NCBI GenBank assembly: GCA_003216435.1
Contig: QCIW01000002.1
Location: 1 to 64,000, forward strand
DNA: 64,000 nt
DNA from: Prochlorococcus sp. AG-402-N21
GTDB taxonomy: Bacteria > Cyanobacteriota > Cyanobacteriia > PCC-6307 > Cyanobiaceae
Direction: 5' to 3'
Part shown: in pieces, positions 1-64,000 of the stretch
Position numbering within the stretch: position 1 is the stretch's first letter
Layout: the number at the start of each line of letters is the position of its first letter
Made by a program: the position numbers and the translations under genes
Notes under the pieces: model-generated
What the model saw: the letters and a program-made list of their open reading frames with translations, nothing else
Told to the model about the DNA's origin: nothing
Databases searched by the model: none

Positions 1-1065
1 TCTATAGATCTTCCAATTCCTGCAATAGAAAACTTATCAGAACTTATCTGGGATAATCCAGACCGAGGAATTCATGGCTGGAATAATCCTTTCAATAAAG
101 AAGATCCTAACTCCTTGCTTAGAATAATAATTACAACGGCAAATAAGGTCTGCAATTTTCACACAGGAAATCTGCTGATACCATCAATAGCAATAAAGTC
201 CAATCAAATTGATGAAAATTCTGTTAACGAGGTCATCAAATCAGCTTTAGCATTAAATATAGATGTTGAACTAGATCAGTCAGGCTATATATCTCCAGAT
301 AAAATCATACACTCAATTACAGAAGATTCTACAAAAAGAATTTTGTATAAGATTTTTAAACAAGTTATTAAAAACAAATCGATTATAGTTTCTACAGAAG
401 ATAAATTTGAACCTGAGAAATTCGTTCTAACAGATGTCCCAAATCTTTCTGAATCTCCATGGAGCTTTCCTACTAATTCCTATATTGATATCCTTAATCA
501 ATATTTACTTGTTCTACTTCTCAGAGATGGGAAAAACAAACCCAAAAGTAAAAATGCAGAATCTATAGAGTTAGGAAACAACGGAAGCTCAAAGTACATA
601 GATTGGTCTCTTTTTACTCCTACTATTAATAATCAAATCAATTCACTAGTAGATAACGAATCGATTCGCAATATTTATAAAATTGAGCAACGAACATCTT
701 TTTTTAATGATAACCTCATCTCCATGACTAAGTCTAGAGAAGCTACTAAATTAATGAATCAGAAATTGGAAGCCCATATAACTGGTGTACAAAGCTATGG
801 ATTTTTTGCCGAAGTTACTAATCTCATGGTTGAAGGCTTAGTGCATGTAAGTACATTAAATGATGATTGGTATGAATACAGATCTAGGCAATCACTACTT
901 ATAGGTAGGAAAAATAAAAAAACCTATAAGTTAGGAGATCAAATAGAGGTAAAGATTACAAAAGTAGATTTATTAAGAAATCAAATAGATTTAGAGATTG
1001 GACATACAGAGCTTTCTGAAACTTCCCATAACGAATCTAAAACTCAAAAGGTAGAAACAAAATAA
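1..1065 (+). CDS. RNase R/II-family 3'-5' exoribonuclease, C-terminal part (Zam-like)
   Basis: The reading frame is open from base 1, so the 5' end lies outside the window and about 354 residues are visible. The last ~100 residues form an S1 RNA-binding domain with the RNase R-like stretch around RQSLLIGRKNKKTYKLGD. Upstream is the end of the RNB domain, including the SPW..PT..Y.D..NQ segment typical of cyanobacterial members. The family degrades RNA processively from the 3' end; in cyanobacteria it is often called Zam after an acetazolamide-resistance phenotype. The catalytic aspartates should lie upstream and cannot be checked. The next gene, ubiX, starts 11 bp after the stop. Confidence 0.85.
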   Translation, partial: SIDLPIPAIENLSELIWDNPDRGIHGWNNPFNKEDPNSLLRIIITTANKVCNFHTGNLLIPSIAIKSNQIDENSVNEVIKSALALNIDVELDQSGYISPDKIIHSITEDSTKRILYKIFKQVIKNKSIIVSTEDKFEPEKFVLTDVPNLSESPWSFPTNSYIDILNQYLLVLLLRDGKNKPKSKNAESIELGNNGSSKYIDWSLFTPTINNQINSLVDNESIRNIYKIEQRTSFFNDNLISMTKSREATKLMNQKLEAHITGVQSYGFFAEVTNLMVEGLVHVSTLNDDWYEYRSRQSLLIGRKNKKTYKLGDQIEVKITKVDLLRNQIDLEIGHTELSETSHNESKTQKVETK

Positions 1066-1076
1066 GTCATAGACAA

Positions 1077-1682
1077 ATGAAACCAATAATTCTAGCAATA
1101 ACAGGCGCCTCAGCAATCCAAATTGGCGAAAGAGCACTTCAACTACTACTGGCAAATGATAGAGAGGTATCGTTAATTCTTTCTCGTGGAGCTTATGAAG
1201 TCTTACGCTCAGAACGAGACATTAAAGTTCCCATAGATCCATTTAAGCAAGAACAGTTTTGGCGAGAACATTTGAATGAATTTAAAGGAGTTCTAAACTG
1301 TCATAAATGGAATGACCATGCAGCATCAATAGCAAGTGGAAGCTTTAAGACAGAAGCAATGGCAATTGTTCCATGTACAATGGGAACTCTAGGTAGGATT
1401 TCGTCAGGATATTCTTTAGACTTAATTGAAAGATGTGCAGATGTTCACTTGAAAGAAGGACGTCAACTATTAATTTCCCCACGAGAAACACCCTTTAGTT
1501 TAATTCATTTAAGAAATATGATTTCTCTAGTTGAAGCAGGAGCAAAGATAATTCCTCCAATTCCTGCATGGTATAGCAATCCAACAACATTGGACGACAT
1601 GATTGATTTCATTGTCGTTAGATTATTTGACAACATCGGCATGGATCTTGCGCCGATAAATCGTTGGACAGGTGTTAAATGA
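1077..1682 (+). CDS. ubiX: Flavin prenyltransferase UbiX
   Basis: UbiX joins a dimethylallyl group to reduced FMN, making the prenyl-FMN cofactor of UbiD-type decarboxylases used in quinone synthesis. The 201-residue length is normal. The N-terminal ITGASA phosphate-binding turn is present, as are the CTMGTLGRISSG segment and the family signature E.R.L...RE.P....H..NM near residues 135-155. Its stop overlaps the next start codon (ATGA), so the two genes are probably cotranscribed and translationally coupled. Confidence 0.93.
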   Translation: MKPIILAITGASAIQIGERALQLLLANDREVSLILSRGAYEVLRSERDIKVPIDPFKQEQFWREHLNEFKGVLNCHKWNDHAASIASGSFKTEAMAIVPCTMGTLGRISSGYSLDLIERCADVHLKEGRQLLISPRETPFSLIHLRNMISLVEAGAKIIPPIPAWYSNPTTLDDMIDFIVVRLFDNIGMDLAPINRWTGVK

Positions 1683-2197
1683 ATCTTAAAAATAATAAGG
1701 CATTACTTATACCACTCTTACCTTTAGCACTTATTTTAGTGATATCTAGTTTAAATTTAGGATACAAATCTAGACTTAAAATATTAATCTGGCAAACACC
1801 AGAATTAAGTTTAGGAATTTTTATGGGTGTAGGAACTACTATAGGATTTATATCATCTTTTATCATTTTAAATACCGGTAATAACACTTACACAAGATTT
1901 AACGCTCGGCGTAAGGTTCATAAAGGCTTTGATAATAATACGGAATTGAAAAATAAATATAATGAACAAGTTGAAATTGAAGAAGAAAACAACAATCAAT
2001 ATATTGAAAGAGATCTAAGAGATCCTTCGCCAACAATAGCAGTTCAATACAAGGTTGTAAAAAAAGCTAATGACTCTTCTTTTAATTATAGTAGCAACGA
2101 TGACCTTAATACAACTAAAAATTATACCAAAAAATATAAATCATCCAATACCGATTCTATAGAAGATTGGAGTTATACAGATTTTGAGAATTGGTGA
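1679..2197 (+). CDS. Hypothetical two-pass membrane protein
   Basis: I do not recognise the family. The 172-residue protein has two hydrophobic segments, about residues 8-26 and 42-66. A long hydrophilic C-terminal tail rich in Asn, Lys, Glu and Ser follows and is probably exposed on one side of the membrane. The start overlaps the ubiX stop by 4 bp, which supports this ATG and suggests coexpression. There is no catalytic motif. The tail looks poorly ordered, so it may be a membrane anchor or assembly protein; this is inference only. Confidence 0.7.
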   Translation: MNLKNNKALLIPLLPLALILVISSLNLGYKSRLKILIWQTPELSLGIFMGVGTTIGFISSFIILNTGNNTYTRFNARRKVHKGFDNNTELKNKYNEQVEIEEENNNQYIERDLRDPSPTIAVQYKVVKKANDSSFNYSSNDDLNTTKNYTKKYKSSNTDSIEDWSYTDFENW

Positions 2198-2270
2198 TAT
2201 TATAAAACAATAACATAATGACTAAATAGACTTATATCAGGTAAATTACAGAAAGAAATTATTATCAATT

Positions 2271-2732
2271 TTGACAGAAGATAAAAACTCACCATCAGAT
2301 TCCAACAATGATGTTCAAAAACCTGTCAACTCTAATCAAATCCCAGAAACCACTCAACAGCCAAAACCATTAAAGCCAGAGGAAAAGCCTTTCGAAGAAT
2401 TTATAAATGATCATTTAATATGCACTCTTTCTAAGACAATAGAAGCTAGAGGCGTGCAGGTACATTCATTAAAACTATCCGAGCAAGAACGCCCTGTTGT
2501 TGGAGGCAATTGTTGGGTATTCTATGGTGAAATATCTAATGGCAGAAGGTTTTGGCTATGTTTTTCAGAGAAGAAAATTACCTCTCAAAAAGTTATAGCC
2601 TTGGCTGAACCAGGTTCACAGCCTACCTTGTTGGAATCCTTTTTAATTGATGAAAGGAAAACAACATTAGCACTAATAGTATCAAGAATTATTCAGAGAC
2701 TAAACGGTCAAAAATGGCTAAATGCTAATTAG
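2271..2732 (+). CDS. DUF2996 family cyanobacterial protein
   Basis: The 153-residue protein begins with a Pro/Gln/Asn-rich, probably disordered stretch of about 40 residues. A compact domain follows, with the DUF2996-like pattern NCWVFYGEISNGRRFWLCFS and the terminal segment RIIQRLNGQKWLN. DUF2996 proteins are small soluble proteins found in cyanobacteria and some plastid lineages, and no reaction is known to me. The apparent start is TTG with a poor ribosome-binding site. No ATG lies in frame near it. A 183-bp AT-rich gap separates it from tldD. Confidence 0.8.
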   Translation: MTEDKNSPSDSNNDVQKPVNSNQIPETTQQPKPLKPEEKPFEEFINDHLICTLSKTIEARGVQVHSLKLSEQERPVVGGNCWVFYGEISNGRRFWLCFSEKKITSQKVIALAEPGSQPTLLESFLIDERKTTLALIVSRIIQRLNGQKWLNAN

Positions 2733-2915
2733 ATTAGACTTTTGTTTACTTCATTTATTTACTATTTATCAAAATAAAAACATATAACATTTTAGTTATA
2801 TTAAGTTTATTTATAACATCTTTGTTTAACAAGAATTCTGATAATTATGTGATTATCACTTCAAATTCCTCAGAATTTACTTTCGAATGCCATAATATAT
2901 ACAAATAAGTATAAG

Positions 2916-4361
2916 ATGACCTACACCTTAACTAAGAACCAAGACATCCTTGCTTCATCACAATTTACAGCAGATGTCGTACGGAGCCAACTTGAGGATC
3001 TAATTTCCTACGCATGCGCTTCAGGAGCAGATTTTATTGAAATATTTATTGAAGATTCAGATTTTATTGGCCTTTTATCAGAACAAGACACAATTACGTC
3101 TGTAAATCCATCATTCAGTAAAGGAGTAGGTATAAGAATCTTCAAAGGTAAGAAAGATGGTTTTGTAAGCACAAATGATCTAAGCAGAACTGGATTATTG
3201 TATGCAATCGATCAAGCTCTAGGAATGTTAGGTTTAATTAATAGCAAGATTAGTTCAGATAGATTCTCGGGATTAAAGGATCTTAAGAACTATTCCGGCA
3301 GCAAAGATCAATTAACTAGTATCACTCCAACTATAGATAATGTGGGAATTAAACTCTTAAAAGCCACATCATTACTTAATAAGGAAGGTAAACATGTTCA
3401 AACAAGAAGAGGTAATTATTCTCGCTCAATTCAAGAAGTCTTAATTGCTTCTTCAGATGGTACTTTTGCTAGAGATATTAGGCTTCATCAGACTTATGGA
3501 CTTAATTTAATAGTCTCAGATAAATCTAATAGTTCAAGTATAGCTAGGCGCCTTGGTAGTTCCTCACAGCCAACTGATTTCCTAAATTGGAATATAGAAA
3601 AAACAGTTGACGAAATTGTTGAGAGTTCAGAAAAAATGCTATACGCGAATTATGTTGAAGCAGGTCAGTTTCCAGTAATTCTGGCTAACAAATTTGGAGG
3701 TGTTATTTTTCATGAGGCTTGTGGCCACTTGTTAGAAACAACTCAGATCGAAAGAGGCACTACTCCATTTATAAATAAATTAGGCGAACAAATCGCAAAT
3801 ACTGCTGTAACTGCAGTAGATGAAGGTTTTACTGAAGGCGCTTTTGGTTCACTTTCTATGGACGACGAAGGGATGGAACCCCAAGAAACAGTTTTAATTA
3901 AAGATGGTATTCTTAAACAATTCTTAAGTGATAGAGCTGGAGATTTACGAACAGGTAATCCAAGAACGGGAAGTGGTAGAAGACAAAACTATTCTTATCC
4001 AGCAGCTAGCAGAATGAGAAATACTTATATAAAAGCTGGTGAATTTACCCCTGAACAACTTATACAAAGTATAGATAAAGGTCTCTACTGTAAATCCATG
4101 GGTGGAGGTAGCGTAGGACCCACTGGTCAATTTAATTTTTCTGTAGAAGAAGGATATCTAATAGAAAATGGAGAGTTAAAACAACCAGTAAAAGGAGCTA
4201 CTTTAATCGGCGAAGCTAAAGAAGTTATGCCAAAAATATCTATGTGTGCTAATGATCTTGATCTTGCCGCTGGATTCTGTGGCTCAGTCAGCGGAAGTGT
4301 AAACGTTACGGTTGGCCAACCGCATATAAAAGTAGATTCAATAACTGTAGGAGGAAGATAA
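2916..4361 (+). CDS. tldD: TldD-type metalloprotease subunit
   Basis: TldD is the catalytic half of the TldD/TldE heterodimer, a zinc protease that degrades unfolded peptides and trims some peptide precursors in enterobacteria. The zinc-binding HEACGH motif (HExxxH) starts at residue 266. The C-terminal region contains the family segment GGGSVGPTGQFNF and ends with CGSVSGSVNVTVGQP. Length (481 aa) is typical. The non-catalytic partner gene begins at the very next base after the stop, so the two subunits are almost certainly made together. The natural substrate in cyanobacteria is not evident from the sequence. Confidence 0.95.
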   Translation: MTYTLTKNQDILASSQFTADVVRSQLEDLISYACASGADFIEIFIEDSDFIGLLSEQDTITSVNPSFSKGVGIRIFKGKKDGFVSTNDLSRTGLLYAIDQALGMLGLINSKISSDRFSGLKDLKNYSGSKDQLTSITPTIDNVGIKLLKATSLLNKEGKHVQTRRGNYSRSIQEVLIASSDGTFARDIRLHQTYGLNLIVSDKSNSSSIARRLGSSSQPTDFLNWNIEKTVDEIVESSEKMLYANYVEAGQFPVILANKFGGVIFHEACGHLLETTQIERGTTPFINKLGEQIANTAVTAVDEGFTEGAFGSLSMDDEGMEPQETVLIKDGILKQFLSDRAGDLRTGNPRTGSGRRQNYSYPAASRMRNTYIKAGEFTPEQLIQSIDKGLYCKSMGGGSVGPTGQFNFSVEEGYLIENGELKQPVKGATLIGEAKEVMPKISMCANDLDLAAGFCGSVSGSVNVTVGQPHIKVDSITVGGR

Positions 4362-5741
4362 ATGAAATCCGAATCAACTTCTAATTCAACTGTTTTAAAT
4401 GTTGATGAACTTAAGGACAGAGTACATTTAATATCGAAAGAAAACAAAATTAATAAATGGGATCTTGGTGCCTCATCAAGCAGAGATCTTTCGGTACAGG
4501 TTGATCAAGGAGAATCAAAACAATTAAAAGCATCACAACGTAACTCTATAACTATTAGAGTTTGGAATAAAGATGACTTGTTAGGTATTACATCTACTTC
4601 CGATTTATCAACAAAGGGTATTAGAAAAGCCTTTGAATTTGCTCACAATGCTAGCAATTATGGAAATAAAGATGAAATTCCGCAATTTTCTAAATTGTCA
4701 ACAAGTGCATTACCCGGAGTAAGGAATATCCTCCGTAATTCCACTGGAATAGATCATTTGCTAGAAATATTAAAAGAAGCAGAATTGCAATTAATTAATT
4801 CTCATAAATCGATTACTTCTGTACCATATAACGGATTAGCAGAAGCGAATATCGAAAGACTTTATATCAACAGTCACGGAGCTCAAAGATATATGAATGT
4901 AACTCAAGCAAGCTTGTACTTATATGCTAAGGCTCAAGAAGATGGTAGAAAACCTAGAAGTTCAGGTTCAGTAAAAATAGGATACGGTGTAGAAGATCTC
5001 AACATCGAAGATTGTATAAATGAAGCTTCTGGTAAAACAATAAGCCATCTAAACTATGAACCAATTAAAACAGATAAATATCTGATTTGTTTTACTCCTG
5101 AAGCCTTTATAGAGTTAATAGGCTCTTTCAGTAGTATGTTTAATGCACGTTCTATCTTAGATGGCCTAAGTCTTACAAAAGTAAACACATTAGATCAGAA
5201 TATCGCTGTTCCATTTTTATCTATATCAGATCAGGCTCTACATCCAAAAAACATAGCGAGTTTCACTTTTGATGGTGAAGGAACCCCTAAAAGAAATGTT
5301 GAACTTATAAAAGATGGAAAGATATTTAATCTGTTGCATTCTGAAAGCACAGCAAGAAGATTCAATGTCTCTCCAACAGGACATGCAGGTATGGGTTCCA
5401 AAGCATCAGTTTCACCCGATTGGTTAGTAATATCTAACCAAGATTCAAAACTAAATACTCGTGATCTGCATCACACTAAGACAAATCAAACTTATGTTCT
5501 AATCGAAGGATTAAATGCATTACATGCTGGAGTTAAAGCTAGTCAAGGCTCTTTTTCTCTCCCTTTTGACGGCTGGTTAGTAGAAAATGGTACAAAAAAA
5601 TCAATAGAATCTGCAACTATTGCAGGAGATATTCGCTACTTATTAAAGAATATATTAGCCATAGAAAAAGAAGATATCGAGACTCCTAGTGGAATAAGTC
5701 CTCACGTATGGGTTGATAATTTATCGGTTACAGGTGAATAA
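4362..5741 (+). CDS. pmbA: TldE/PmbA-type protease partner subunit
   Basis: This 459-residue paralogue of TldD is the second subunit of the heterodimer. It keeps the TldD/PmbA fold signatures, such as the ISD..LHP segment near residue 287 and GHAGMGSKAS near residue 341. It lacks the HExxxH zinc motif, as expected for TldE. The gene abuts tldD, and its TAA stop shares one base with the fmt ATG (TAATG). This arrangement points to one transcript covering tldD, pmbA and fmt. Confidence 0.93.
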   Translation: MKSESTSNSTVLNVDELKDRVHLISKENKINKWDLGASSSRDLSVQVDQGESKQLKASQRNSITIRVWNKDDLLGITSTSDLSTKGIRKAFEFAHNASNYGNKDEIPQFSKLSTSALPGVRNILRNSTGIDHLLEILKEAELQLINSHKSITSVPYNGLAEANIERLYINSHGAQRYMNVTQASLYLYAKAQEDGRKPRSSGSVKIGYGVEDLNIEDCINEASGKTISHLNYEPIKTDKYLICFTPEAFIELIGSFSSMFNARSILDGLSLTKVNTLDQNIAVPFLSISDQALHPKNIASFTFDGEGTPKRNVELIKDGKIFNLLHSESTARRFNVSPTGHAGMGSKASVSPDWLVISNQDSKLNTRDLHHTKTNQTYVLIEGLNALHAGVKASQGSFSLPFDGWLVENGTKKSIESATIAGDIRYLLKNILAIEKEDIETPSGISPHVWVDNLSVTGE

Positions 5742-6769
5742 TGAAAGTAGTTTTTTGGGGAACTCCCGAATACGCCATTTCTAGTCTTAATTCAATTATT
5801 CAAGCAGGTCATGAGATAGTTGGCGTAGTAACTCAGCCCGACAAAAGAAGAAAGAGAGGCAGAGGCAGTCACCCTTCACCTGTAAAAGAAAGATCATTAG
5901 AATTAGGCTTGAGAGTCTTCACGCCAAAAAGAATTAAAGACGAATCAGATATCAAAAAACAGATACTATCTATCGAAGCAGATTTATACGTGGTTGTAGC
6001 GTTTGGACAAATTCTTCCTTCAGAGGTTTTATCAAAGCCAAGATACGGTTGTTGGAACAGTCACGCATCCTTATTGCCTCGATGGAGAGGCGCTGCACCA
6101 ATTCAATGGAGTGTTCTTAGTGGAGACAAAGAAACAGGAGTAGGAATAATGTTCATGGAAGAAACATTAGACACTGGACCAATACTTCTTCAGGAAAGAT
6201 TAACAATAAACGAGTCTGAAAATTGTGAGCAATTAGGAAAGCGATTAGAACGATTATCTGGGAAATTAATTGTCAAATCCATTGAATTATTAAATGAGAA
6301 AATCTCTAAATATAGCAATATCCAAGAATTAAAACCTGCCTTGAACCTTTTAGAACAACATAAAACAGGACTAAAAATCAATTATGCTAGAATGATTTAT
6401 AAATCGGATTACTTAATTGACTGGAATAATACAAGTATCAATATTCAGCGGAAAGTATTAGGACTGTATCCCAATGTATATACAACTTTCAATTCTAAAC
6501 GATTAATAATAAAAGAATGCGAAACTTATACTCAATATTATGTCAACCTTAATGAGCAACAATTATATACCCTAGAGTCAAGCATAAAGGATTTCTCATC
6601 ACCCGGATACATTATATATATAGATAAAATATTTGGTTTTTTTGTTAGTACAGAAGATCAACCAATTCTTATTAGAATTACTCAATTAGAAGGTAAAAGG
6701 TCATCTTCTGGCATTACTATGATTCAACAGTTGAAAATAAATATTGGAGATAAATTAGGAGATATGTAA
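5741..6769 (+). CDS. fmt: Methionyl-tRNA formyltransferase
   Basis: Fmt formylates the methionine on initiator tRNA using 10-formyl-tetrahydrofolate. The N-terminal Rossmann domain starts with the family sequence VFWGTPEYA. It contains the catalytic NSHASLLPRWRGAAPIQW segment near residues 104-121 and the downstream Asp in EETLDTGP. The C-terminal tRNA-binding domain is present, giving a normal length of 342 aa. Its start overlaps the pmbA stop. The substrate tRNA, initiator tRNA-Met, is encoded at 32126-32202 of this window. Confidence 0.96.
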   Translation: MKVVFWGTPEYAISSLNSIIQAGHEIVGVVTQPDKRRKRGRGSHPSPVKERSLELGLRVFTPKRIKDESDIKKQILSIEADLYVVVAFGQILPSEVLSKPRYGCWNSHASLLPRWRGAAPIQWSVLSGDKETGVGIMFMEETLDTGPILLQERLTINESENCEQLGKRLERLSGKLIVKSIELLNEKISKYSNIQELKPALNLLEQHKTGLKINYARMIYKSDYLIDWNNTSINIQRKVLGLYPNVYTTFNSKRLIIKECETYTQYYVNLNEQQLYTLESSIKDFSSPGYIIYIDKIFGFFVSTEDQPILIRITQLEGKRSSSGITMIQQLKINIGDKLGDM

Positions 6770-6770
6770 A

Positions 6771-7505
6771 CTAGTTAATTGATTTTAATGCTTTATTTTT
6801 AGAGGAGAATCCCCAACTAAATAATCCTAACATAGTCAAAAATACAACATATTCTGGAATAGAGATAGAAGGAATTAAGATCTTAAGTATAAGCTTGATA
6901 CCTACGAGACCTATAGCTAAATATCCTGCAGTCTCTAACCTAGAATAGAGTTCTAGCCATTTAATAAACAAGGAAGAAGTAAATCGCAATGCTATTACAC
7001 CTATAATACCACCAGTGATAACAAGTAAAATCTGATCACTTATAGATACGGCCGCTGTTATACTGTCTATAGAGAATGCTAAATCTGTTATTGCTATAAG
7101 ACATATAACCCTAAATAAGGAATTTGAAGTTTCTTTTTGATTATCTCTATTTCGGAAGCTATTTTCGTAGGTACTTGAATCAAATAATTTTTTTAAGGAT
7201 AAGAAAATTAAATAAGATCCACATAGGATATTTATAAAATTAAATTTGAGCAAGATTTGCGAGAATATAATAAGGAATAACCGAAGAAATAAAGATATTA
7301 AGATACCATAATTAAGGGCCTTATTTTGATCCTCACTTGAGGATAAAGAACCCGTAATTGAAGCTAGCGCAACAGCATTATCAGCGGATAATACTAATTC
7401 AAGGGAGATAATTACTGGAAGTAAAGGAAGTAACTCAACCCATTGATCAATTCCGTCTAGAATCGGTATTAGAGAAGTGAGAGCTGCTGAATCCATTGAA
7501 ACCAA
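6771..7505 (-). CDS. TerC-family integral membrane protein
   Basis: The 244-residue protein is mostly hydrophobic, with about seven predicted membrane spans. It has the two acidic membrane motifs of the TerC family, ELVLSADNAVALASI near residue 35 and AITDLAFSIDS near residue 138. TerC-family proteins are linked to metal-ion export, notably manganese, and the plastid homologue is needed for thylakoid membrane protein insertion. Which role applies here is unknown. It converges with fmt, leaving one base between the stop codons. It is divergent from the next gene with a 79-bp shared upstream region. Confidence 0.85.
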   Translation of the reverse strand: MVSMDSAALTSLIPILDGIDQWVELLPLLPVIISLELVLSADNAVALASITGSLSSSEDQNKALNYGILISLFLRLFLIIFSQILLKFNFINILCGSYLIFLSLKKLFDSSTYENSFRNRDNQKETSNSLFRVICLIAITDLAFSIDSITAAVSISDQILLVITGGIIGVIALRFTSSLFIKWLELYSRLETAGYLAIGLVGIKLILKILIPSISIPEYVVFLTMLGLFSWGFSSKNKALKSIN

Positions 7506-7548
7506 AAGTTTTAATGAAGGATTTACTTCCTATTGGAATTTATGATCT

Positions 7549-7588
7549 TCATAGCTTGTAAAATAGGTTGACCAAAACAAAGCTATGA
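7549..7588 (+). promoter_or_regulatory. Inverted repeat enclosing the start codon of the following gene
   Basis: TCATAGCTT (7549-7557) and AAGCTATGA (7580-7588) are perfect 9-base inverted arms separated by 22 bases. The second arm contains the ATG at 7585-7587. If transcription starts upstream, the RNA stem would cover the start codon and could limit translation. A chance origin is possible in AT-rich DNA. Confidence 0.35.
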
Positions 7589-8316
7589 GAATTGAGTCGG
7601 AGCTCGTACATATAGATTCTACAAGAGTTGTTGTAAAGGTGACACTATGGTCAAATGAAGGCTCATTGGGAAGTTCACTAGGAGAAGCTAAAACAATAGA
7701 CTTAGCGGAGACAACTGCTATAAATAAAGTATTAGCAAGAATCTCAAACAAAGAGGAAGTTCCTAAAGAGGATCCATTAAGATCAGAGGAAAGGCAAGAA
7801 AATCTTAGCGATAAAATTGATGGAATAGAAGAACATCAAGTCAAGCAATTAGATGAGGAGAACAAAAGTGGAAATATAAGTAATAAAATAAACCTACCGA
7901 TTATGCCTGATGATTGGAGTACAGAACTATCTAATCTAGATGTTGAACTTAAAAGGATCTCTTGGACGAAACAGGATGAGAATTTCCTATTGCAAAAGAT
8001 CTTTAATTATAATAATAGAAGTCGTATCACTAAATACATTGATTTAAAAGTACTTTTATTTATTCTGAGATCTCAGAGCAAAGGTCAAAAACCTCAAGAT
8101 ATCAATCTAGAGAAACAGCATCTAATAAACAAGACTACAGAGTTACTCAAAACCTTAAATTGGGACTCTAAAAAGGGAAGAGATTTTATAGAAAATCATT
8201 TCAATGTTAACACACGACAAAATTTAAATCGAATTCAACTGCTAGAATTCATTATGATATTAGATAATAATTTACTCACAAATAGTAATTATAAAGATGT
8301 TAACTCTATAACCTAA
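7585..8316 (+). CDS. Conserved cyanobacterial hypothetical protein upstream of mfd
   Basis: The 243-residue soluble protein has two blocks. Residues 1-53 contain a short domain with the pattern VKVTLWSNEGSLGSSLGEAKT. Residues 110-200 form a mainly helical domain including DVELKRISWTKQDE and FNYNNRSRITKYIDL. A charged, probably disordered linker rich in Glu, Lys and Asp connects them. I recall similar proteins in marine picocyanobacteria next to mfd, but no function. mfd follows after 14 bp, so cotranscription is likely. Confidence 0.75.
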   Translation: MRIESELVHIDSTRVVVKVTLWSNEGSLGSSLGEAKTIDLAETTAINKVLARISNKEEVPKEDPLRSEERQENLSDKIDGIEEHQVKQLDEENKSGNISNKINLPIMPDDWSTELSNLDVELKRISWTKQDENFLLQKIFNYNNRSRITKYIDLKVLLFILRSQSKGQKPQDINLEKQHLINKTTELLKTLNWDSKKGRDFIENHFNVNTRQNLNRIQLLEFIMILDNNLLTNSNYKDVNSIT

Positions 8317-8330
8317 TTATATAAATAAGC

Positions 8331-11300
8331 ATGCAATTAAGTCCAATAGTAAATAAATTAAATAAATCAAATCTAATTCATGAATTAGTAGAGCGCTCAC
8401 GAAGAGACAAGCCCTTAACTTTAACAGGAACTTCTAGACTTGCAAATTCATTAATAATCACTTCGCTTGCAAGACAATCAAATAGTACTTTGCTTCTTGT
8501 AGTTCCTTCTGTTGAGGAAGTTGGTCGCCTTTATCCTTTACTAGAACTTTTTGGTTGGAATAAAACATTTATATACCCAACTAGTGAATCATCACCATAC
8601 AATACTTTACCGACATCTAACGAAATCTTATGGGGTCAATTACAGGTCTTAGGCGAACTAATAAATTCTGAAGCAAAAAATAACTTATGTATAATAACTA
8701 CAGTTAAATCATTACAGCCCCACCTACCGCCATTCGATTATTTCAAGCAAAACAGCCTACATCTTATTAAAGGTAATGAATACAATTTATCTAGTCTTTC
8801 TACTATTTTATCAGAATTAGGATATAAGAGAGAAAATACTATTAATCAAGAAGGTACTTGGTCTAGAAGGGGTGATATTCTAGATCTCTATCCAGTAAAC
8901 AGTGAATATCCAATTAGATTAGAATTTTTTGGAGATATTTTAGAAAAATTAAAGGAATTCGATCCAGTAACTCAAAGATCCTCTGACAATGTTAATGACG
9001 TACTCATCACACCCACATCGATAGATTATCTAATTTTAAAAAAATTTACAGAGAACAAAAAAGAACTATTGGAGCCTTATAAGAATACTGAATTTTATAA
9101 TTCTATAAACGAAGAAGTCTTACCTATAGATATTAAAAAGTATTTATCATTAGCCTGGAACGAACCTTTCTCCCTAGCCGATTATCTCCCTGAAAATACT
9201 TTTGTAGCAATTGAAGATAGAGATCAATGTATTGCTCATGGCGACAATTGGGAAAGTCATGTAAAAGACGAATTTAGGGCAATACAAGACTCAACTTCAA
9301 ATATAATGGATTTAAATTTGCCTTATTTTATTAAAAGTACTAAAACTAGCATTGATGAGTTAAATAAGAAATTCAATGCTCTACACCTTAATTCAATATC
9401 AAATTCTATTCAGGGTACTAATGCATTAAATATTTCCAATAAATACATCGATATTCAACCTAATCAATTCGGCAAACTAAGTCAACTCTTAAAGAATTAT
9501 TTATCTGATAAGATTACAGTTTTTCTTATCTCAGCTCAACCAAGTAGAGCAGTAGCTCTTTTGCAAGAACATGAATGCCCAGCTGAATTTATATTAAATC
9601 ATAAAGACCAGACAGCTATCTCTTCTCTAATAAGTAATAACATACCTGTGGCTCTTAAATGTTCCTCAGAAGCTCAAATTGAAGGCGTATTTCTACCTTC
9701 CTTCAAAATTGCTATACTTACAGATAAAGAATTCTTTGGGCAGCAGAGTTTAATTAATAACTCATATATAAGAAGGCGAAAAAAGGCTATAAGTAAAACT
9801 ATTGATCCTAATAAATTACTCCCTGGTGATTATGTAGTTCATAGGAATCATGGCATAGGATTATTCATCAAAATGGAAAAAAATTCCATTGGAGGAGAGA
9901 GCAGAGACTATTTAGTACTGAAATATTTAGATGGAATATTGAGAGTTGCCGCTGATCAGTTAGGTAGTTTAGGCAGATATCGATCTTCTTCCGAAAAAAA
10001 GCCCAAGATTAATAAGCTTGGCGGAAATACTTGGATCAATGTTAAGGAAAGGGTGCGAAAAAGTTTAAAAAAGGTAGCAGTAGATTTGATTAAGCTATAT
10101 GCACAAAGAGACCAACAAATTGGATATAAATATCCTCCAGATGGTCCCTGGCAAATTGAATTAGAAGATTCTTTTCCATATCAAGCTACTAAAGATCAAT
10201 TGACAGCTGTTGTAGATGTAAAAAGAGATATGGAAAAAGAGAGACCGATGGATCGATTAGTTTGCGGCGATGTTGGTTTTGGCAAGACTGAAGTTGCCAT
10301 TCGAGCAATTTTCAAGGCGATTACTTCTGGCAAGCAAATTGCTCTTCTAGCCCCTACTACTATATTAGCTCAACAACATTGGAGAACTCTTTCAGATAGA
10401 TTTGCTCCATATCCAATTAAAGTATCTCTCCTTAATAGATATAAGACATCATCTGAAAAGCAAACAATTTTAGAAGGATTAGACAACGGAACGATAGATG
10501 CAATTGTTGGGACTCATTTGTTGCTTAATAAAAAAGTAAAGTTCTCCAAATTAGGCTTACTTGTTATAGACGAAGAACAACGTTTTGGAGTTAACCAAAA
10601 AGAACGTATTAAATCATTAAAAACATCTGTAGATGTTTTGACTCTCTCCGCCACCCCTATCCCAAGAACTCTCTACATGAGTCTATCTGGAGTAAGGGAA
10701 ATGAGCCTGATATCTACTCCGCCACCATTGAGACGTTCGATAAAAACAAATTTATCTTTTATGGATGAAGAGATAATTAGGAGTGCAATTATTCAAGAAA
10801 TGGATAGAGGAGGTCAAATCTTTTATGTGGTACCAAGAATTCACGGAATAGAAGAAGTTGCAAATAAATTAAAAATTATGATCCCTAGCCTTAAATTAAT
10901 AATAGCTCATGGACAGATGTCAGAAGGCGAACTTGAAAATTCAATGGTTGCTTTTTATAACGGAGAAGCTGATTTAATGCTATGTACAACAATCGTTGAA
11001 AGTGGTCTCGATATTCCACGAGTCAATACAATACTAATAGAAGACTCTCACAAGTTTGGCTTAGCTCAATTATATCAACTTAGAGGGAGAGTAGGTAGAA
11101 GTGGCATCCAAGCTTATGCATGGTTATTTTATCCAAACAATCTAAAGTTAAGTGATTCAGCAAAACAAAGATTGAAAGCTATACAGGAATTTAGTTCCTT
11201 AGGGAGTGGTTACCAGTTGTCTATGAGAGACATGGAAATTAGAGGTGTAGGAAATCTTTTAGGAGTAGAACAAAGTGGACAAATGGATATTATCGGATTT

Positions 11301-11828
11301 GATATGTATATGGAATTATTAAAAGAAGAACTAGCTGAGATACAAGGTCAAAATATACCTAACGTCCAAGAAACTCAGGTCGACTTAAAAATAACGGCAT
11401 TTATACCTGGTAACTATATAATTAACTCACAAGAGAAAATAGAAGCTTATAAAGAAGCATCAGAATGCAAGGATACAAGAGAATTGTTAACACTTGCCTC
11501 AAGCTGGATTGACAGATATGGTCCGGTTCCTAAAGCAGTAGAAACGCTAATAGAAATTATGAAGTTAAAATTAAAAGCTAAAAGATGTGGATTTACCAGA
11601 ATAAGGTCTGTTCAACAAAATATAGAACTAGAAACACTAATGGACGAACCGGCATTTAGACTACTTAGAAAGGGTTTGCCAAAACATTTACACAGTAGAA
11701 TAATCTACAAGAAAGAAGATAAATTATCTAAAGTTATATTCAGAGGGCTTGGATTAATTAACAACGATAAAATGATCGAACAGTTACTTAGCTGGTTAGA
11801 TCTTATGATAAATCAAATAGTTGAATAA
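8331..11828 (+). CDS. mfd: Transcription-repair coupling factor Mfd
   Basis: Mfd pushes stalled RNA polymerase off DNA lesions and recruits UvrA for nucleotide excision repair. The 1165-residue protein has the expected order: an N-terminal UvrB-like region (with SESSPYNTLP), an RNA-polymerase-interacting domain around residues 490-560 (GDYVVHRNHGIGLF), a RecG-like helicase core with Walker A GDVGFGKTE near residue 645 and DEEQ box in VIDEEQRFGV, and a C-terminal TRCF domain. It follows the cyanobacterial hypothetical gene closely and converges with a thioredoxin-like gene. Confidence 0.97.
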   Translation: MQLSPIVNKLNKSNLIHELVERSRRDKPLTLTGTSRLANSLIITSLARQSNSTLLLVVPSVEEVGRLYPLLELFGWNKTFIYPTSESSPYNTLPTSNEILWGQLQVLGELINSEAKNNLCIITTVKSLQPHLPPFDYFKQNSLHLIKGNEYNLSSLSTILSELGYKRENTINQEGTWSRRGDILDLYPVNSEYPIRLEFFGDILEKLKEFDPVTQRSSDNVNDVLITPTSIDYLILKKFTENKKELLEPYKNTEFYNSINEEVLPIDIKKYLSLAWNEPFSLADYLPENTFVAIEDRDQCIAHGDNWESHVKDEFRAIQDSTSNIMDLNLPYFIKSTKTSIDELNKKFNALHLNSISNSIQGTNALNISNKYIDIQPNQFGKLSQLLKNYLSDKITVFLISAQPSRAVALLQEHECPAEFILNHKDQTAISSLISNNIPVALKCSSEAQIEGVFLPSFKIAILTDKEFFGQQSLINNSYIRRRKKAISKTIDPNKLLPGDYVVHRNHGIGLFIKMEKNSIGGESRDYLVLKYLDGILRVAADQLGSLGRYRSSSEKKPKINKLGGNTWINVKERVRKSLKKVAVDLIKLYAQRDQQIGYKYPPDGPWQIELEDSFPYQATKDQLTAVVDVKRDMEKERPMDRLVCGDVGFGKTEVAIRAIFKAITSGKQIALLAPTTILAQQHWRTLSDRFAPYPIKVSLLNRYKTSSEKQTILEGLDNGTIDAIVGTHLLLNKKVKFSKLGLLVIDEEQRFGVNQKERIKSLKTSVDVLTLSATPIPRTLYMSLSGVREMSLISTPPPLRRSIKTNLSFMDEEIIRSAIIQEMDRGGQIFYVVPRIHGIEEVANKLKIMIPSLKLIIAHGQMSEGELENSMVAFYNGEADLMLCTTIVESGLDIPRVNTILIEDSHKFGLAQLYQLRGRVGRSGIQAYAWLFYPNNLKLSDSAKQRLKAIQEFSSLGSGYQLSMRDMEIRGVGNLLGVEQSGQMDIIGFDMYMELLKEELAEIQGQNIPNVQETQVDLKITAFIPGNYIINSQEKIEAYKEASECKDTRELLTLASSWIDRYGPVPKAVETLIEIMKLKLKAKRCGFTRIRSVQQNIELETLMDEPAFRLLRKGLPKHLHSRIIYKKEDKLSKVIFRGLGLINNDKMIEQLLSWLDLMINQIVE

Positions 11829-11855
11829 AGAAATAGAAATTCAACAATATGATTG

Positions 11856-12173
11856 TCAACTCTGATTCTTCGAGATTAACTCCTGTAGTTTGTCTCTAAA
11901 TTCACCCTTAGAAACACCTCCTTTTAATTCCCCTAGTATTTCGTAATTTGAATCTGGATTTGTCACGAGTATGTATGTTGGCCAACCCATCCCGACTTTG
12001 TTGGGATATTTTGATAATAAAATATCTCTATATTTACGATATGTTTTAACATCTTGAAGCATAACATTTACAAATTGACAACCTAATTCATTTGTGACCT
12101 TCTGATCATAGAAACTCATTCTATGACAAGTTCCACAATCCTCTGAGCTGAATTTTATTAGACTTAAAGTCAT
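11856..12173 (-). CDS. Thioredoxin-like protein with CGTC active site
   Basis: The 105-residue protein has a thioredoxin fold with a redox motif CGTC at residues 13-16, followed by the expected cis-proline region (GWPTYILV near residue 63). It lacks a signal peptide, so it should act in the cytoplasm. Its active site differs from classic CGPC, which usually alters redox potential. Partners cannot be told from the sequence. It converges with mfd and lies downstream of a methyltransferase gene. Confidence 0.82.
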   Translation of the reverse strand: MTLSLIKFSSEDCGTCHRMSFYDQKVTNELGCQFVNVMLQDVKTYRKYRDILLSKYPNKVGMGWPTYILVTNPDSNYEILGELKGGVSKGEFRDKLQELISKNQS

Positions 12174-12236
12174 AGTCGTTTATATTTCCACAATTATATT
12201 AAAGGAGATAGGAATGATCAGTCTCTGAAATATAAA

Positions 12237-12887
12237 TTATGGATTATCAGGCTTTCTTGCGGTTACATTGAAAAAAGGGTCAGGAGAAGAAGTAATTAAT
12301 CCGAATAAATTCTTTTTATTAAAATATTTTTTAGATATTTTGTCTATAATCCAGGAATCACTATGTAGAACTTGAGTTACATAATTAATGCGTTGATCGT
12401 CCGTAGAGTTTAGCCAAATATTTGGTGACTTTTGCCAAAATGCTCTGTTAGAGAATGAAATAACAAGTCTTCCATTTGGTTTAGTAACTCTATAGATTTC
12501 CCTTGAGATAGATTCCGGATATTGTAAATATTGCCATCCAGCTACAATAAGACAGTAATCTAAAGAGTTACTATCTAAAGGTATTGTCTTATTAATATTT
12601 AAATTCTGTAGCCAGTAAGAATCAAGTATAGGATTACGTTCCAATTCTAATTTATTCATTCCATGTCCAATAACTCTATGATATTTTCTTTTCGGCAGAT
12701 GACTTACCCAGCTACTCATCAGATCCAAAATTGTGGATTCGAGAGGTATTAAGTCTTCATAAAATTTAGTCAGATGTAATCTAAAATTTTGATCTAAGTG
12801 GTGGACAAATCTAGGTTCTGAGTAGAACAATGAATCATCTTGTTCGTCAATTTTTTTTCTTTGGTAAGTATTTAACTGATATATCAT
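12237..12887 (-). CDS. Methyltransferase-like protein (class I SAM-dependent family)
   Basis: The 216-residue protein contains the segment LDLMSSWVSHLP near residue 55, the variant first motif of a cyanobacterial/plastid methyltransferase group. NSLDYCLIVAGWQYLQYP follows near residue 107, then IYRVTKPNGRLVISFSNRAF, which matches methyltransferase motifs II-III. The classic glycine-rich SAM loop is not obvious, as is usual for this group. The substrate is unknown. The gene belongs to the minus-strand run with small membrane proteins upstream. Confidence 0.75.
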   Translation of the reverse strand: MIYQLNTYQRKKIDEQDDSLFYSEPRFVHHLDQNFRLHLTKFYEDLIPLESTILDLMSSWVSHLPKRKYHRVIGHGMNKLELERNPILDSYWLQNLNINKTIPLDSNSLDYCLIVAGWQYLQYPESISREIYRVTKPNGRLVISFSNRAFWQKSPNIWLNSTDDQRINYVTQVLHSDSWIIDKISKKYFNKKNLFGLITSSPDPFFNVTARKPDNP

Positions 12888-12920
12888 TTAATAATAGAAT
12901 CCTACTATTATTATAAAGTA

Positions 12921-13322
12921 TCAATGCCAATATTGGTAATGGAGTTCAATCGTAGATCCAACAAACATTATCATAAGTAGTAATATAGGTATGTATAATT
13001 GAATATTGAACTGATCTCCTATAAAAGTTGTGATATTTATTAAGGCATAGGATGAGGTGATGAAATATATTAATGAATTAACGATGATTAAAAGTCTTCC
13101 TATTAGTATCGATTGAAAAATATTATAACATTTGGTTATGAATGAATGAACTCCACACTTTAATAAATAAAGTGTTAAAAAAAATGAGATAGAAATTATA
13201 GGCCAAAAGGCATTTTTCTCTAAATAGGATATTATTATAGATATAAATGACAAAGCAGTTGCTAAGTAAGTAATAAAATAAGAATAACTTTTATTGTAAT
13301 AGTTATATAGATTAGGCACCAA
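12921..13322 (-). CDS. Hypothetical four-pass membrane protein
   Basis: I do not recognise this 133-residue protein. Four hydrophobic segments are visible, about residues 13-33, 38-55, 68-92 and 106-125. The start is ambiguous: the first codons are TTG then GTG, with no in-frame ATG at the N-terminus. It sits 15 bp downstream of another small membrane protein in the same direction, so the two may be coexpressed. No charged catalytic residues stand out. Confidence 0.6.
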   Translation of the reverse strand: MVPNLYNYYNKSYSYFITYLATALSFISIIISYLEKNAFWPIISISFFLTLYLLKCGVHSFITKCYNIFQSILIGRLLIIVNSLIYFITSSYALINITTFIGDQFNIQLYIPILLLMIMFVGSTIELHYQYWH

Positions 13323-13337
13323 TACTAAAAAGCAAAA

Positions 13338-13736
13338 CTAATTTCTTTGTTTATAAGTACTCTTATTTTTATTTATGGAGAAAGGTGATCTTATAACTGG
13401 TATCAATTTTAGTATTCGAGTTACTCCTCCTATTAATAGGAAAATACTAAGAAGCAGTAAGAAAATTACTGATGTTGCAGCACCTATTTGAAGTAATGCT
13501 TGAAACAGTTGAATAAAACCCAGTGACAAATTGGTCCAAGTATCATTAATAAAGTCTGTCCAGATAAATTTCTCAGGTATTGAATTTAGGAACAAAACAA
13601 GGCTCATTCCAACAAAAATCATAATTATAGCTTCTATAAATAGCCTTAGATCTGATCGTTTTTTTCTGTAGAGCCTACGTTGCGGCTTTTCTCTGTATGC
13701 TTTTTGCATAGAGTCATTATTATTAAAGGAACTCAT
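13338..13736 (-). CDS. Hypothetical two-pass membrane protein
   Basis: The 132-residue protein has a basic N-terminus (RRLYRKKRSD near residue 20) followed by membrane segments at about residues 31-50 and 86-108 and a basic C-terminal tail. The positive-inside rule suggests both ends are cytoplasmic. I recognise no family. An 18-bp palindrome lies 27 bp upstream of the start codon and may be an operator or RNA hairpin. The gene heads a probable unit running into the four-pass membrane protein and the methyltransferase. Confidence 0.65.
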   Translation of the reverse strand: MSSFNNNDSMQKAYREKPQRRLYRKKRSDLRLFIEAIIMIFVGMSLVLFLNSIPEKFIWTDFINDTWTNLSLGFIQLFQALLQIGAATSVIFLLLLSIFLLIGGVTRILKLIPVIRSPFSINKNKSTYKQRN

Positions 13737-13762
13737 AAAAAGCTAAATAACTCAACCAGATC

Positions 13763-13780
13763 TGTAACATGAGAGTTACA
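13763..13780. promoter_or_regulatory. 18-bp palindrome upstream of a membrane-protein gene
   Basis: TGTAACATGAGAGTTACA has perfect 6-bp arms (TGTAAC/GTTACA) around a 6-bp spacer. That is the size and geometry of binding sites for dimeric regulators of the Crp/Fnr type, although the sequence differs from TGTGA-N6-TCACA. It lies in the 144-bp gap before the minus-strand gene starting at 13736. Confidence 0.4.
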
Positions 13781-13880
13781 AACCTATGATAACTCGAACA
13801 CAAGGAATTACAAATATATCTCCTAAATCACCTATATAAAATTTACGCTATTAGAATACAAGATCATTCAGGCTTAGAGA

Positions 13881-14498
13881 TTAGGGGTTAGTCTCATTTG
13901 ATTCAACGGCGGTTTTATTATGTAAATTAAGAATGTTATTCACAAAATTATTCTCGTTAGGTATCAATACAAACATTGCAGAAAACAAAATTATAGAAAA
14001 GGCTCCTAAAATAGATGGAACGAAGTTAGTTAATCTGAAGTCATTATCTAAGTTTAATTTAACAGGAGAATAATTAATAGATGGGTAAGGCCAGTTTAAA
14101 GAGACTCTAGGGTCCTTTATAAATTTATCTAGGCAGGTAACCAAGTCTACTAATTCAGCATCATCTAGAATGATCTTCAAGGGTTTAATATCCTTCTTAC
14201 TACTTCTCAATATAATTTGATGGCCTTTATCATAGGGTGAAATATTTACTGATGAGCAACTATCGCCAAATGATCTTTTAGTTCCTGACAAGTAATATCT
14301 AATATAAGGATATATAACATCTAGAAGAGTTCTTAGATGCTCTTTCTTTCCCTCCAGCTGAGGGAATCCAGCTATTTGTAATTTCCATGAAGAGACAATG
14401 CCAACCATCTCGTTAGTCTGTGCTCTAGAAAAATCAGGCAATCCTTCCACTTGAAGTCTTGCTGAATTCTGGTCATATACGTAGACGAGATTTAACAT
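13881..14498 (-). CDS. DUF4335 family protein
   Basis: The 205-residue protein has a soluble N-terminal region (MLNLVYVYDQNSARLQVEGL, a typical DUF4335 opening) and one hydrophobic segment near residues 160-180, so it is probably a single-pass membrane protein. The family is restricted to cyanobacteria and has no known function. It lies 7 bp downstream of a DUF3038 gene, and the two families usually occur side by side, which suggests a shared complex or process. Confidence 0.82.
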   Translation of the reverse strand: MLNLVYVYDQNSARLQVEGLPDFSRAQTNEMVGIVSSWKLQIAGFPQLEGKKEHLRTLLDVIYPYIRYYLSGTKRSFGDSCSSVNISPYDKGHQIILRSSKKDIKPLKIILDDAELVDLVTCLDKFIKDPRVSLNWPYPSINYSPVKLNLDNDFRLTNFVPSILGAFSIILFSAMFVLIPNENNFVNNILNLHNKTAVESNETNP

Positions 14499-14505
14499 TA
14501 ATTTT

Positions 14506-15072
14506 TTATCTTATATCGTTTATATTTGTAGTTAATCTATTCATGCCATCTGGACCTGAAGAAAGGGCTAGTAATAGGACAAGTTCCCTAAGAAACGAAT
14601 GAGTTTCATCATTTTGCAATAATTTTTGAACACTTCTTCTTCTCAAGTTCATACGTTCGCTGATTAGGTCCTTGAATCTAGTATCAAGATTAATCCATCT
14701 TTCATTAGTAATATGATATGGTTCTTTTTCAGATAAAAGCTGCCTTAACAAAGGATAGAGTCGATCTGCTGTTATAGATATAAGTTCTATAAGTGATTTC
14801 ACTTCCTTTATTGAAGGATCGCCTCTTCGAGCTGACTTCCTTAAAGGGTTGTGAGTACGCGTTTTCCAAAGCTGTACTGAATCATTAAATTGATTTTCAA
14901 TACCTAGACTTCTACTAGTATTCAACATCGTGCCAACTCCGTTAATTTGGATTGTCTCGATTAGTAGGAGTAAAAAATCAAGTCTCTCTAAACCTCGTCG
15001 ACCTATACAAGGTTGGGTAGAAATAGATATATTGCTTTGATTTGGGGTTTCTATAGCCCTTAATGAATGCAT
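14506..15072 (-). CDS. DUF3038 family protein
   Basis: This 188-residue, mostly helical soluble protein matches the cyanobacterial DUF3038 family, with GRRGLERLDFLLLLIETI near residue 25 and RMNLRRRSVQKLL near residue 140. It has no membrane segments. Its neighbour DUF4335 follows 7 bp downstream, as in other cyanobacteria, so coexpression is very likely. Function is unknown. The 140-bp AT-rich gap upstream (15073-15212) should hold its promoter; I see no distinct box there. Confidence 0.82.
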   Translation of the reverse strand: MHSLRAIETPNQSNISISTQPCIGRRGLERLDFLLLLIETIQINGVGTMLNTSRSLGIENQFNDSVQLWKTRTHNPLRKSARRGDPSIKEVKSLIELISITADRLYPLLRQLLSEKEPYHITNERWINLDTRFKDLISERMNLRRRSVQKLLQNDETHSFLRELVLLLALSSGPDGMNRLTTNINDIR

Positions 15073-15212
15073 CTATTAATTTTAACTGATTTATTACATT
15101 TCGCTATAAAAATAATCATTTAAACTTATTTTATATAGTTTCGAGAAATCCTGTTATCTACTAAAATTTAATTAAAAACTATTTAAAGCTTGCCATTTAT
15201 AATTAGTACGGC

Positions 15213-15422
15213 TTACTTATCATTCGACCAATTTATTATCTCTTGATATTGTTCATTATTTACCAGACCGAAGCTCCATAAAGTTATAGCCAAGGGAGCA
15301 TTCTCTATATGAGCTTGACGAATCCCTAGATCTAAGGCTTCCTTACTTAATTCGATTTTATTCTCAAGAAATGATCGAAATTCTTCTGATAATACAGTAT
15401 TATTCTGAGGCTCTCTATTCAT
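15213..15422 (-). CDS. DUF2949 family small protein
   Basis: The 69-residue protein has the DUF2949 pattern in its C-terminal half, PLAITLWSFGLVNNEQYQEI, which resembles a small winged-helix-like or helical unit. The family is common in cyanobacteria and unassigned. It lies 7 bp downstream of the UbiH-like gene and should be coexpressed with it. Confidence 0.75.
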   Translation of the reverse strand: MNREPQNNTVLSEEFRSFLENKIELSKEALDLGIRQAHIENAPLAITLWSFGLVNNEQYQEIINWSNDK

Positions 15423-15429
15423 TTTAATT

Positions 15430-16575
15430 CTAATTATGTAATCTATAAAGACCTGATGTCATTAGATTAATGATTAATTTACGAACTATACTAAACATAG
15501 ACATTAATTTAAATACAATTCTCCTTACCAAATAACCAAGGGAAGATTTGTTAGAAAATAATCTTACCAATGTGTCCGTAGAAATAGCGACGAAAATAAC
15601 ATCAAGAAATCTAGTGAGTGAGTAAATAGATAAATATAATTTTGAATATTTGGGCTTTGATTGAATCAAATTAATTGTTTTAGTAATTGAGTGAACGTCT
15701 CTCCAGCATAAATTAAGTCCTTGGCCACCTACGGGATGAAAACTATGAGCCGCCTCTCCCACTAAAATTAGTTTTCCTTTGTAAAAAGAACGTGCCATAA
15801 AAAATGATATAGGGAATGCATTTGGCATGCCTAATATGCTATCAGGTTCGTATCCCTCTGGAATAATTGATGCTATCCGATCTAACAATATTGACTTAGG
15901 TAGAGTTAATCGCTGAGAACATTTTTTACCAGAAGCGCTCCAAACGATCTGATAGAGATCATCTCCCATGGGCAGTATTGCAAAAGGTCCTTCTTCACGT
16001 AGCAGTTCATAAGCAGTATGAGAATTAGCGTTTCTAATTAAAATTTTTGTAGTAAGACATGATTGTTTATAATTGAACTTGATCTCTTTTATACCTGAAG
16101 ACTTTCTTGTTTCTGAATGTATTCCATCTGCAGCTATTACTAAGTCGTAATCCTCTGAGTCCTGCACATTCTTCTGTCCTAAAATTAGCGTAATATTTGA
16201 TATACTTTTTACTTTAGATAATAATAAATCCATTAAGTAATTATGATTTAAGATCCACCCAATAGATTTGGAATTACTATTTATAGATGAAATATCTTCC
16301 GAATCAAAACTAACCCTTCTTCTAAGTCTTGAATCTTGTACTATTAGTTTTTGGAATGAATTAATATTTTTTTCAATATCTAGACTCAAATCTAATTCTT
16401 TTAAAATTTTCATAGAAGAATGTGTTAGAGCGTAAGCTCTATCTCTGTCTACTATTTGCTTCTCATTCTTTACATCCAAAAGTGAAATCTGACATCCAAT
16501 TCTGCTTAAAGCTATCCCTAATAATGATCCTGTGGGTCCAGCTCCAACTATTTTAATTTTAAGTATTTTATTCAT
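15430..16575 (-). CDS. UbiH/UbiF-family FAD-dependent monooxygenase
   Basis: The family hydroxylates aromatic rings using FAD, NAD(P)H and oxygen, typically in quinone synthesis. The 381-residue protein has the N-terminal FAD-binding loop VGAGPTGSLLG (GxGxxG). It also has the second nucleotide motif LVIAADGIHSETR near residue 150 and the FAD-ribityl motif LVGEAAHSFHPVGGQGLN near residue 270. The C-terminus is hydrophobic and may associate with membranes. In a cyanobacterium a role in plastoquinone or a related ring hydroxylation is plausible but not shown. Upstream is a membrane-protein gene and dapB; downstream is DUF2949. Confidence 0.85.
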   Translation of the reverse strand: MNKILKIKIVGAGPTGSLLGIALSRIGCQISLLDVKNEKQIVDRDRAYALTHSSMKILKELDLSLDIEKNINSFQKLIVQDSRLRRRVSFDSEDISSINSNSKSIGWILNHNYLMDLLLSKVKSISNITLILGQKNVQDSEDYDLVIAADGIHSETRKSSGIKEIKFNYKQSCLTTKILIRNANSHTAYELLREEGPFAILPMGDDLYQIVWSASGKKCSQRLTLPKSILLDRIASIIPEGYEPDSILGMPNAFPISFFMARSFYKGKLILVGEAAHSFHPVGGQGLNLCWRDVHSITKTINLIQSKPKYSKLYLSIYSLTRFLDVIFVAISTDTLVRLFSNKSSLGYLVRRIVFKLMSMFSIVRKLIINLMTSGLYRLHN

Positions 16576-16641
16576 TTTTATGGATATCTATTGAGAACTT
16601 GTGGAGCAGTGGCAGTAATGCGGTTAAAAAAATGAAATTAG

Positions 16642-17298
16642 TCATCTAGAAATCCTTAACCTACAAAGATCCTCAAAAGCCGGTCTTAATAAAAACGGAT
16701 ATTCACCTACCCATTGTCTAATTTGTGGTATCCAGGCATCACTTATATCTTGTATCGAAGAGTAATCATTTCTATTACTAAATACAAGACATCTTATAAT
16801 CAAACCATTTCTTATATTCTGATGTTGTTGATTCATGGGAAAGCGTAATTGACCTAAGTAGCCGTCTTCATCTGCAAGTTCTAGTATCATCCATAATCTA
16901 CGATTTTCAACTAATTCTAAATTTCCTTGTTTATTAGCTTGTTCATGACGGTCTTGTATAAGTTCTTTAGTAAATACATCAATAATTTTACCCTCAAATA
17001 TTGCTGCTGAATTATATTTACGCAACTCAGCATTTTTTCTACTAGCTTCGTAAATGGGACTCCAAAGAATATAAAGAAGAAAAATTACTCCTAAAACTAA
17101 CCATAAAGAATAAAATTGACTTGTTACTTGACTTTGACTAATTAATAAAGTTATAACTCCACCAATAGAAGAGATCATAATTTTCTGAAGTACATTGCGA
17201 GGATTGCCCATTGCAGCAGCAAATTGATTCCCCGTTGCCACTCCAGGTATTAAGCGTTGTAATTCTCCAGGTCTTAAAGGAACAAGCATTTTGCTCAA
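16642..17298 (-). CDS. Conserved cyanobacterial membrane protein
   Basis: This 218-residue protein has two adjacent hydrophobic segments, about residues 40-58 and 62-82, and a soluble C-terminal domain ending in [19 protein letters not shown]. The N-terminus ([21 protein letters not shown]) is strongly cyanobacterial. Homologues are sometimes labelled phosphate permease, which the sequence does not support. Its start overlaps the dapB stop by 4 bp, indicating translational coupling. Function is unknown. Confidence 0.75.
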
Positions 17299-18146
17299 AT
17301 AAGTCTTTCAAGACCGTAAACAAGGCCTTCTATGTTTCTAACTTTGCGAATCGTGTGAAGTACCCCGGGCATATATGCAGAGCGTTGAATGGTGTCATGT
17401 CTTAAAGAATAAGTCTCACCCGGAGCACCAAAAAGAACTTCCTGGTGAGCCACTAAACCTGGCAACCTTATTGAGTGAATACGTAGACCACTGGTTCTTA
17501 GAGATCCACGACATCCTGCTGCTGTTTCTTTTTCGGTAATATCAGTGTGATTAAATTCTTTACCCAAGTCTTCAATCAATTCTGCTGTCTTGATGCAAGT
17601 TCCACTTGGAGCATCAGCTTTTTGATTGTGATGCAGCTCTATTAGCTCTGCATGATCGTAAAAACTTGCAGCAGCAGCTGCTGCTTGTTGAAGTAAGACC
17701 ATACCCACAGAGAAGTTTGGAATAATTGCACCACTTATAGATGCTTTTTTGGCAAATTCCTTAAGAGAGTTAATTTGATCTGAATCTAAGCCAGTAGTCC
17801 CAATTACAGGGTGGATTCCATAAGCAATAGATGCCCTTGTGTGCTCATACGCAACTGAAGGGTGGGTAAAATCGACCAATACTGCTGCGTTCTCAGGTCC
17901 AGAATCTCTAACAGATTGGCTAGCACTACATAAGGCACCTTCAAAGTCTGAAGTAATTGGGATATTTATCTCGTTAATTCCCAATGCAGTACCAATATCA
18001 AATCCTTCTTTGTCTGAATTTGTTTCTATTGCAGCAATTAATCGACAATCCGAGGAATGGTTCACCGCTTTAATAACCTCACTACCCATTCGACCTAAGG
18101 CACCAGCGACAAGAACATTTATAGGTTTTGGAGAGGAGGAGGTCAT
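17295..18146 (-). CDS. dapB: 4-hydroxy-tetrahydrodipicolinate reductase
   Basis: DapB performs the NAD(P)H-dependent reduction step of the diaminopimelate/lysine pathway. The 283-residue protein has the N-terminal nucleotide loop [10 protein letters not shown], the VDFTHPS segment, and the catalytic signature [14 protein letters not shown] near residues 167-180 with its essential His and Lys. It heads a two-gene unit with the overlapping membrane protein. It is divergent from chlH, with 114 bp between the start codons. Confidence 0.97.
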
Positions 18147-18260
18147 TTCAAATAAAGGAAATTAAATTGTTATGGAAAATTTCTTGTAACAGGGATTTGT
18201 TTTTATCCACAGTAATGGGCAAGATAAAAGTAGGCTTGGTGAAAATACTTAGATAAAAAC

Positions 18261-21200
18261 ATGTTTACACAGGTCCGCTCCGCCAATCGCAGAGTATCGC
18301 CTGTTGAGAACAATCAACATAAATCAGTCATGAAGGCTGTTTATGTGGTTCTTGAGCCTCAATACCAAAATGCTTTAACTCAAGCGGCGAAATCACTTAA
18401 TTCGCAAAATGGTCCAATTGGCATTGAATTAAATGGATATCTTATCGAAGAGCTAAGAGATGAAACTAACTACAACAATTTTAAAGAAGACGTAGCACAG
18501 GCTGATCTATTTATAGCCTCTCTAATTTTCATAGAAGATTTAGCACAAAAAGTTGTCGACGCAGTAGAACCTCATAAAGACAAATTAAAGGCCTCAGTTG
18601 TATTCCCCTCCATGCCAGAGGTAATGCGTCTGAACAAATTGGGTACTTTTACTATGTCTCAACTAGGACAAAGTAAAAGTATAATTGGCGATTTCATGAA
18701 AAAGCGGAAGGAGGCTGGAGGTGCAGGCTTCCAAGACTCCATGCTCAAGTTATTAAATACGCTACCTTCCATTCTTAAATATTTACCTGTAGATAAAGCA
18801 CAAGATGCCAGAAGCTTCATGCTTAGCTTCCAATATTGGCTTGGAGGTACACCTGATAATTTACGTAACTTTCTGTTGATGCTTGGGAATAAATACGTGT
18901 TCCCAAATATCGAACAATCAGAAGATAAAAAATTAGAAATTTCAGAACCCGAAGTATTTCCAGATCTTGGTATATGGCACCCTCTAGCCCCAACAATGTT
19001 TGAGGATATAAAAGAATATCTTAATTGGACATCTCAGAGAAAAGAATTATCTGAAAAAGCCAGGACAGGTCCCGTTATAGGCCTCGTACTTCAAAGAAGC
19101 CACATTGTTACTGGTGACGAAGCTCACTATGTCGCTGTAATTCAAGAATTAGAATTTAGGGGAGCAAGAGTTATACCAATATTTTGCGGCGGACTTGATT
19201 TCTCTAAACCAGTCAATGCATTCTTTTTTGATCCTCTAAATAAAGATCAACCAATAGTAGATGGAGTTGTATCACTAACAGGGTTTGCTTTGGTGGGAGG
19301 ACCAGCCCGGCAAGATCATCCCAAAGCAATTGATTCACTAAAAAGACTCAATAGGCCTTACATGGTCGCCTTACCCTTGGTTTTTCAAACAACACAAGAA
19401 TGGGAAGGCAGTGACCTTGGACTTCATCCGGTACAAGTCGCATTGCAAATAGCTATTCCAGAACTAGATGGAGCAATAGAACCAATAGTTTTATCTGGTC
19501 GTGACGACGCAACTGGTAAAGCTCATACACTTCAAGACAGAGTGGATGCAATAGCAGAAAGGGCAATCCGTTGGTCTTCTTTAAGGATCAAACCAAGAGC
19601 AGAAAAAAAATTAGCCATTACTGTATTTAGCTTTCCACCAGACAAAGGGAATGTGGGAACAGCAGCTTACTTGGATGTATTTGGTTCTATATATCGCGTT
19701 TTAGAAGAAATGAAATCTGAAGGTTACACAATAAAAGATATGCCTAGTAATCCCAAGGCATTAATGGAGGCTTTAATTAATGATCCAGAAGCATTGCAAG
19801 GTTCTCCAGAATTATCAATTGCCCATCGTATGAGCGTTAAAGAATACGAAACTCTTACTACATACTCTCACCGCCTTGAAGAAAATTGGGGAAAACCACC
19901 AGGGAACTTAAATAGTGATGGGCAGAACCTACTTATTTTCGGAAAACATTTTGGAAATATTTTCATAGGTGTTCAACCAACTTTTGGTTATGAAGGTGAT
20001 CCAATGAGATTGCTTTATTCAAGGAGTGCAAGTCCTCATCATGGTTTTGCGGCTTACTACACGTATCTAGAAAAAGTCTGGAAGGCTGATGCCGTGCTTC
20101 ACTTCGGCACACACGGCTCTCTTGAATTTATGCCTGGTAAGCAAATGGGCATGAGTGAAAGTTGTTATCCAGATTCATTAATTGGCGGCCTCCCCAATCT
20201 TTATTATTACGCTGCTAATAATCCATCTGAGGCAACAATCGCAAAAAGAAGAGGTTATGCTTCAACAATTAGTTATTTAACTCCTCCAGCTGAAAATGCT
20301 GGACTCTATAAAGGACTCAAGGAACTTGGAGAGTTGGTAGGCTCCTATCAACAACTAAGAGAGAGTGGTAGAGGAGTTCAAATCGTAAATGCCATAATAG
20401 AAACTTCAAAAAAATGTAATCTGGATCAAGATATTAAATTTCCTGATGGAGATGTATCAGAATTAGATATAGATAATAGAGACGAAATTGTAGGTAATGT
20501 ATATAAACAATTGATGGAAATAGAGAGTCGTTTATTACCATGTGGTCTTCATACTATTGGTAAACCGCCAACAGCAGAAGAAGCGATAGCTACTCTTGTA
20601 AATATAGCTTCTCTAGAAAGGGAGGATGAAGGGATAAAATCTCTCCCTAATATACTTGCAGAATCAATTGGAAGGAGTATAGAAGACATATATAAAGGTA
20701 ATAATAAAGGAATACTGAAAGACGTCGAATTAAATAAACAAATTATTGAAACTTCTCGTTTAGCAGTAAGTTCTATGGTCTTTTCTCTTACGGGAAGAGA
20801 TGGAAGAGTTAATATGAAAAAGAATTTTATTGAAATTATTATTAGTTTCCTGATTAAGTTAGGTTTAAATATTCCTTCTTCGTGGGTAAGAGTATGTAAC
20901 AAACAAGGTTTTAAAAATGTTGATACAAATTCACTAGATAAACTTTTTGATTATCTTCGTTTTTGTCTCGAGCAGATATGTGCCGATAAAGAGATGGATA
21001 GCCTTATCAAAGCATTGGATGGTGATTATGTTCTTCCAGGTCCTGGCGGAGATCCTATAAGAAATCCTGGAGTCCTTCCTAGTGGGAAAAATATACATGC
21101 GTTAGACCCACAATCCATACCTACTACAGCAGCTGTTGCAGCCGCAAAAGTGGTTGTAGATAAACTTATAGAGCGTCAAAAAGAGGAACAAGGTGATTGG

Positions 21201-22277
21201 CCAGAGACAATCGCTTGTGTCCTCTGGGGAACCGATAATATTAAAACCTACGGAGAATCTCTCGCTCAAATACTTTGGTTTGTCGGTGTTAGACCTAAGC
21301 CAGATTCTGTAGGACGAATTAACAAATTGGAATTAATCCCACTAGATGAATTAAAACGACCAAGAATTGACGTTGTGGTTAATTGTTCAGGTGTATTCAG
21401 AGATCTATTTATAAATCAAATGGCACTTATAGATCAGGCAGTAAAATTAGCAGCAGAGGCAGAAGAAGATATAAATATGAATTTTGTTAGAAAACATTCA
21501 TTAGAGCAAGCAAAAGCGCAAGGATCAACAATAAGAGAGGCTGCAAGTAGAGTCTTTTCTAATGCAAGTGGAAGTTATAGTTCTAATGTCAATTTAGCCG
21601 TAGAAAATTCTACATGGGAAGAAGAAAATGAACTCCAGGAAATGTATCTTTCTAGAAAAACATACGCATTTAATGCAGATAATCCAGGAGAGATGAATCA
21701 AAACAGAGAAGTTTTCGAATCAGTTATGAAAACAGCAGATGCAACTTTCCAGAATCTTGATTCATCAGAAATTTCTCTTACAGATGTAAGTCATTATTTT
21801 GACTCGGACCCAACCAATCTTATTAAGAATCTTAGAGATGATGGCAAGGCACCAAGTAGTTATATAGCAGATACAACAACAGCAAATGCTCAAGTTCGTT
21901 CCTTAAGTGAAACCATCAGGCTTGATTCAAGAACTAAACTTCTTAACCCAAAATGGTACGAGGGTATGCTGAAATCAGGATATGAAGGGGTTAGAGAAGT
22001 ATCCAATAGACTTAATTACACCCTTGGCTGGAGTGCAACAAGTGGTCAAGTAGATAATTTCGTATATGAAGAATCAAATGAAACTTTTATAAATGATCCA
22101 GAAATGAGAGATAGGTTAATGAAATTGAATCCACATAGTTTTCGAAGAATAGTTGGCACTTTGTTAGAAGTTAATGGTAGAGGTTATTGGGAAACATCAG
22201 ATGAAAATATTGAACGTTTAAAAGAACTCTATCAAGAAGCTGAAGATAGAATAGAAGGAGTTAAAACAGACGAATAA
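18261..22277 (+). CDS. chlH: Magnesium chelatase subunit H
   Basis: ChlH is the porphyrin-binding subunit of magnesium chelatase, which with ChlI and ChlD puts Mg2+ into protoporphyrin IX, the first committed step to chlorophyll. The 1338-residue length is typical. The CobN/Mg-chelatase domain includes the conserved [19 protein letters not shown] stretch near residue 615 and the GRDGRVN-containing region near residue 850. chlI and chlD are not in this window. The gene is monocistronic in layout: divergent from dapB, with convergent folP starting 7 bp after its stop. Confidence 0.98.
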
Positions 22278-22284
22278 ATCAAAT

Positions 22285-23118
22285 TCAAGGCCATAGCTCT
22301 CTTCCCATCTTAATTACTTTGGATACTTCTTCGACATCATGAACTCTAATAATATCAACATTTTGTTCTATACATTTACAAACCACAGCTAAAGTTCCCC
22401 AAACCCTTCTACTTGTATCTATTTCATTAGTAATATCTCCAATAAATCTCTTCCTAGATGGTCCAACAAGTAAAGGATATCCTTCACCTTTGAACTCTCT
22501 TAAATTTCTTAGTAAGATAATATTTTGTTCAGTATTTTTGGCAAAACCTATTCCAGGATCCCAAATAATTTGTTTTCTATCCACTCCAACATCTAAAGCC
22601 TTTCTGGTGAGAATCTGAAGCTCTTTATATACATCTTTAAGAACATCTCCATAGGTTGTCAAATCATTCATATTTTTACTATTACCTCTACTATGAGTAA
22701 TCACATAAGGGCATTTTGAACGGTATATAAGATGCAATAATTTCGGATCATGTCTTCCGCCAGAAATATCATTAATCCAATCCGCTCCTAGATCTAAAGC
22801 TATTTTTGCAACTTCGGACTGATAGGTATCGATAGAAATAATAATATTCGGAAACTTTTGTCTAATAGAAGTCAAAACTGGAATAAGCCTATTTAGTTCT
22901 ATCTCTACACCAACTTCTGTAGCACCTGGTCTTGTACTTTGAGCACCTAAATCTAAGATATCTGCTCCATTGGCAACAAAATAGGCAGCTTTATTGATAG
23001 CTTTTTCTGGATTAAGGTAAAGTCCTCCATCACTAAATGAATCAGGAGTTATATTAATCACACCCATGAGAAGAGTTTTAGAACCTATCTCATTGAGCCA
23101 GATAGATTGTTTATTCAA
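22285..23118 (-). CDS. folP: Dihydropteroate synthase
   Basis: FolP condenses p-aminobenzoate with hydroxymethyl-dihydropterin pyrophosphate in folate synthesis. The 277-residue protein has the pterin-binding signatures [15 protein letters not shown] near residue 18 and [11 protein letters not shown] near residue 56, plus the later [10 protein letters not shown] loop. The Gln in AQSTRPG replaces the more common GES form. The start appears to be TTG, overlapping the tpiA stop by 8 bp, which implies coupled translation. No other folate genes are adjacent. Confidence 0.95.
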
Positions 23119-23857
23119 TTTGATAATTAGCTATTCTTGCAAAACCCTCTGCCTCAAGAGAAGCTCCTCCAACAAGAACTCCATCAATATCACTCATAGA
23201 CATTATTTCATCAATATTTGCAGGTTTTACAGAGCCGCCATATTGAATAATTAATTCATTTGATCCAGCCCATTTTCTAATAAGACTACATATTCGATTT
23301 GCTTCTTTAGCCTCACAAGTTTTCCCTGTCCCAATTGCCCAAATAGGTTCATAAGCAATTATTAATTTTTGAAGGTTTGTGTTTTCTAACCCCTGTTCAA
23401 CCTGTCTTCTAATAACTCTTTCTGCCTCCCCTCTTTCTCGTTGCTCAAAACTTTCTCCTACACATACGATAGGTATCAGTCCATGAGACTGGGCTGAAAT
23501 AGCTCTAAGATTTATTTGTTCGTCGCTCTCACTGAAATATTTTCTCGGTTCACTATGTCCGACAATTGCATACTGAACCTTATGTTCAATAAGCATCATA
23601 GGTGATATCTCAGCTGTAAATGCGCCACTATCTTCCCAATGGACATTTTGACTTGATAGTTGGACAGATGAGTTATCTATTAATGCAGAAAGAGTTGATA
23701 GAGCGGTAAAAGGGGGCGCGAGAACAATATTCCTATCGTGAGGTACGTCACTTATAAGTGGTAAAAACTCTGACATATATCTCTGAGCCTGAGAACATGT
23801 CATATTCATCTTCCAATTTCCGGCGATAACAGGTTTTCGCACAATTAATGCACTCAT
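23111..23857 (-). CDS. tpiA: Triosephosphate isomerase
   Basis: TpiA interconverts dihydroxyacetone phosphate and glyceraldehyde 3-phosphate in glycolysis and the Calvin cycle. The protein keeps GNWKMN near the N-terminus, the catalytic His in [12 protein letters not shown], and the catalytic Glu in [13 protein letters not shown], plus the phosphate loop GGSVKP. The His motif reads SEPR where many homologues have SERR. I chose the ATG at 23857 over a TTG two codons upstream because the family N-terminus aligns there. It overlaps folP. Confidence 0.96.
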
Positions 23858-23882
23858 GAGCAATAAGATTCAAGCTAACTAC

Positions 23883-24071
23883 TTATGACTCAGTATGAGA
23901 CACGATGTAGTCTTGATTGTCAAAACATACGAGATCACCTGGGCATAATTTCCTTCCCCGTCTAGTCTCGACAAGACCGTTAACAGTTATTAACCCAGAG
24001 TTAATAAGCTGCTTAGCATTGCCCCCTGTGGATACAAGACCTTTGTATTTTAAAAATTGATCCAATTTCAT
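23883..24071 (-). CDS. Small S4-domain RNA-binding protein
   Basis: The 62-residue protein is little more than an S4 RNA-binding domain (YbcJ/RlbA-like): KLDQFLKYKGLVSTGGNAKQ, then a GLITVNG loop and ETRRGRKLCPGD. Such domains bind structured RNA, often rRNA or stalled ribosomes. The specific target is unknown. It lies 25 bp upstream of tpiA in the same direction and is divergent from the ABC exporter. Confidence 0.85.
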   Translation of the reverse strand: MKLDQFLKYKGLVSTGGNAKQLINSGLITVNGLVETRRGRKLCPGDLVCFDNQDYIVSHTES

Positions 24072-24110
24072 TTCAAAAATTTGTATTCACAATGTTGTTT
24101 TTTTAATTGA

Positions 24111-25859
24111 ATGGTTAAAAACGGATTATTTGAATTTCAATCCCTTATGGGACTTATAAAGCCACATTTTAAAGGCTTAATTTTGGGTGGAATAGCAATG
24201 ATAATCTATGTTGGTTGCTGGCCGTTACTAGCATGGCTAGCAGGAAGATTAATACCCGCAATTGGAGATGGTAATTTAAAACTAGTAATAACAGTTATAG
24301 GTCAGGCACTTTTAGTTTTTCTAATTCAAAAACTTGCTCAATTTGCCCAAGATGTGCTTTTTGCAAAACCAGCACTTTCTGTAAGCCAACAATTAAGAAC
24401 AAGTTTATTCAGAAAACTCCAAAAGATAGATCTTATATCTCTTGAAAAGCTTTCATCAGGAGACATAACCTACAGGCTTACAGAAGATGCCGATCGCGTT
24501 GGCGAAGTTATTTATAAGACAATTCAAGATACAACACCATCAATATTTCAATTAATAGCTGTACTTATTTATATGATCTATCTAGATTGGCAACTTTCCA
24601 TAGCAACATTTCTACTTGCCCCGGTCATAACTTTGATCATAAGTAAGTTTGGAGAACGAGTTATGATTACAGCAGAAAAGAGTCAACAAAAAGTTAGCGA
24701 ACTAGCAAGTCTATTAGGCGAAGCAATACAGGGTCTGCCTATAATCAAGGCATTTGCAGTAGAAAGTTGGATGCAACAAAGGTTTGATATTCAAGTTATT
24801 AATCATAGAGAAGCGAGATACAAAACAATGAAATTATTAGCCTTGCAACATCCTGTTATCGGATTTATTGAAGCAGCTGGAATACTTTCTATATTAGCAA
24901 TTGGTACATTACGTATTCAAAATGGAGCACTAGATTCACAACAATTCAGTAGTTACTTTGCGGCAATTCTAATGTTAATTGACCCAATAAGTCACTTAAC
25001 TACAAATTTTAATGAATTACAACAGGGGCAGGCTTCCTTAAAACGATTAAAAGAAATAGAGCTAGAAAACGAAGAAAAAAGTAATTACAGAGGGGATTTA
25101 ATAAATACCAAACCTAGAGGATCTATCCAATTTAGAAATATAGATTTCGCTTATAAGTCAAATAAGAAAGTTATTAAAGATTTATCGCTAGAGATAAATG
25201 CAGGAGAAGTTGTAGCCATAGTTGGGCCATCAGGAGGTGGCAAGAGCACATTATTTTCTTTGCTTTTAGGATTTATAAAGCCTCAAAATGGCGGTATTTT
25301 TATTGATGATATCCCTTTAGAAACCTATAATACTCATTCAATTCGCAAACAAATGGGCCTAGTTCCCCAATCTATGACAATATTCTCTGGTTCAATTAAG
25401 CAAGCAATTAATTTCGGAAGAAACTACACAGATAAAGAAATTATTCATTCAGCAAAACTTGCAAATGCTCATGATTTCATAAGTGAAACTAAATTTGGAT
25501 ATAATACATTTCTAGAAGAGCGCGGTACAAACCTATCAGGAGGTCAAATACAACGTATTTCAATCGCTAGAGCATTACTTGGAAATCCTTCAATATTATT
25601 ATTAGATGAAGCTACAAGTGCGCTCGACGCAGAGGCAGAAAGAGAAGTGCAGATTGCTCTAAAAAAAGCAAAGGAGGCCAGAACAGTAATCATTATTGCT
25701 CATAGACTCTCTACAGTCCAAGAAGCCGACAAAATAATCTTATTAGAAGATGGAAATGTATTAGAGATAGGTAAACATCAAGAGCTCATAAGTCAATCAG
25801 GTAGATACAGAGAACTATGTGAAAAACAATTCATAAAAGGTATGGTTCCGAATATTTAA
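24111..25859 (+). CDS. ABC exporter, fused permease and ATPase (MsbA/MDR type)
   Basis: The 582-residue half-transporter has about six membrane helices in residues 15-300 followed by an ATPase domain. Walker A (GPSGGGKST) lies near residue 371, the signature LSGGQIQRISIARALL near 477, Walker B with LLLDEATSALD near 500, and the switch His in IIAHRLS near 531. All catalytic elements are intact, and it should work as a homodimer. The exported substrate is unknown; lipids, lipid A or drugs are typical for this type. Confidence 0.92.
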   Translation: MVKNGLFEFQSLMGLIKPHFKGLILGGIAMIIYVGCWPLLAWLAGRLIPAIGDGNLKLVITVIGQALLVFLIQKLAQFAQDVLFAKPALSVSQQLRTSLFRKLQKIDLISLEKLSSGDITYRLTEDADRVGEVIYKTIQDTTPSIFQLIAVLIYMIYLDWQLSIATFLLAPVITLIISKFGERVMITAEKSQQKVSELASLLGEAIQGLPIIKAFAVESWMQQRFDIQVINHREARYKTMKLLALQHPVIGFIEAAGILSILAIGTLRIQNGALDSQQFSSYFAAILMLIDPISHLTTNFNELQQGQASLKRLKEIELENEEKSNYRGDLINTKPRGSIQFRNIDFAYKSNKKVIKDLSLEINAGEVVAIVGPSGGGKSTLFSLLLGFIKPQNGGIFIDDIPLETYNTHSIRKQMGLVPQSMTIFSGSIKQAINFGRNYTDKEIIHSAKLANAHDFISETKFGYNTFLEERGTNLSGGQIQRISIARALLGNPSILLLDEATSALDAEAEREVQIALKKAKEARTVIIIAHRLSTVQEADKIILLEDGNVLEIGKHQELISQSGRYRELCEKQFIKGMVPNI

Positions 25860-25916
25860 GATTTTGAATTTCTCATTAACAATATTATATAATTTAAATA
25901 TCATTCAACTTATCAA

Positions 25917-26141
25917 ATGACGGAGTCACCAGCCAATCAAAATGAGCCTGTTCTTACCTTTGAAGATAAACAGTACGATTTAAAAACTCTTCCAGATGAC
26001 GTAAAGGAACTTGTAAGAGGAATGCAAGTAGCAGATGCACAATTAAGAATGCACGAAGATACTTTAAAAGTACTTTCTATTGGAAGACAATCACTTTCAA
26101 TGAAACTAAAAGAAAGATTACAGAATATAAAATCTCTATAA
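25917..26141 (+). CDS. DUF6447 family small protein
   Basis: The 74-residue soluble protein matches the short DUF6447 pattern: a FEDKQYDLKTLPDDVKEL segment followed by a helical stretch ending in GRQSLSMKLKERL. Function is unknown. It lies 57 bp downstream of the ABC exporter and converges with carB. It may be transcribed alone or with the exporter. Confidence 0.65.
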   Translation: MTESPANQNEPVLTFEDKQYDLKTLPDDVKELVRGMQVADAQLRMHEDTLKVLSIGRQSLSMKLKERLQNIKSL

Positions 26142-26179
26142 TTGTCAATAGAGATTTAACTAGTAATGAACCATTCCAA

Positions 26180-29100
26180 TTAATTATTTAAGCTATAAAG
26201 ATCTTGTAAGGCGTAAACTTCAATAGATTGAGATTGTAAGGCGATAATCGCCTCAATTGCAGCACAAGCTCCAGCTAAGGTTGTTAATGTAGGTACTGAG
26301 TAATCCAAAGCGGCTCTTCTTAAATATTTATCATCATGAACTGCTTGTGTACCGATAGGAGTATTTATAACTAATTGAATTTTATGAGAACGAATAAAAT
26401 CCTCTATATTTGGACGACCTTCGTGGACTTTTAATACCGTTTGAACATTAATACCATGATTAGTTAAGAATGCTGCAGTACCAGAAGTTGCAATTAAACC
26501 AAAACCTAATTGAACAAGTTTGTTTGCTATGGCTATAAGAGAAGGCTTATCTCGATCATGCGTTGATAAGAAAACAACTCCTGAAATGGGTAAAGCTTCT
26601 CCGGCGGCTATTTCTGATTTAGCGTAAGCCATTCCAAAATTGGAGGAAGTTCCCATCACTTCGCCAGTTGAACGCATTTCAGGACCCAGAACAGTATCTG
26701 TCCCAGGAAAACGTCTAAAAGGCATAACTGCCTCTTTGATGGCTTGCAAGGGGGGGACTGGTTCACTAAACAGGCCAATTTCTTTAAGTGTTTTACCCGC
26801 CATTAAAGAAGTGGCATGACTAGCCAGAGGTACCCCAGTAGCTTTAGAAACAAAAGGAACAGTTCTAGAAGCTCTAGGATTAGCTTCTATAATAAAAACC
26901 TTTTCTTGTTTGCTTGAATACTTTTGAACTGCAAATTGTATATTAATCAAGCCAATTACTTTTAAGGCTCGAGAAATTAAGACAGTCCAATTTCGAATTG
27001 TATTAAGAGACTCATCGCTTAAAGAAACAGAGGGTAAACAGCATGCAGAATCTCCAGAATGAATCCCCGCGGGCTCAATATGTTCCATAAGACCGCCAAT
27101 TATCACGTTACCTTTCTTGTCACACAAGGCATCTACATCTACTTCAACTGCGTTGATTAAATATTGATCAATAAGTACAGGGTGATCTGGCTCAACATTA
27201 ACTGCTTGTTTAATATATTGTTTCAATTCTTTCTCGTCATAAACTATTTCCATTGCTCTACCTCCTAGAACATAAGAAGGACGAACAACTACTGGATAAG
27301 AAATTGTATTTGCTACATTTATTGCCTCTTCTGATGTACGAGCTATGCCATTTTTCGGTTGACGAATGTTCAATTCATCTAAAATTAGGTTAAATTGTTC
27401 TCTATCTTCTGCTGTATCAATTGAAGATGGAGAAGTTCCCCAGATCTTAGATTGCGTTAATAGACCTTCTTTACTATTTAGCCAATTAAATAGTTTTAGT
27501 GATAATTTTAATGGAGTTTGTCCTCCAAATTGAACTATTATTCCTTTGGGTTTCTCTGTTTCTATTATATTAATTAGGTCCTCAAAAAATATTGGCTCGA
27601 AATAAAGGACATCACTTGTATCATAGTCTGTGGATACTGTCTCAGGATTGCTATTAACCATTATTGTTGAATAATTCTCCTTTTGTGATTGGAATGAGGC
27701 ATGGCAACAACAATAATCAAATTCGATTCCTTGACCTATTCGATTTGGACCTGCTCCCAAGATCATTACCTTTTCTGAATCTTTTGATGTAGTTTCACTA
27801 GTATCTTTAACTATTAAATTACCACTATCATCTAAAGTTTTAAGAGGTCTTTCATATGTTGAATAATGATATGGAGTGGAAGAAACAAATTCGGCTGCAC
27901 ATGTATCTACAGTTTTATATGTTGGAAGAATATTTAATTGCTTTCGATAAGCTCTTACATCACATTCAGAGGATTTTGTAGCCCATGCTATTTGATTATC
28001 TGAAAAGCCATTTCTTTTTAATTCGAAGAATTCCTCGGCGTTTATATTAGTAAGATTATTATCTATTAATAACTGGTTTTCTAAGTTTATTATATTTCTC
28101 AATTTAGAAAGGAACCAAATATCTACCTTAGAAATATTATTAATCTCTTCATCTGTATTACCATTCTTCATTGCTAACCTAATTGCAAAAATACGTTCAG
28201 GAGAAGGTGATCGAAGTAATCTATTGATATCAGATAAATTAAGCTCTGGTTCATTTCCATCGCACGCCCACCCTGAGTAGCCTAATTCAAGAGATCTAAT
28301 TGCCTTTTGAAAGGATTCCTCAAATGATCTACCTATTGCCATAGATTCTCCAACTGATTTCATTGAAGTATTTAAAACAGAGGAACTTCCTGCAAATTTT
28401 TCAAATGCAAATCGAGGAATCTTAGTAACTACATAATCAATAGTGGGTTCAAAACAAGCCGGTGTTTTTCCTGTTATATCATTAATTATCTCATCCAAGT
28501 TATAACCTACTGCCAATAAAGCAGCTATTTTAGCTATAGGGAAACCTGTAGCCTTACTTGCAAGAGCTGACGACCTACTAACACGAGGATTCATTTCTAT
28601 AACTACAACTTCTCCATCATTTGGGTTTACTGCAAATTGAATATTACTTCCACCTGTCGCAACACCTATTTCTCTAATTATTTGAATTGATTGATCGCGT
28701 AAACGTTGAAATTCTTTGTCAGTTAATGTTTGAGCAGGGGCTACAGTTATCGAATCTCCTGTATGAACTCCCATTGGATCAAGGTTCTCGATACTACAAA
28801 TGATCACAACATTATCTGCCAAATCTCTCATAACTTCTAATTCAAATTCCTTCCATCCTATTAAGGATTTTTCTATCAAAATCTGAGAAACGGGACTAGC
28901 TTCTAAGCCCTCTTTGCATACAGATAAATACTCTTCTTCGTTATAAGCAATACCTCCTCCACTACCTCCAAGAGTAAATGCTGGTCTAATAATTCTCGGA
29001 AAAGTTTTAATTTCCTCTCCTACAACCCTCGATTCTTCGAGACTTGAAGCTATACCTGAGGGACAGACTTTTACTCCAATTCTTTTCATAGAATCTTTAA

Positions 29101-29494
29101 ACAGTTGCCTATCTTCTGCTTTTTGTATTGAATCTAAATCTGCTCCTATTAGTTCTATTCCGTATTTAGCTAGTGTTCCTTCTTGGGCTAATGAAACTGC
29201 AATATTCAATGCTGTTTGACCGCCCATTGTTGGTAATAATGCCTGGGGTCGTTCTTTTTGAATTATGGAGCGAACAAATTCTGGGGTTAATGGCTCTATA
29301 TAAGTTCTGTCTGCAAGATCTGGGTCAGTCATTATTGAGGCTGGGTTTGAATTAATCAAAACAACCTCAAAGCCCTCATCTCTTAAAGCTTTACAAGCCT
29401 GAGTTCCTGAATAATCAAATTCACATGCTTGGCCTATAACTATCGGACCAGAGCCAAGAATAAGTATTCGACTTATATCCTCACGCCGGGGCAT
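26180..29494 (-). CDS. carB: Carbamoyl-phosphate synthase, large subunit
   Basis: CarB makes carbamoyl phosphate from bicarbonate, ammonia and two ATP for arginine and pyrimidine synthesis. The 1104-residue protein shows the expected internal duplication. The first half starts with [19 protein letters not shown], the second with [20 protein letters not shown] near residue 575, and each half has its own ATP-grasp domain. The C-terminal MGS-like regulatory domain ([12 protein letters not shown]) is present. carA is not nearby. The gene is divergent from a DUF3318 gene, with an inverted repeat between them. Confidence 0.98.
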
Positions 29495-29535
29495 AATAAC
29501 TAGAAGATAACTCCATTAAAAATCTTGGATGGTAT

Positions 29536-29553
29536 AGCTAATTTGCATTAGCT
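29536..29553. promoter_or_regulatory. Inverted repeat between divergent carB and DUF3318 genes
   Basis: AGCTAAT-TTGC-ATTAGCT has perfect 7-bp arms around a 4-bp loop. It sits 42 bp before the carB start codon, in the 118-bp divergent region. It could be an operator or a hairpin in the carB leader. I see no flanking run of T. Confidence 0.4.
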
Positions 29554-29612
29554 GATCAAAATCACCATCTACAATGACACACTAGCTAAATTGGAGTAGA
29601 AAAATTCAAATT

Positions 29613-30248
29613 ATGAGCGAACTCCAGCGCCTAAAAGGGTTGCTGCCTCCAGAAAACCAGAGCTGGGTGTTCGTGGAGGCAGCAGCAGCTATTGATCCTC
29701 CCTTGATAACCCTAGAGGAGATCGGTAGAGATGAGGTCGAAATTCAAATTGATCTTGAACAATGGGATGATCTAGCACAAGATCACAAGAATTTACTCTT
29801 TTGGCATGAGGTTGGCAGGATACAAAACGACACAATTCCTAGAGATGGATGGGAAATGGCTGCTCTTGCAATTGGACTTGGAGGCGCTATAGGAGAGTTG
29901 TGGGTACAAGATGGATTACTGCTTTTAATGGCCTTGGGTTTATCGGGCTTTGCAGGATATCGACTTTATCTAAAAAATAACTCAGAAAAAAGACTCGTAG
30001 ATGCAATCTCAGCTGATGAAAGAGCAATAGATCTTGCCTGTAGATTTGGTTACAGTGTTCCTAACGCTTATAAAAGTCTTGGAGGAGCACTTAAAGAACT
30101 AATTGAGAAATCTCGCAAGAAAAAGAAAAGAACCTTTTATGAAGATAGATTAGAAGCACTAAGAAAGAGTGCAGAAAAAGCTAGAGCAGAAATGGCCGAT
30201 CAAGAAGGCTCTAGAACATCAGTAACTAGTGAAAATGTTTATGGATAG
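29613..30248 (+). CDS. DUF3318 family membrane protein
   Basis: The 211-residue protein matches cyanobacterial DUF3318: SELQRLKGLLPPENQSWVFV at the N-terminus, LLFWHEVGRIQ near residue 61, and two adjacent hydrophobic segments about residues 82-95 and 98-115. A basic, helical C-terminal tail follows. LLFWHEVGRI contains an HE pair, but there is no complete zinc protease motif. It overlaps rsfS, which suggests a role in translation or ribosome-related membrane work, though this is only contextual. Confidence 0.8.
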   Translation: MSELQRLKGLLPPENQSWVFVEAAAAIDPPLITLEEIGRDEVEIQIDLEQWDDLAQDHKNLLFWHEVGRIQNDTIPRDGWEMAALAIGLGGAIGELWVQDGLLLLMALGLSGFAGYRLYLKNNSEKRLVDAISADERAIDLACRFGYSVPNAYKSLGGALKELIEKSRKKKKRTFYEDRLEALRKSAEKARAEMADQEGSRTSVTSENVYG

Positions 30249-30582
30249 CAAATTTCTTGCTGAACTAGCAGCAGAAGCCTGCGAAGAAAAAAAAGCATTA
30301 AACATAAACCTCATCAAGATAGAAGATGTATCCTCCTTATCTGACTGGATACTTGTAACTAATGGTCTATCAGATGTCCAAGTTAGATCGATAATCAATT
30401 CTGTGGAAAAACGTCTAAAAAATGATTTAAATATAATTCCTTTGAGAAAAGAAGGTATTCAAGAAGCTAAATGGGCATTATTAGATTATGGAGATTTAAT
30501 AGTAAATGTTTTTCAACCAGAAGAAAGAAATTACTACAATTTGGAAGATTTCTGGAGTAACGGTGAAACAACACTATATTAA
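30241..30582 (+). CDS. rsfS: Ribosomal silencing factor RsfS
   Basis: RsfS (Iojap family) binds ribosomal protein uL14 and blocks joining of the ribosomal subunits, damping translation when nutrients are short. The sequence has the family core VSSLSDWILVTNGLSDVQVR near residue 25 and the W(A)LLDYGDLIVNVF segment near residue 78. I chose the ATG at 30241 because MDSKFLAELAAEA aligns with family N-termini; in-frame starts at 30229 (GTG) and 30235 (ATG) also exist. It overlaps the DUF3318 stop by 8 bp. Confidence 0.92.
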   Translation: MDSKFLAELAAEACEEKKALNINLIKIEDVSSLSDWILVTNGLSDVQVRSIINSVEKRLKNDLNIIPLRKEGIQEAKWALLDYGDLIVNVFQPEERNYYNLEDFWSNGETTLY

Positions 30583-30589
30583 GAATTAA

Positions 30590-31081
30590 ATGCCTAAAGA
30601 TAACTCTTCTTGTCCAGTACCTTTAGATCAAATCCCAATAAATGAATATAAGAAATTGCAACAATCGATATTTCTAAATTGGCCATTGATAAGTAAATCA
30701 AATTTCTACCGAAAACTCTTCTATAGCTGGCTTATTGCGTTACCACTAATAACTATAATATCTTCAGGAAGCATAGAATTAATAAACCTACCTCTAAAAT
30801 TAATTACGGTTAGCTTAATATGGTCATTAATCATTCCTATAATTATAACAATTAGATATTCTCTAAGCTGGAATTATATTTATAAAAGACTACGATCTGA
30901 AAAAATAGAATATGAAGAGTCAGGATGGTATGATGGACAAATCTGGGAAAAAAATATAGAAATGAGACAAAAAGATATCCTCACAGCAGAATATGAAATC
31001 AAACCTATTTTAAACATCTTGAGACAATCATTGGTTAATATTTTGATCACTTTTTCTATTGGTCTAATTCTTATCACCTAA
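30590..31081 (+). CDS. CGLD27-family membrane protein (DUF1230)
   Basis: The 163-residue protein begins CPVPLDQIPINEYKKLQQS, the typical opening of the CGLD27 family conserved across cyanobacteria and green plastids. Three hydrophobic segments lie near residues 45-63, 67-88 and 145-162. The middle contains the family motif YEESGWYDGQIWEK. The green-lineage homologue has been linked to photosynthesis and stress tolerance, with no defined reaction. It follows rsfS after 7 bp and precedes an asparaginase gene. Confidence 0.88.
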   Translation: MPKDNSSCPVPLDQIPINEYKKLQQSIFLNWPLISKSNFYRKLFYSWLIALPLITIISSGSIELINLPLKLITVSLIWSLIIPIIITIRYSLSWNYIYKRLRSEKIEYEESGWYDGQIWEKNIEMRQKDILTAEYEIKPILNILRQSLVNILITFSIGLILIT

Positions 31082-31100
31082 AAAATTAAGAATCAAATTT

Positions 31101-32078
31101 ATGCAAAACAAAGATACCCTAATGAAAGTTTTTCTTCCTAGAGATTCTTCACTTAAAGTCTATCTTAGAAGAGGATCATCTGTTGAATCTATTCATCAAG
31201 TTCATGCAGTAGTGTCTGACACTAAAGGCAGAGTATTGATGTCTGCAGGAAACCCAACATATTCAAGTTTTATTAGATCAGCCTTTAAACCATTTCAGGT
31301 ACTTCCCTTTCTTAGTAGCGGAGCCTCAGATACTTTATCGACTGGCAACAAAGGCTTAGCGATAGCGTGTGGTTCCCATCAAGGAACTGCACAGCAAGCA
31401 CGACAAGTATTCAAATTATTATGGAATTCTGAAATAGAAGTAGATGAACTTCAATGTCCAATCCCAGAAAAGAAAAAGAGTAGGTTAGAACATAATTGTT
31501 CTGGCAAGCATGCAGCTTTTCTAGCTACATGCAAAAAAATGAATTGGCCAAGAGAGAATTATCTAGATAAAAATCATCCGCTTCAAAAGGAAATTCTAAG
31601 GAGAGTTTCAGAAATATTAAAAATACATAGCGAAGAACTAGTCACAGCCAATGATGATTGCGGTGCTCCAACAGTCCTTATCCCAATAAGCCAAATGGCA
31701 AATCTATACGCATATCTAAGTAGCTCAGATCATCCTGAAATTGAACAAATTCTAAGAGCAATGATCAATTATCCAGATTTAATTTCTGGTACAGGAGGTT
31801 TTGACACAGAATTAATGCAAAGGGCTCATGGTCAAATAGTTAGCAAAGGCGGATCAGAGGGTATTCAATGCATAGGTAGAGTTGGTGAGGGATTGGGCTT
31901 AGCAATAAAAGTGGAAGATGGGTCAAAAAGAGCTAAACATGCCGTGGCAATGCATTTACTGGAACAACTAGATTGGATAACCCCAACAGGACTAGAAGAG
32001 CTCAGAAAAAAAATTATCAACCTGAGGAATGGAGTAGAACTAGAAGTTAAAGGAGAATTGAAATTCCAAGAAATTTAG
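31101..32078 (+). CDS. Asparaginase II-family protein
   Basis: The 325-residue protein belongs to the asparaginase II family (PF06089), distinct from the classic E. coli type. Diagnostic segments are FIRSAFKPFQVLP near residue 57, ACGSHQGT near residue 86, and EHNCSGKHAAFLATC near residue 131. It also has TANDDCGAPT near residue 177. It probably releases ammonia from asparagine in the cytoplasm. The start is the ATG 19 bp after the CGLD27 stop, so it may end that transcript, just before tRNA-fMet. Confidence 0.87.
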   Translation: MQNKDTLMKVFLPRDSSLKVYLRRGSSVESIHQVHAVVSDTKGRVLMSAGNPTYSSFIRSAFKPFQVLPFLSSGASDTLSTGNKGLAIACGSHQGTAQQARQVFKLLWNSEIEVDELQCPIPEKKKSRLEHNCSGKHAAFLATCKKMNWPRENYLDKNHPLQKEILRRVSEILKIHSEELVTANDDCGAPTVLIPISQMANLYAYLSSSDHPEIEQILRAMINYPDLISGTGGFDTELMQRAHGQIVSKGGSEGIQCIGRVGEGLGLAIKVEDGSKRAKHAVAMHLLEQLDWITPTGLEELRKKIINLRNGVELEVKGELKFQEI

Positions 32079-32125
32079 ATAAAACCTCATAATAATTCTT
32101 TTAGCATGTATGCTTAAGAGGCCAA

Positions 32126-32202
<77 letters not shown>

Positions 32203-32209
32203 AATGAAC

Positions 32210-32232
32210 GCCAGTCTATGACTGGCATTTTT
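32210..32232 (+). terminator. Intrinsic terminator after tRNA-fMet
   Basis: GCCAGTC-TAT-GACTGGC forms a perfect 7-bp stem followed by A and five T. It lies 8 bp after the tRNA and fits rho-independent termination. Confidence 0.75.
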
Positions 32233-32351
32233 AATGCTAATCTTTACATATAGAAAGGGGAAAAACATATAGAAGCAAAACGGGCATATCTCTGTCATAA
32301 CTTAATTCTTTATTTTTCACGGACAATTTCATGGACACTGGTGGTATAAGG

Positions 32352-32363
32352 TCATAACCCGAA
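32352..32363 (+). repeat. Short copy of the tRNA-fMet anticodon region
   Basis: TCATAACCCGAA repeats bases 32159-32170 of the tRNA exactly (12 bases). Alone it could be chance, but a longer copy lies 75 bp further on. Confidence 0.5.
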
Positions 32364-32365
32364 TT

Positions 32366-32388
32366 ATATGGACAGTAATATGGACAGT
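32366..32388 (+). repeat. Tandem 11-base repeats ATATGGACAGT
   Basis: ATATGGACAGT occurs at 32366-32376 and 32378-32388, one 12-bp period apart. A related ATGGACACT lies at 32331-32339. Short same-strand repeats on about one helical turn spacing near a tRNA resemble the arm-type binding sites of tyrosine integrases. Confidence 0.5.
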
Positions 32389-32437
32389 CAGATATAAAAC
32401 GTTGTCATACCAAGAGGTTGCAAGTGCAACCTTGCCC

Positions 32438-32480
32438 CTCATAACGCGAAGGTCGGAAGTTCAATATTCCCCCTGCCGCA
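32438..32480 (+). repeat. Degenerate duplicate of the tRNA-fMet 3' half (relic attachment site)
   Basis: CTCATAAC-G-CGAAGGTCGGAAGTTCAA matches tRNA bases from the anticodon loop through the T loop with one substitution, including 18 consecutive identical bases. A diverged TTCCCCC.GCC end follows. No 5' half is present, so it is not a tRNA gene. A displaced tRNA 3' end is the usual trace of site-specific integration into a tRNA. Confidence 0.75.
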
Positions 32481-32564
32481 AAGAAAGGGCCTCTAGAACG
32501 GCTGTTGTTATGGTGTAGTTTTAAAATTATTTGTTTACTCAATGGCCTGTTGGACGAAAACTAA

Positions 32565-32699
32565 CAAATAGCTCTCAATTTAATTAAAATTTTCATAGAG
32601 CGAGAATCTGTGTATAGGAATAATGAAACTACGTTAGAAATTCACAATCGAGATGATACTGCTTATGAATTTTCAGAGGCAGAGACATTCAAAACATAA
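32565..32699 (+). pseudogene. Startless open stretch, possible gene remnant
   Basis: This frame reads 44 codons between two stop codons without any ATG, GTG or TTG near its beginning. The sequence is hydrophilic and acidic in its second half (EIHNRDDTAYEFSEAETFKT). It has protein-like composition but I recognise no family. It may be the tail of a decayed gene or chance. Confidence 0.2.
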
Positions 32700-32870
32700 A
32701 TAGGAGATAGTGTGGTTAAAATTATTAAATATATAATTTGTCGAAATAGCATAATATTTCTGCTAAATCGTGAATTAAATATTAGAATTTAATTGAGAAT
32801 CTTTTACAAGATATGATGATATCAGAGATAGTACTCTATCTAAAATATCTTATGTACTAATATAAAAATA

Positions 32871-33485
32871 ATGTTCATCTCATACAAGCATCTCTTAATT
32901 CTATCAATCATGGGAATGAGTATCTATGGATCAACATCGATTGAAGAAGTCAAGAGCAAAAACAACAGAAATAACCCATATATAATATCAACTAATCGAA
33001 ATCAAAACAAAGTGGGATCAATCGCCTATGAAGAAACGTTCAATACATATTTCTATCCGTGTATCTCCAAGCACAAGGAAGGCAGTTTTGAAAGGGAATT
33101 AGATTGTCACAAGAATGAGATCGAAAAAAATATCATTAATGGAAAAGCTATCGCCAGTTGTGCCATTAGAAGTGGGACATTAAATATAAAAGAAGAAAAT
33201 CTTTTCGTAGTAACCTATGCCTTTTCCAAGTCCAGATTTGCCAAAAAATATCCATACCTTAAAGAATATATATATAAAAGATACTTACAAGAACTGACTA
33301 GTGGGTCGCAATATAAATACAATAAGATCTCCAGGAAAAGAGTCAATTATGTAGGCGGTTGTGTGCAATTACTACGAGCTTATTATCCTGCCTTATTGAA
33401 GCCTGACAAAACCAGAAGAACTAATGAAGTCGTCGAAAATAAAGAATCGATTATAAAAAAATATCATGATAAAATATTCTTTTGA
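32871..33485 (+). CDS. Hypothetical secreted protein with four cysteines
   Basis: The 204-residue protein starts with a basic/hydrophobic N-terminus and a hydrophobic core around residues 5-22, which looks like a signal peptide or anchor. The mature part is Lys/Tyr-rich and has four Cys (in YPCIS, LDCHK, ASCAI and GGCVQ), enough for two disulfides. I recognise no family. It lies in the accessory block after tRNA-fMet and is preceded by AT-rich non-coding DNA. The ATG at 32871 is the natural start. Confidence 0.6.
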   Translation: MFISYKHLLILSIMGMSIYGSTSIEEVKSKNNRNNPYIISTNRNQNKVGSIAYEETFNTYFYPCISKHKEGSFERELDCHKNEIEKNIINGKAIASCAIRSGTLNIKEENLFVVTYAFSKSRFAKKYPYLKEYIYKRYLQELTSGSQYKYNKISRKRVNYVGGCVQLLRAYYPALLKPDKTRRTNEVVENKESIIKKYHDKIFF

Positions 33486-33737
33486 GGTATCTAAATCATA
33501 ATTTTGATAAATTATCTATGCAAAATAAAAAACAATAATAAGAATAATAGAATCTTAATTGCACGAGAAAATTAATTAAGCTGAAAGAAATCAACAAAAG
33601 CACCTTTATATATTTAACTGGAAAATTATTAAAGATTCAGAATTATCCTAAAAAATGCAAACCAAATAAATGCTTGGTATTATTACCTATTGCACCAAAC
33701 TAATAAAGGAAGCATTTTAGAAAAAATATTTTTTATA

Positions 33738-33929
33738 ATGAGTCCTTTACCAGAACTTGTTGAAGCCACCCCTAGAGGTGGGACAATTCACAAATACAAC
33801 CTTACTGGAGGAAAGAGCAACTTTCTGAGATATCTAGGTTGTTATATGGGATCTTGTAAATTCTGCAATGATCTAGAAGAAGCCTCAAAATATGTAGAAA
33901 GCAGAGAATCCCTCCAGCCCATCAATTAA
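33738..33929 (+). CDS. Hypothetical mini-protein with CxxxxCxxC motif
   Basis: From the ATG at 33738 this frame encodes 63 residues; an upstream in-frame TTG at 33690 would add 16. The core reads GGTIHKYNLTGGKSNFLRYL followed by GCYMGSCKFCND, a three-cysteine CxxxxCxxC cluster that could bind a metal or form disulfides. I recognise no family. Flanking gaps of about 200-250 bp hold no other clear gene. It belongs to the accessory block and may be a picocyanobacteria-specific peptide. Confidence 0.5.
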   Translation: MSPLPELVEATPRGGTIHKYNLTGGKSNFLRYLGCYMGSCKFCNDLEEASKYVESRESLQPIN

Positions 33930-34141
33930 TCCATATACACGAATAAGAGACTTTTCCTGTCTTAAATTCATCTACTCTAATATATTGTCACAAGTTAAGT
34001 AACGTTGTAATAAAAGAACTTGTGGAAGAAAACCAGGTAATGCTAGATATTGTTATGCTGTAAAAGCTAATGCTTCCAGGCTTCTTGGTTCATTTGAATG
34101 AATTTAATTAACCAAAATCCTAGTAGAGCAGGATCTAATCT

Positions 34142-35482
34142 ATGAGTAATGAAAGATTCCAAAAATTAGAAAAACTAAAGTTTGCTAATAAAGCTACTGT
34201 CGATAAGGATTTGAATGAAAAAAGCAATTTAAACATATCTAAAAAAACATCTAAAAGACCCTCAAATCAACTAAAGGGTTCTCTCCTCGGCTGGTATTCA
34301 GTTCTTAGCACACAATCATTGAAGCAAAACCAATTATATTTCTTTTCAATGTTCAATGAGCCTCTTGTTATTTATAAAGATAAAGACTCAGTAGTCAAGT
34401 GTATTAAAGACTTATGCCCTCATAGGGGAGCATCTTTTAGAGGAGGAAAGATAACAAATGAAGGCGAGTTAGTTTGTCCTTATCATGGAGCGAGATATAC
34501 ATCAAAAGGAGAATGCTCTAATCTTGATAGAATTACCTGTAATCATATAGTAGATACTAACTATGATAACTATGCTAAAAAGATTCATCTCTATCAATAT
34601 CCCTGCATAGAAAAAGGTGATTACATTTATATTTACTACACAGGTAAGGCTAAAACAAATCTTACAGAATTTAATATCGACTCGAAAATAGAAGAAACAG
34701 TACCTGAATCATATGGTTTTAGTACTTCAGAATATGCATATGAAGAAGTAACTGTAGATTTTAAAGCTGACTGGTCCAGAATAATAGAAAATCATTTAGA
34801 TATCCTTCACATATTCTGGGTTCACGGCGATACAATACCTGACAAAGATGTAAGTAAAAATGTAATCACCAGCTTTGATCAGGAAATAATAAGAGAACAA
34901 TCTCAAATAGAAAGTAAATATAATCATAAAGACAAATCCAAAGGAGAGTTTATAACCATTAAATTCATCCCACCAGGAAGGGTAGTTATTTACAAAGGTA
35001 CTCCAGAAACAGCTCGCTATGTTCAAATACTTGACCATATACCCTTAGCTAATAATCGAGCGAGAGTGATAGTAAGGCATTATAGAAAATTCCTGAAGAA
35101 CAAATTAATAACAAAATTAATAATGTTCAAACAATTACAACATAAAATATTTTATAAAGTATTTAAAGAGGATTATTTAATTTTAAGAACACAAACGTTT
35201 AACCAGCAGATGGGATATATCGAGAAAGATAACGTAAAACTATTGGGTGAAGATAAAATGGTTCAATATTATTGGGATTGGCTTCAAAATGCTCTTAACA
35301 AAGATAAGCCATGGGATCTACATCCTATGAAAGTAAACACTAACTCTATCCATGAGGATAGTGATATGCTTTATCCTCCAGAGAATCCCAAATTAGCTAA
35401 AAAAAATATTAGATCAATTCAATTCAACCTTTTATTGAGATCGCTATTCCCTATAGGAGGGATACTTCTAATACTTTTATAA
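34142..35482 (+). CDS. Rieske non-heme iron oxygenase of the PaO/CAO/Tic55 type
   Basis: The 446-residue protein has an N-terminal Rieske [2Fe-2S] domain: CPHRG (C92, H94) and CPYHG (C112, H115). A mononuclear-iron motif follows, ENHLDILHIFWVH at residues 216-228, with H223 and H228 as likely ligands. The C-terminus ends in a hydrophobic anchor. This is the pheophorbide a oxygenase / chlorophyllide a oxygenase / Tic55 group. Prochlorococcus makes divinyl chlorophyll b with a divergent CAO of this kind, and a pcb antenna gene lies 2 kb downstream. Chlorophyll b synthesis is therefore the leading hypothesis, but the exact substrate cannot be read from the sequence. Confidence 0.85.
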   Translation: MSNERFQKLEKLKFANKATVDKDLNEKSNLNISKKTSKRPSNQLKGSLLGWYSVLSTQSLKQNQLYFFSMFNEPLVIYKDKDSVVKCIKDLCPHRGASFRGGKITNEGELVCPYHGARYTSKGECSNLDRITCNHIVDTNYDNYAKKIHLYQYPCIEKGDYIYIYYTGKAKTNLTEFNIDSKIEETVPESYGFSTSEYAYEEVTVDFKADWSRIIENHLDILHIFWVHGDTIPDKDVSKNVITSFDQEIIREQSQIESKYNHKDKSKGEFITIKFIPPGRVVIYKGTPETARYVQILDHIPLANNRARVIVRHYRKFLKNKLITKLIMFKQLQHKIFYKVFKEDYLILRTQTFNQQMGYIEKDNVKLLGEDKMVQYYWDWLQNALNKDKPWDLHPMKVNTNSIHEDSDMLYPPENPKLAKKNIRSIQFNLLLRSLFPIGGILLILL

Positions 35483-35501
35483 TATATTCAATAAAATAAG
35501 A

Positions 35502-36296
35502 TTGGAATATATTAAAGATTGTTGGTTACAATTAAGAAATATAGATGTAATCAAAGGAGAAAGTTATATTTTAAATAAAATTAATCTAAATCTATATAAA
35601 GGAGAAATTGTTACAATATTAGGTCCAAATGGTTCTGGAAAGTCAACACTAATAAATCTCATCGCAAAAAATATCTATCCAAAATTTAAAGACGATTCCA
35701 GATTTTTAATTTATGGCAAAGAAAACATTAATATATGGGATCTTAGAAAGAAGATTAGTTTCGTAAACCGTGACTTACACGAAAGAATGGATAATGGCTT
35801 AACTGTAAAAGAGTTAGTGGGATCTGGAATATATGGAAGCATAGGATTAACAAAAGGTCAGTTATTTACAGATGATGATGAACATTCTATAAACAATATA
35901 ATGAATATTTTTGATTTGGAAAGTTTTCAATCTTCTAAGTATAAAGAACTTTCAGATGGACAAAGAAGATCGGTACTAATCGCTAGGGCAATAATAAGTA
36001 ATCCAGAGGTCTTAGTATTAGATGAACCTTTAATAAATCTAGATTTTAAAGCATATTATAGATTAGTGGAGTTATTGAATAAACTAACATCTACAGGAAT
36101 AAGTATGTTAATGGCCACAAATAAAATAGAGAACATACTCAAAGATACAAATAAATTAATCTTGCTTAAAAACGGTCGAATCTATCAAAATGGTGATCCT
36201 AATAAAATACTCAACGTTTCAACATTAAAAGAATTATTTGGAATAGAGATGAAAATTTTGAAATCAAATGGTTATTGGAGAAGTGTACCAATATGA
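35502..36296 (+). CDS. Orphan ABC-type ATPase with altered switch residues
   Basis: The 264-residue protein is a single ATPase domain. Walker A is GPNGSGKST near residue 44, the signature is LSDGQRRSV near residue 150, and Walker B is VLVLDEP. The Q-loop position reads FVNRD and the switch-His position reads ATNKI, so both usual catalytic residues seem replaced by Asn. No permease gene is adjacent. It follows the Rieske gene by 19 bp with an apparent TTG start and is probably cotranscribed. ModF/YlmA-like soluble ATPases are the nearest relatives I can suggest. Confidence 0.8.
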   Translation: MEYIKDCWLQLRNIDVIKGESYILNKINLNLYKGEIVTILGPNGSGKSTLINLIAKNIYPKFKDDSRFLIYGKENINIWDLRKKISFVNRDLHERMDNGLTVKELVGSGIYGSIGLTKGQLFTDDDEHSINNIMNIFDLESFQSSKYKELSDGQRRSVLIARAIISNPEVLVLDEPLINLDFKAYYRLVELLNKLTSTGISMLMATNKIENILKDTNKLILLKNGRIYQNGDPNKILNVSTLKELFGIEMKILKSNGYWRSVPI

Positions 36297-36297
36297 A

Positions 36298-36510
36298 CTA
36301 ACCGATCAAGATTACCAAAACAACAATTAAAAAAATAATAGCAAGATACTTATAGTTTCTATTCTTGTTTAGCTTTACTTGATTAAATAATATATATTGT
36401 TTTTTATTGGAAACAGTCTTACCACAATTGCTGCATATAAGTTTGCCACCCAATGATCTATCTGCTCTAAGACGTTTGCTTCCACAATAATTGCAAATTG
36501 AAAGATTCAT
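36298..36510 (-). CDS. Zinc-ribbon membrane mini-protein
   Basis: The 70-residue protein has two Cys pairs, CNYCGS near residue 6 and CSNCGK near residue 26, separated by RLRADRSLGGKLI, a classic zinc ribbon. One membrane segment occupies residues 54-69. It overlaps the peroxiredoxin-like gene by 4 bp and is probably translated with it. I do not recognise a named family; a membrane-anchored zinc or redox accessory protein is plausible. Confidence 0.7.
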   Translation of the reverse strand: MNLSICNYCGSKRLRADRSLGGKLICSNCGKTVSNKKQYILFNQVKLNKNRNYKYLAIIFLIVVLVILIG

Positions 36511-37271
36511 CCTTCAGAAGAAATACTTGATGGGATATGTTTTTCTATAAAGGCTAATGGATTCCACATTGTCTCTGAGAAGGATAAAAGAGAATTAGAT
36601 CTATAGGAATATACTAACTTATCTTTCTCGTCAAAAATATAGGTAGCTCCTCTTTGTACTATATATTTTTCGATTGGTATATAAGTAGGCCAATTACTTA
36701 ATATCTCCAACATGTTTGTTAGACGTAGAGTGGCTAATTCTAAAGGCTTTAAATGATTAAATGATCCAATATTTTTAAACAAGGATGCTTTAAAAGAGAA
36801 AAAAGTTCCTATGTGAATGATTTCGTCTAAACTATAAATACTAGAAGATCTCTTGTCGCCAATATAACCTCTTAAGACTTCTTTTAAAGTACCAGGAGAA
36901 TTTACTCCAGAACACATGAATAATAAATTGATAATTGGTGGTAAATTGAAATAATTGCCATCTGATAAGGATAGATGGTTATGTATTTCATTGTTATGAA
37001 CAAATTCTATTGTGGTTAATGGCAAATTGGTATATTTTGCAAACTTTTTGCGAGAATTAGAGTTGCCTATACCTAATACAAAAATATTAATATCTTTTTT
37101 ATTTAATAGTTGTAAATTTTTAGCGAGTATTTGGCAGTATTCAATACTATCAAAATCACCAAAGCTACCCAATATGATAATTAAGTATTTGCCTTTCGAT
37201 AATAGTGAATTATTTTGGGGGAATTGACTTCTTAAATAGTTAATTATATTTACCGACTTTTCTGTCATCAT
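36507..37271 (-). CDS. Peroxiredoxin-like (AhpC/TSA_2, PRXL2-type) protein
   Basis: The 254-residue protein resembles the cyanobacterial and plastid AhpC/TSA_2 group. It has IILGSFGDFDSIEYCQIL near residue 31, an FAKYTNLP turn, and the signature LLFMCSGVNSPGTLKEVLRG with GYIGD near residue 117. The fold is thioredoxin-like, but the N-terminal CxxC of true family members is absent and only single cysteines remain. A peroxidase reaction is therefore uncertain. It overlaps the zinc-ribbon gene and is divergent from pcb, with 238 bp between start codons. Confidence 0.72.
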   Translation of the reverse strand: MMTEKSVNIINYLRSQFPQNNSLLSKGKYLIIILGSFGDFDSIEYCQILAKNLQLLNKKDINIFVLGIGNSNSRKKFAKYTNLPLTTIEFVHNNEIHNHLSLSDGNYFNLPPIINLLFMCSGVNSPGTLKEVLRGYIGDKRSSSIYSLDEIIHIGTFFSFKASLFKNIGSFNHLKPLELATLRLTNMLEILSNWPTYIPIEKYIVQRGATYIFDEKDKLVYSYRSNSLLSFSETMWNPLAFIEKHIPSSISSEG

Positions 37272-37312
37272 TAATAAATAGCAGTTTTTATACTAACAAC
37301 ATTAATAACTAA

Positions 37313-37340
37313 GGGAGGCTTACTAACAGTAATACCTCTC
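37313..37340 (+). promoter_or_regulatory. Possible leader hairpin or operator upstream of pcb
   Basis: An interrupted inverted repeat: GGGAGG (37313-37318) pairs with CCTCTC (37335-37340), and inside it TTACT-AAC-AGTAA pairs perfectly. It lies about 170 bp before the pcb start codon. No T-run follows, so it is not an obvious terminator. It could be part of a long 5' leader or an operator. Confidence 0.35.
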
Positions 37341-37376
37341 TGCATATAGCAGATAAGTCTAGGATATTTTATTTTT

Positions 37377-37396
37377 GTTACAACAATTTAAGTAAC
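37377..37396. promoter_or_regulatory. Inverted repeat GTTAC-N10-GTAAC upstream of pcb
   Basis: Perfect 5-bp arms separated by 10 bp, 114 bp before the pcb start. It has the size of a dimeric regulator site but does not fit NtcA (GTA-N8-TAC) or the standard Crp box. The evidence is weak without promoter mapping. Confidence 0.3.
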
Positions 37397-37509
37397 GAAT
37401 GACCACGAAATATGTACAAAATCTACAAATTTAATAAGCATTGTGAAGGTATCTCGAACTTTAGGAACTATGAAATAACCTCATTAGGTCCTTTTACGTT
37501 CTTTTTCTC

Positions 37510-38568
37510 GTGCAGACCTACGGGAACCCAAACGTTACCTATGATTGGTACGCGGGTAATTCAGGAACGACCAACCGCTCAGGGAAATTTATCGCCGCGC
37601 ATGCTGCCCATGCTGGCTTGATGATGTTCTGGGCAGGTGCGTTCACCCTTTTTGAGCTAGCTCGTTACGATGCTTCTGTCCCTATGGGGAATCAGAATCT
37701 AATTTGCTTGCCTCACCTTGCAACACTTGGAATTGGTGGAATTGAAAACGGCGTAATTACTGAGCCTTATGGCTGCACAGTTATTGCCGTATTACACCTA
37801 ATTTTCTCTGGAGTACTAGGTGCCGGTGGAATCCTTCACTCAACACGATATGACGGAGACCTTGGTAACTACCCAGCTGGAAGTCGTCCTAGAAAGTTTG
37901 ACTTTGAATGGGATGATCCAGACAGATTGACCTTTATCCTTGGTCATCACTTGATCTTCCTTGGTCTTGCAAACGTTCAATTCGTTGAATGGGCAAGAAT
38001 CCATGGAATTTGGGATAGTGCTCAAGGAGTAACTCGCACTGTTCAATACAACCTAGACTTGGGAATGGTTTGGAATCACCAGGCTGATTTCCTACAAATT
38101 TCAAGTCTTGAAGATGTTATGGGTGGCCATGCTTTCCTAGCTTTCTTCTTAATGATTGGTGGAGTATTCCACATAATTACTAAGCAATTCGGTGAATACA
38201 CTGAATTCAAAGGCAAAGGCCTACTTTCTGCAGAGTCAGTACTTTCTTACTCTCTAGCAGGGGTTGGCTATATGGCTATTGTTGCTGCTTTCTGGAGCTC
38301 AACAAATACAACAGTATATCCAACTGAATTCTTTGGAGATGTTCTAAAGCTTCAGTTTGATTTTGCTCCTTACTTTATTGACACTGATTCTTCTCTAGCA
38401 GCAGATGCTCATACAGCTCGTGCTTGGCTAGCTAATGTTCATTTCTACCTTGGCTTCTTCTTCATTCAGGGACATCTCTGGCATGCACTAAGAGGAATGG
38501 GATTTGACTTTAAGCGTGTCGGTAAAGCGTTCGACAACATGGAGAACGCAAAGATTACTGGAGGCTAA
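37510..38568 (+). CDS. pcb: Divinyl chlorophyll a/b-binding antenna protein Pcb
   Basis: Pcb proteins are six-helix thylakoid antenna proteins related to PsbC (CP43) and IsiA that harvest light for the photosystems in Prochlorococcus. The 352-residue length is canonical and lacks the large lumenal loop of CP43. The N-terminus MQTYGNPNVTYDWYAGNSG and the repeated membrane His residues (AAHAAHAGL, ILGHHLIFLGLA, NVHFYLGF) that bind chlorophyll are present. The start is GTG without a clear ribosome-binding site. A strong terminator follows. Neighbouring regulator, ferritin and iron-transport genes suggest iron-linked control, as reported for some pcb copies. Confidence 0.96.
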   Translation: MQTYGNPNVTYDWYAGNSGTTNRSGKFIAAHAAHAGLMMFWAGAFTLFELARYDASVPMGNQNLICLPHLATLGIGGIENGVITEPYGCTVIAVLHLIFSGVLGAGGILHSTRYDGDLGNYPAGSRPRKFDFEWDDPDRLTFILGHHLIFLGLANVQFVEWARIHGIWDSAQGVTRTVQYNLDLGMVWNHQADFLQISSLEDVMGGHAFLAFFLMIGGVFHIITKQFGEYTEFKGKGLLSAESVLSYSLAGVGYMAIVAAFWSSTNTTVYPTEFFGDVLKLQFDFAPYFIDTDSSLAADAHTARAWLANVHFYLGFFFIQGHLWHALRGMGFDFKRVGKAFDNMENAKITGG

Positions 38569-38596
38569 AAGTTCTAACCAACTTTTAACTTCTTTT

Positions 38597-38628
38597 AAGG
38601 AGTCCCACTATGGGGCTCCTTTTTTTTT
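38597..38628 (+). terminator. Strong intrinsic terminator after pcb
   Basis: AAGGAGTCCC-ACTAT-GGGGCTCCTT forms a 10-bp stem with one G-T pair, followed directly by a run of T. It lies 29 bp after the pcb stop and separates pcb from the Crp-type regulator. Confidence 0.92.
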
Positions 38629-38844
38629 ATCTACTACCACAACAACCTTCAAAAAAAACGCGAAGTAATTAATAATATCTTCAAAGACTTACCTGAATGA
38701 CCTTATTTGGTAACTTTTATCACCTTTAAAAGACACATTACGTGGAAAACTCGCAACAACCTTATTGTTATTGAGAATCGCTTGCAAAAAGGGAGTTGGG
38801 ATGTGTAAGTTAACTGAGTAAATAAAGCTCTTATTAACAGATAA

Positions 38845-39438
38845 ATGAGCTTCCGCTTTTTAACTGATACATCTATTTCTGCAGTAAGAATGGCTACAGG
38901 CCAATCTGTATTGATAGATCCTTCTGCTAGATCAGGAAATGCATGCCTTGAAGTACTCGAAGGTATAGCAAGAGTTTATTGCCCATGCGAAGAAACCGAA
39001 GGAATGACACTTGCTTTTTTGCAAGCTGGAGATCAACTAAGAACCGACAGGCTTTGCAGTGAAGGTGTATGCGTTGAAGCCCTTACTTCACTCTGTTTTA
39101 GAAGCGATGCTGAAATAAATGAATCTAGCGGTTTTGATGCCGTTAATGAATGGACTCTTCAATTACTCCGAATAAGGCATTTAGGCAATGCAGAACAAAG
39201 ACTTCAAGCTTTATTTGCTTTATTAGTAAATCGCTTAGGTCGTAGATGCGGGAACTGGTGCCAACTCCCCTTTAGGCTTACACATGAACGTATCGGAGAA
39301 TTAATAGGATCCACAAGAGTCACCTCAACAAGATTGATATCAAGACTTCGAACAGCAAACTTATTAGTTGCTCCTTCTGGAGAGCAAACCTTAAGTCTTG
39401 CTCCAACATTTATAGAGACATCACCTTTATCTGCCTAG
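38845..39438 (+). CDS. Crp/Fnr-family transcription regulator, cysteine-rich
   Basis: The 197-residue protein has a C-terminal winged-helix DNA-binding domain with recognition region LTHERIGELIGSTRVTSTRL near residues 145-164, typical of Crp/Fnr regulators. The N-terminal sensor half is short and lacks a clear cyclic-nucleotide pocket. Eight cysteines are present (C34, C46, C48, C71, C76, C84, C135, C139), which could bind an iron-sulfur cluster or metal. It lies between pcb and ferritin, so iron- or redox-responsive control is a reasonable guess. A TGAGAAT half-site lies at 38772-38778. Confidence 0.85.
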   Translation: MSFRFLTDTSISAVRMATGQSVLIDPSARSGNACLEVLEGIARVYCPCEETEGMTLAFLQAGDQLRTDRLCSEGVCVEALTSLCFRSDAEINESSGFDAVNEWTLQLLRIRHLGNAEQRLQALFALLVNRLGRRCGNWCQLPFRLTHERIGELIGSTRVTSTRLISRLRTANLLVAPSGEQTLSLAPTFIETSPLSA

Positions 39439-39442
39439 ATTT

Positions 39443-39718
39443 ATGTATACAGGAACTTCAATTTCCAACTCACTTATTACCGATCTTTGCAGAGAAGTGG
39501 ACTATATTAAAGTACGTTCACAATGCATAATAAATTCACTTGCTAATTGTCAAAGTAAAAAGCTAATTGTTCGGTTAAAGAATGAATTGGAGCAACTTAA
39601 ATTAAGAAGAAACTGTATTAAAGGGCTTTCTAAGGACCTCAGTAATGAGAAAAATATTGACAGTTTATCCATAGATCTTCTTAATGAGCTAATCGGAAGA
39701 AGCCTTATTCAGGTATAA
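39443..39718 (+). CDS. Hypothetical helical protein cotranscribed with the Crp-type regulator
   Basis: The 91-residue protein is mainly helical and charged, with three cysteines and a likely coiled-coil stretch around residues 35-58 (NELEQLKLRRNCIKGLSKDL). I recognise no family. It starts 4 bp after the regulator stop, so the two are almost certainly on one transcript. It could be a partner or modulator of that regulator. It converges with ferritin. Confidence 0.6.
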   Translation: MYTGTSISNSLITDLCREVDYIKVRSQCIINSLANCQSKKLIVRLKNELEQLKLRRNCIKGLSKDLSNEKNIDSLSIDLLNELIGRSLIQV

Positions 39719-39772
39719 TAAAAATCTAATTTTATATAATATTTGGTAAGTTCTTATTAACTATCCTAAAAG

Positions 39773-40339
39773 TTATTCCTTATAAAGTCTGTCATTATAT
39801 AAATCACTATCAATAATAAGCAAAGCAGAAGGATCATCTTCAGCTAGCTGAACTTTGCCTATTAAATATGAAGCATCATCCTCTGCAGATATCTGATTAT
39901 CTATTATGGGATCAAGAAAAACTGTGGTTCTAGTGTCATTTGAACGTTCAGCAGCTGCATATAGCTGTTGAAGAGAAGAAGTTACATCAGCTTCTAATTG
40001 AAAAGTTTCCTTTACTAGATCCAATACAGAATAATAGGTCTGCTTAGGTTTTAAAATGTCGTCTAATATTACTGTTTGGCCTCTAGCTATTAAGTAATTA
40101 ACAAATTTAGAAGCATGTTCCTGTTCGGCTTTTGACTCTTTATCAAAAAATCGAGAGAAACCTCTTAGCTCTCTTTCTGAAAACCATATTGACATCGCAA
40201 AATACTGAGCACTTGCACTCCTCTCTATTGTGATGTGTTCGTAAAGAGCCTGTAATAGAGAAGGGTCAATTGGATGCGCAATCGCCCTGCCTGATGGGCC
40301 CTTATTTATTTGAATAGAATTTTGAGTTGCTTGAGACAT
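39773..40339 (-). CDS. Ferritin
   Basis: The 188-residue protein is a ferritin-like four-helix protein that oxidises and stores iron. Ferroxidase-type ligands are visible: the first Glu in HITIERSASAQYFAM, the ExxH pair in KAEQEHASKF, a Glu in FQLEADVTS, and Gln in DNQISAEDD. The tail beyond the helical core is short. The gene lies next to the iron-transport ATPase. A Fur-box-like palindrome sits 100 bp upstream, so iron regulation is likely. It is one of the iron-homeostasis genes clustered here. Confidence 0.94.
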   Translation of the reverse strand: MSQATQNSIQINKGPSGRAIAHPIDPSLLQALYEHITIERSASAQYFAMSIWFSERELRGFSRFFDKESKAEQEHASKFVNYLIARGQTVILDDILKPKQTYYSVLDLVKETFQLEADVTSSLQQLYAAAERSNDTRTTVFLDPIIDNQISAEDDASYLIGKVQLAEDDPSALLIIDSDLYNDRLYKE

Positions 40340-40438
40340 TGATTTGGTGAAATGCCAGACAAGCCGAGAGGCTTTTCTCTTGTGCTAAATGATACATGAC
40401 AAAAGGATTTTACTTGCTATTTGTTTATAAATGTCTCG

Positions 40439-40457
40439 ATTGAGATTGAATCTCAAT
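40439..40457. promoter_or_regulatory. Fur-box-like operator upstream of ferritin
   Basis: ATTGAGATTGAATCTCAAT is a 19-bp palindrome with perfect 8-bp arms and a 3-bp centre. The TGAGA-N5-TCTCA core has the geometry of Fur sites such as TGAGAATNATTCTCA. It lies 100 bp before the ferritin ATG. On the minus strand a TATAAA-like element follows it, so it may overlap the promoter. Confidence 0.7.
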
Positions 40458-40475
40458 AGCGTTTAAATAACTTTT

Positions 40476-41537
40476 TTATGAAATAAAACATTTAATTCCA
40501 CTCGGAAATAGTGAAATCATTTTACTGGATTTAAATTTGACATGACAAGAGTCTCCTATGCTGAGATCATTAATTGGCGAATGATTAACCCTCAATAGAA
40601 AGTGTGAGGTCTTAAGGGTGATAACTGAGTGCATAAGATGGATCTCTCGAGATTTAACTACTGCATTGGAAGTTAAAGATGTGTCAATTTCCAATGAATC
40701 AGAGTCAAACATAATATGATCAGCTACTAAATCAGCCAAAGTATTCTTAAGTGAGATAGTTCCAATCGGAGTAGAAATTCTTTCTCCTAAAACTTTTACT
40801 GGAAGGATATTCTTCTGAAAAACAAATTCACCTACAAAAGAGGTGGATGGGTTGTTAATTAGTTCATCAGGAGAAGCACATTGGTGCAATTGACCATCTC
40901 GCATGACTGCAACACGATCACATATGGATAACGCTTCTTGAGAATCATGTGTGACAAAAATAGCTGTCGCAGAACAAGTTTTCAAGACTTCTGAAAGTTC
41001 GTTCCTAAGCCTATGTCGAACTTGAAAATCAAGACTATTAAATGGCTCATCCAATAGAACTATAGAAGAGCCAGGTGCCAAAGCCCTGGCTAAAGCTAAT
41101 CTCTGTCTTTGGCCACCAGAAAGTTCATGAGGATATCTAGTAGTAAGTTCAGAAAGTCCTAATAGATCGAGCAACCATTTGGGTCTATCAAAATCAGACC
41201 CTCTAGATAAACCAAAGCAAACATTTTTCCAGACATTTAGGTGAGGAAATAGGGCATAATCCTGGAAAACCATACCTATGCCTCTTTTTTCAGGAGGAAC
41301 AATTCTTTTCCTATTAGAAATTTCCACTCCTGACATGACAATTTGTCCATCGGATGGAGACTCAAAGCCTGCAATAAGTCTAAGTAAAGTAGTTTTTCCA
41401 CAACCAGAAGGACCTACTAATCCAATAAGTTCACCCCTTCTTAGATTTAGATTTATAGATTTTAATGTGTAATTAGATGTTCTGTGAGATCCGTATCGAT
41501 GTGAAAGATCAATTATTTTTAGATGCTCTTCATTCAC
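40476..41537 (-). CDS. Ferric-iron ABC transporter ATPase (FutC/AfuC-like)
   Basis: The 353-residue protein is the ATPase of a ferric-iron or spermidine-type importer. Walker A is GPSGCGKTT near residue 40, the signature LSGGQRQRLALARAL near 137, Walker B LLDEPFNSLD near 160, and the switch His FVTHDSQEA near 193. A C-terminal TOBE-like domain follows. The overall pattern (MVFQDYALFPHLNVWKNV) and the iron-gene neighbourhood favour FutC. The matching binding protein and permease are not in the window. Confidence 0.85.
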   Translation of the reverse strand: MNEEHLKIIDLSHRYGSHRTSNYTLKSINLNLRRGELIGLVGPSGCGKTTLLRLIAGFESPSDGQIVMSGVEISNRKRIVPPEKRGIGMVFQDYALFPHLNVWKNVCFGLSRGSDFDRPKWLLDLLGLSELTTRYPHELSGGQRQRLALARALAPGSSIVLLDEPFNSLDFQVRHRLRNELSEVLKTCSATAIFVTHDSQEALSICDRVAVMRDGQLHQCASPDELINNPSTSFVGEFVFQKNILPVKVLGERISTPIGTISLKNTLADLVADHIMFDSDSLEIDTSLTSNAVVKSREIHLMHSVITLKTSHFLLRVNHSPINDLSIGDSCHVKFKSSKMISLFPSGIKCFIS

Positions 41538-41665
41538 AACAAAAAATAAAGTTGGGCATTATGATACTTATGTTATGTTTTATGCATATGAAGAAGAACA
41601 AATTTGTATAACTCTTGATGGTAATGTGATTAATGATACCTAGAGATTCTGCCTAAGGATTTCCT

Positions 41666-42319
41666 GTGAATAAAAAAGAACGTGCACTTCTTATAACAAA
41701 TAGACTAGAAGAATTTTATCCTGTAGTACCGATACCTTTAAATCATAAAAATAATTTCACTTTGTTAGTAGCTGTTGTATTAAGTGCACAAACAACAGAT
41801 AAAAAAGTAAACGAAGTAAGTAAAGATTTCTTTGAAGCTGCTAGCAATCCTTTAGAGATGATAGAACTAGGTGAAAACAGGATATATAAACATATAAATA
41901 AATTAGGTCTTAGTAAAACAAAGGCTAAAAATATATATAACCTATCAATAATTCTAAAAGAGAAGTTTAATTCAATAGTACCTAATACCTATATTGATTT
42001 GGAATCACTTCCAGGGGTTGGACACAAAACAGCCAGTGTAGTAATGGCACAATGCTTCAATATTCCTGCATTTCCAGTTGACACTCACATACATAGACTA
42101 GCACAAAGATGGGGATTAACTAATGGGCTAAATGTAAAACAGACGGAAAAAGACTTAAAAGCATTATTTCCTAAAACCAAATGGAATAAATTACATCTGC
42201 AAATTATATTTTACGGAAGAGAGTTTTGTTCTGCTCGTGGATGTAATGGAACTATTTGTATTTTATGCAGAGAGTTGTATCCAAAGAGAAAGAAACCAAT
42301 CATATGCAAAAAAGCTTAA
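41666..42319 (+). CDS. nth: Endonuclease III
   Basis: Nth removes oxidised pyrimidines and cleaves abasic sites in base excision repair. The 217-residue protein has the helix-hairpin-helix LPGVGHKTASVVMAQCF and the catalytic Lys and Asp (VDTHIHRLA) near residue 140. The C-terminal iron-sulfur region has cysteines at 188, 193, 198, 201 and 214, which do not match the standard C-X6-C-X2-C-X5-C spacing. The start is GTG, supported by AAGGA seven bases upstream. Confidence 0.95.
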   Translation: MNKKERALLITNRLEEFYPVVPIPLNHKNNFTLLVAVVLSAQTTDKKVNEVSKDFFEAASNPLEMIELGENRIYKHINKLGLSKTKAKNIYNLSIILKEKFNSIVPNTYIDLESLPGVGHKTASVVMAQCFNIPAFPVDTHIHRLAQRWGLTNGLNVKQTEKDLKALFPKTKWNKLHLQIIFYGREFCSARGCNGTICILCRELYPKRKKPIICKKA

Positions 42320-42392
42320 AATAATTAATTTTTTCAATCCAAATCACATTTATAGTAATTTTACGCTAAAACTATTATAAAAAATTATTTAA

Positions 42393-43046
42393 ATGAAGAT
42401 AGCAATTACAGGTGCTTCTGGAAAGACTGGATTTCGTATCGCAGAGGAAGCAATTGCAAAAGGTCATTCGGTAAAATTAATTGTAAGAGAGAATTCAATT
42501 ATTCCTCAAAGTCTCAGTTTATGCTCAATATTAAAGCTTTCTTTATTTGACTCAGATTCTTTAGATAATGCTCTTAAAGGAGTTGATGCTTTACTAATAG
42601 CAACTGGAGCTAGACCATCAGTAGACTTAACAGGTCCTGCCAGAATTGATGCTCAAGGAGTAAATTCACAGGTGCAGAGCTGCAAACGTGTCGGTGTTAA
42701 AAGAGTTATTCTGGTAAGTTCACTCTGTGCTGGCAAGTTTTTTCACCCATTAAATTTTTTTGGATTAATTCTGATATGGAAAAGGATAGGCGAAAGTTTT
42801 CTTGAGAAGAGTGGACTTGATTGGACAATAATTAGACCAGGAGGACTTAACGAACAAGAAAAGAATATTAACTCTCAAGGTGTTATCTATACGAGCGAAA
42901 ATACTCAGGTAGATGGTTCTATACCAAGGAGACTTGTAGCAAGATGTTGTGTAGAAGCTCTTGAGGTTAAAAAGTCAATTGGCCGCATTATCGAAATAAC
43001 AAGTAGTAGCGAACAAAGAAGAATAAACTTAAAAAACGCAATTTAA
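42393..43046 (+). CDS. NAD(P)-binding atypical short-chain dehydrogenase
   Basis: The 217-residue protein begins ITGASGKTGFRIAEEAI, the Rossmann NAD(P)-binding loop of the NmrA/Ycf39-like group. The fold continues with LIVRE, DALLIATGA and WTIIRPGGL. The YxxxK catalytic pair of classic dehydrogenases is not evident, as in this subgroup. Homologues act as oxidoreductases, sensors or assembly factors. The substrate is unknown. Confidence 0.82.
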   Translation: MKIAITGASGKTGFRIAEEAIAKGHSVKLIVRENSIIPQSLSLCSILKLSLFDSDSLDNALKGVDALLIATGARPSVDLTGPARIDAQGVNSQVQSCKRVGVKRVILVSSLCAGKFFHPLNFFGLILIWKRIGESFLEKSGLDWTIIRPGGLNEQEKNINSQGVIYTSENTQVDGSIPRRLVARCCVEALEVKKSIGRIIEITSSSEQRRINLKNAI

Positions 43047-43078
43047 AGTATACTGTTAAGATAATATTTAAGTAGTCA

Positions 43079-43270
43079 ATGGATACCAACGCTAAAATCG
43101 ATGCGTTGCAATTAATGCTAACTGATCTAAGAACTAGAAATGAGTCAGTCAGACATAAAGCTGCCTTTAGAGGTTGTCAACCAGAATTTCAATCGCTAGT
43201 CACTGATTTGATAACACAACTTGAGACTGAATTGCAAAAGCAAAAAGAGAATATCAGACAAATAAATTGA
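43079..43270 (+). CDS. Small conserved cyanobacterial protein
   Basis: The 63-residue protein is helical and highly charged, with a single Cys and no membrane segment. I recall similar short proteins in marine picocyanobacteria but cannot name the family. It follows the dehydrogenase-like gene after 32 bp. The start is an ATG without a strong ribosome-binding site. Confidence 0.55.
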   Translation: MDTNAKIDALQLMLTDLRTRNESVRHKAAFRGCQPEFQSLVTDLITQLETELQKQKENIRQIN

Positions 43271-43317
43271 TAAAATAGAATAAGAAAACTACTTGAAGTT
43301 AAGCTAAATAATAAACA

Positions 43318-44208
43318 TTAACCTAATTCTAGGCACGCTAATCCATATACCTGATTCAAACTTTGCTGTGGTTGATAACCTTTATACATCCGAAATGTTT
43401 TTGAAATCTCCTTAAATCCTAAGCGCTCTAACAGATATGGTGAATATGGATTTGAACCAGGTGAATCAAGGAACACAGAACCTGAGTGACGACTAACAAG
43501 ATTTCTTAAGAGAACTTCTGCCAAAGGTGGGGTATCCGCTAAAAGAGGTCCTATTCTCCAACCCTGCCCTGATTTAAGTAGGCATGGCCTGATACGTCCA
43601 AAGCCATGACAGTTCAGATTTTTATCCACCAAGACTGAAACATTTCCCTCTTTGCGATCTAACCAATCAGATAAGAAATGTGGCCTTGGACTAGCCTCTC
43701 TATTTGCATCATATAACTGTACATATTCAGAAGGAATAGATCTACCCTCATGTATTTGTAATTTCTCTAATTCTTCATCTAAGTATAATTGTGGAACTAG
43801 AAAGTTATTAGAACCTTCCCACTGCCATCTCGTAGTGGTAGAAGCAATTTTAAATCCCCAATTCTCATAATCCTTAACCCTATTTGAGGCTGCTTCCAAT
43901 CCAATTAAAGGAATATTAGCGAGATATTTCAGGGCATGTTTCCATAGTAAAACTCCATAGCCGTTACCTCTATATTTTTCTAAAACAATAAATAAACCTA
44001 TAAAACCATAATTTGAATTATATCTGATGCCTGCTATACACCCAATAGGCTTATCCCCTAAGTAACCTATCCATATTCCTTGGTTGTCTGTGTTTTTGTA
44101 AATACTTACATCTCCTATACCAGGTGTAAATCCTTCTATCCTAGCCCATTCGGTGAGCAGTGAAATATGATCTGAATCTAGAGGCCTTATATTAAAAGAA
44201 TGGATCAT
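43318..44208 (-). CDS. GNAT-family N-acetyltransferase with C-terminal second domain
   Basis: The 296-residue protein has a GNAT domain in residues 1-130, with the acetyl-CoA loop YRGNGYGVLLWKHAL near residue 80 and the following GLEAASNRVKDYENWGF. A second acetyltransferase-like domain occupies the C-terminal half (HGFGRIRPCLLKSGQGWRIG, then YLLERLGFKE). The tandem layout is typical of YitH/Acetyltransf_18-type proteins. The acetyl acceptor is unknown. It heads a minus-strand group with a DUF6737 protein and a glutaredoxin fusion. Confidence 0.8.
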   Translation of the reverse strand: MIHSFNIRPLDSDHISLLTEWARIEGFTPGIGDVSIYKNTDNQGIWIGYLGDKPIGCIAGIRYNSNYGFIGLFIVLEKYRGNGYGVLLWKHALKYLANIPLIGLEAASNRVKDYENWGFKIASTTTRWQWEGSNNFLVPQLYLDEELEKLQIHEGRSIPSEYVQLYDANREASPRPHFLSDWLDRKEGNVSVLVDKNLNCHGFGRIRPCLLKSGQGWRIGPLLADTPPLAEVLLRNLVSRHSGSVFLDSPGSNPYSPYLLERLGFKEISKTFRMYKGYQPQQSLNQVYGLACLELG

Positions 44209-44250
44209 TAAGTGAAAAATATGAAATATCTTAAGTTGGTAAATGAACAG

Positions 44251-44469
44251 TTAATCATTAGGGTAATTTATTGGTGCTAGAAATAAGAATAAAAACCACC
44301 AAAGTGTAATAAGGATAAGAGAAGAAATGCGTAAAACTAGATTTCCAGATATAAAATATATAAAAGAGAGGAATAATACTCCAGTAAAAATAATTGTAAA
44401 AGGTTGGCACCAAAAAGGTTTTAACTTCCAGTACTTTGTTGATGCCTCAATAAAAGAAGTGAAATTCAT
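44251..44469 (-). CDS. DUF6737 small membrane protein
   Basis: The 72-residue protein has the DUF6737-like opening KLKPFWCQPFTIIFTG followed by two short membrane segments (about 23-40 and 46-65). It begins one base after the stop of the PPC-glutaredoxin gene and is probably cotranscribed with it. Function is unknown. Confidence 0.7.
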   Translation of the reverse strand: MNFTSFIEASTKYWKLKPFWCQPFTIIFTGVLFLSFIYFISGNLVLRISSLILITLWWFLFLFLAPINYPND

Positions 44470-44470
44470 T

Positions 44471-45070
44471 TTAGAAATAGTTTTTTATCGATAAAATAGA
44501 GTCATACCCTCCTACAAATTTGTCATCGATAAAGATTTGTGGGAAAGTATTTGAGTTACTAATTGATCTCAAATTCTCAAATTGTTCGTCATTGCCGATA
44601 ATAATTAAATCGTATTCTATATCTAATGTTTTTAAGAGCCTTATAGCTCTTTTCGACCAGGGACAGCCATTTAATGCATAAACTTTCAGACGGGTGGTTG
44701 ATTTTGTCTGATTAGTTGATTGTTGAATATTATTTTTGCCAGGATTGTCAATGAAGCCTACAAGAATATCAAGAGCTTTAAAGACAATAGTTCCTCTATT
44801 CAAGTGACCTCCCCATACTTTACAGTCACCATCCGAAAAACTCAAATGAAGATGTGAATGATTTGGTTTAACTATCCCACTTAATGTAATAACTTCTAAA
44901 TGACCATTTATTTTCGACGGCTCTGATTTTCCTGGACATTGAATAACCACTGTAGAAAGATCTCCAACAACGCTGAGAATATACCCCGTAGAATTCTGTT
45001 TAAAAGAGAACTCTTCTAAGCTATCTATAACATCACTATTCGAACTTAATTTTAATGAGAGTTCTCGCAT
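44471..45070 (-). CDS. PPC (DUF296) domain fused to a glutaredoxin
   Basis: Residues 1-105 form a PPC/DUF296 domain with the diagnostic HSHLHLSFSD and VWGGHL segments. After a short polar linker, residues 127-199 form a glutaredoxin with active site CPWS at 136-139, cis-proline TFPQIF and GGYD. PPC domains occur in plant AT-hook proteins and in free-standing bacterial proteins, and bind ligands or act as multimers. Linking one to a thiol-redox module suggests redox control of its partner or DNA-linked function. The active site lacks the second cysteine, so a monothiol-like mechanism is likely. Confidence 0.88.
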   Translation of the reverse strand: MRELSLKLSSNSDVIDSLEEFSFKQNSTGYILSVVGDLSTVVIQCPGKSEPSKINGHLEVITLSGIVKPNHSHLHLSFSDGDCKVWGGHLNRGTIVFKALDILVGFIDNPGKNNIQQSTNQTKSTTRLKVYALNGCPWSKRAIRLLKTLDIEYDLIIIGNDEQFENLRSISNSNTFPQIFIDDKFVGGYDSILSIKNYF

Positions 45071-45141
45071 TTAATAAGGATTTTATGAATGTAGTGTGTA
45101 AAGGCTTGGAGTAGCCAATAACAATAAGAGTAAAACTAGTA

Positions 45142-45222
45142 TCATTTATCCTCTAATCTACGAACTATAAAACCCATTGCAACTAGTGAACCTAACAAAA
45201 CCAATAATAGGAAGTATGTCAT
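45142..45222 (-). CDS. Possible 26-residue single-pass membrane peptide
   Basis: A minus-strand frame from ATG at 45222 to TGA at 45142 encodes 26 residues. It begins MTYFLLLVLLGSLVAMGFIV and ends in the charged tail RRLEDK. This is the design of small photosystem, cytochrome b6f or NDH subunits: one membrane helix and a short charged end. It sits alone in the 285-bp gap between the PPC-glutaredoxin and pgsA genes. I could not match it to a named subunit. Confidence 0.5.
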   Translation of the reverse strand: MTYFLLLVLLGSLVAMGFIVRRLEDK

Positions 45223-45355
45223 CAATGATAAAATAACTGTAATAATAATATATCCTAACTTTTATCATAGAAAACATTGTATATAATTAATAAAATTTTA
45301 TACTACATTGCTTTATATATTGAACAGATATATTAATTCAGCACTCTATTAAACC

Positions 45356-45931
45356 ATGAGTAGACCTCTAATTAATCGTATAAACAAACACATCCTTTAC
45401 AGGAAAATAGCCAATTGCCTTACAATCTATAGATTTATTATTGGTCTACCCATAATTATATATCTTAGTAACGGTAAAATCTTAACAGCGTGGATATTAA
45501 TAGTCTCAGGAGGTATAACTGATTTCTTAGATGGAATAATCGCTAGAAGATCTAATATAATGAGCATATGGGGATCACGTTTTGACCCTTTAGCAGATAA
45601 ATTTCTAATTCTTTCGCCTATAATTTGGTTAACTCAAAACAATATTTTACCAATTTGGTCCGTATGGTTACTTATAGTTCGAGAATTTCTAGTCTCAAGT
45701 TGGAGATCTAATCAATCGACTGGAGCACCAGCATCTAAAGGGGCAAAATTGAAAACTTTTTTACAGTTTTCAAGTATTCTGCTTATGCTATGGCCTATTC
45801 AGTTTGGCGGCGAATTAGTAATGATTAAATTAAATATTATTGGATTCTGGCTATTTTGGCCCTCTCTTTCTCTTGCTCTAATTTCTTGTATAGGTTATTT
45901 TTCTAACCAATTAACTGTTCGTCAGAGGTGA
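45356..45931 (+). CDS. pgsA: CDP-diacylglycerol-glycerol-3-phosphate 3-phosphatidyltransferase
   Basis: PgsA makes phosphatidylglycerol phosphate, the precursor of phosphatidylglycerol needed in thylakoids. The 191-residue membrane protein has the CDP-alcohol transferase motif DGIIARRSNIMSIWGSRFDP followed by LAD (D-G-x2-A-R-x8-G-x3-D-x3-D), with all Asp, Gly and Arg residues in place. About five hydrophobic segments are visible. It converges with the CSP41-like gene, and the two coding regions overlap by 29 bp. Confidence 0.93.
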   Translation: MSRPLINRINKHILYRKIANCLTIYRFIIGLPIIIYLSNGKILTAWILIVSGGITDFLDGIIARRSNIMSIWGSRFDPLADKFLILSPIIWLTQNNILPIWSVWLLIVREFLVSSWRSNQSTGAPASKGAKLKTFLQFSSILLMLWPIQFGGELVMIKLNIIGFWLFWPSLSLALISCIGYFSNQLTVRQR

Positions 45932-46820
45932 AATCAATATTATCCTGAGGATTAATTAAATAATCATTTTTAAAGCTATCATTAAAACCACTTTGAAGAT
46001 CAAAAGTTTCCTTCCAATCTAATTCTAATTCTGCTAAAGATATATCAGTAAAAAAGTTTTCTATTCTCAGAGGGAAAGACTTCCTTGCTTTAGAATCTAC
46101 GGAATTTGGATTAAAAGATTTTAATTCAACCTCATTTGGATCCTTTTGACATGCTTTAGCTGCAACAGATGCTAGTCCTCTAAAAGTAATCGACTTTTTA
46201 CCTGAACAATTATATATTTTATTTATAGCAATATCAGATTGTAGACTTCGAATCATTGCTCTAGTCAAATCATAGACATGGCCTAATTGTGTAATTGTGT
46301 CACCTGAATCAGGAATAGGGATTGGTCTGTTATGGATTATTCGATCAAAGAACCATCTTTCGATTGGATTGTAATTACCTGGTCCATAAATATATGTAGG
46401 CCGAAACGAGGTAAATTTAATGCCTTCTTCTCTAAGCCAATTTTCTGTTAAAGCTTTGCCTATATGTCTACTTTGATCATCAATAGGGAAATCCTCTTCA
46501 ATTGGAAGAATTTCTGATTTCTGATAAACACCAGCAGAGCTTATATATAGAAATCGTGATAACGGCTTCCCAGTCTGAGCAATGACCCTTTGAGTATCCT
46601 GTAAATTTCTACCTGAGGTGTCAATAATGACATCATATTTTCGGCCAGAAAGTTTCTTCAAATCAATATCATTCTTTCTGTCACCAACAACGTGTTCAAC
46701 TCCAATAGGTACAGAATGGAGGCCTCGAGTGAACAACGTGAGTTGATGTCCTTGCTCTTTCAACATTCTCACCAAAGACTTTCCTATAAATCGGGTCCCG
46801 CCCATTACGAGTGTTTTCAA
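45903..46820 (-). CDS. NAD-dependent epimerase-like protein (CSP41-like)
   Basis: The 305-residue protein has the nucleotide-binding start LVMGGTRFIGKSLV (GGxxFIG), then ISSAGVYQKSE and FRPTYIYGPGNYNPIE. The extended SDR fold and these segments resemble the chloroplast stem-loop-binding proteins CSP41a/b and their cyanobacterial homologues. In plastids these proteins associate with RNA and ribosomes. Whether this one acts on sugars or RNA is open. The 3' end overlaps pgsA on the other strand. Confidence 0.8.
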   Translation of the reverse strand: MKTLVMGGTRFIGKSLVRMLKEQGHQLTLFTRGLHSVPIGVEHVVGDRKNDIDLKKLSGRKYDVIIDTSGRNLQDTQRVIAQTGKPLSRFLYISSAGVYQKSEILPIEEDFPIDDQSRHIGKALTENWLREEGIKFTSFRPTYIYGPGNYNPIERWFFDRIIHNRPIPIPDSGDTITQLGHVYDLTRAMIRSLQSDIAINKIYNCSGKKSITFRGLASVAAKACQKDPNEVELKSFNPNSVDSKARKSFPLRIENFFTDISLAELELDWKETFDLQSGFNDSFKNDYLINPQDNIDFTSDEQLIG

Positions 46821-46917
46821 AATAATTTGATCTAACTACACATCTATTCAAGCGCGTAAAGAGCTCCACAAATTAAACTTTGACATGCAATATGGATATA
46901 GGACTACATTAAGGCCC

Positions 46918-47685
46918 ATGGAAATTATCCCGGCTATTGATTTATTGAACGGTACCTGTGTGAGACTTAATCAGGGAAATTATGCAAAAGTAACTCAATT
47001 TAATTCTGATCCCATAGCTCAAGCTCTGGAATGGGAAACAAAAGGAGCTAAAAGACTTCATTTAGTGGATTTAGATGGGGCAAAAACTGGTAATCCAGTA
47101 AATAACGACTCCATACGTGACATAGCAAGATCTATAAGAATACCTATACAAATTGGAGGGGGTGTAAGAAGCCTTGAAAGAGCTGAAGAATTATTGGATT
47201 ATGGAGTTGATAAAGTGATCCTGGGAACAATCGCAATAGAAAAGCCCCTTATAGCTGAAGAATTAGCCAATAAGTATCCAGGGAAGATCATTATCGGGAT
47301 AGATGCAAAAAATGGAAAAGTAGCAACTAGAGGATGGATAACCGAAAGTGATATTCGTGCCACTGATCTAGCAGCACAATTTTCGAATCCTAATTTTGCT
47401 TCAATCATTACAACTGACATCTCTACAGACGGGACGCTGAATGGGCCAAATTTACAAAGTCTCAAAGAGGTTGCTTCATCGACAAATCTTCCTGTAATTG
47501 CTTCAGGAGGTATTGGATCCATAGCTGATTTACTATCATTAATACCTCTCGAAGATTATGGAGTAACTGGGGTAATTGTCGGAAGAGCACTTTATGACGG
47601 CAAAATAGACCTAAATGAAGCGATAAAAGCAATGTCTAAACCAAGGTTAGAAGATCACAATCAAAAGGAAAATTATTTCGCGTAG
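46918..47685 (+). CDS. hisA: HisA, ProFAR isomerase
   Basis: HisA isomerises N'-(5'-phosphoribosyl)formimino-AICAR ribonucleotide in histidine synthesis. The TIM-barrel protein starts MEIIPAIDLLNGTCVRL, with the catalytic first Asp. It contains the phosphate loops QIGGGVRSL and ASGGIGS and the second catalytic Asp in ITTDISTDGT. I chose the ATG at 46918 rather than the upstream in-frame ATG at 46885, because the family begins at MEIIPA and AAGG precedes it. No other his gene is adjacent. Confidence 0.96.
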   Translation: MEIIPAIDLLNGTCVRLNQGNYAKVTQFNSDPIAQALEWETKGAKRLHLVDLDGAKTGNPVNNDSIRDIARSIRIPIQIGGGVRSLERAEELLDYGVDKVILGTIAIEKPLIAEELANKYPGKIIIGIDAKNGKVATRGWITESDIRATDLAAQFSNPNFASIITTDISTDGTLNGPNLQSLKEVASSTNLPVIASGGIGSIADLLSLIPLEDYGVTGVIVGRALYDGKIDLNEAIKAMSKPRLEDHNQKENYFA

Positions 47686-47791
47686 CTTCATCCAAAAACA
47701 TTCAAAATATTTTTATTCATATATGCCTTTAATACTGGATTATTCAAAATAACTAGTTACATTTTAAATACCAGTTGAATAGGTGATTTAC

Positions 47792-49417
47792 TTGGAAGAA
47801 GAAAGAGCGAATCAAATACTACTAATTGCTCCAGATTTACTCGGTGAATCTCTCGCTTTACAGCTAAAGAATAAAAATGAAATTAAAGTAGCCTTATCAA
47901 AAGAAGATCTAACCTCTCACCCTAAACTTGTAATCTGGTGCATTGATAATGCTGAACTTCCGGGAAGTATAAGTATAGAACTAAATAGGCTTCAAGAAAG
48001 ATGGAATCCCTCTCCTATTCTATTACTTCTTCCAGAGACACTCAATCTAACTACTCAAGAGCTATTAGATTTCAATTGCGCTGGCTTACTTCAGGAGCCT
48101 ACTTTAGATATTTTAAATCAATCAATTATTACCCTTATAAAAGGAGGGAGAGTTGTAAAATTAAGAGAAAGACAGAAAGATATTACTTCCCAAAAGAATG
48201 TAACCCTAGGATTGGGCCAATGGTTACTCATTAGCGGCATACAAGAAATTAATAAAGACCTGCAACACTTAGAGAAGTTACTCAATCCTCCCCCAGACAA
48301 TATTTTCGTTTCAATAATGATGTATGGACGTAAAAGGGAACTTAAGCAAGCCAAATCTCTTTTAAACTATCTTTGGGGACCCACTCTTGTATCAATCGAA
48401 AATATAATTCCAAACAAAATTCTTAAGGAAAAAGATATATCTTCCTATCAAACAAATATTATTCTAAATGATCGAAATCCTTACTCCGTTTGGAAAGAAA
48501 TTACAGCAAGGGTGAAGCGCTCAGTAAATCAAGAACTTCTTAATTCATCAGGAGTGATTTTTGCTTTTGATGCAATTAAACCATCTTACAAAACAGAGCT
48601 TTTACTAGGTCTTCTAACTCAAATTGACTTACTTATAGACAAAATTAATGCTTCAAATGACCCTACTATTGAACCTTCAGATTTATGGGATGATTTTCAA
48701 ATTGAACTTAGGAAACAAGCAATAAGGTCATTTATTGGCAGTTATGTAAGTCTATTATTTAAAGGTCAGAATACTATAGTTGTAGACAACTTAGTTAATA
48801 CCATTGACCTAAGCGAGGTTGATAATGAGATGACTCCAGCAATTATGATTATTGACCCTATAATTAATAAAAAACCAATACTTGTTGATGGGAAGCTGCT
48901 ACCATCAGATGATCCTAGAGCATTAATTCATATTGAAACACTTGTAAGTAACTGGATGATCAGAACCGCGGAAATTATATCTTCTGAATTATTAAATAAA
49001 AGCTATGAATGGCCAGAATTTCGAAATTACCTACTTAAAAAAGAACTTCGATCAACTAGAGAGCTTGAAAGGCTTCGTAATCAATTAAATAGTCAAAATA
49101 GATGGCAGGAATTTGTTCTAATGCCCATTAGATTGTATGAAAGTAAACGACTTCTATATAGGCTTAACAAAGGTCATATTCAATCCACATTTCTAACAGA
49201 GTCAAGAGACGAAGAACTTCAACACTTAGGGTGGTGGCAACAACAGGTGGCACTTATAGTTGAAGCAAGAGATGCTATCGCTCCTCAACTCCAATCTCTA
49301 GTAAAATCTATTGGTAACCTTATGGTTCTCATACTTACAAAGATCATAGGAAGAGCAATAGGTTTAGTAGGCAAGGGAATAGCCCAAGGAATGGGTAAAA
49401 GCCTAACTAAAGGATAA
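47792..49417 (+). CDS. DUF3685 (Ycf55-like) protein
   Basis: The ~541-residue protein has an N-terminal receiver-like region: QILLIAPDLLGESLALQL, VIWCIDN and SPILLLLPETL. A long DUF3685/Ycf55-type helical region follows, including ELQHLGWWQQQVALIVEARD near the C-terminus. The family occurs in cyanobacteria and some red-lineage plastids and has no known activity. I prefer the TTG at 47792, which has AGGTGA five bases upstream, over a GTG at 47783. The receiver-like part lacks a clear phosphoacceptor set, so it may be a pseudo-receiver. Confidence 0.8.
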   Translation: MEEERANQILLIAPDLLGESLALQLKNKNEIKVALSKEDLTSHPKLVIWCIDNAELPGSISIELNRLQERWNPSPILLLLPETLNLTTQELLDFNCAGLLQEPTLDILNQSIITLIKGGRVVKLRERQKDITSQKNVTLGLGQWLLISGIQEINKDLQHLEKLLNPPPDNIFVSIMMYGRKRELKQAKSLLNYLWGPTLVSIENIIPNKILKEKDISSYQTNIILNDRNPYSVWKEITARVKRSVNQELLNSSGVIFAFDAIKPSYKTELLLGLLTQIDLLIDKINASNDPTIEPSDLWDDFQIELRKQAIRSFIGSYVSLLFKGQNTIVVDNLVNTIDLSEVDNEMTPAIMIIDPIINKKPILVDGKLLPSDDPRALIHIETLVSNWMIRTAEIISSELLNKSYEWPEFRNYLLKKELRSTRELERLRNQLNSQNRWQEFVLMPIRLYESKRLLYRLNKGHIQSTFLTESRDEELQHLGWWQQQVALIVEARDAIAPQLQSLVKSIGNLMVLILTKIIGRAIGLVGKGIAQGMGKSLTKG

Positions 49418-49472
49418 TTTACAATAGTATAAACAACAAAAAGATTAGAATCCTTTCATTAAATAAACATCC

Positions 49473-50027
49473 ATGAGGAATATCCAAACAAAAATAATAA
49501 TTCTTTTAATAGCTATTTTTTGCTTTATCCCAACAGCATATTCAGCATTAGATAATGACAACTATGAAGGCAATATCTTTACTATTGTCACCGGTAATGG
49601 GGCTCTAGTCCCCCCTACAACTACTCTTGAGGAGTCCTTGCAAAACAAAAGGACATCTGTCTTAGTCTTTTACTTAGATGACAGTAGAACCAGCAAATCC
49701 TTCGCACCTGTTGTATCTGGAATCAAACTGCTTTGGCCATCTGAAATAGATTTAATTCCACTTACAATAGATGAACTACAAAACAAAAATACAAACAGCA
49801 AAAGTGATCCTGCATATTATTGGAACGGAAACATACCTCAAGTCGTAGTAATCAATGGTAAAGGTGATGTAATTTTAAATGAAGAGGGTCAAGTCCCTAT
49901 AGAAAAAATCAACGATGCTATTAGTAAGGCTACTGGTTTAGAATCTCCAGAATTTACTGTAAGCATAAAAAGTTTTAATGAATATAATAGTGAAGCTGCT
50001 AAAGATGGTTATGCAGATCCACGTTAG
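49473..50027 (+). CDS. Exported thioredoxin-fold protein, probably thylakoid lumen or membrane
   Basis: The 184-residue protein opens with a basic N-terminus, a hydrophobic core (IIILLIAIFCFIPTA) and an AYSA cleavage-like site near residue 24, so it is probably exported. The mature part resembles a thioredoxin fold (SVLVFYLDDSRTSKSFAPVV, then NIPQVVVINGKGDV) but has no CxxC. Related cyanobacterial proteins have been tied to photosystem I accumulation, by recollection only. It is the second gene of a run from DUF3685 to the F420-ligase-like gene. Confidence 0.75.
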   Translation: MRNIQTKIIILLIAIFCFIPTAYSALDNDNYEGNIFTIVTGNGALVPPTTTLEESLQNKRTSVLVFYLDDSRTSKSFAPVVSGIKLLWPSEIDLIPLTIDELQNKNTNSKSDPAYYWNGNIPQVVVINGKGDVILNEEGQVPIEKINDAISKATGLESPEFTVSIKSFNEYNSEAAKDGYADPR

Positions 50028-50066
50028 TTAATAATTATATTCAGCTATATACATACTATATAAACA

Positions 50067-51218
50067 ATGCTAATCACTATAATAATTACTCTAGTAATAA
50101 CATTTATTATACTAGAGTTATTACATTTCTTTAAACCAACATCACCTCTTCAAATTCACCCAAAAGAATGGAGCGTAAATTTTACTGAAAATGAATTTTC
50201 AATTAATGGATATTTAGAAATAATCAATCCACACCCAAAGATGGAAGTTATGATTCCAGACTTAAAAGTAAAATCTAAATTGTTAGGAACAACCGCTAAG
50301 TTATGTATTGATACCAATATTAAAGTCATCTCTAGCAGTTTAGATAAGAAATCGAGAAAAGATAATTATTGGGAAGCTTATATTGTAAAAAGCAGAGAGA
50401 AAAGCTTGTTATATGTCCAAATAAGTATAAAAGAGAAACAAGGCAATCCTTTACTTTTGAATTTAGAATCCCTCTGGATTGATATATTCTGGATAAATTA
50501 TGGCCCCTTTGGTCGGATAAAAAGGCATAATGGATTTGCTGTACCCATAGATAGACAACATAAAAATTTAAATTGGATAAATATAGATCAGAAAGTATTA
50601 CTTCTTCCTATACCTACGCATATTCTTGGTTCTTTAGACAACCCACAGGAATTACTTCAAAAATATTGCTCCTGTATAATAAAGCCTGGAGATATAATAA
50701 CTATTGGAGAAACACCCTTAGCAATAATGCAAGGGAGATATATTTTCCCAGATTCTATACAAATTTCATTTTTAGCGAGAATATTATGTAATTCTTTCCA
50801 CCCAACAAGTAGTCTAGCTACAGCATGTGGAATGCAGTCACTAATTGATATTATTGGACCAAGTAGAGTATTGTTTTCTTGGTTTATTGCAGCATTATTT
50901 AAATTTTTCAAAATTAAAGGAATCTTCTATCGTCTTGCTGGCAGTCAAGCAAGACTAATTGATGATATAACTGGCACAACTCCTCCTTATGATCAAACCA
51001 TTGTATTAGGTCCTACCGATCAAGAAAGATTTTGCAGAGAAGCCTCCAATCAATTAGGTATAGACGTTGCAATTGTTGATGTTAATGATCTTGGCAGAGT
51101 AAAAATTTTAGCAACATCAAACCAATCAAAGAATAACCTTCTTTATAAAGTTCTTACTAGCAACCCAGCTGGTAACGCAGATCAACATACTCCTTTAGTT
51201 TTAATTAGAACCCCTTAG
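50067..51218 (+). CDS. Membrane-anchored protein with F420-gamma-glutamyl-ligase-like domain
   Basis: The 383-residue protein has an N-terminal membrane helix (residues 2-20), a beta-rich central region, and a C-terminal half resembling the CofE/F420-0:gamma-glutamyl ligase fold. Diagnostic stretches are KPGDIITIGETPLAIMQGRY near residue 207 and GPTDQERFCREASNQLGIDV near residue 315. Cyanobacteria of this kind are not known to make F420 by the full pathway, so the true substrate may be another carboxylate or cofactor. The gene lies 39 bp after the exported thioredoxin-fold protein. Confidence 0.75.
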   Translation: MLITIIITLVITFIILELLHFFKPTSPLQIHPKEWSVNFTENEFSINGYLEIINPHPKMEVMIPDLKVKSKLLGTTAKLCIDTNIKVISSSLDKKSRKDNYWEAYIVKSREKSLLYVQISIKEKQGNPLLLNLESLWIDIFWINYGPFGRIKRHNGFAVPIDRQHKNLNWINIDQKVLLLPIPTHILGSLDNPQELLQKYCSCIIKPGDIITIGETPLAIMQGRYIFPDSIQISFLARILCNSFHPTSSLATACGMQSLIDIIGPSRVLFSWFIAALFKFFKIKGIFYRLAGSQARLIDDITGTTPPYDQTIVLGPTDQERFCREASNQLGIDVAIVDVNDLGRVKILATSNQSKNNLLYKVLTSNPAGNADQHTPLVLIRTP

Positions 51219-51296
51219 ATAAAAACCAGAGCTATATTATTAATCCAAAAATTAGTTAAAGTTCAAACGAGTAGATTCTCAATTCCAACCAAAAAT

Positions 51297-52319
51297 ATGC
51301 TTAAGGTTGAATCGCTAAAAGCAAAACATCTTCCAATGCTTGCGTTAAGCGAACAAACAGAACGAATTGGTTGGATGCAAATAATGCTTATAAAAACATG
51401 GTTAGCAGAAGCAGAAACAAAATTAAAAGGCTTAATCCCTAAAAGGCAACCCCGTTGCCTTGTAGCACTAGAAAATCATGATCTTATTTCACTTATAGTT
51501 CTTCAACCAAATAATCGTCGTGGAACTTGTTGGTCAATTTCCTTACCAATTTTTATAAAAGACCCTATAAATCAAGGCAAACAGGAAGTTTCGAAATTAC
51601 TTTTAAAAGAAGCTCTTGAACAAGAAAAAAATATTGTTCAGAGTTGGATAATTAAATGCAAGAATTCAGATACCCAAAATCTGTCTTTACTAAGAGAAGT
51701 TGGTTTTCAACCGCTCAAACTCATTAAGAACTGGGCTTTTACTTCATCATCTACGAAAAATATATCTAAAGAGTTAAAACTCCCCTCAAGTCTTTCTTGG
51801 GAGTTTTTATCAAAAACGAATGCACAAATTCTGTGGAGGTTAAAAAATATTTCACAATCTGTTCAATTGAGAGAAATGCTCGATGGCCAATGGATTGATT
51901 TACTCGATAAAAACCAACCCGAGAATGGCATTCTTATAAATAACGATAAAAACCAAAGATCTGCGATACTTGGTGCAATTAATCCAATATATTCTGAAGA
52001 TCTCTTATCTTTAGAACTTATAAGAGATTTAGCTTGGGATTCAAGGTTGGAAGAAGCAGTACCTCAAATATTGGATAAGCTAAGAAGCTCGCAGCAATAT
52101 ATTTCTATTGAAACATCTGTAAATGATCAAAAATTAAATGCGATTTTAAAAGATCTTGGGTGGGTAGAGAAAAATGAATCAATACTCTTAGGAAGGAGTC
52201 TATGGAAAAGGAAGTTAAATAACAGATCAATCTTGGGAGAGAGGGCTATTGAATCAATTCTAGGGAGTCTTAAGCCAAACCAAACTCCTCTTCCTTCCCC
52301 CATAATTGATACTGATTAA
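51297..52319 (+). CDS. GNAT-like acetyltransferase domain protein
   Basis: The 340-residue protein looks like two acetyltransferase-like domains. The first has LVALENHDLISLIVLQPNNR and SLLREVGFQPLKLIKNWAF. The second ends with NAILKDLGWVEKNESILLGR. The acetyl-CoA loop is weakly conserved, so activity is uncertain. The gene is upstream of ruvX, and the ruvX start codon falls 7 bp after its stop. Function is unknown. Confidence 0.65.
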   Translation: MLKVESLKAKHLPMLALSEQTERIGWMQIMLIKTWLAEAETKLKGLIPKRQPRCLVALENHDLISLIVLQPNNRRGTCWSISLPIFIKDPINQGKQEVSKLLLKEALEQEKNIVQSWIIKCKNSDTQNLSLLREVGFQPLKLIKNWAFTSSSTKNISKELKLPSSLSWEFLSKTNAQILWRLKNISQSVQLREMLDGQWIDLLDKNQPENGILINNDKNQRSAILGAINPIYSEDLLSLELIRDLAWDSRLEEAVPQILDKLRSSQQYISIETSVNDQKLNAILKDLGWVEKNESILLGRSLWKRKLNNRSILGERAIESILGSLKPNQTPLPSPIIDTD

Positions 52320-52326
52320 AAGTCCA

Positions 52327-52776
52327 ATGGAAAAACCTTCTCCTAAATCTATCTTGAGTTTGGATTTAGGAAAAAAAAGAATCGGCCTAGCAGGTTGCGA
52401 TCCTCTAGGTATAACAGTAACTAGACTTCCTGCCTTATTTAGAAAAACTTTTGAGAGCGATCTAAAAGTTTTAAAGTTCCATTGCCAAGAAAGAAATGTG
52501 CAAGGCCTTGTTATTGGATTACCTCTCGACAGTGAAGGGAAACAAACCAAGCAATCTATTTTCTCCAAAAGTTATGGAATTCAACTTGGGAAAGCTCTTA
52601 ATTTGCCTATAGCTTGGGTAAATGAACACTCATCCACATTGGAAGCTATTGATAGATTAAACCTAACTAACGATCGATCAGGCAAAATAGATAGTGAAGT
52701 AGCTGCTCTGCTCCTAGAACAATGGCTCAATGAAGGTCCTGAACTGACAAAACACGAAAGGTCTAATCCTTCTTAG
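52327..52776 (+). CDS. ruvX: RuvX/YqgF-type nuclease (pre-16S rRNA or Holliday-junction family)
   Basis: The family has an RNase H-like fold and acts in 16S rRNA 5' processing and perhaps DNA junction cleavage. The 149-residue protein has the metal-binding Asp in SLDLGKKRIGLAGCDP, VQGLVIGLPL near residue 58, and the motif VNEHSSTLEA near residue 99. The later Asp in KIDSEVAALLLEQWL is present. I chose the ATG at 52327 over the TTG at 52306, which overlaps the previous gene. Confidence 0.93.
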   Translation: MEKPSPKSILSLDLGKKRIGLAGCDPLGITVTRLPALFRKTFESDLKVLKFHCQERNVQGLVIGLPLDSEGKQTKQSIFSKSYGIQLGKALNLPIAWVNEHSSTLEAIDRLNLTNDRSGKIDSEVAALLLEQWLNEGPELTKHERSNPS

Positions 52777-52817
52777 GCAATTAACTTCAAACCTAAAACA
52801 AGTCCCTTACTTAAAGA

Positions 52818-53366
52818 ATGGAATCTATGTCTAATTTTGATTCAAATAATGATAGTCAAGTCCCAACTGTTTTGCTAAAAGACAGCAAAGGAAGCGAGCT
52901 CCTTTGCTTCCTTGAAGAAGTTGTCCCAATCAATGGACTCGAATATGGTCTTTTAACACCAGTAGACACTCCAGTTTCTTTATTTCGATTAGAAGAAGAA
53001 GGTGATCCAGAACTTATTGAAACCGTCGAAAAAAATGAGCCAATTCTAGAAGTTGCAGACATAGTATTACAAGAATATGATTTGAAACTAATAAGATCTG
53101 CCTTAACATTAACAGTTGTAGGTGAGCTAGAAGAACCTGAACCAGAAGAACTAGAAGAAGAAATAGAAGATGAATCAGAAACTTATGAATTACTAGTAAG
53201 CTTTAAGGTCAAAGAAGAAGAATTTGGACTTTATATACCACTAGACCCATTTTTTATTGTCGGTAAAATAAAAGAAAATCAAGCAGTACTTGTTGAAGGT
53301 GAAGAATTTGACAGGGTTCAGAAGCAAATTGAAAAAGAACTAGAAGACCGAGGCATTACAGATTAA
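52818..53366 (+). CDS. DUF3727 protein
   Basis: The 182-residue acidic protein matches DUF3727/DUF1292-like pattern: VLLKDSKGSELLCFLEEVV near residue 18 and YGLLTPVDTPV near residue 43. A very acidic segment follows around residue 108 (EEPEPEELEEEIEDESE), then FGLYIPLDPFFIVGK. The family is cyanobacterial and plastid-linked with no known role. It lies between ruvX and a YqeG phosphatase gene that starts 4 bp after its stop. Confidence 0.85.
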   Translation: MESMSNFDSNNDSQVPTVLLKDSKGSELLCFLEEVVPINGLEYGLLTPVDTPVSLFRLEEEGDPELIETVEKNEPILEVADIVLQEYDLKLIRSALTLTVVGELEEPEPEELEEEIEDESETYELLVSFKVKEEEFGLYIPLDPFFIVGKIKENQAVLVEGEEFDRVQKQIEKELEDRGITD

Positions 53367-53370
53367 GAAT

Positions 53371-53874
53371 ATGAAAAGAAATTTATTTAAACCTACAGAA
53401 GAAACAAATTTAACAATACAAAATCTAAGAATAGAAGATCTCTTGAATAAAAGTATTAGAGTGCTTTTATTAGATGTTGATGGAACACTTTTACCTAGAA
53501 GTGAGAGTAAATTACATCAATCAGTAAAGGAGTGGATTATAGAAGCAAAAAAATATTTACCTATTCATTTGTTAAGTAATAACCCTTCCAAAAAACGTAT
53601 AGAATTGATAGCTAATGAATTAGATTTGGATTTCACACATAAAGCATATAAACCTAGAACAAAAAACACCTTAAAAGTAGTCAAAAGATTTGATTGCGAT
53701 TTTTCTAATATCGCAATAATAGGAGATAGAATATTTACTGATATAATAATTGGGAATAGATTAGGTTTTCACACTATCCTTGTCTGCCCGGTAGATAAGA
53801 ATGGCCTTTCATCCAGTAATAATTACATACAACAAATAGAGAAATACCTATTAAAGATTTTAGGAGAAAGTTAA
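53371..53874 (+). CDS. YqeG-family HAD phosphatase
   Basis: The 167-residue protein has the HAD nucleophile motif LLLDVDGTLLPR (DxDGT) near residue 32, the Ser/Asn motif IHLLSNNPSKKR, and the Lys and Asp motifs (AYKPRTKNT, IIGDRIFTDII). This is the IIIA subfamily. Family members are linked to dephosphorylation of phosphatidylglycerophosphate or sugar phosphates. It follows DUF3727 by 4 bp and precedes proB by one base, so it lies in a tight unit. Confidence 0.9.
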   Translation: MKRNLFKPTEETNLTIQNLRIEDLLNKSIRVLLLDVDGTLLPRSESKLHQSVKEWIIEAKKYLPIHLLSNNPSKKRIELIANELDLDFTHKAYKPRTKNTLKVVKRFDCDFSNIAIIGDRIFTDIIIGNRLGFHTILVCPVDKNGLSSSNNYIQQIEKYLLKILGES

Positions 53875-53875
53875 A

Positions 53876-54970
53876 ATGTCACTCTGGGTTATAAAAATAG
53901 GGACAAGTTTATTACGGGGTTCTCGGAATCTATCTACTGCGGAAATTATAGATCATTATTGTAGATGTATTGCTTCAGCTAAAAAAAATGGGCATAAAAT
54001 TGTTATTGTTTCTAGCGGATCAGTAGGCCTGGGTTGTAATCGACTTGGAATAAAAGAGAGACCTGAAGAGATGGTATCTTTGCAAGCTGTTGCAGCGGTA
54101 GGCCAGGGCCATCTAATGAGTCTTTATGAAAAATCTATGAGCAAATATGGATACAAAGTAGCTCAAATACTTTTAACCCGAACAGAACTAGGCAACAGAA
54201 AGTCTTATGTAAATGCATCAAGAACTTTAAACAAGTTAATCGACTGGGAAGTAATACCAATAGTTAATGAAAATGACACTATTTCGAACGAAGAATTGAA
54301 GTATGGAGATAACGATACTCTCTCTGCACTTGTAGCAGGGGCTATCTCCGCAGATCAATTAATTCTTTTAACGGATATAGATCGTCTGTATGAAGATGAT
54401 CCAAAAACCAATAAGCAAGCAAAAGCCATAACAGATATCCATCATCCAAAAGACTTAAAAAAGATCCAGTCAAAATCTACGGGAAGAAGTAATTGGGGAA
54501 CTGGAGGAATTAAAACAAAGCTTGATGCTGCAATGATTGCAACAGAAAGAGGAATAACTGTTCATCTTGCTGATGGTAGGGATCCAAATATGCTCGATGA
54601 ACTACTTAAAGGTGCCCGAGGAGGAACTGTCTTTCATCCTCACCCCAACCCAATGGTAAACAAGAAAAATTGGTTGGCCTATGCGCTCAAACCAGTTGGA
54701 ACGCTTCACCTGGATCAAGGAGCTTGTGATGCAATTGAAAAGCAAGGTGCATCGCTATTGTTGGTAGGTGTTAAAAATGTGGATGGAAATTTTTCATCTA
54801 ATCAACCTGTAAAAATCGTCAACACAAATAAAGAAGAAATTGGGCGAGGTGTATGTTCGATGAGTAGCGAGAAAATTAGGAAAGAAATCGAAAATCAACT
54901 ACTCTCAAAGAAATCCCCTCTCCTAATCCACAGAGATGTACTTGTTTTAACTACCAAACTAGATAGCTAA
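53876..54970 (+). CDS. proB: Glutamate 5-kinase
   Basis: ProB phosphorylates glutamate in the first step of proline synthesis. The 364-residue protein has an amino-acid kinase domain (WVIKIGTSLLRG, IVSSGSVGLG, IVNENDTIS, GTGGIKTKLDAA) and a C-terminal PUA domain, as in bacterial ProB with feedback control. It begins one base after the yqeG stop. proA is not nearby. Confidence 0.96.
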   Translation: MSLWVIKIGTSLLRGSRNLSTAEIIDHYCRCIASAKKNGHKIVIVSSGSVGLGCNRLGIKERPEEMVSLQAVAAVGQGHLMSLYEKSMSKYGYKVAQILLTRTELGNRKSYVNASRTLNKLIDWEVIPIVNENDTISNEELKYGDNDTLSALVAGAISADQLILLTDIDRLYEDDPKTNKQAKAITDIHHPKDLKKIQSKSTGRSNWGTGGIKTKLDAAMIATERGITVHLADGRDPNMLDELLKGARGGTVFHPHPNPMVNKKNWLAYALKPVGTLHLDQGACDAIEKQGASLLLVGVKNVDGNFSSNQPVKIVNTNKEEIGRGVCSMSSEKIRKEIENQLLSKKSPLLIHRDVLVLTTKLDS

Positions 54971-55003
54971 CTCAAGAGTGCCTCAACATTTTTTTTTATT
55001 AAA

Positions 55004-56047
55004 ATGCTTTTTAGTCAATTACTTGAAACTTTAAAACTTGGAGATGCCATACTTAAAGAATATAAAATCAATGATGATCCTAATATTAATGAAGGGGCCT
55101 CTATAGAAAAAGCTATTGAAAATCAAATTAGTTTTTTAGAAAAAGGTAGTTACTTAACAAACAAACTAGAAGAAACAAAAGCTTCAGCTTTGTTACTCCC
55201 AAACGATGAAATGCTAATAAAACAAGCAACACAACTTAAATTTTCATGGGCTATATTCGAAGATCCAAGATTGGCTTTTGCAGAAACACTCGACCTTCTA
55301 AATCCAAAATTATCTCCTTATATTGGAGTGCACAAAACCGCAGTAATTGGAGAAAATGTAATCCTAGGAGAAGATGTCTCAATAGGAGCAAATGTCTTTA
55401 TTGGAAATAATAGTAAAATAGGTAGCAAAAGTATTATTCATCCGGGTGTTGTAATTTACGAGAAAGTCAAAATTGGAAAAAACAATGAATTACATTCCAA
55501 TTGTGTAATACACTCAAAATCAATTCTTAGGGATAATTGTATTGTTCATGCAAATGCTGTAATTGGATCAGAAGGCTTCGGTTTCGTTCCAACCAAAAAA
55601 GGTTGGAGAAAAATGCCTCAAACAGGTTCGGTAGTCATAGAACAAGATGTAGAAATAGGTTGTTCAACAACAATTGATAGGCCCGCAGTTGGTGAGACCC
55701 GTATAGGAGCTGGCACCAAGATTGACAATCTTGTTCAAGTTGGTCATGGCGTACATATCGGCAAAGGATGCGCTATGGCCTCACAAGTTGGTATTGCTGG
55801 AGGTGCAAAAATTGGAAATGGAGTAATCCTCGCAGGTCAAGTAGGAATAGCCAATCGAGTAAAAGTTGGTGATAATGTGATTGCAAGTTCTAAATGTGGA
55901 ATCACCAAAGACGTACCATCAGGAACTGTAGTAAGTGGTTTTCCTGCAATTCCAAACAAATTATGGCTTAGATGTTATGCAAGCTTTAAAAAGCTCCCAG
56001 AACTTGTTAAATCCATCCAAGAAATGAAACCTAAAAAAGCAACATAA
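55004..56047 (+). CDS. lpxD: UDP-3-O-acylglucosamine N-acyltransferase
   Basis: LpxD adds the second fatty acid in lipid A synthesis, acting in the cytoplasm at the inner membrane. The 347-residue protein has an N-terminal LpxD domain and a long left-handed beta-helix of hexapeptide repeats ([32 protein letters not shown]). The catalytic His lies in the [12 protein letters not shown] segment near residue 247. No other lpx genes are adjacent. It follows proB by 33 bp with a T-rich spacer. Confidence 0.95.
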
Positions 56048-56082
56048 GCTTTGTACATATATAAACACCTAAAGAAATTCCC

Positions 56083-57159
56083 ATGAATCAATACAAAATA
56101 GCCTTACTTCCAGGTGATGGTATTGGACCTGAAATTACTTATGTAACAAAAGAAATACTCCAATTAGTAAGCAAACAAAATTCATTCGATTTACAATTTA
56201 ATGAATATTTAATTGGTGGACCTGCTATAGAAAAAACAGGTTCGCCTCTACCAGAGGCTACTTTAAATTCTTGTAGGGAAAGCGATGCTGTTTTAATGGC
56301 AGCCATAGGAAACCCTATATATGATGATCTACCTAGAGATAAACGACCAGAGACTGGATTACTTAAATTAAGGTCTGGGTTAAAACTCTTTGCAAATATT
56401 AGACCAGTCAAAATATTACCTTCATTAATAGAGGCAAGTAGTTTAAAACCTAAAATTATTAAGGATGTTGACTTAATGGTTGTAAGAGAGTTAACAGGAG
56501 GAATTTACTTTGGAGAACCTAAAGGTCGAATAAATATTAATGATCAAGAAAAAGCTTTTAATACAATGAGTTATACTTCAAAAGAGATAGATGCCATTGC
56601 AAAAATAGCATTTGAATTAGCAAAAGATAGGAGAAAAAAAATCTGTTCCGTTGACAAAGCAAATGTTCTTGATGTAAGTCAATTATGGAGAGAAAGAGTT
56701 AATCTATTATCTAATGATTATAAAGACATCGAATTAAATCATCTATACGTTGACAATGCTGCAATGCAATTAGTAAGAGAACCAAGTCAATTTGACGTAA
56801 TTCTCACTGGAAATTTATTCGGAGACATCATTAGCGACGAAGCCGCAATGCTTACAGGCTCAATTGGAATGTTACCCTCAGCATCCCTTAGTACAAATGG
56901 TCCAGGTTTATTTGAACCTGTTCATGGTTCCGCACCTGATATTGCTGGAGAAAATAAAGCCAATCCAATTGCCATGATTCTCTCTGCTGCAATGATGCTT
57001 AAAGTAGGGCTCAATGAAACTTCAGCGGCTCAAAAAATTGAGGAAGCCGTAGAAAAGGTTCTTTCAGAAGGTTTTAGAACAATTGATCTAATGAGCGAGG
57101 GAAAAACCCAATTAGGCTGCAAAGAGATGGGTGAAAAGATTCTTAAATTTCTTAAGTAG
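56083..57159 (+). CDS. leuB: 3-isopropylmalate dehydrogenase
   Basis: LeuB oxidises and decarboxylates 3-isopropylmalate in leucine synthesis. The 358-residue protein opens LLPGDGIGPEI, contains the catalytic Tyr/Lys in VVRELTGGIYFGEP and SVDKANVLDVS, and the metal-binding Asp residues in GNLFGDIISDEAAM. The HGSAPDIAG loop binds the cofactor. It is the last of the co-directional run from ruvX before prk. Confidence 0.97.
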   Translation: MNQYKIALLPGDGIGPEITYVTKEILQLVSKQNSFDLQFNEYLIGGPAIEKTGSPLPEATLNSCRESDAVLMAAIGNPIYDDLPRDKRPETGLLKLRSGLKLFANIRPVKILPSLIEASSLKPKIIKDVDLMVVRELTGGIYFGEPKGRININDQEKAFNTMSYTSKEIDAIAKIAFELAKDRRKKICSVDKANVLDVSQLWRERVNLLSNDYKDIELNHLYVDNAAMQLVREPSQFDVILTGNLFGDIISDEAAMLTGSIGMLPSASLSTNGPGLFEPVHGSAPDIAGENKANPIAMILSAAMMLKVGLNETSAAQKIEEAVEKVLSEGFRTIDLMSEGKTQLGCKEMGEKILKFLK

Positions 57160-57250
57160 GTTCACAAATAAACAAACTCATCTCTTTTTTCACCGAATTG
57201 GTCATTTGACCTGCGAAAATCTCAGAGTTTGAATTTAAATTAAAGAATAA

Positions 57251-58153
57251 ATGTCGAAGACTCACCCAATTGTTGCAGTGACAGGCTCATCAGGAGCAGG
57301 GACAAGCACAGTAAAAAGAGCCTTCGAGCACATTTTCGCTCGAGAAGAAATTGTCCCTGCAGTAGTTGAAGGAGATAGCTATCACCGATTTGAGAGAATC
57401 CCTATGAAAAAGGCAATGGCAGATGCCTTAGATAAAGGTCAAAACTTTTCTCACTTTGGACCAGAAGCAAATTTATTTGACAAGTTAGAGGAACTTTTCC
57501 AAAGCTATGGTGAAACAGGACAAGGGCAGAAACGATACTATCTTCATAGCCCTGAAGAAGCTGCAGAACATAATTCAAGATTAGGAACATCACTAGAAGC
57601 TGGTCAATTCACGCCATGGGAAGACATCCCATCCGGAACAGATGTCCTTTTTTACGAAGGCCTTCATGGAGGAGTTGTTGGGGAAAATTATGATGTAGCT
57701 TCGTTAGCGGATCTCCTGGTTGGAGTTGTTCCAATAACCAATCTTGAATGGATTCAGAAAATTCACAGAGATAATGCAGAAAGAGGTTATTCAGCAGAAG
57801 CAATTGTGGATACAATTCTCAGAAGAATGCCTGACTATATAAACCATATATGCCCTCAATTCAGTAAGACAGACATAAATTTCCAAAGAGTTCCAACAGT
57901 AGATACCTCAAATCCATTTATTTGCAGAAATATTCCCACTCCTGATGAGAGTTTTGTCATCATTCATTTTAGAAAAGGTGCACGAGAGAAATGGGGAATA
58001 GAATTCCAACATCTACTGGGAATGATTCATGATTCATTCATGTCGAGTCCTACAAGTATTGTTGTAAATGGAGGAAAAATGGGCTTTGCCATGGAATTAA
58101 TCCTTACACCAATAATCCATAAAATGATTGAAGACAAGAAGAGATCTTCCTAG
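57251..58153 (+). CDS. prk: Phosphoribulokinase, class I (bacterial type)
   Basis: PRK makes ribulose 1,5-bisphosphate for Rubisco. The 300-residue protein has the P-loop GSSGAGTST near residue 12, VEGDSYHRFER near residue 39, and a GLHGGVV region near residue 137. Length and sequence match the proteobacterial/class I type, not the ~330-residue plant and beta-cyanobacterial type. It shows none of the cysteine pair used for thioredoxin and CP12 control in that type. Calvin-cycle partner fba lies 2.8 kb downstream. The start is ATG. Confidence 0.95.
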   Translation: MSKTHPIVAVTGSSGAGTSTVKRAFEHIFAREEIVPAVVEGDSYHRFERIPMKKAMADALDKGQNFSHFGPEANLFDKLEELFQSYGETGQGQKRYYLHSPEEAAEHNSRLGTSLEAGQFTPWEDIPSGTDVLFYEGLHGGVVGENYDVASLADLLVGVVPITNLEWIQKIHRDNAERGYSAEAIVDTILRRMPDYINHICPQFSKTDINFQRVPTVDTSNPFICRNIPTPDESFVIIHFRKGAREKWGIEFQHLLGMIHDSFMSSPTSIVVNGGKMGFAMELILTPIIHKMIEDKKRSS

Positions 58154-58706
58154 TTTTTCACTCTATTTATATAACATCATTGAAGAAATCCTCTCATTTA
58201 ATTCTTTCTGGACATTATTACTATTTATATTACTTATAATTATTTCTGTTAAAGATATAATTAACATGGTTATTCCTAGTAAAATATCTTTTGCAGGTTT
58301 AATACTTGGGCTTATTTATACTTCAACTAATATCTCCGATAAGATTTCTACTGATTCATTTTATTTACTAACTAAAAGTATTCTTGCATCTTTTCACGGT
58401 TTTATTATTTTGTATGTCTTAAAAAATATTTCCGAGAAAATAACTAAACGAAAATGTCTTGGAATTGGAGATGCAAAGTTATCCTCTATGGGAGCCGCTT
58501 GGATAGGGTTAAATGGAATAAATACAGCATTATTTCTTGCATTTATATCTGCAGGAACTTTTGCTTTTATAGCTAAAATATCCGGAAATTTAAGAAGTTT
58601 CCAAACTTTTCCTTTTGCTCCTTTTATTTCTGCTTCTATTTTTAGTGTATGGATATTAGGTGAAGATTGGTTTACAGAACATTGGTTGGCCCTTTGGGGA
58701 GTTTAA
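58128..58706 (+). CDS. Prepilin peptidase-like protein, peptidase A24 domain only
   Basis: The ~192-residue membrane protein has the two aspartate motifs of type IV prepilin peptidases: the first Asp in SVKDIINMVIPSK and the second in GIGDAKLSSMG. Five or six hydrophobic segments surround them. The N-terminal methyltransferase domain with its cysteine motifs is absent. The apparent start is a TTG inside prk, giving a 26-bp overlap, and a later start cannot be excluded. It could mature type IV pilins or competence pseudopilins. No pilus gene is nearby. Confidence 0.75.
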   Translation: MKTRRDLPSFSLYLYNIIEEILSFNSFWTLLLFILLIIISVKDIINMVIPSKISFAGLILGLIYTSTNISDKISTDSFYLLTKSILASFHGFIILYVLKNISEKITKRKCLGIGDAKLSSMGAAWIGLNGINTALFLAFISAGTFAFIAKISGNLRSFQTFPFAPFISASIFSVWILGEDWFTEHWLALWGV

Positions 58707-58730
58707 TAGGTATAGGAAAGGATTCTTATC

Positions 58731-59603
58731 GTGTCTCTATTCGACTGGTTTGCAGATCGACGAAAAGGTCAATTTGTAGGAAAAGTCATACAAGAAAGTG
58801 AGGAAGGTGATGGTCTTTGGGTCAAATGTCCCGAATGTGGTCAAGTTGTCTATAGAAAAGATCTAGCAGAAAATTCAAATGTTTGTAGCAACTGTGGGCA
58901 TCACAATCGAATTGACAGCAAAGAAAGAATAAAGCTGATAGCCGACGCAAATACCTTTGTTCAAATTGACAATAATTTGTCTCCTATTGACCCATTGGGC
59001 TTTAAAGATCGAAGAGCTTATGCCGATCGCCTACGAGAAAGTCAATCAAGCACAGGAATGAATGATGGCGTAGTTACTGGATTATGCAAAGTAGAAAATA
59101 TACCAATCGCTCTAGCTGTAATGGATTTTAGGTTCATGGGAGGTTCTATGGGTTCTGTTGTTGGAGAGAAAATCACACGAATAACTGAAAGAGCAACAAT
59201 AGAAAAACTTCCTTTATTAATTGTATGTGCATCTGGTGGAGCTCGTATGCAAGAAGGGATGCTAAGCCTGATGCAGATGGCAAAAATTTCAGGCGCTCTT
59301 GAGCGTCACAGAGAAGCGGAGCTCCTATACATGCCATTACTTACTCACCCAACCACAGGTGGTGTGACTGCAAGTTTTGCAATGTTAGGTGATTTAATCC
59401 TCGCAGAACCTAAGGCCCTTATTGGCTTCGCCGGAAGGAGAGTTATCGAACAAACCCTAAGAGAAAAATTACCAGAAAATTTTCAAACCGCTGAATACCT
59501 TCAGGAACATGGTTTCGTAGATACGATTATTCCAAGGACACAATTTAGGCAAACATTTAGCAAGATTCTCAAACTACATGGAAGCACTCCTATAGAAGAG
59601 TAG
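58731..59603 (+). CDS. accD: Acetyl-CoA carboxylase carboxyltransferase beta subunit
   Basis: AccD transfers CO2 from carboxybiotin to acetyl-CoA in fatty-acid synthesis, together with AccA. The 290-residue protein has the N-terminal four-cysteine zinc finger (CPECG near residue 28 and CSNCGHHNR near residue 47) and the carboxyltransferase signatures [11 protein letters not shown] and [16 protein letters not shown]. It starts with GTG supported by AGGAAAGGA upstream. The N-terminus [15 protein letters not shown] is typical. Confidence 0.97.
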
Positions 59604-59615
59604 ATTTTATTCAAC

Positions 59616-60752
59616 ATGCAATTAACAAGTTTGGCAAATAAACTAGAAATGCAAAACAAAAATAAAATAGGAATCGCTATAGCAGGACTTGGATTCGGAG
59701 AATCTGTTCACATCCCTGCATTAAGTACCAATAATTTATTGAAACCAGTTGCTTTATGGCATCCTAGAGAATCACGACTAAAACAAGCCTCAACTCAGCA
59801 TGATCTGCCTGGCTTTAAAGACTGGAATAGGCTGCTGGAAAATCAAAATATAGAAGCCATAATTCTTGCTACTCCCCCTGGACCTAGATTTGAGTTAGCA
59901 AAACAAGCCCTTAATGCCAGAAAACATCTACTTCTTGAGAAACCTGTAGCTTTAAAAACTGAGCAAATCGAGGAACTTCAGAAGCTATCGATACAAAACA
60001 ATTTGTCAGTTGCAGTCGATTTTGAATATCGCGCCGTTCCCTTATTTATGCAAGCAAAACGTATTCTCTCCCAGCAAACTCTCGGGAAGATATGGATGGT
60101 AAAACTAGATTGGGTAATGAGTAGTAGAGCAAATTTTGATAGGCAGTGGAATTGGTACTCAGATAAAGAACAAGGTGGAGGAGTAATTGGAGCTCTTGGT
60201 ACACATGCATTTGACTTATTACATTGGCTATTTGGTCCAACCTATTCAGTGAATGGACTTGTTTCTACGTCAATAAAAGAAAGAAAATCGGGAGAACATA
60301 AAACTATCAAAACAGTAACAAGCGAGGATATATGCCTTGCTCAATTAGAACTCGAGAGTGAAGAAACTAACAGAAAAATACCCACCCAGGTAACCCTATC
60401 ATCTGTGTCCTTAAAAGGAAGAGGCTGTTGGCTAGAAGTATATGGAAGCGATGGAACTTTAATTTTAGGCAGCGATAATCAACAAGATTATGTTCATGGC
60501 TTTGGACTTTGGTTAGCTGAAAGAAATAGCCCAATGAAAAGTATTTCAGCTGACAAAGATCTTATTTTTGCAAAAACATGGAAAGATGGACGCATAGCTC
60601 CCGTTGGAAGAATTCAAAAATGGTGGGGTGAAAGTATTCGTGATGAAAAGCCTATAATTCCAGGACTTTGCGAAGCTGTTCAGAGTCAAAAGGTATGCGA
60701 CAAGATTAAAGAATCAGCCAAAACTGGAATAAAACTAATTCCTACGGTATAA
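59616..60752 (+). CDS. Gfo/Idh/MocA-family oxidoreductase
   Basis: The 378-residue protein has the N-terminal Rossmann loop IAGLGFGESVHIPAL near residue 22, the EKP motif (LLEKPVAL) near residue 110, and the catalytic-type GTHAFDLLHWLFG segment near residue 194. These are family hallmarks for NAD(P)-linked sugar or cofactor dehydrogenases. The substrate is unknown. It follows accD by 12 bp and precedes fba. Confidence 0.88.
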   Translation: MQLTSLANKLEMQNKNKIGIAIAGLGFGESVHIPALSTNNLLKPVALWHPRESRLKQASTQHDLPGFKDWNRLLENQNIEAIILATPPGPRFELAKQALNARKHLLLEKPVALKTEQIEELQKLSIQNNLSVAVDFEYRAVPLFMQAKRILSQQTLGKIWMVKLDWVMSSRANFDRQWNWYSDKEQGGGVIGALGTHAFDLLHWLFGPTYSVNGLVSTSIKERKSGEHKTIKTVTSEDICLAQLELESEETNRKIPTQVTLSSVSLKGRGCWLEVYGSDGTLILGSDNQQDYVHGFGLWLAERNSPMKSISADKDLIFAKTWKDGRIAPVGRIQKWWGESIRDEKPIIPGLCEAVQSQKVCDKIKESAKTGIKLIPTV

Positions 60753-60912
60753 AAACCTTCAACTCTAAAACTCTTCCCCTAAAAGGAATCAAACAACTAA
60801 AACATAGATAAATCCTGCACTGTTAATTACACCGTTACAATACGAAGTATAAATTGATACCTAAAATTGACCCATTGTATGGAAAAATCTTAAGGAAATT
60901 TTTCTGGCAGAA

Positions 60913-61980
60913 ATGGCACTTAGTTACTACGCGGAAGAGCTGAAAAAAACAGCGGCTGCTATAGCGCGTCCTGGTAAAGGAATACTTGCAGTAGACGAAT
61001 CAACTAAAACCGTAGGCAAAAGACTTGCTTCTATTGGTGTAGAAAATACAGAAGACAATCGCAAAGCTTATAGAGGAATGCTTTTCACCTCAAAAGGCTT
61101 GGGTGAATATATAAGTGGGGCAATTTTATTCGAAGAAACTCTTTTCCAGAATCACCCAGACGGTGAATCAATGGTCAACAAACTTGAAAAGCTAGGAATA
61201 ATTCCAGGTATCAAGGTTGATAAAGGATTGAGACCTCTTGCAGGTGGTCATGATGTAGAAACCTTCTGCTCTGGCTTAGATGGCCTTGTTGAACGAGCAG
61301 CTGACTACTATGAGCAAGGCGCTCGCTTTGCAAAATGGCGTGCTGTTTTGCAAATAACAGATGATGGATGTCCAACAAATCTTTCTATACAAGAAAATGC
61401 TTGGGGACTAGCTAGGTACGCCAGATCAGTTCAGGAATCAGGACTGGTTCCAATTATTGAGCCTGAAATTCTTATGGATGGTGCTCATGACATAGCAAAA
61501 ACTGCCGCTGTTCAAGAGCAAGTAATAAAAACTGTATATAAAGCCTGCCAAGAAAACGGTGTTCTTCTGGAGGGAACTTTACTAAAACCCTCAATGACTG
61601 TTCCAGGAGCTGATTTCACTCCTAAGGCAGATCCACAGCAAGTTGCTGAAATGACAATTAGGACAATGGAACGTTCTGTTCCTGCAAGTGTTCCTGGAAT
61701 TGTCTTCCTTTCTGGTGGTCTAAGCGAAGAAGCAGCTTCTGTATACCTCAATCTTATGAATAAGATTGAAAGAAAAGCGAAATGGAACGTATCCTTCTCT
61801 TATGGACGGGCATTACAGCACTCTTGTCTAAAAGCATGGGGTGGTTCAAATATAGAAGGTGGTCAAAAGGCTCTATTAGCTAGAGCTCAAGCAAACTCTG
61901 AAGCCTCAACAGGATCTTACGTAACTGGTTCACAGCCTTCTTCTGATGAAGCTCTATTTGTGGCTGGGTACACTTACTAA
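60913..61980 (+). CDS. Fructose-bisphosphate aldolase, class I
   Basis: This Schiff-base aldolase makes and cleaves fructose 1,6-bisphosphate in the Calvin cycle and glycolysis. The 355-residue protein has the class I signatures KGILAVDESTKTVGKRL near residue 22, IIEPEILMDGAHD near residue 185, and the lysine segment LLEGTLLKPSMTVPG near residue 215. Its closest-looking relatives are plant and algal plastid aldolases. The 160-bp upstream gap should hold its promoter. A strong terminator follows. Confidence 0.96.
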   Translation: MALSYYAEELKKTAAAIARPGKGILAVDESTKTVGKRLASIGVENTEDNRKAYRGMLFTSKGLGEYISGAILFEETLFQNHPDGESMVNKLEKLGIIPGIKVDKGLRPLAGGHDVETFCSGLDGLVERAADYYEQGARFAKWRAVLQITDDGCPTNLSIQENAWGLARYARSVQESGLVPIIEPEILMDGAHDIAKTAAVQEQVIKTVYKACQENGVLLEGTLLKPSMTVPGADFTPKADPQQVAEMTIRTMERSVPASVPGIVFLSGGLSEEAASVYLNLMNKIERKAKWNVSFSYGRALQHSCLKAWGGSNIEGGQKALLARAQANSEASTGSYVTGSQPSSDEALFVAGYTY

Positions 61981-62012
61981 TAACATAAATATTTTCCAAC
62001 AAAGATCTACTT

Positions 62013-62043
62013 AAAGGTGGGCTATCAATAGCTCACCTTTTTT
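62013..62043 (+). terminator. Strong intrinsic terminator after the aldolase gene
   Basis: AAAGGTGGGCTA-TCAA-TAGCTCACCTTT forms a 12-bp stem with one G-T pair and a 4-base loop, followed by T residues. It lies 33 bp after the aldolase stop and just before the convergent purQ stop. Confidence 0.9.
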
Positions 62044-62052
62044 ATTTCAAAA

Positions 62053-62706
62053 TTATTGAAGAAGGGATTTTAATATTTCCACTCCATCAACTGAGCCAAG
62101 CAAAGGGTCACATGCTCTTTCAGGATGAGGCATTAATCCAAAAATATTTTTTTCTTTATTTGTAATGCCAGCAATATCTGCTATTGAGCCATTGGGGTTA
62201 TTCAAATATTGAAGTGCTATAGAACCTTCATCCTGAAGCTTTTTAAAAGTATCTTCACTGCATTGATATCTTCCCTCGCCATGAGCAATAGGAAGTTCAA
62301 TAGATTTTTTATTTTTAATATTCTTCAACCAATCACTTTGAGAATTACTAATAGTTAAAGATGAAGACTGACAAATGAAATGCAGATTTTTATTTCTAGT
62401 CAGTGCTCCTGGAAGTAGACCAAGTTCGGTGAGAATTTGAAATCCATTGCAAATTCCTAAAACTTTTCCACCACAAGAAGCAAAATGACAGAGAGATTGA
62501 AGAACTGGAGCAAACCTAGCTATTGCTCCGCACCGTAAATAATCTCCATAACTAAATCCACCAGGAAGTACAAGTGCTTCCAATCCACTTAAATCTGTAG
62601 TTTCATGCCAAAGGAAGCGAGTAGGAATTTTTAAACATCCTTCAAGAGCCCAACGAACATCTCGATCACAATTGGAACCTGGAAAGACAACAATACCAAT
62701 AGTCAT
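62053..62706 (-). CDS. purQ: Phosphoribosylformylglycinamidine synthase subunit PurQ
   Basis: PurQ supplies ammonia from glutamine to PurL in purine synthesis. The 217-residue class I glutamine amidotransferase has the nucleophile motif [11 protein letters not shown] near residue 84, an oxyanion loop ([11 protein letters not shown]), and C-terminal [11 protein letters not shown] with the catalytic His and following Glu. purS lies 10 bp upstream and encodes the small partner. purL is not in the window. Confidence 0.97.
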
Positions 62707-62716
62707 GAGTTCTAAA

Positions 62717-62980
62717 TCAGAGAGAATGTGCTTGGGTTAGCTCCAACGTCCAATCTTCAATTACTGGATTAGCTAATAATCGATCACTAAGTAATTCCAA
62801 TCTTTTTTTAGCATCATTCTCGGAAGAGGCCTTAATTTCCAGATCAATAACTTTTCCAATACGCAACATGGAAATCCCTTCAATACCAAGCTTATTTGCT
62901 GCTGCTTTAGTTGCCTCACCAGCTGGATCTAAAACAGAAGGTCTAAGATGAACTAAGACTCTTGCATGAAACGTTGACAC
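62717..62980 (-). CDS. purS: Phosphoribosylformylglycinamidine synthase subunit PurS
   Basis: PurS bridges PurQ and PurL in the multi-subunit FGAM synthase. The 87-residue protein has the family pattern [20 protein letters not shown] and [15 protein letters not shown]. It is the first gene of the purS-purQ pair on the minus strand. Confidence 0.95.
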
Positions 62981-63052
62981 TATATTTAAAAAATATCTCT
63001 ATTTTGATTATCAATGGAATTTAAAATTTATCAAAAAAGTTAGATTAAAACT

Positions 63053-63235
63053 TTAAGCTGATTGTGATTGATCCAATATTGATCCTTGCCCTAGACAGCT
63101 AAGACAAGTTTTGTAGCAATCAGGAGAGGTTTTTGTATACCCACTCCCTCCACACTTTGAGCAAGTTACTGCAACAGGTTTTACAGGACTCTCTAGTCTT
63201 GTCATAAGAGAGTTTTGGTACATTGATGAATTCAC
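63053..63235 (-). CDS. Small DnaJ-type zinc-finger protein
   Basis: The 60-residue protein has CSKCGGSGYTK near residue 25 and CLSCLGQGS near residue 44, with another Cys between. That is the CxxCxGxG pattern of the DnaJ central zinc finger, without the J domain. It could bind unfolded protein or a partner such as a photosynthetic assembly factor. It is upstream of purS by 72 bp. The start shown (MNSSMYQ) has an alternative Met four codons later. Confidence 0.7.
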   Translation of the reverse strand: MNSSMYQNSLMTRLESPVKPVAVTCSKCGGSGYTKTSPDCYKTCLSCLGQGSILDQSQSA

Positions 63236-63362
63236 TAAAACACTAACAAGAGGGGTAGGAAAGGGAAGCCTGTTAGGAATTCCTAATTCAAAATATAGAT
63301 TCGCTAGTAGATGCTAAAAAAACAACCCAAAGTTCATATAAATAACAATTTCTTTATCAATT

Positions 63363-64000
63363 TCATAAGTCAAACTCCTTGAAAGTCCTGAGAATCTCTT
63401 TTTCAGAGCAATGCTTAAAACTAATAATCACAAAATCAACTCCTCCATCTTTGGCTTTCCAGCTGGTTTCAGGGACCTTTTCAAACCAACTATCAAGTCT
63501 TGCTCCAACCATTTGAATCTGAAGTGGTAGAGACTTATCCGATAACCAACAGCGTCCTTTTAATCTAATAATTTCAAACTTAGATGCTAGATGGGTAAGA
63601 ATTCGTTGAAGCTGAGTCTGTTCTACAGAACACTCATATCGAAAAGAAGTTGTATGAACCATCAAGTGGGAATGTTCTTCATCATTTTTATGAGGAATTC
63701 TTGTAATTTGAGAATGTTCGATATCACTTTGTATTCCAAGCACAATAGAAGGATCAATCTCCCCTTGACTAATAGGAACAATTGGAGTTGAGGATCTTAC
63801 TTTTATCGAAATATCAGTTTGTATCTTTTCTATTGAATCAGTAGAAATTTTATCCAAACGAGTTATTAAGACCAAATCAGCAACTTCCAACTGATGAGAA
63901 AATAATTCATCTAAAGGTGTTAGATGTTCAATACTTCGATCTTCTTTTCTTTGTTGATCAATACCTTGAATATTTCCAATTGGATTGCCATTAGAAAAAG
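63363..64000 (-). CDS. CobW/COG0523-family GTPase, C-terminal part
   Basis: The minus-strand frame is open to the right edge, so the N-terminus with the P-loop is outside the window. The visible part has the G-domain end LITRLDKIS, which follows DELFSHQLEVADLV as in CobW proteins. A CobW C-terminal domain follows, with RLKGRCWLSDKSLPLQIQ and the terminal VDFVIISF stretch. COG0523 members are metallochaperones for zinc, cobalt or other metals and often lie by cobalamin genes. Which metal applies here cannot be judged. Confidence 0.85.
   Translation of the reverse strand, partial: FSNGNPIGNIQGIDQQRKEDRSIEHLTPLDELFSHQLEVADLVLITRLDKISTDSIEKIQTDISIKVRSSTPIVPISQGEIDPSIVLGIQSDIEHSQITRIPHKNDEEHSHLMVHTTSFRYECSVEQTQLQRILTHLASKFEIIRLKGRCWLSDKSLPLQIQMVGARLDSWFEKVPETSWKAKDGGVDFVIISFKHCSEKEILRTFKEFDL

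Follow-up and report, generated by a model that had tools for sequence, protein, structure and literature searches.

A Rieske oxygenase gene on a Prochlorococcus contig is very probably an ordinary orthologue of PcCAO, the chlorophyll b synthase of the genus

Introduction

Prochlorococcus makes divinyl chlorophyll b, a pigment that enables it to harvest blue light at depth in the ocean, and the locus described here raises the question of whether it encodes the enzyme responsible. The analyzed window (the whole stretch of 64,000 nucleotides, positions 1 to 64,000 of contig QCIW01000002.1 of Prochlorococcus sp. AG-402-N21) contains, at positions 34142-35482 of the plus strand, an ATG-initiated gene for a 446-aa protein, which a sequence-only reading had proposed as a candidate divinyl chlorophyll b synthase. 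The known route to chlorophyll b depends on a CAO-type Rieske oxygenase (PMC13297055), and two articles present PcCAO as a chlorophyll b synthase specific to Prochlorococcus (PMC3441193, citing Satoh and Tanaka 2006; PMC10284923). The role of this ecologically important enzyme has already been described. Satoh and Tanaka, in 2006, are said to have tested PcCAO and to have identified it as the chlorophyll b synthase of Prochlorococcus.

Results

Protein features and predicted structure

The 446-aa protein carries a Rieske [2Fe-2S] domain at residues 51-129 (34292-34528), which matched Pfam PF00355 with an E value of 2.4e-19 and a score of 69.4 bits, compared to a curated cut-off of 20.3. Both of the cysteine-histidine pairs claimed by the sequence-only reading are present, as C92-P-H94 and C112-P-Y-H115 (pattern C-x-H ... 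C-x2-H; cluster ligands C92, H94, C112 and H115). The mononuclear iron motif was also correctly located, with N217-HLDIL-H223-IFWV-H228 (NHLDILHIFWVH) encoded at 34790-34825 and aligned with N159, H165 and H170 of CAO. The third protein ligand of this iron is Asp344 (35171-35173), which aligns with D285 of CAO. Twenty of 20 orthologues retain all eight of these residues (C92, H94, C112, H115, N217, H223, H228 and D344), together with the aspartate within the N217-H228 motif, while nearly all relatives in the alignment also have Asp at the position of D344.

A hydrophobic stretch of 19 residues at the C-terminus (residues 428-446; 35423-35479), with a mean Kyte-Doolittle hydropathy of 2.0, is likely to be the membrane anchor suggested earlier, and an AlphaFold2 model predicts a helix at residues 416-445. 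The model was built from 20 orthologues and has a mean pLDDT of 72, with a disordered N-terminus. In a Foldseek search, the best matches of the model were Rieske oxygenases (SxtT and dicamba monooxygenase, E ∼1e-14). There was no CAO or PaO structure among its PDB matches, and for this reason the closest solved structures are a poor guide to the substrate.

Distribution of the gene and search for rival oxygenases

The source genome is a draft of 1.36 Mb in 47 contigs, estimated to be 76% complete; its near relatives have genomes of 1.7-2.0 Mb. It belongs to a family in which small genomes of the Prochlorococcus type, rich in Pcb genes, occur alongside larger ones of the Synechococcus type with few Pcb genes. 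In the source genome itself the Pcb model gave eight hits, of which at least six exceed the cut-off. Orthologues of the protein were identified in ∼92 of 300 genomes of the family with E values of 8e-56 or better, those of full length being 52-77% identical to it. The next-best match in the same 300 genomes had an E value of 3.4e-18 and 29% identity, leaving a clean gap, and the genomes that carry an orthologue are essentially the small, Pcb-rich ones.

Exactly two Rieske proteins were found in the 76% complete source genome, the protein studied here and a 179-aa PetC-like protein. Nine near-complete relatives carrying an orthologue also have exactly two each (9/9), so that no rival chlorophyllide oxygenase was found in the source genome, as far as it is assembled, or in these nine. 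The orthologue is present in one copy per genome, except in draft genome G097 (85% complete), in which two distinct PcCAO-like genes (G097:C17:27-1160 and G097:C5:11147-12376) encode proteins 57% and 54% identical to that of QCIW01000002.1. The bin may be mixed, or the second copy may be genuine. Carriage of PcCAO by cyanophages was not detected in IMG/VR, and a separate set of phage records yielded only distant Rieske proteins, in entries labelled 'Acinetobacter phage'.

Several Prochlorococcus-like genomes gave no match, among them two of high completeness (G022, 90%; G073, 94%). In three of the five such genomes that were read (G022, G028 and G056), the contig ends inside the syntenic block, before the oxygenase would be reached. 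In G043 the contig begins within the AhpC-like gene of this block, whose arrangement in G034 is a different one. Most of the remaining genomes with no PcCAO match also lack the neighbouring genes. Because the contigs break within the block or the neighbours are missing as well, these absences look like assembly gaps, and natural loss of PcCAO was rejected as their explanation. In all, contig breaks in the syntenic block near the expected PcCAO site were noted in four drafts seemingly devoid of the gene (L092, L093, L094 and L096), which makes absence calls for PcCAO in draft Prochlorococcus genomes unreliable.

Phylogenetic position relative to CAO, PaO and Tic55

Canonical CAO proteins were searched for with an Arabidopsis CAO sequence, which matches all the checked residue numbers of PMC13297055. 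A canonical CAO 54% identical to this query was found in Prochloron didemni, and two further ones are 70% and 64% identical to the Prochloron protein. The P. didemni gene (L043:3097-4171) is split over two frames in a draft scaffold, probably as the result of a sequencing error. A tree of 57 proteins was constructed, 13 of them Prochlorococcus PcCAO proteins; it also includes proteins that we take to be PaO-like and Tic55-like from their Rieske-motif signatures.

The 13 Prochlorococcus proteins form one long branch with support of 100/100. This branch lies outside the clade of canonical CAO, PaO-like and Tic55-like proteins (98/93), an arrangement that was retained after removal of two long rows (97/94), and PcCAO shares a superclade with the PaO- and Tic55-like proteins (97/89). 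In these trees the protein falls outside the PaO-like clade, and the canonical CAO clade, composed of Prochloron and two close relatives, does not include it either. The two CAO types are separated by stem branches of ∼3 and 1.4-2 changes per column.

A tree uniting PcCAO and canonical CAO in one clade was not rejected by AU tests (p = 0.28 and 0.056), and for this reason both a single and a double origin of chlorophyll b synthesis fit the data. A separate origin of chlorophyllide C7 oxygenation in Prochlorococcus, distinct from that of the plant and Prochloron CAO, from a different Rieske stem and with convergence on the glutamine described below, is conceivable, but we regard it as rather unlikely.

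A glutamine shared with canonical CAO

In an AlphaFold3 model of Arabidopsis CAO, the chlorophyllide is held by Q238 (PMC13297055). The column of this residue aligns with Gln295 of the protein studied here (35024-35026), with no gaps up to the nearby P301, R308 and R312. Glutamine occupies this column in 13 of 13 PcCAO rows and 3 of 3 CAO rows, compared to 0 of 41 rows of other relatives. It was also found in all 38 readable orthologue rows, some of which represent one genome twice. PcCAO and CAO have five exclusive columns in common, compared to 0-3 in other pairs of non-sister groups, CAO being represented by three rows only. These alignments, built on few CAO sequences, together with the published model offer a lead, namely that Q295 may be a CAO-like chlorophyllide-binding residue. 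A glutamine shared by two very divergent chlorophyll b synthases provides a concrete residue with which to approach the question of one or two origins.

Apart from this glutamine, PcCAO and the canonical CAO of plants, Prochloron and Prochlorothrix have in common the Rieske ligands and the N/H/H/D set at the mononuclear iron, and by analogy they would catalyze the same reaction. PcCAO differs in having a variable N-terminal extension and the hydrophobic C-terminal helix. The cyanobacterial PaO- and Tic55-like oxygenases belong to the same superfamily and have the same iron ligands; however, they group with canonical CAO in a starred clade of the tree that excludes PcCAO, and they have no glutamine at column 295.

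Discussion

We put the probability that the gene at 34142-35482 is PcCAO, the Prochlorococcus chlorophyll b synthase with the chemistry proposed, at about 95%. Since Prochlorococcus makes divinyl chlorophyll b, the known route needs an oxygenase of the CAO kind, and only one Rieske protein is left besides the PetC-like one, the gene was identified by elimination and not through the locus tag of the tested gene; the identification is almost certainly correct. The observations in its favour are the conserved motifs, the fold class of the model, the occurrence of orthologues in Prochlorococcus-like genomes and the failure to find a rival oxygenase. Against it stand the strong divergence from canonical CAO, the position outside the CAO clade and the 76% completeness of the source genome. 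Compared with PcCAO as known from Prochlorococcus, the protein is likewise a genus-specific, single-copy Rieske oxygenase and the sole candidate in its genome; it shows ordinary sequence divergence and no distinguishing feature. It is almost certainly an ordinary orthologue of an already known enzyme, and the sequence-only reading was right in substance: its candidate is supported, as neither a separate, better-matching CAO in the 76% complete genome nor nesting among PaO-like proteins was found.

A mode of action can be proposed by analogy with CAO and from the Prochlorococcus literature, which supply the substrate and its divinyl state as well as the two hydroxylation steps and the transfer of electrons from one subunit to the next. 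PcCAO would be associated with the membrane and would receive electrons from ferredoxin at its [2Fe-2S] cluster, which would hand them on to the mononuclear iron (H223, H228, D344) of a neighbouring subunit, where O2 would be activated and the C7 methyl group of divinyl chlorophyllide a hydroxylated twice. This double hydroxylation would convert the methyl into a 7-formyl group and so yield divinyl chlorophyll(ide) b, which would then be loaded onto Pcb antenna proteins. As to the divinyl state, PF04432, the domain of BciB-type vinyl reductases, was detected in 0 of 30 Prochlorococcus-type genomes, compared to 14 of 24 others. This is consistent with the 'divinyl' of the earlier proposal as far as reductases of the BciB type are concerned, while that part of the claim rests mainly on the known physiology of Prochlorococcus.

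Two other readings were considered. The protein might be a PaO-, Tic55- or PTC52-like oxygenase that serves some other tetrapyrrole or redox function, such as chlorophyll breakdown, chlorophyll b being produced by a different enzyme. The shared superclade would agree with this, as would a match to the Pfam PaO model (PF08417), although at 21.3 bits it remains below the curated cut-off of 27. However, the protein falls outside the starred clade of PaO- and Tic55-like proteins, none of whose rows has the equivalent of Gln295, and the nine near-complete genomes of the chlorophyll b type encode no other Rieske oxygenase, which makes such a role highly improbable.

A small-molecule Rieske monooxygenase resembling VanA or dicamba monooxygenase and unrelated to pigments is scarcely credible, even though the Pfam VanA_C model scores above its cut-off and the best solved relatives, by both sequence and fold, are small-molecule oxygenases. 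With no CAO or PaO structure for comparison among the PDB matches, that resemblance carries little information on the substrate, whereas the strict conservation of the gene in genomes with a divinyl chlorophyll/Pcb life-style, the CAO-specific glutamine and the membrane helix all argue against such a function. PcCAO is the reading retained.

Genomic neighbourhood of the probable PcCAO gene

The PcCAO gene is followed, after 20 bp, by a gene for an ABC-type ATPase (35502-36296, plus strand; Pfam ABC_tran), with which it is probably co-transcribed. Next come a minus-strand gene for an AhpC/TSA_2-like protein (36507-37271; Pfam PF13911), conserved in position between the ABC gene and pcb, and a plus-strand gene for a chlorophyll a/b antenna protein of the Pcb/IsiA family (37510-38568; TIGR03041, 535.7 bits compared to a cut-off of 335). 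Upstream of PcCAO, a 204-aa ORF (32871-33485) had no Pfam or NCBIfam match. The full gene order, conserved from the oxygenase to nth in much of the group, is oxygenase, ABC ATPase, AhpC-like (reverse), pcb, Crp-type regulator, small ORF, ferritin (reverse), Fe-type ABC ATPase (reverse) and nth.

The Pcb gene begins 2,028 bp past the oxygenase stop codon, in agreement with the 2 kb noted earlier. As support for chlorophyll b synthesis this proximity is weak evidence, because the Pcb gene is one of at least six in the genome, and since the ABC ATPase gene and a minus-strand gene intervene, the oxygenase and Pcb genes are in different operons. Among ten neighbourhoods of the oxygenase, the Crp gene was found nearby in nine, pcb in six and an adjacent ABC gene in seven, while genomes of the G071 type have the oxygenase without these neighbours, as in G071 itself, where it lies at 844966-846222 on the plus strand. 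The proximity to Pcb is conserved, not universal, and constitutes supporting evidence only.

The ABC ATPase gene has no adjacent permease gene. Its position 20 bp behind PcCAO recurs in most low-light lineages, as well as in the high-light genome that was read. A role as a dedicated PcCAO partner was ruled out by the presence of homologues (33-38% identity) in genomes with no PcCAO and by their location away from PcCAO in genomes of the G030/G071 type; the ATPase is not specific to chlorophyll b.

The region 37510-41537, comprising the Pcb/IsiA-type gene and the genes for the Crp-family regulator, the ferritin and the Fe(III)-type ABC ATPase, represents a conserved block. The company of these three genes suggests that the Pcb gene at 37510-38568 may be under iron control and not linked to chlorophyll b in itself.
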